Shown here: positions 1-5,889 of the stretch, piece by piece
Numbering within the stretch: position 1 is the stretch's first letter
Layout of the letters: every line of letters starts with the position of its first letter
NCBI RefSeq assembly: GCF_021742065.1
Contig: NZ_JAKKIE010000111.1
Location: forward strand, 1 to 5,889
DNA from: Rhizorhapis sp. SPR117
Lineage (GTDB): Bacteria > Pseudomonadota > Alphaproteobacteria > Sphingomonadales > Sphingomonadaceae
Reading direction: 5' to 3'
Length of the DNA: 5,889 nt
Translations under genes and position numbers: made by a program
Notes under the pieces: model-generated
Seen by the model: the letters and a program-made list of their open reading frames with translations, nothing else
Database searches by the model: none
What the model was told of the DNA's origin: nothing

Positions 1-33
1 CCTTGGATCAAATCTGATGCGCGCGAATGGATG

Positions 34-95
34 GATTCACGTCCTGTTCTATGTGTGATAATGTCCTTTATCATACATAGAACAGGCCGTGAATC
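34..95. repeat. Large inverted repeat with 11-6-11 core
   Basis: The left arm (34-61) and right arm (68-95) are reverse complements at 26 of 28 positions. The mismatches pair 42 with 87 and 55 with 74, the latter a G-T wobble. The centre is the 6-base TGTCCT (62-67). The inner part is an 11-bp half-site ATGTGTGATAA (51-61), the 6-bp spacer, and the 11-bp half-site TTATCATACAT (68-78). This is the geometry of XerCD/dif-type tyrosine recombinase core sites. The arms continue 17 bp further out, more than a simple dif site needs. It lies 81 bp before the antitoxin gene at 177, so it could instead be an operator, and it contains a -10-like GATAAT at 57-62. The repeat is seen directly; the role as a recombination site or operator is inferred. 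Confidence 0.85.
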
Positions 96-163
96 TTGGC
101 GGCTAGATATTGTCACTTATGTCATTTATTGCGTTTGCGGCGTTTATGCCCTACTTCAAGGGA

Positions 164-170
164 GAAGGAG
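164..170 (+). promoter_or_regulatory. Ribosome binding site deciding the start at 177
   Basis: A purine-rich GAAGGAG ends 6 bases before the ATG at 177. This strong Shine-Dalgarno match fixes the start of the HTH antitoxin and argues against the in-frame TTG at 96, which lies at the edge of the inverted repeat and has no comparable site. Confidence 0.7.
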
Positions 171-176
171 TCCACC

Positions 177-641
177 ATGAACATGCTCGCCCATCGCCAG
201 ATGCCGCCGACACCGCAGGATGCCGCCATAGCGCGCCTGTCGGGCCAAGTGCTTGCCGGCTATGCCCGCCAGAAACGCCCGCTGACCTTGCGCGTGCGCG
301 ACGCCGAACAGGAGAAGCCCATAGAGCTGCCCGCCGGCGCGGTGTCGCTGCTCATGGATATTCTCGACGCGATGGCCGCCGGTCGCGGTGTGACGATCAT
401 TCCCGAGGATGCGGAGCTGACCACCGTGCAGGCGGCCGACATGCTCAATGTCTCGCGCACTTTCCTCATCAACCTGCTCGATACCGGCGTGATCCCGCAT
501 CGCAAGGTCGGCACGCACCGCCGTATCCGCATGGAAGATTTGATGGCCTATAAGGCCCGTGACGACCGCGACCGGGAAACCGTGCTGGATGAACTGGCCC
601 GAGAGGCCCAGGAACAGGACATGGGCTATCGTCACGCATGA
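177..641 (+). CDS. Excisionase-type HTH antitoxin (VapB50-like)
   Basis: This 154-residue protein is probably the antitoxin partner of the PIN toxin that follows. It would bind both the toxin and its own promoter. A MerR/excisionase-type winged helix-turn-helix is visible at residues 81-124: LTTVQAADMLNVSRTFL, then a wing with GVIPHRKVGTHRRI and EDLMAYK. The N-terminal 75 residues are of the kind usually found ahead of this HTH in PIN-linked antitoxins. The acidic and basic tail (residues 127-154) is a plausible toxin-binding segment. The start at 177 follows a strong ribosome site. The in-frame extension upstream to 96 is rich in Cys, His and Arg and looks non-coding. The stop overlaps the toxin start as ATGA, so the pair is likely translationally coupled. 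By family knowledge, M. tuberculosis VapB50 was annotated as a possible excisionase. The partner assignment rests on context; the HTH is clear. Confidence 0.85.
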   Translation: MNMLAHRQMPPTPQDAAIARLSGQVLAGYARQKRPLTLRVRDAEQEKPIELPAGAVSLLMDILDAMAAGRGVTIIPEDAELTTVQAADMLNVSRTFLINLLDTGVIPHRKVGTHRRIRMEDLMAYKARDDRDRETVLDELAREAQEQDMGYRHA

Positions 642-1207
642 GCCATTATACGGCGCTGCTGGACGCTAACGTCCTCTATCCCGCCCCCATGCGCGATCTG
701 CTGATGCAGATTGCCGTTACCGATCTGTTCAAGGCCAAATGGAGCGCGGACATTCATCGCGAGTGGATCGAGGCGCTGGTACGCAACGAACCGCACCGCG
801 ACCGAGCCGCGCTGGAACGCACGCGCGACCGCATGGACAGGGCGATGCGCGACGCCCTTGTGACGGGCTATGACACGCTGATTCCATCTCTTGATTTGCC
901 CGATCGCGGCGACCGGCATGTGCTGGCCGCCGCGATCGTCGGGCGCTGCGACGTGATCGTGACGCAGAACCTCAAGCATTTTCCCGCTTCGTCCCTCGCG
1001 TCCTATGGCATCGAGGCGCAGCATCCCGACGAATTTCTGACCAGCCATTTACACCTCGCACCCGGCGTCTTTTGCAGCGCCGTTGCAAAGGTGCGCGCCC
1101 GTCTTACCGCGCCGCCCTATACGGTCGAGGAATATCTCGCGATCCTGACCCGGCAAAGCCTGGTCGGCACCGTCGCCGAGTTGGCGCCATTTTCAAACCT
1201 TCTCTGA
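638..1207 (+). CDS. PIN-domain ribonuclease toxin (PIN_3, VapC50-like)
   Basis: This 189-residue protein is a likely type II toxin, a magnesium-dependent endoribonuclease of the PIN superfamily that would act on cytoplasmic RNA when free of its antitoxin. Acidic residues expected at a PIN active site are present: D9 in LLDANVLYP, E42/E45 in HREWIEAL, and D89/D92 in LPDRGDRHVLAAA. A further aspartate, D105, lies in CDVIVTQNLKHFP. The PIN fold spans about residues 5-130. A C-terminal segment (about 135-189) matches the extra tail of VapC50-type proteins and makes it longer than the usual 130-140-residue VapC. Translation begins at the ATG that overlaps the antitoxin stop by 4 bases, so the two genes form one operon. 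No frameshift or missing catalytic acid is visible, so it appears intact. The family call is firm; the RNA target is unknown. Confidence 0.88.
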   Translation: MSHYTALLDANVLYPAPMRDLLMQIAVTDLFKAKWSADIHREWIEALVRNEPHRDRAALERTRDRMDRAMRDALVTGYDTLIPSLDLPDRGDRHVLAAAIVGRCDVIVTQNLKHFPASSLASYGIEAQHPDEFLTSHLHLAPGVFCSAVAKVRARLTAPPYTVEEYLAILTRQSLVGTVAELAPFSNLL

Positions 1208-1237
1208 AAGGCCCGGAGCTGCCGGCAACCACCCATC

Positions 1238-1268
1238 TTGGCCATTTATCATGGCATCATGTGGCCAA
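1238..1268. repeat. Short inverted repeat TTGGCCA...TGGCCAA
   Basis: TTGGCCA (1238-1244) and TGGCCAA (1262-1268) form a perfect 7-bp inverted repeat separated by 17 bases. It sits 30 bp after the PIN toxin stop and about 80 bp before brnT. There is no T tract after it, so a Rho-independent terminator is unlikely. It could be an operator or a spacer palindrome. Its spacer contains TTATCAT, which also occurs in the large repeat near the left end; this may be chance. Confidence 0.4.
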
Positions 1269-1293
1269 ATAGCGTGGCACTCAACATAATTTT

Positions 1294-1336
1294 TGTGCAC
1301 CCGAAAATCATTGCTTCCTCGATTTAATGGGTGTAC
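1294..1336. promoter_or_regulatory. Candidate brnTA promoter and BrnA operator
   Basis: GTGCACCC (within 1294-1302) and GGGTGTAC (1329-1336) form an imperfect inverted repeat (7 of 8 positions) just before brnT at 1347. A possible -35 TTGCTT (1311-1316) and -10 TACGCT (1334-1339) have 17-bp spacing, with the right half-site overlapping the -10. By family knowledge, BrnA represses brnTA by binding a palindrome at the promoter, and this layout fits. The promoter hexamers are weak matches and the assignment is tentative. Confidence 0.4.
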
Positions 1337-1346
1337 GCTATTTGCT

Positions 1347-1620
1347 ATGGAAATCGAGTTCGACCCGGCCAAGGATGAAGCCAATATCGCCAAGCACGGC
1401 GTATCCTTGCGAGCTGCGGAAGATTTCGATTGGGATACGGCGTTTGAGCGCGAAGATGATCGCTTCGATTATGGAGAGGTTCGTTTCGTCGGCATGGGCC
1501 TGATCGGTGATCGCCTGCATGTGCTTTTTCACCGAAGGCTCTCATGACGATGCGGTGCGCGCCATCAGCCTACGCCCAGCAGAGAAGCACGAAGTGAGGT
1601 TCTATCATGGCCAAGTTTGA
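1347..1620 (+). pseudogene. brnT: BrnT toxin gene, frameshifted
   Basis: BrnT is the RelE-fold ribonuclease toxin of the type II BrnT-BrnA system. From ATG 1347 the frame reads MEIEFDPAKDEANIAKHGVS and continues through the typical AEDFDWDTAF, EDDRFDYGE and GLIGDRLHVL, then runs into RRLS and stops at 1545-1547 after 66 codons. BrnT is normally about 90-100 residues. One base further on in phase, from 1528, the missing C-terminus is readable as FTEGSHDDAVRAISLRPA, then EKHEVRFYHGQV, with a stop at 1618-1620. RAISLRPAEKHEVRFY is the usual BrnT ending. The break therefore lies in GTGCTTTTTC at 1521-1530, by a two-base loss or a one-base gain. The toxin product should lack its C-terminal strands and is probably inactive, unless ribosomes shift at the T run or this is a sequencing error. 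The restored frame overlaps brnA by 14 bases, the normal brnTA layout. Confidence 0.85.
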
Positions 1621-1837
1621 TCCGAAGGTTCACGATGACAATCCGCCGATGGATGCGGCGTTCATGGCCGGGATGAAGCCTTCCCGGCGCGGGCGGCCGA
1701 AGTCGGAAGCGCCGAAGGTGGAGGTGAAAATCCGACTGGATGCAAAGACGGTGGAGCATCTGCGCGGCAGCGGCCCCGGATGGCAGACCCGTGTCAATGC
1801 CCTGCTGGGTCAACTCGTTGCAACGGGGCAGCTTTGA
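1607..1837 (+). CDS. brnA: BrnA antitoxin
   Basis: This 76-residue protein is the antitoxin and autorepressor of the BrnT-BrnA pair. It has the BrnA family pattern: an acidic, variable N-terminus (FDPKVHDDNPPMDAAFM), the basic hinge RRGRPKSEAPK at about residues 27-37, then a ribbon-helix-helix segment. That segment starts with strand KVEVKIRLD (37-45) and continues through helix AKTVEHLRGSGPGWQTRVNA to LLGQLVATGQL. The strand gives sequence-specific DNA binding as a dimer, and the N-terminal half is expected to wrap the toxin. The frame is complete and shows no damage, although the adjoining brnT is frameshifted. It may therefore persist as an orphan antitoxin or repressor that could neutralise a BrnT elsewhere in the cell. 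The ATG lies in the 3' end of the original brnT frame, so translation was presumably coupled to the toxin gene. Confidence 0.92.
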   Translation: MAKFDPKVHDDNPPMDAAFMAGMKPSRRGRPKSEAPKVEVKIRLDAKTVEHLRGSGPGWQTRVNALLGQLVATGQL

Positions 1838-1868
1838 TTCGTCTGACTGATCTTGAGGCGGCTTCATA

Positions 1869-2201
1869 ATGCGCGCGGTTCACGACAGCATTGAGGGTCC
1901 GTTCGCGATTGGCGAGGACATGGCGCTCTATGGCACCATCACCGGCAACGCGACCCTGCAGGGCGGCGTGCGGTTCATCCTGCACGGCACGATCATGGGC
2001 GACTTGACGATCGAGCCGAAGGCACGCGCCATCCTCCACGGCACCATAGCGGGGCGCATCTACAACAAGGGCGGGCGGGTCGAGATATTCGGCATGGCCG
2101 GCGCGGTCGAAAATCTCAGCCGCCATGCCGAGACGATCATTGATCCTGGCGCGCATGTCCGGGGTGGACGACCGCGCCGCGAGGGGAGCGCGCGCGCATG
2201 A
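1869..2201 (+). CDS. Bactofilin-like small beta-helix protein
   Basis: This 110-residue protein resembles the polymer-forming (bactofilin, DUF583-type) beta-helix. A glycine-centred motif recurs every 17-18 residues: YGTI at 21-24, HGTI at 39-42, HGTI at 57-60 and FGMA at 74-77. Each is followed by hydrophobic alternation (NATLQGG, GDLTIEPKA, GRIYNKGG, AVENLS) and the series ends in AETIIDPGAHV. This periodicity is what a right-handed beta-helix shows, with about four rungs. No signal peptide or membrane segment is visible, so it should be cytoplasmic. A basic Arg-rich tail (residues 98-109) could bind DNA or membrane. The start has a GAGGCGG site (1855-1861) upstream, and the stop overlaps the next gene as ATGA. 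Its position at the head of an operon ending in a recombinase is unusual for a cytoskeletal protein. The fold is well supported; the function is unknown. Confidence 0.75.
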   Translation: MRAVHDSIEGPFAIGEDMALYGTITGNATLQGGVRFILHGTIMGDLTIEPKARAILHGTIAGRIYNKGGRVEIFGMAGAVENLSRHAETIIDPGAHVRGGRPRREGSARA

Positions 2202-2563
2202 GCGGGATCGCCCACACGGCACCCCCGCAGCGCCGGCCTGTCATTCGCGCCGTCAGCTTCGATGAAGTCGGCGCGGCAATCGGCCGTTTGCTGCCCGTCG
2301 CTCTGCCCGCCACGCGCGCGGCCGAGACCGGCGCATCGCGCAAGGTGGCCGATTTCCTCCTGGCCTGGTGGAACGGCGACGAGTGCGGCCATTTCCCGAT
2401 CCTGCACCTGTGCAACCTCGATGCCGTCATTGCCGAGGATATGCTGACGATCATGGCCTGGCTGGCGCAGGAGCCGACGACCTACGCCGACGCATGGGGC
2501 TACCGCGACGCGATGGGCGGCCTTTGGGTGCGCTATCGCGGCGACCCAGGCGAGGCCGTTTAA
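2198..2563 (+). CDS. DUF7673-like protein
   Basis: This is a 121-residue protein of unknown function. The first 45 residues are Pro/Ala/Arg-rich and look poorly ordered. The core begins at about residue 50 with ADFLLAWWNGDECGHFPILH. It continues through a helix with LDAVIAEDMLTIMAWLAQ (74-91) and ends with YADAWGYRDAMGGLWVRYR (96-114). The AWWN-(x)3-CG-x-F signature and the helix with AEDM resemble, from memory, the DUF7673 family. Such proteins are small, cytoplasmic and common in accessory regions of alphaproteobacteria; none has a role known to me. The ATG overlaps the stop of the beta-helix gene, so the two are probably made together. A 33-base gap separates it from the next gene. The family name is recall only and should be treated as provisional. 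Confidence 0.65.
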   Translation: MSGIAHTAPPQRRPVIRAVSFDEVGAAIGRLLPVALPATRAAETGASRKVADFLLAWWNGDECGHFPILHLCNLDAVIAEDMLTIMAWLAQEPTTYADAWGYRDAMGGLWVRYRGDPGEAV

Positions 2564-2596
2564 ACGATCCCGAGATCCACCGCCGAAGGAAGCGAT

Positions 2597-2968
2597 ATGG
2601 ACGACGACGAGGCTTTCGCTGACAACTACGCCGAGCGCGACCAGGCCAAGGCGCTGCGCGAGCAGGCCCGTGCGGGCGGGCTACGCTTCGAGGCGTATCT
2701 GACCGGCGATCAGGCCGATTGGCTGTTGGAGCGGGTCGAGCGCGGCATGTTCGTTGATCCATCCGAGGCGGTGTTCGCGATCGTCCAGAACTTTCGTGAA
2801 TTGGAGCCGTACCGCGACCTACGCGACGAGTTGCTAGGCCGGGTGCTGGACGCATCGGCGGCCGAACTGGAATCGGTCCGCCCCGCCGACGAGGTGTTTG
2901 ACGAGCTGCGCCGGGAGCTGGCGCAGCCGTGTCCCGAACCGGCGCGCTGGGAGAAGATTGCACGATGA
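2597..2968 (+). CDS. Ribbon-helix-helix (ParD/CopG-like) protein
   Basis: This 123-residue protein looks like a small DNA-binding or antitoxin-type protein. After a charged helix (residues 1-27, rich in D, E, R and K), a strand-helix-helix resembling ParD is visible: strand LRFEAYLT (29-36), helix GDQADWLLERVERG (37-50), then MFVDPSEAVFAIVQNFRELE (51-70). The pattern of a helix, Gly, an aromatic residue and then a capped second helix with S-E-A-V is the ParD signature. The remaining C-terminus (about 71-123) is acidic and helical, longer than in ParD, and would suit protein-protein contact. No ParE-like toxin follows. Instead, the stop overlaps the recombinase start as ATGA. It may thus be an accessory or directionality factor, or a regulator of the recombinase, rather than an antitoxin. 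An AGGA site stands before ATG 2597. The fold is a moderately supported inference; the role is open. Confidence 0.6.
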   Translation: MDDDEAFADNYAERDQAKALREQARAGGLRFEAYLTGDQADWLLERVERGMFVDPSEAVFAIVQNFRELEPYRDLRDELLGRVLDASAAELESVRPADEVFDELRRELAQPCPEPARWEKIAR

Positions 2969-3927
2969 ACCAGCTCGCCCTCCTGCCCTCGCCCACGCTG
3001 GCGCTGCCGGCACTGATTGCGGCGGCCGACGACGCAACGCGGCTGCGCTTCCTTGAGTTCTTTGCCGTCACCATCCGCAACCCGCACACACGCCGCGCCT
3101 ATGCGCGCGCGGCGGGCGACTTCCTGGCCTGGTGTGAGGCGCGCGGCGTCGCCTCCCTTGCCGGCGTGCAGCCGCTCCACGTCGCGGCCTGGATCGAGGC
3201 GCTGGGGCGCGAGCTGGCCGCGCCCAGCGTCAAGCAGCAACTCGCCGGCGTGAAGCATCTGTTCGATTGGCTGGTGACGGGCCATGTCGTGCCAGTGAAC
3301 CCCGCCGCGTCGGTGCGTGGGCCGGCGCATAGCCAGCGGCGCGGCAAGACGCCGGTGCTGGCCCCCGACGAGGCGCGGGCGTTGCTCGACAGGATCGACG
3401 TGACCACCCATGCCGGCCTGCGCGATCGGGCGCTGATCGGGTTGATGGTCTATTCGTTCGCGCGGGTCGGCGCGGCGCTGGCGATGCGGGTGGAGGACGT
3501 GTTCGTGCAGAACCGCCGCCTATGGGTCCGGCTGCACGAAAAGGGCGGCAAGCGCCATGAGATGCCCTGCCACCACAATCTTGAGCATTACCTGGCCGAA
3601 TATCTCGACGGCTGCGCGCTGAGCGACGATCGCAAGGGGCCGTTGTTCCGCACGATCGGACGCAAGACCAAGCGACTAAGCGATACCCCCCTGCCCCAGC
3701 CCAATGCGTTCGCGATGGTGCGCCGGCGCGCGGCGGCGGCCGGGATCGGCACGGCGATCGGCAATCACAGTTTCCGCGCGACCGGGATCACCACCTATTT
3801 GAAGAACGGTGGCACCTTGGAGACGGCCGCGACGATGGCGAACCATAGCTCGACGCGCACCACTCAGCTCTACGATCGCCGGCCCGATGACGTGACGCTG
3901 GACGAAGTGGAGCGCGTGCTGATCTAG
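2965..3927 (+). CDS. Tyrosine site-specific recombinase (integrase/XerCD-like)
   Basis: This 320-residue enzyme cuts and rejoins DNA at specific sites through a covalent phosphotyrosine intermediate. The N-terminal SAM-like arm-binding/core-binding domain spans about residues 24-115 (TRRAYARAAGDFLAWC, SVKQQLAGVKHLFDWLV). The catalytic domain begins near 129. All catalytic residues are present: R167 in YSFARVGA, K193 in HEKGGK, H268 and R271 in HSFRATGI, H294 in MANHSSTRTT, and nucleophile Y303 in QLYDRR. The length fits an unadorned Xer or TnpI-type recombinase, without the long N-terminal domain of phage or ICE integrases. The start at 2965 overlaps the RHH gene stop and has GGGAG (2949-2953) upstream. 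An in-frame ATG at 2929 lies inside the preceding gene and is less likely. As the last gene of the operon, it may act on the palindrome at 34-95, resolve cointegrates, or move the module. Function class is certain; substrate is not. Confidence 0.95.
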   Translation: MNQLALLPSPTLALPALIAAADDATRLRFLEFFAVTIRNPHTRRAYARAAGDFLAWCEARGVASLAGVQPLHVAAWIEALGRELAAPSVKQQLAGVKHLFDWLVTGHVVPVNPAASVRGPAHSQRRGKTPVLAPDEARALLDRIDVTTHAGLRDRALIGLMVYSFARVGAALAMRVEDVFVQNRRLWVRLHEKGGKRHEMPCHHNLEHYLAEYLDGCALSDDRKGPLFRTIGRKTKRLSDTPLPQPNAFAMVRRRAAAAGIGTAIGNHSFRATGITTYLKNGGTLETAATMANHSSTRTTQLYDRRPDDVTLDEVERVLI

Positions 3928-3930
3928 CGT

Positions 3931-3950
3931 CTCGAAATTCGAGGGTTTTT
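3931..3950 (+). terminator. Weak Rho-independent terminator candidate
   Basis: CTCGA, loop AAT, TCGAG (3931-3943) is followed by GG and five T (3946-3950), 3 bases after the recombinase stop. The stem is only 5 bp with a short loop, so termination would be weak. The position fits the end of the operon. Confidence 0.35.
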
Positions 3951-4092
3951 CCTGGAAGTCGGCAAGGATGACGGGCTGCGCCTCTCGACCTTCTCCCGCT
4001 TCAATTTCAACAGCGGAAAGGGGAGCTTGAACGCCGATCTGTTCTATCCGCTGCCACGATTGTTGGGCGGGGGACCCGATTTTTATCTCTTT
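3951..4092. other. Unassigned DNA between recombinase and IS66 remnant
   Basis: No gene can be supported here. The - strand frame of the IS66 tnpB remnant runs on openly through this stretch (ERLPKEIKIG and beyond), but it no longer resembles tnpB, and I could not match any frame to IS66 tnpC. It may be a rearranged or degraded part of the same element, or foreign flank. No terminal repeat was seen. Confidence 0.4.
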
Positions 4093-4296
4093 GGGCAGTC
4101 TTTCATCGGCTATGGTGAGCATCGTCATCTGGGCTGCCGACAGGCGGAGCGCGACCTCATGAGCACGGGGCCACATGAACTTTCTGCGCTCGAGACGCTT
4201 CGCATACACGCATAGCCCAGACCCGTCCCAGACTAGGGCCTTCAACCTGTCGCCCCTTTTCCCGCAGAACAGGAAAACCGCCCCCGAGAATGAATC
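4093..4296 (-). pseudogene. tnpB: IS66-family accessory protein TnpB, fragment
   Basis: TnpB is one of two small accessory proteins required by IS66-type transposons. On the - strand, reading from 4296 to 4093, the central and C-terminal part of TnpB is recognisable. It reads DSFSGAVFLFCGKRGDRLKA, then LVWDGSGLCVYAKRLERRKF and MWPRAHEVALRLSAAQMTML. This matches the family core of FSG-V-F-F-R-R-R-D-K-V-WDG-G-L-KRLE-G-F-W and AAQ-LL. The normal 110-120-residue protein should have about 35 more residues in front. These are replaced abruptly near 4296-4300 by the serine recombinase remnant on the other strand. The usual ending (GIDW followed by a proline-rich tail) is also absent after TML. No tnpA or tnpC is in the window. 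It is therefore a dead IS66 piece. The identification is firm for about 60 residues; the ends are approximate. Confidence 0.8.
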
Positions 4297-4299
4297 AAG

Positions 4300-4407
4300 C
4301 TGGTCGAGGCAAGCATCTCGCCAACAGAGGCGGCAAAGCAGCTCGGCATCGGCTGATCGACCATCTATAGAGAAATGCGCCGCCTCGGCGTGGAAAGGCC
4401 TGTCTGA
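4300..4407 (+). pseudogene. Serine recombinase (resolvase) C-terminal remnant
   Basis: On the + strand, 4300-4353 reads LVEASISPTEAAKQLGIG. After a TGA stop at 4354-4356 it continues as STIYREMRRLGVERPV with a stop at 4405-4407. This is the C-terminal HTH of resolvase/invertase-type recombinases, where the usual reading is GIGRSTIY or GIGRATVYR. The TGA sits exactly where Arg is expected, consistent with a single CGA to TGA change. The catalytic domain and the rest of the gene are missing upstream, where IS66 DNA begins within a few bases, and another in-frame TGA lies at 4291-4293. It cannot make a recombinase. It ends immediately before the start codon of the gene at 4408, implying that the full gene once lay in tandem with it. 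Confidence 0.65.
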
Positions 4408-5781
4408 ATGTCCAGACCAAAATCTGCCCATGATCTTTCGGGCCTGATGAAATATGTGGATCGTGAGCCCTGGGATGAAGCGATGGCCGAAATGCTGTCC
4501 GCACATCTGGAACCGGCGTGCGAGGCAACGGGACTGGAGCCCGACGCCATATTCGAAATCATCGGCGATCACTGGCAAGGGTCGCTATGGGGCTGCGCCT
4601 TTGAAGATCTGCTCACGCAGGAACTGGAACCGGACGGTGGCAATCTGGTCGATGACTATCTCAAGCGGCGGGGCTGGAACGAAAAGGCGCCGAACAAGGC
4701 CTATATGCGCGCACTGCGCGATACGGTCATGTCGCTCTATGAGGTGAGCGAGGTTCTGCCCGGCCAGTCGATGACCTTGCGCGATCTGCTGCGCGACGTT
4801 GCCCCGGTGACGGTGCGGGAACACGGTGCAACCCAGACCCTCGTCAACTGGGACAAGATCGCCGCAAGGATTGTTGACGTGAACGGTCGCCACGGCATTT
4901 CCGGAGCGCTGCTGCCGTTCAGTGCTGAAGGTGCCGCACGCGTAATCGACGCATTTTCCCGACTTTCCGACGATGTTCAGGACACTGCCGGATTGCCCCC
5001 CCTCGACCGGGACGCTCTCCTGCGGGCATCGGGACCGATGTTCACGAATATGTGGCTGCTCGATTGCCTGGGCAAGGCGATGCCCGGCAGCACTCCGGAT
5101 ATGATCAACGCGGACGGCGATGATCTCGTATTCCACCGAATCATTTTCCCTCTGGCAAAGGGCGTGATCGGCAAGAGCGTGGCCAGAAGGCTGGACGCAG
5201 CCCCCTGGCTTGAGCCTGCCAGCGACAGTTTCTGGAACTGGCTGGCTCCAGTCAAAAAGGGCGGGAAGTCCCAATCAAGCAAAGGCAAGCAGGCCTTCGT
5301 CACAACGATGGAAGACGACACGCCGGTTTTCGCCAATGTGGAACTGACAGGCCGCAAGCTGATCGTCGAGGTGAACAGCGCCGCCCGTGCGGAACAAGCG
5401 ATTATACAGATACGCGAATGGCTCGGTGATTCCGTCAGTGCTCCCATGACTGAAATTCGGACACTGGCCCAGATCATGGCCGATGATGCAGCACGCGCCC
5501 CGCAGGACGAGACGCTGGATATACCGCCACACGAAATGGAGCGCATCGTTCACGACATGCTGACCCGTGAATATACGAAAACGCTCGATGAGCCGGTTCC
5601 TGCCCTCGGCCACAAGACTCCGCGTGCTCTAGCCCGCACAAAGGCCGGACGGACGAAAGTGGCCGACTGGCTCAAATATATTGAAAACGGCGCGGCAAAA
5701 TCCGACGCTGCCGATCCGATGGGCACCTATGACTTCACATGGATGTGGGCAGAGCTGGGGCTCAGCGACCTCCGGCGGTAA
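4408..5781 (+). CDS. Uncharacterised 457-residue protein
   Basis: I do not recognise a named family. The protein is acidic, without a signal peptide or clear membrane segment, and so is probably cytoplasmic. The N-terminal third contains helical segments with YVDREPWDEAMAEMLSAHLE and the LTQELEPDGGNLVDDYLKRR stretch. The middle (about residues 150-270) is a helical region with SAEGAARVIDAFSRL and a FPLAKGVIGKSVARRLD element. A low-complexity Lys/Ser linker (KKGGKSQSSKGKQ, about 283-295) precedes a beta-rich part (FVTTMEDDTPVFANVELTGR). The last 64 residues (394-457) form a distinctive tail, with DEPVPALGHKTPRALARTKA, then KVADWLKYIENG and finally YDFTWMWAELGL. I have seen similar LG-x-TPR-x-A, GR-x-x-x-x-WLK-x-x-E and YDF-x-x-W-x-x-LGL endings in poorly characterised accessory proteins, some with SEC-C motifs, but no SEC-C cysteines are present here. 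The ATG directly follows a TGA and has GGAAAGG (4391-4397) as ribosome site; Met-14 at 4447 is an alternative start. Confidence 0.8.
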   Translation: MSRPKSAHDLSGLMKYVDREPWDEAMAEMLSAHLEPACEATGLEPDAIFEIIGDHWQGSLWGCAFEDLLTQELEPDGGNLVDDYLKRRGWNEKAPNKAYMRALRDTVMSLYEVSEVLPGQSMTLRDLLRDVAPVTVREHGATQTLVNWDKIAARIVDVNGRHGISGALLPFSAEGAARVIDAFSRLSDDVQDTAGLPPLDRDALLRASGPMFTNMWLLDCLGKAMPGSTPDMINADGDDLVFHRIIFPLAKGVIGKSVARRLDAAPWLEPASDSFWNWLAPVKKGGKSQSSKGKQAFVTTMEDDTPVFANVELTGRKLIVEVNSAARAEQAIIQIREWLGDSVSAPMTEIRTLAQIMADDAARAPQDETLDIPPHEMERIVHDMLTREYTKTLDEPVPALGHKTPRALARTKAGRTKVADWLKYIENGAAKSDAADPMGTYDFTWMWAELGLSDLRR

Positions 5782-5832
5782 CGGCAATCACGCCATTCTT
5801 GATATGTTCTCGCTTAGACCCAATGACTGCCG

Positions 5833-5849
5833 GGAGCCATTTTGGCTCC
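5833..5849. other. Small hairpin GGAGCC/GGCTCC
   Basis: A perfect 6-bp stem GGAGCC (5833-5838) and GGCTCC (5844-5849) closes an ATTTT loop, about 50 bp after the stop of the 457-codon gene. There is no T tract after it, so it is at best a weak terminator. It could also belong to the leader of the next gene or to an insertion sequence end. Confidence 0.4.
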
Positions 5850-5879
5850 GATCTGCGTTGCTCGCCTGGGGGTCAGAGC

Positions 5880-5886
5880 AAAGGAG
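5880..5886 (+). promoter_or_regulatory. Ribosome binding site at the window edge
   Basis: AAAGGAG is a near-perfect Shine-Dalgarno sequence 3 bases from the end of the window. It suggests a + strand gene that starts just outside. Confidence 0.45.
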
Positions 5887-5889
5887 ATA

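Follow-up and report, generated by a model that had tools for sequence, protein, structure and literature searches.

The stretch analysed, hereafter the window (5,889 nucleotides from Rhizorhapis sp. SPR117), carries a compact operon of four genes, encoding a bactofilin-like protein (BACT), a DUF7673 protein, a ribbon-helix-helix protein (RHH) and a tyrosine recombinase (INT), and near its start lies an inverted repeat that forms a candidate recombination site (Table 1). Two toxin–antitoxin-like pairs are located between the site and the operon. The four genes are real and packed as the sequence-only reading had described, with the ATGA at 2965–2968 forming the RHH/INT overlap; that reading made no mention of the inverted repeat, the feature that tells most about the recombinase. 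Neither the Rfam nor the tRNA scan of the window gave a match, and PADLOC gave none for the four operon proteins.

Table 1. Features of the window
Feature	Position	Strand	Remarks
Candidate recombination site (inverted repeat)	34–95	+	28-nt arms, 93% complementary
HTH_17/excisionase-like DNA-binding protein	177–641	+	probable antitoxin of the PIN gene
PIN-domain protein	638–1207	+	probable toxin; RSP_2648-like at 137 bits (NCBIfam cut-off 170)
BrnT-like toxin, incomplete	1347–1547	+	matches profile positions 1–58 of 77
BrnA antitoxin	1607–1837	+	
BACT	1869–2201	+	110-aa beta-solenoid, bactofilin-like fold
DUF7673 protein	2198–2563	+	121 aa, all-helical model
RHH	2597–2968	+	CopG/PaaA2-like, 123 aa, 4-base overlap with INT
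INT	2965–3927	+	XerC/D-like tyrosine recombinase, 320 aa; R167, K193, H268, R271, H294, Y303
IS66 TnpB remnant	3′ of INT		
457-aa gene	4408–5781		after the IS66 TnpB remnant

NCBIfam and PDB sequence searches placed INT nearest to XerC, XerD and XerA, at scores below the NCBIfam cut-offs of those families; with 36.4 bits against a cut-off of 265 for TIGR02249, it does not class as an integron integrase. Its six catalytic residues (Table 1), which we take to fill the R-K-H-R-H/W-Y roles, showed 0 substitutions in 80 aligned sequences, with gaps in 0–3. BACT scored 21.8 bits against the Pfam bactofilin family PF04519, below the gathering threshold of 27.9, and its confident structure model is a beta-helix of the bactofilin type, aligning best with a solved bactofilin and closely with other beta-helices. 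In locus L001 the BACT frame is intact and short of one 18-residue stretch, as expected of a solenoid. The structure model of the DUF7673 protein (pLDDT 80.6) had no convincing neighbour in the PDB (best E 0.92), and the word DUF7673 did not occur in the open-licence literature searched.

From the gene order, the sequence-only reading had proposed that BACT, DUF7673 and RHH might be accessories that join INT in a complex, place the plasmid in the cell or regulate the recombinase, and had suggested a gene-neighbourhood analysis. INT loci were collected from plasmid records and by INT similarity, the latter giving the best 79 of 176 relatives, and some were added later via the site; the counts thus describe the neighbourhoods of INT. 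Among 101 INT genes, near-duplicates included, RHH was found with 43, DUF7673 with 25 and BACT with 12. By combination, 57 had none of the three partners, 21 had RHH and DUF7673, 11 RHH only, 8 RHH and BACT, one (L009) DUF7673 and BACT without RHH, and 3 (the window, L001 and L011) all of them. The compact cluster with conserved order and the RHH gene adjoining INT were therefore borne out, the RHH frame, where present, overlapping the INT frame or lying at most 61 bp away; a fixed four-protein machine was not, given that all three partners accompany INT in only 3 of 101 cases. The gene 5′ of RHH is BACT in pUT1 (L081) and L082, and DUF7673 in pDE4 (L080), and plasmid records with similar sequences numbered 178 for DUF7673, 65 for RHH and 33 for BACT. 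Two Sphingobium yanoikuyae plasmids (L085 and L086) match the window at 92–99% over 1468–2226 and 4096–5817 and lack 2227–4095, an interval covering RHH, INT and all but the start of DUF7673. The 29 initial bases of DUF7673 are still there, which makes a loss likelier than a gain. No site was found at up to two mismatches in the 12.3 kb read of these plasmids.

The stretch from the site to INT, or 2.5 kb upstream of INT in siteless loci, held 166 frames in 71 clusters, 53 of which occurred in one locus each; these gene calls are crude, and some frames are false or chimeric. Pfam matches at E ≤ 0.01 were obtained for 11 of 20 chosen proteins from this slot, that to DUF6480 scoring below the family's cut-off; the families included the integron-cassette protein VCH_CASS14 (three loci), TIR (CAP12), GNAT, UPF0175 and PIN, DUF2513, DUF6650 and Ymh. 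In L021, L022, L030, L065, L084 and L111, no frame of at least 60 aa lies between core and INT. As the slot genes vary or are absent, this interval is best regarded as a variable slot for small genes, in which BACT and DUF7673 are two occupants, as the comparison of loci shows at the sequence level; RHH is by the same comparison the commonest occupant in sphingomonads and probably the likeliest regulator. The odd composition of the operon thus looks mostly like variability of the slot, the gene set resembling a partly variable cargo of the recombination system more than a fixed machine. An accessory role for BACT, DUF7673 and RHH is unlikely: tight gene overlaps and the frequent adjacency of RHH to INT speak for it, as does the resemblance of BACT to a polymer-forming protein, bactofilins being able to act together with partition systems, whereas BACT and DUF7673 accompany only a minority of INT genes, unrelated proteins fill the slot elsewhere, and p-C-Sy holds BACT and the first 29 bases of DUF7673 with the remainder of the operon absent.

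The site first appeared as blast matches of about 45 bp located 5′ of the operon, between the window and many related loci. Its core in the window, TGATA-ATGTCCTT-TATC at 56–72, consists of two inverted arms around an asymmetric spacer of 8 bp (61–68), or of 6 bp (62–67) if the A/T ends are counted as arm, and lies near the recombinase gene, 2.8 kb from INT. Of 93 records in a first scan, comprising the window and 92 loci collected without recourse to the site, 72 contained it. Of the 86 loci fetched regardless of the site, 74 had it in the 4 kb upstream of INT, with the spacer directed toward INT in 65 of these 74, and once identical INT frames were collapsed the figure was 59 of 71; a larger set gave 90 of 102, of which 16 had been fetched via the site and whose exclusion returns 74 of 86. 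At up to two mismatches the pattern matched 102 times in 124 loci (1.27 Mb; 23 loci fetched through the site), versus 0 for the reversed pattern and 0 for each of four shuffles. All 78 distinct sites, chosen at up to two mismatches, have TGATAA and TTTATC, and 71 have the exact spacer. By this comparison of sequences, the site and the INT gene travel together.

The core of the window, which is of a hybrid type, lies 2,846 bp 5′ of the INT frame, versus a median of 738 bp in the 102-locus set, and 1.8 kb 5′ of BACT; the distance from the core start to the first called frame was 30–60 bp in 40 of 66 loci (range 21–230, frame calls being crude). The 12 of 86 INT loci without an upstream site were L001, L015, L033, L042, L043, L048–L050, L052, L055, L059 and L077, of which L033 and L055 are cut within 1 kb. 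A looser palindrome search 5′ of INT in these loci and in four distant plasmid loci (L119–L122) gave, among the matches listed, one TGATA-type palindrome, the variant site of L121; a palindrome of related centre lies at the INT start of L119, and a GATA..TATC match in L059 was rejected as a site by the scan. The sigma-70 promoter scan of window positions 1–400 passed none, and the best −35-like hexamers near the sites averaged 3.2 matches versus 2.7 in shuffled flanks, too weak a difference to claim. Strings of the site sequence did not occur in the open-licence literature searched.

Crossover by INT at the spacer would be expected to shuffle the flanks at that point and at no other. Pairs of sites were scored as one-sided when they shared at least 85% identity over 60 bp on one side and less than 60% on the other. 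Among 71 distinct sites with 200-bp flanks (92 before removal of exact duplicates), 27 one-sided and 0 two-sided pairs were obtained; a rerun on 77 distinct sites yielded 33 and 1. At the control offsets −900, −600, −400, −250, −150, 150, 250, 400, 600 and 900, one-sided pairs numbered 0, 0, 0, 1, 0, 0, 1, 2, 0 and 0, and two-sided pairs 2, 2, 2, 2, 11, 18, 2, 2, 6 and 7; these are counts rather than probabilities, and pairs are not independent events. In a detailed comparison of 14 pairs (13 of the 27 plus pSF3/pSF4), the shared flank was identical across all of the 2,000 bp examined in 9, over 680 bp (to the contig end) in L039/L081, 817 bp in L016/L087 and 238 bp in L010/L080, and 92–99% identical near the site in L010/L041 (for about 100 bp only) and L024/L044. 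The unshared flank broke off 4–13 bp from the spacer, with 26–39% identity beyond 100 bp. In the clearest case, from one strain, pSF3 1–6232 equals pSF4 5606–11837 at 100% over 6,232 bp, and the identity stops with the core; past it the two are different replicons, so that two divergent INT operons surround one site in each. The junction of pPDL2 (L087) equals that of pSF3 over 56 bp covering both half-sites. Crossover in the spacer is indicated here by natural junctions, which place the break within the shared core rather than to the base. Flanking DNA has, as far as these sequence comparisons show, been exchanged at the core repeatedly.

The same results bear on whether the inverted repeat is only an RHH/CopG operator at which plasmids recombine by other means. 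The repeat does lie 5′ of the operon, and in the available text of the pPDL2 account CopG-binding sites were predicted 5′ of copG (PMC3516476); yet the core is kept in 40 of 48 INT loci without an RHH match and in the six loci named above with no frame between core and INT, and one-sided flank sharing peaks at the core, so that we regard a pure operator as very improbable.

Canonical half-sites differ, with GATTC.C and CC..TCTATATA present in the left consensus and absent from the right. A weight-matrix caller of half types, built on 71 canonical sites, was right in 116 of 142 leave-one-out tests. Right:right calls were returned for pPDL2/pSF3, pSF4, L004, L006 and L020, and L002 and its kin were right:left, their spacer being turned with respect to the operon. 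The window site, which lay outside the training set, was called left:left at 10.3 and 10.5 bits, as was L073, with one weak half (2.1); L104, with two divergent INT genes, had no right:right call. A canonical site recombining with a turned one would yield a left:left junction and a right:right junction. We infer that the window site is such a product, arising from sites whose spacers were opposite relative to their operons, with the right:right junction of pPDL2, pSF3 and pSF4 as its reciprocal.

Searching by the site alone, we found the exact 17-mer in 11 of 396 Sphingomonadales genomes, once in each (control, 0), and INT within the 3-kb piece at 10 of the 11 loci. Eight of the 11 contigs were already in the INT-derived set, making this search only partly independent; the three new ones (L108, L110 and L111) all carry INT. 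We kept our odds for the favoured reading because the flank test carries the case. The exception, L115, has no INT in a 16-kb piece around it (L117), and its 91,063-bp contig also holds the INT locus L052 about 42 kb away. In 398 Pseudomonadota genomes the 17-mer occurred in three, one already known, one with INT (L149) and one without INT in 18 kb (L150/L151). It was also present in 24 viral contigs, with INT in the fetched piece of one; the outer arms scored at most 6 of 14 in 20 of the 24, versus 10 of 70 distinct non-viral sites. Most viral 17-mers therefore look like chance matches and were left out of the evidence, and in very large collections some occurrences of the bare 17-mer are to be expected by chance. 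Cores with no INT nearby, at L115/L117, at L150/L151 and in the fetched pieces of 23 of the 24 viral contigs, count against the reading that we favour, as do the 12 INT loci lacking an upstream site, the distance and hybrid type of the window core, the error rate of the half-type calls together with the left:left call of L073, and the negative promoter scan.

In PLSDB the 32-mer consensus matched 127 records at a loose E ≤ 10, some of which will be chance, and the matches include Sphingobium, Rhizobium, Pseudomonas, Agrobacterium and Paraburkholderia. Four plasmids scanned whole at up to two mismatches, pUT1 (31.8 kb), L096 (20 kb), pSF3 and pSF4, had one site each, which fits multimer resolution. 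A 50-kb piece of R. dicambivorans p4 contains two same-orientation sites; the backbone in which they lie is duplicated and in part degraded, reflecting either a dimeric plasmid or a duplication made during assembly.

The closest published counterpart is the ‘integration module’ CIP-I/CIP-II (copG-int-pgm) of pPDL2 from Sphingobium fuliginis (Pandeeti et al. 2012, PMC3516476). It shares the recombinase and RHH families and the copG/int overlap with the window, and the paper also names pUT1, pCHQ1 and pSWIT01; the claim that no system of this composition had been described is hence only partly right, given these copG-int(-pgm) units. The portions of the paper available to us contain no lox-like core, flank exchange, BACT or DUF7673, and pgm, a histidine phosphatase gene, stands behind int in pPDL2, whereas INT of the window is followed by the IS66 TnpB remnant and the 457-aa gene. 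Besides these portions, the open-licence literature searched on recombinases, dimer resolution and sphingomonads describes the module nowhere.

Per its authors, attP lies at the 3′ end of int1, a tRNA-matching site elsewhere on pPDL2 than the core (PMC3516476); this placement stands against the reading that we favour. It suggests instead an integrative mobilisable element, in which a phage-type INT inserts the plasmid at a tRNA gene via an attP near the int 3′ end. A cointegrate of pPDL2-K with a plasmid carrying a cloned seryl-tRNA 3′ end was indeed reported with sequenced junctions, although in the available text the att sites had been picked from tRNA matches of at least 10 bp (PMC3516476). 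The window has no tRNA gene, the natural junctions lie at the upstream core, and among the matches listed for five INT loci, those of L080, L081, L082 and L087 show no similarity past the INT stop, whereas that of L001 continues to 3948. Insertion at tRNA genes thus seems distinctly unlikely, and from the sequences the core is the likely junction at which the pPDL2 replicons were joined, which calls the att assignment into question.

Other systems share parts of the arrangement, as judged from the accessible text of their reports. The Cre/loxP types Nigri/nox and Panto/pox have in common the 13+8+13 geometry, a site beside the gene and, for Nigri, a plasmid source; INT differs in being nearest to XerC/XerD/XerA, in its site sequence and in the adjoining RHH gene (PMC4957104). 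Acinetobacter pdif/dif modules are alike in short tyrosine-recombinase sites, toxin–antitoxin cargo, the role of the spacer and cointegrates with two backbones (PMC13141974, PMC5790767), and are the closest parallel in outcome; they use host XerC/D and several sites per plasmid, whereas here the enzyme is plasmid-encoded with one site per plasmid in the four scanned. Fusion of plasmids by a plasmid tyrosine recombinase is likewise described for IntA of R. etli; its short palindromic site, attA, shares the inner arm bases GATAA/TTATC and has a 7-bp centre (PMC4928290). IntA was rejected as the nearest functional precedent, the integrase at p42a 1339–2487 (assumed to be IntA) giving a non-significant E of 0.46 against INT; attA was absent from p42a bases 1–30000. 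The 37-bp stability element of pYAN-2 was set aside as another thing, its authors having, in the text available, found dimers in all three plasmids tested.

Taken from sequence comparison, the most probable reading (about 0.78) is that INT and its site form a self-contained recombinase module of the lox/dif kind, by which plasmid multimers are resolved and plasmids are also fused and shuffled. INT would act as a single-enzyme Xer/Cre-like tyrosine recombinase on its own short site, pairing two sites and swapping strands inside the spacer (61–68). Plasmid dimers, with two direct sites, would be turned into monomers, and more rarely different plasmids with the same spacer would be fused. Where the site lies close 5′ of the first gene, as in many relatives, it would be part of the operon leader, and bound INT or RHH would restrain expression; site crossover together with homologous exchange inside int would suffice to refill the slot. 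A broader version is tentative, and we would sooner bet against it than for it: the module may be a self-sufficient, plasmid-borne counterpart of pdif, whose single, nearly invariant lox-like site serves as both crossover and leader, whose slot is refilled with unrelated stability, defence and integron-cassette-type genes, and whose opposite spacer orientations produce left:left and right:right junctions, fusing and re-sorting unrelated replicons across Pseudomonadota and perhaps beyond.

As far as sequences can tell, the plasmid recombination module is real and widespread, and its short site was found in no open-licence paper searched. The module gives a short, testable site to a widespread plasmid recombinase annotated only as ‘integrase’ and, should it work outside its host, would add to the lox-type tools. 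It also offers an explanation of why pesticide-degradation plasmids such as pPDL2 have two replicons, and a mechanism by which the mosaic plasmids of sphingomonads may have arisen.

Four loci of the tyrosine recombinase INT (L004, L006, L020 and L104) each carry a single lox-like site flanked by two divergent INT genes, an arrangement like that of the Sphingobium fuliginis plasmid pPDL2, in which two divergent INT genes lie around one site. Paired sites were observed in the record of R. dicambivorans p4, where two copies in the same orientation (16039 and 47087 of a 50-kb piece) fall within a duplicated backbone, which is either a dimer or an assembly artefact. The core at 8001 of L117, a 16-kb piece of a Sphingomonadales contig, has no INT within 8 kb. 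Judged by its length, the L117 contig is also that of L052, ∼42 kb from the L117 core; L052 is among the INT loci having no nearby site.

Several further genes surround the operon in the window.

Features around the operon and its RHH gene
Feature	Window position	Strand	Remark
HTH_17 and PIN gene pair	177-1207		4-base overlap; after the site, before the operon
BrnT toxin frame	1347-1547		BrnA antitoxin gene adjoins
RHH gene	2597-2968		
IS66 TnpB gene remnant	4114-4302	-	between INT and the 457-aa gene
457-aa gene unit	4294-5817		

The HTH_17/PIN pair is probably a toxin-antitoxin pair; the BrnT frame ends prematurely, covering 58 of 77 profile positions. The 457-aa product has a weak C-terminal match to Xre/MbcA/ParS, and its gene is kept as one unit in many sphingomonad plasmids at 80-87% identity, rising to 97% in a pair from S. 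yanoikuyae; a recombinase-family gene often adjoins it. Five contigs are listed for a protein identical to RHH, and one copy may be chromosomal, since the largest contig is 5.92 Mb.

Beside more distant INT relatives (52-54% identity), palindromes with related centres were located in L119 (near 2850) and L121 (near 1150); site and enzyme may have co-diverged.
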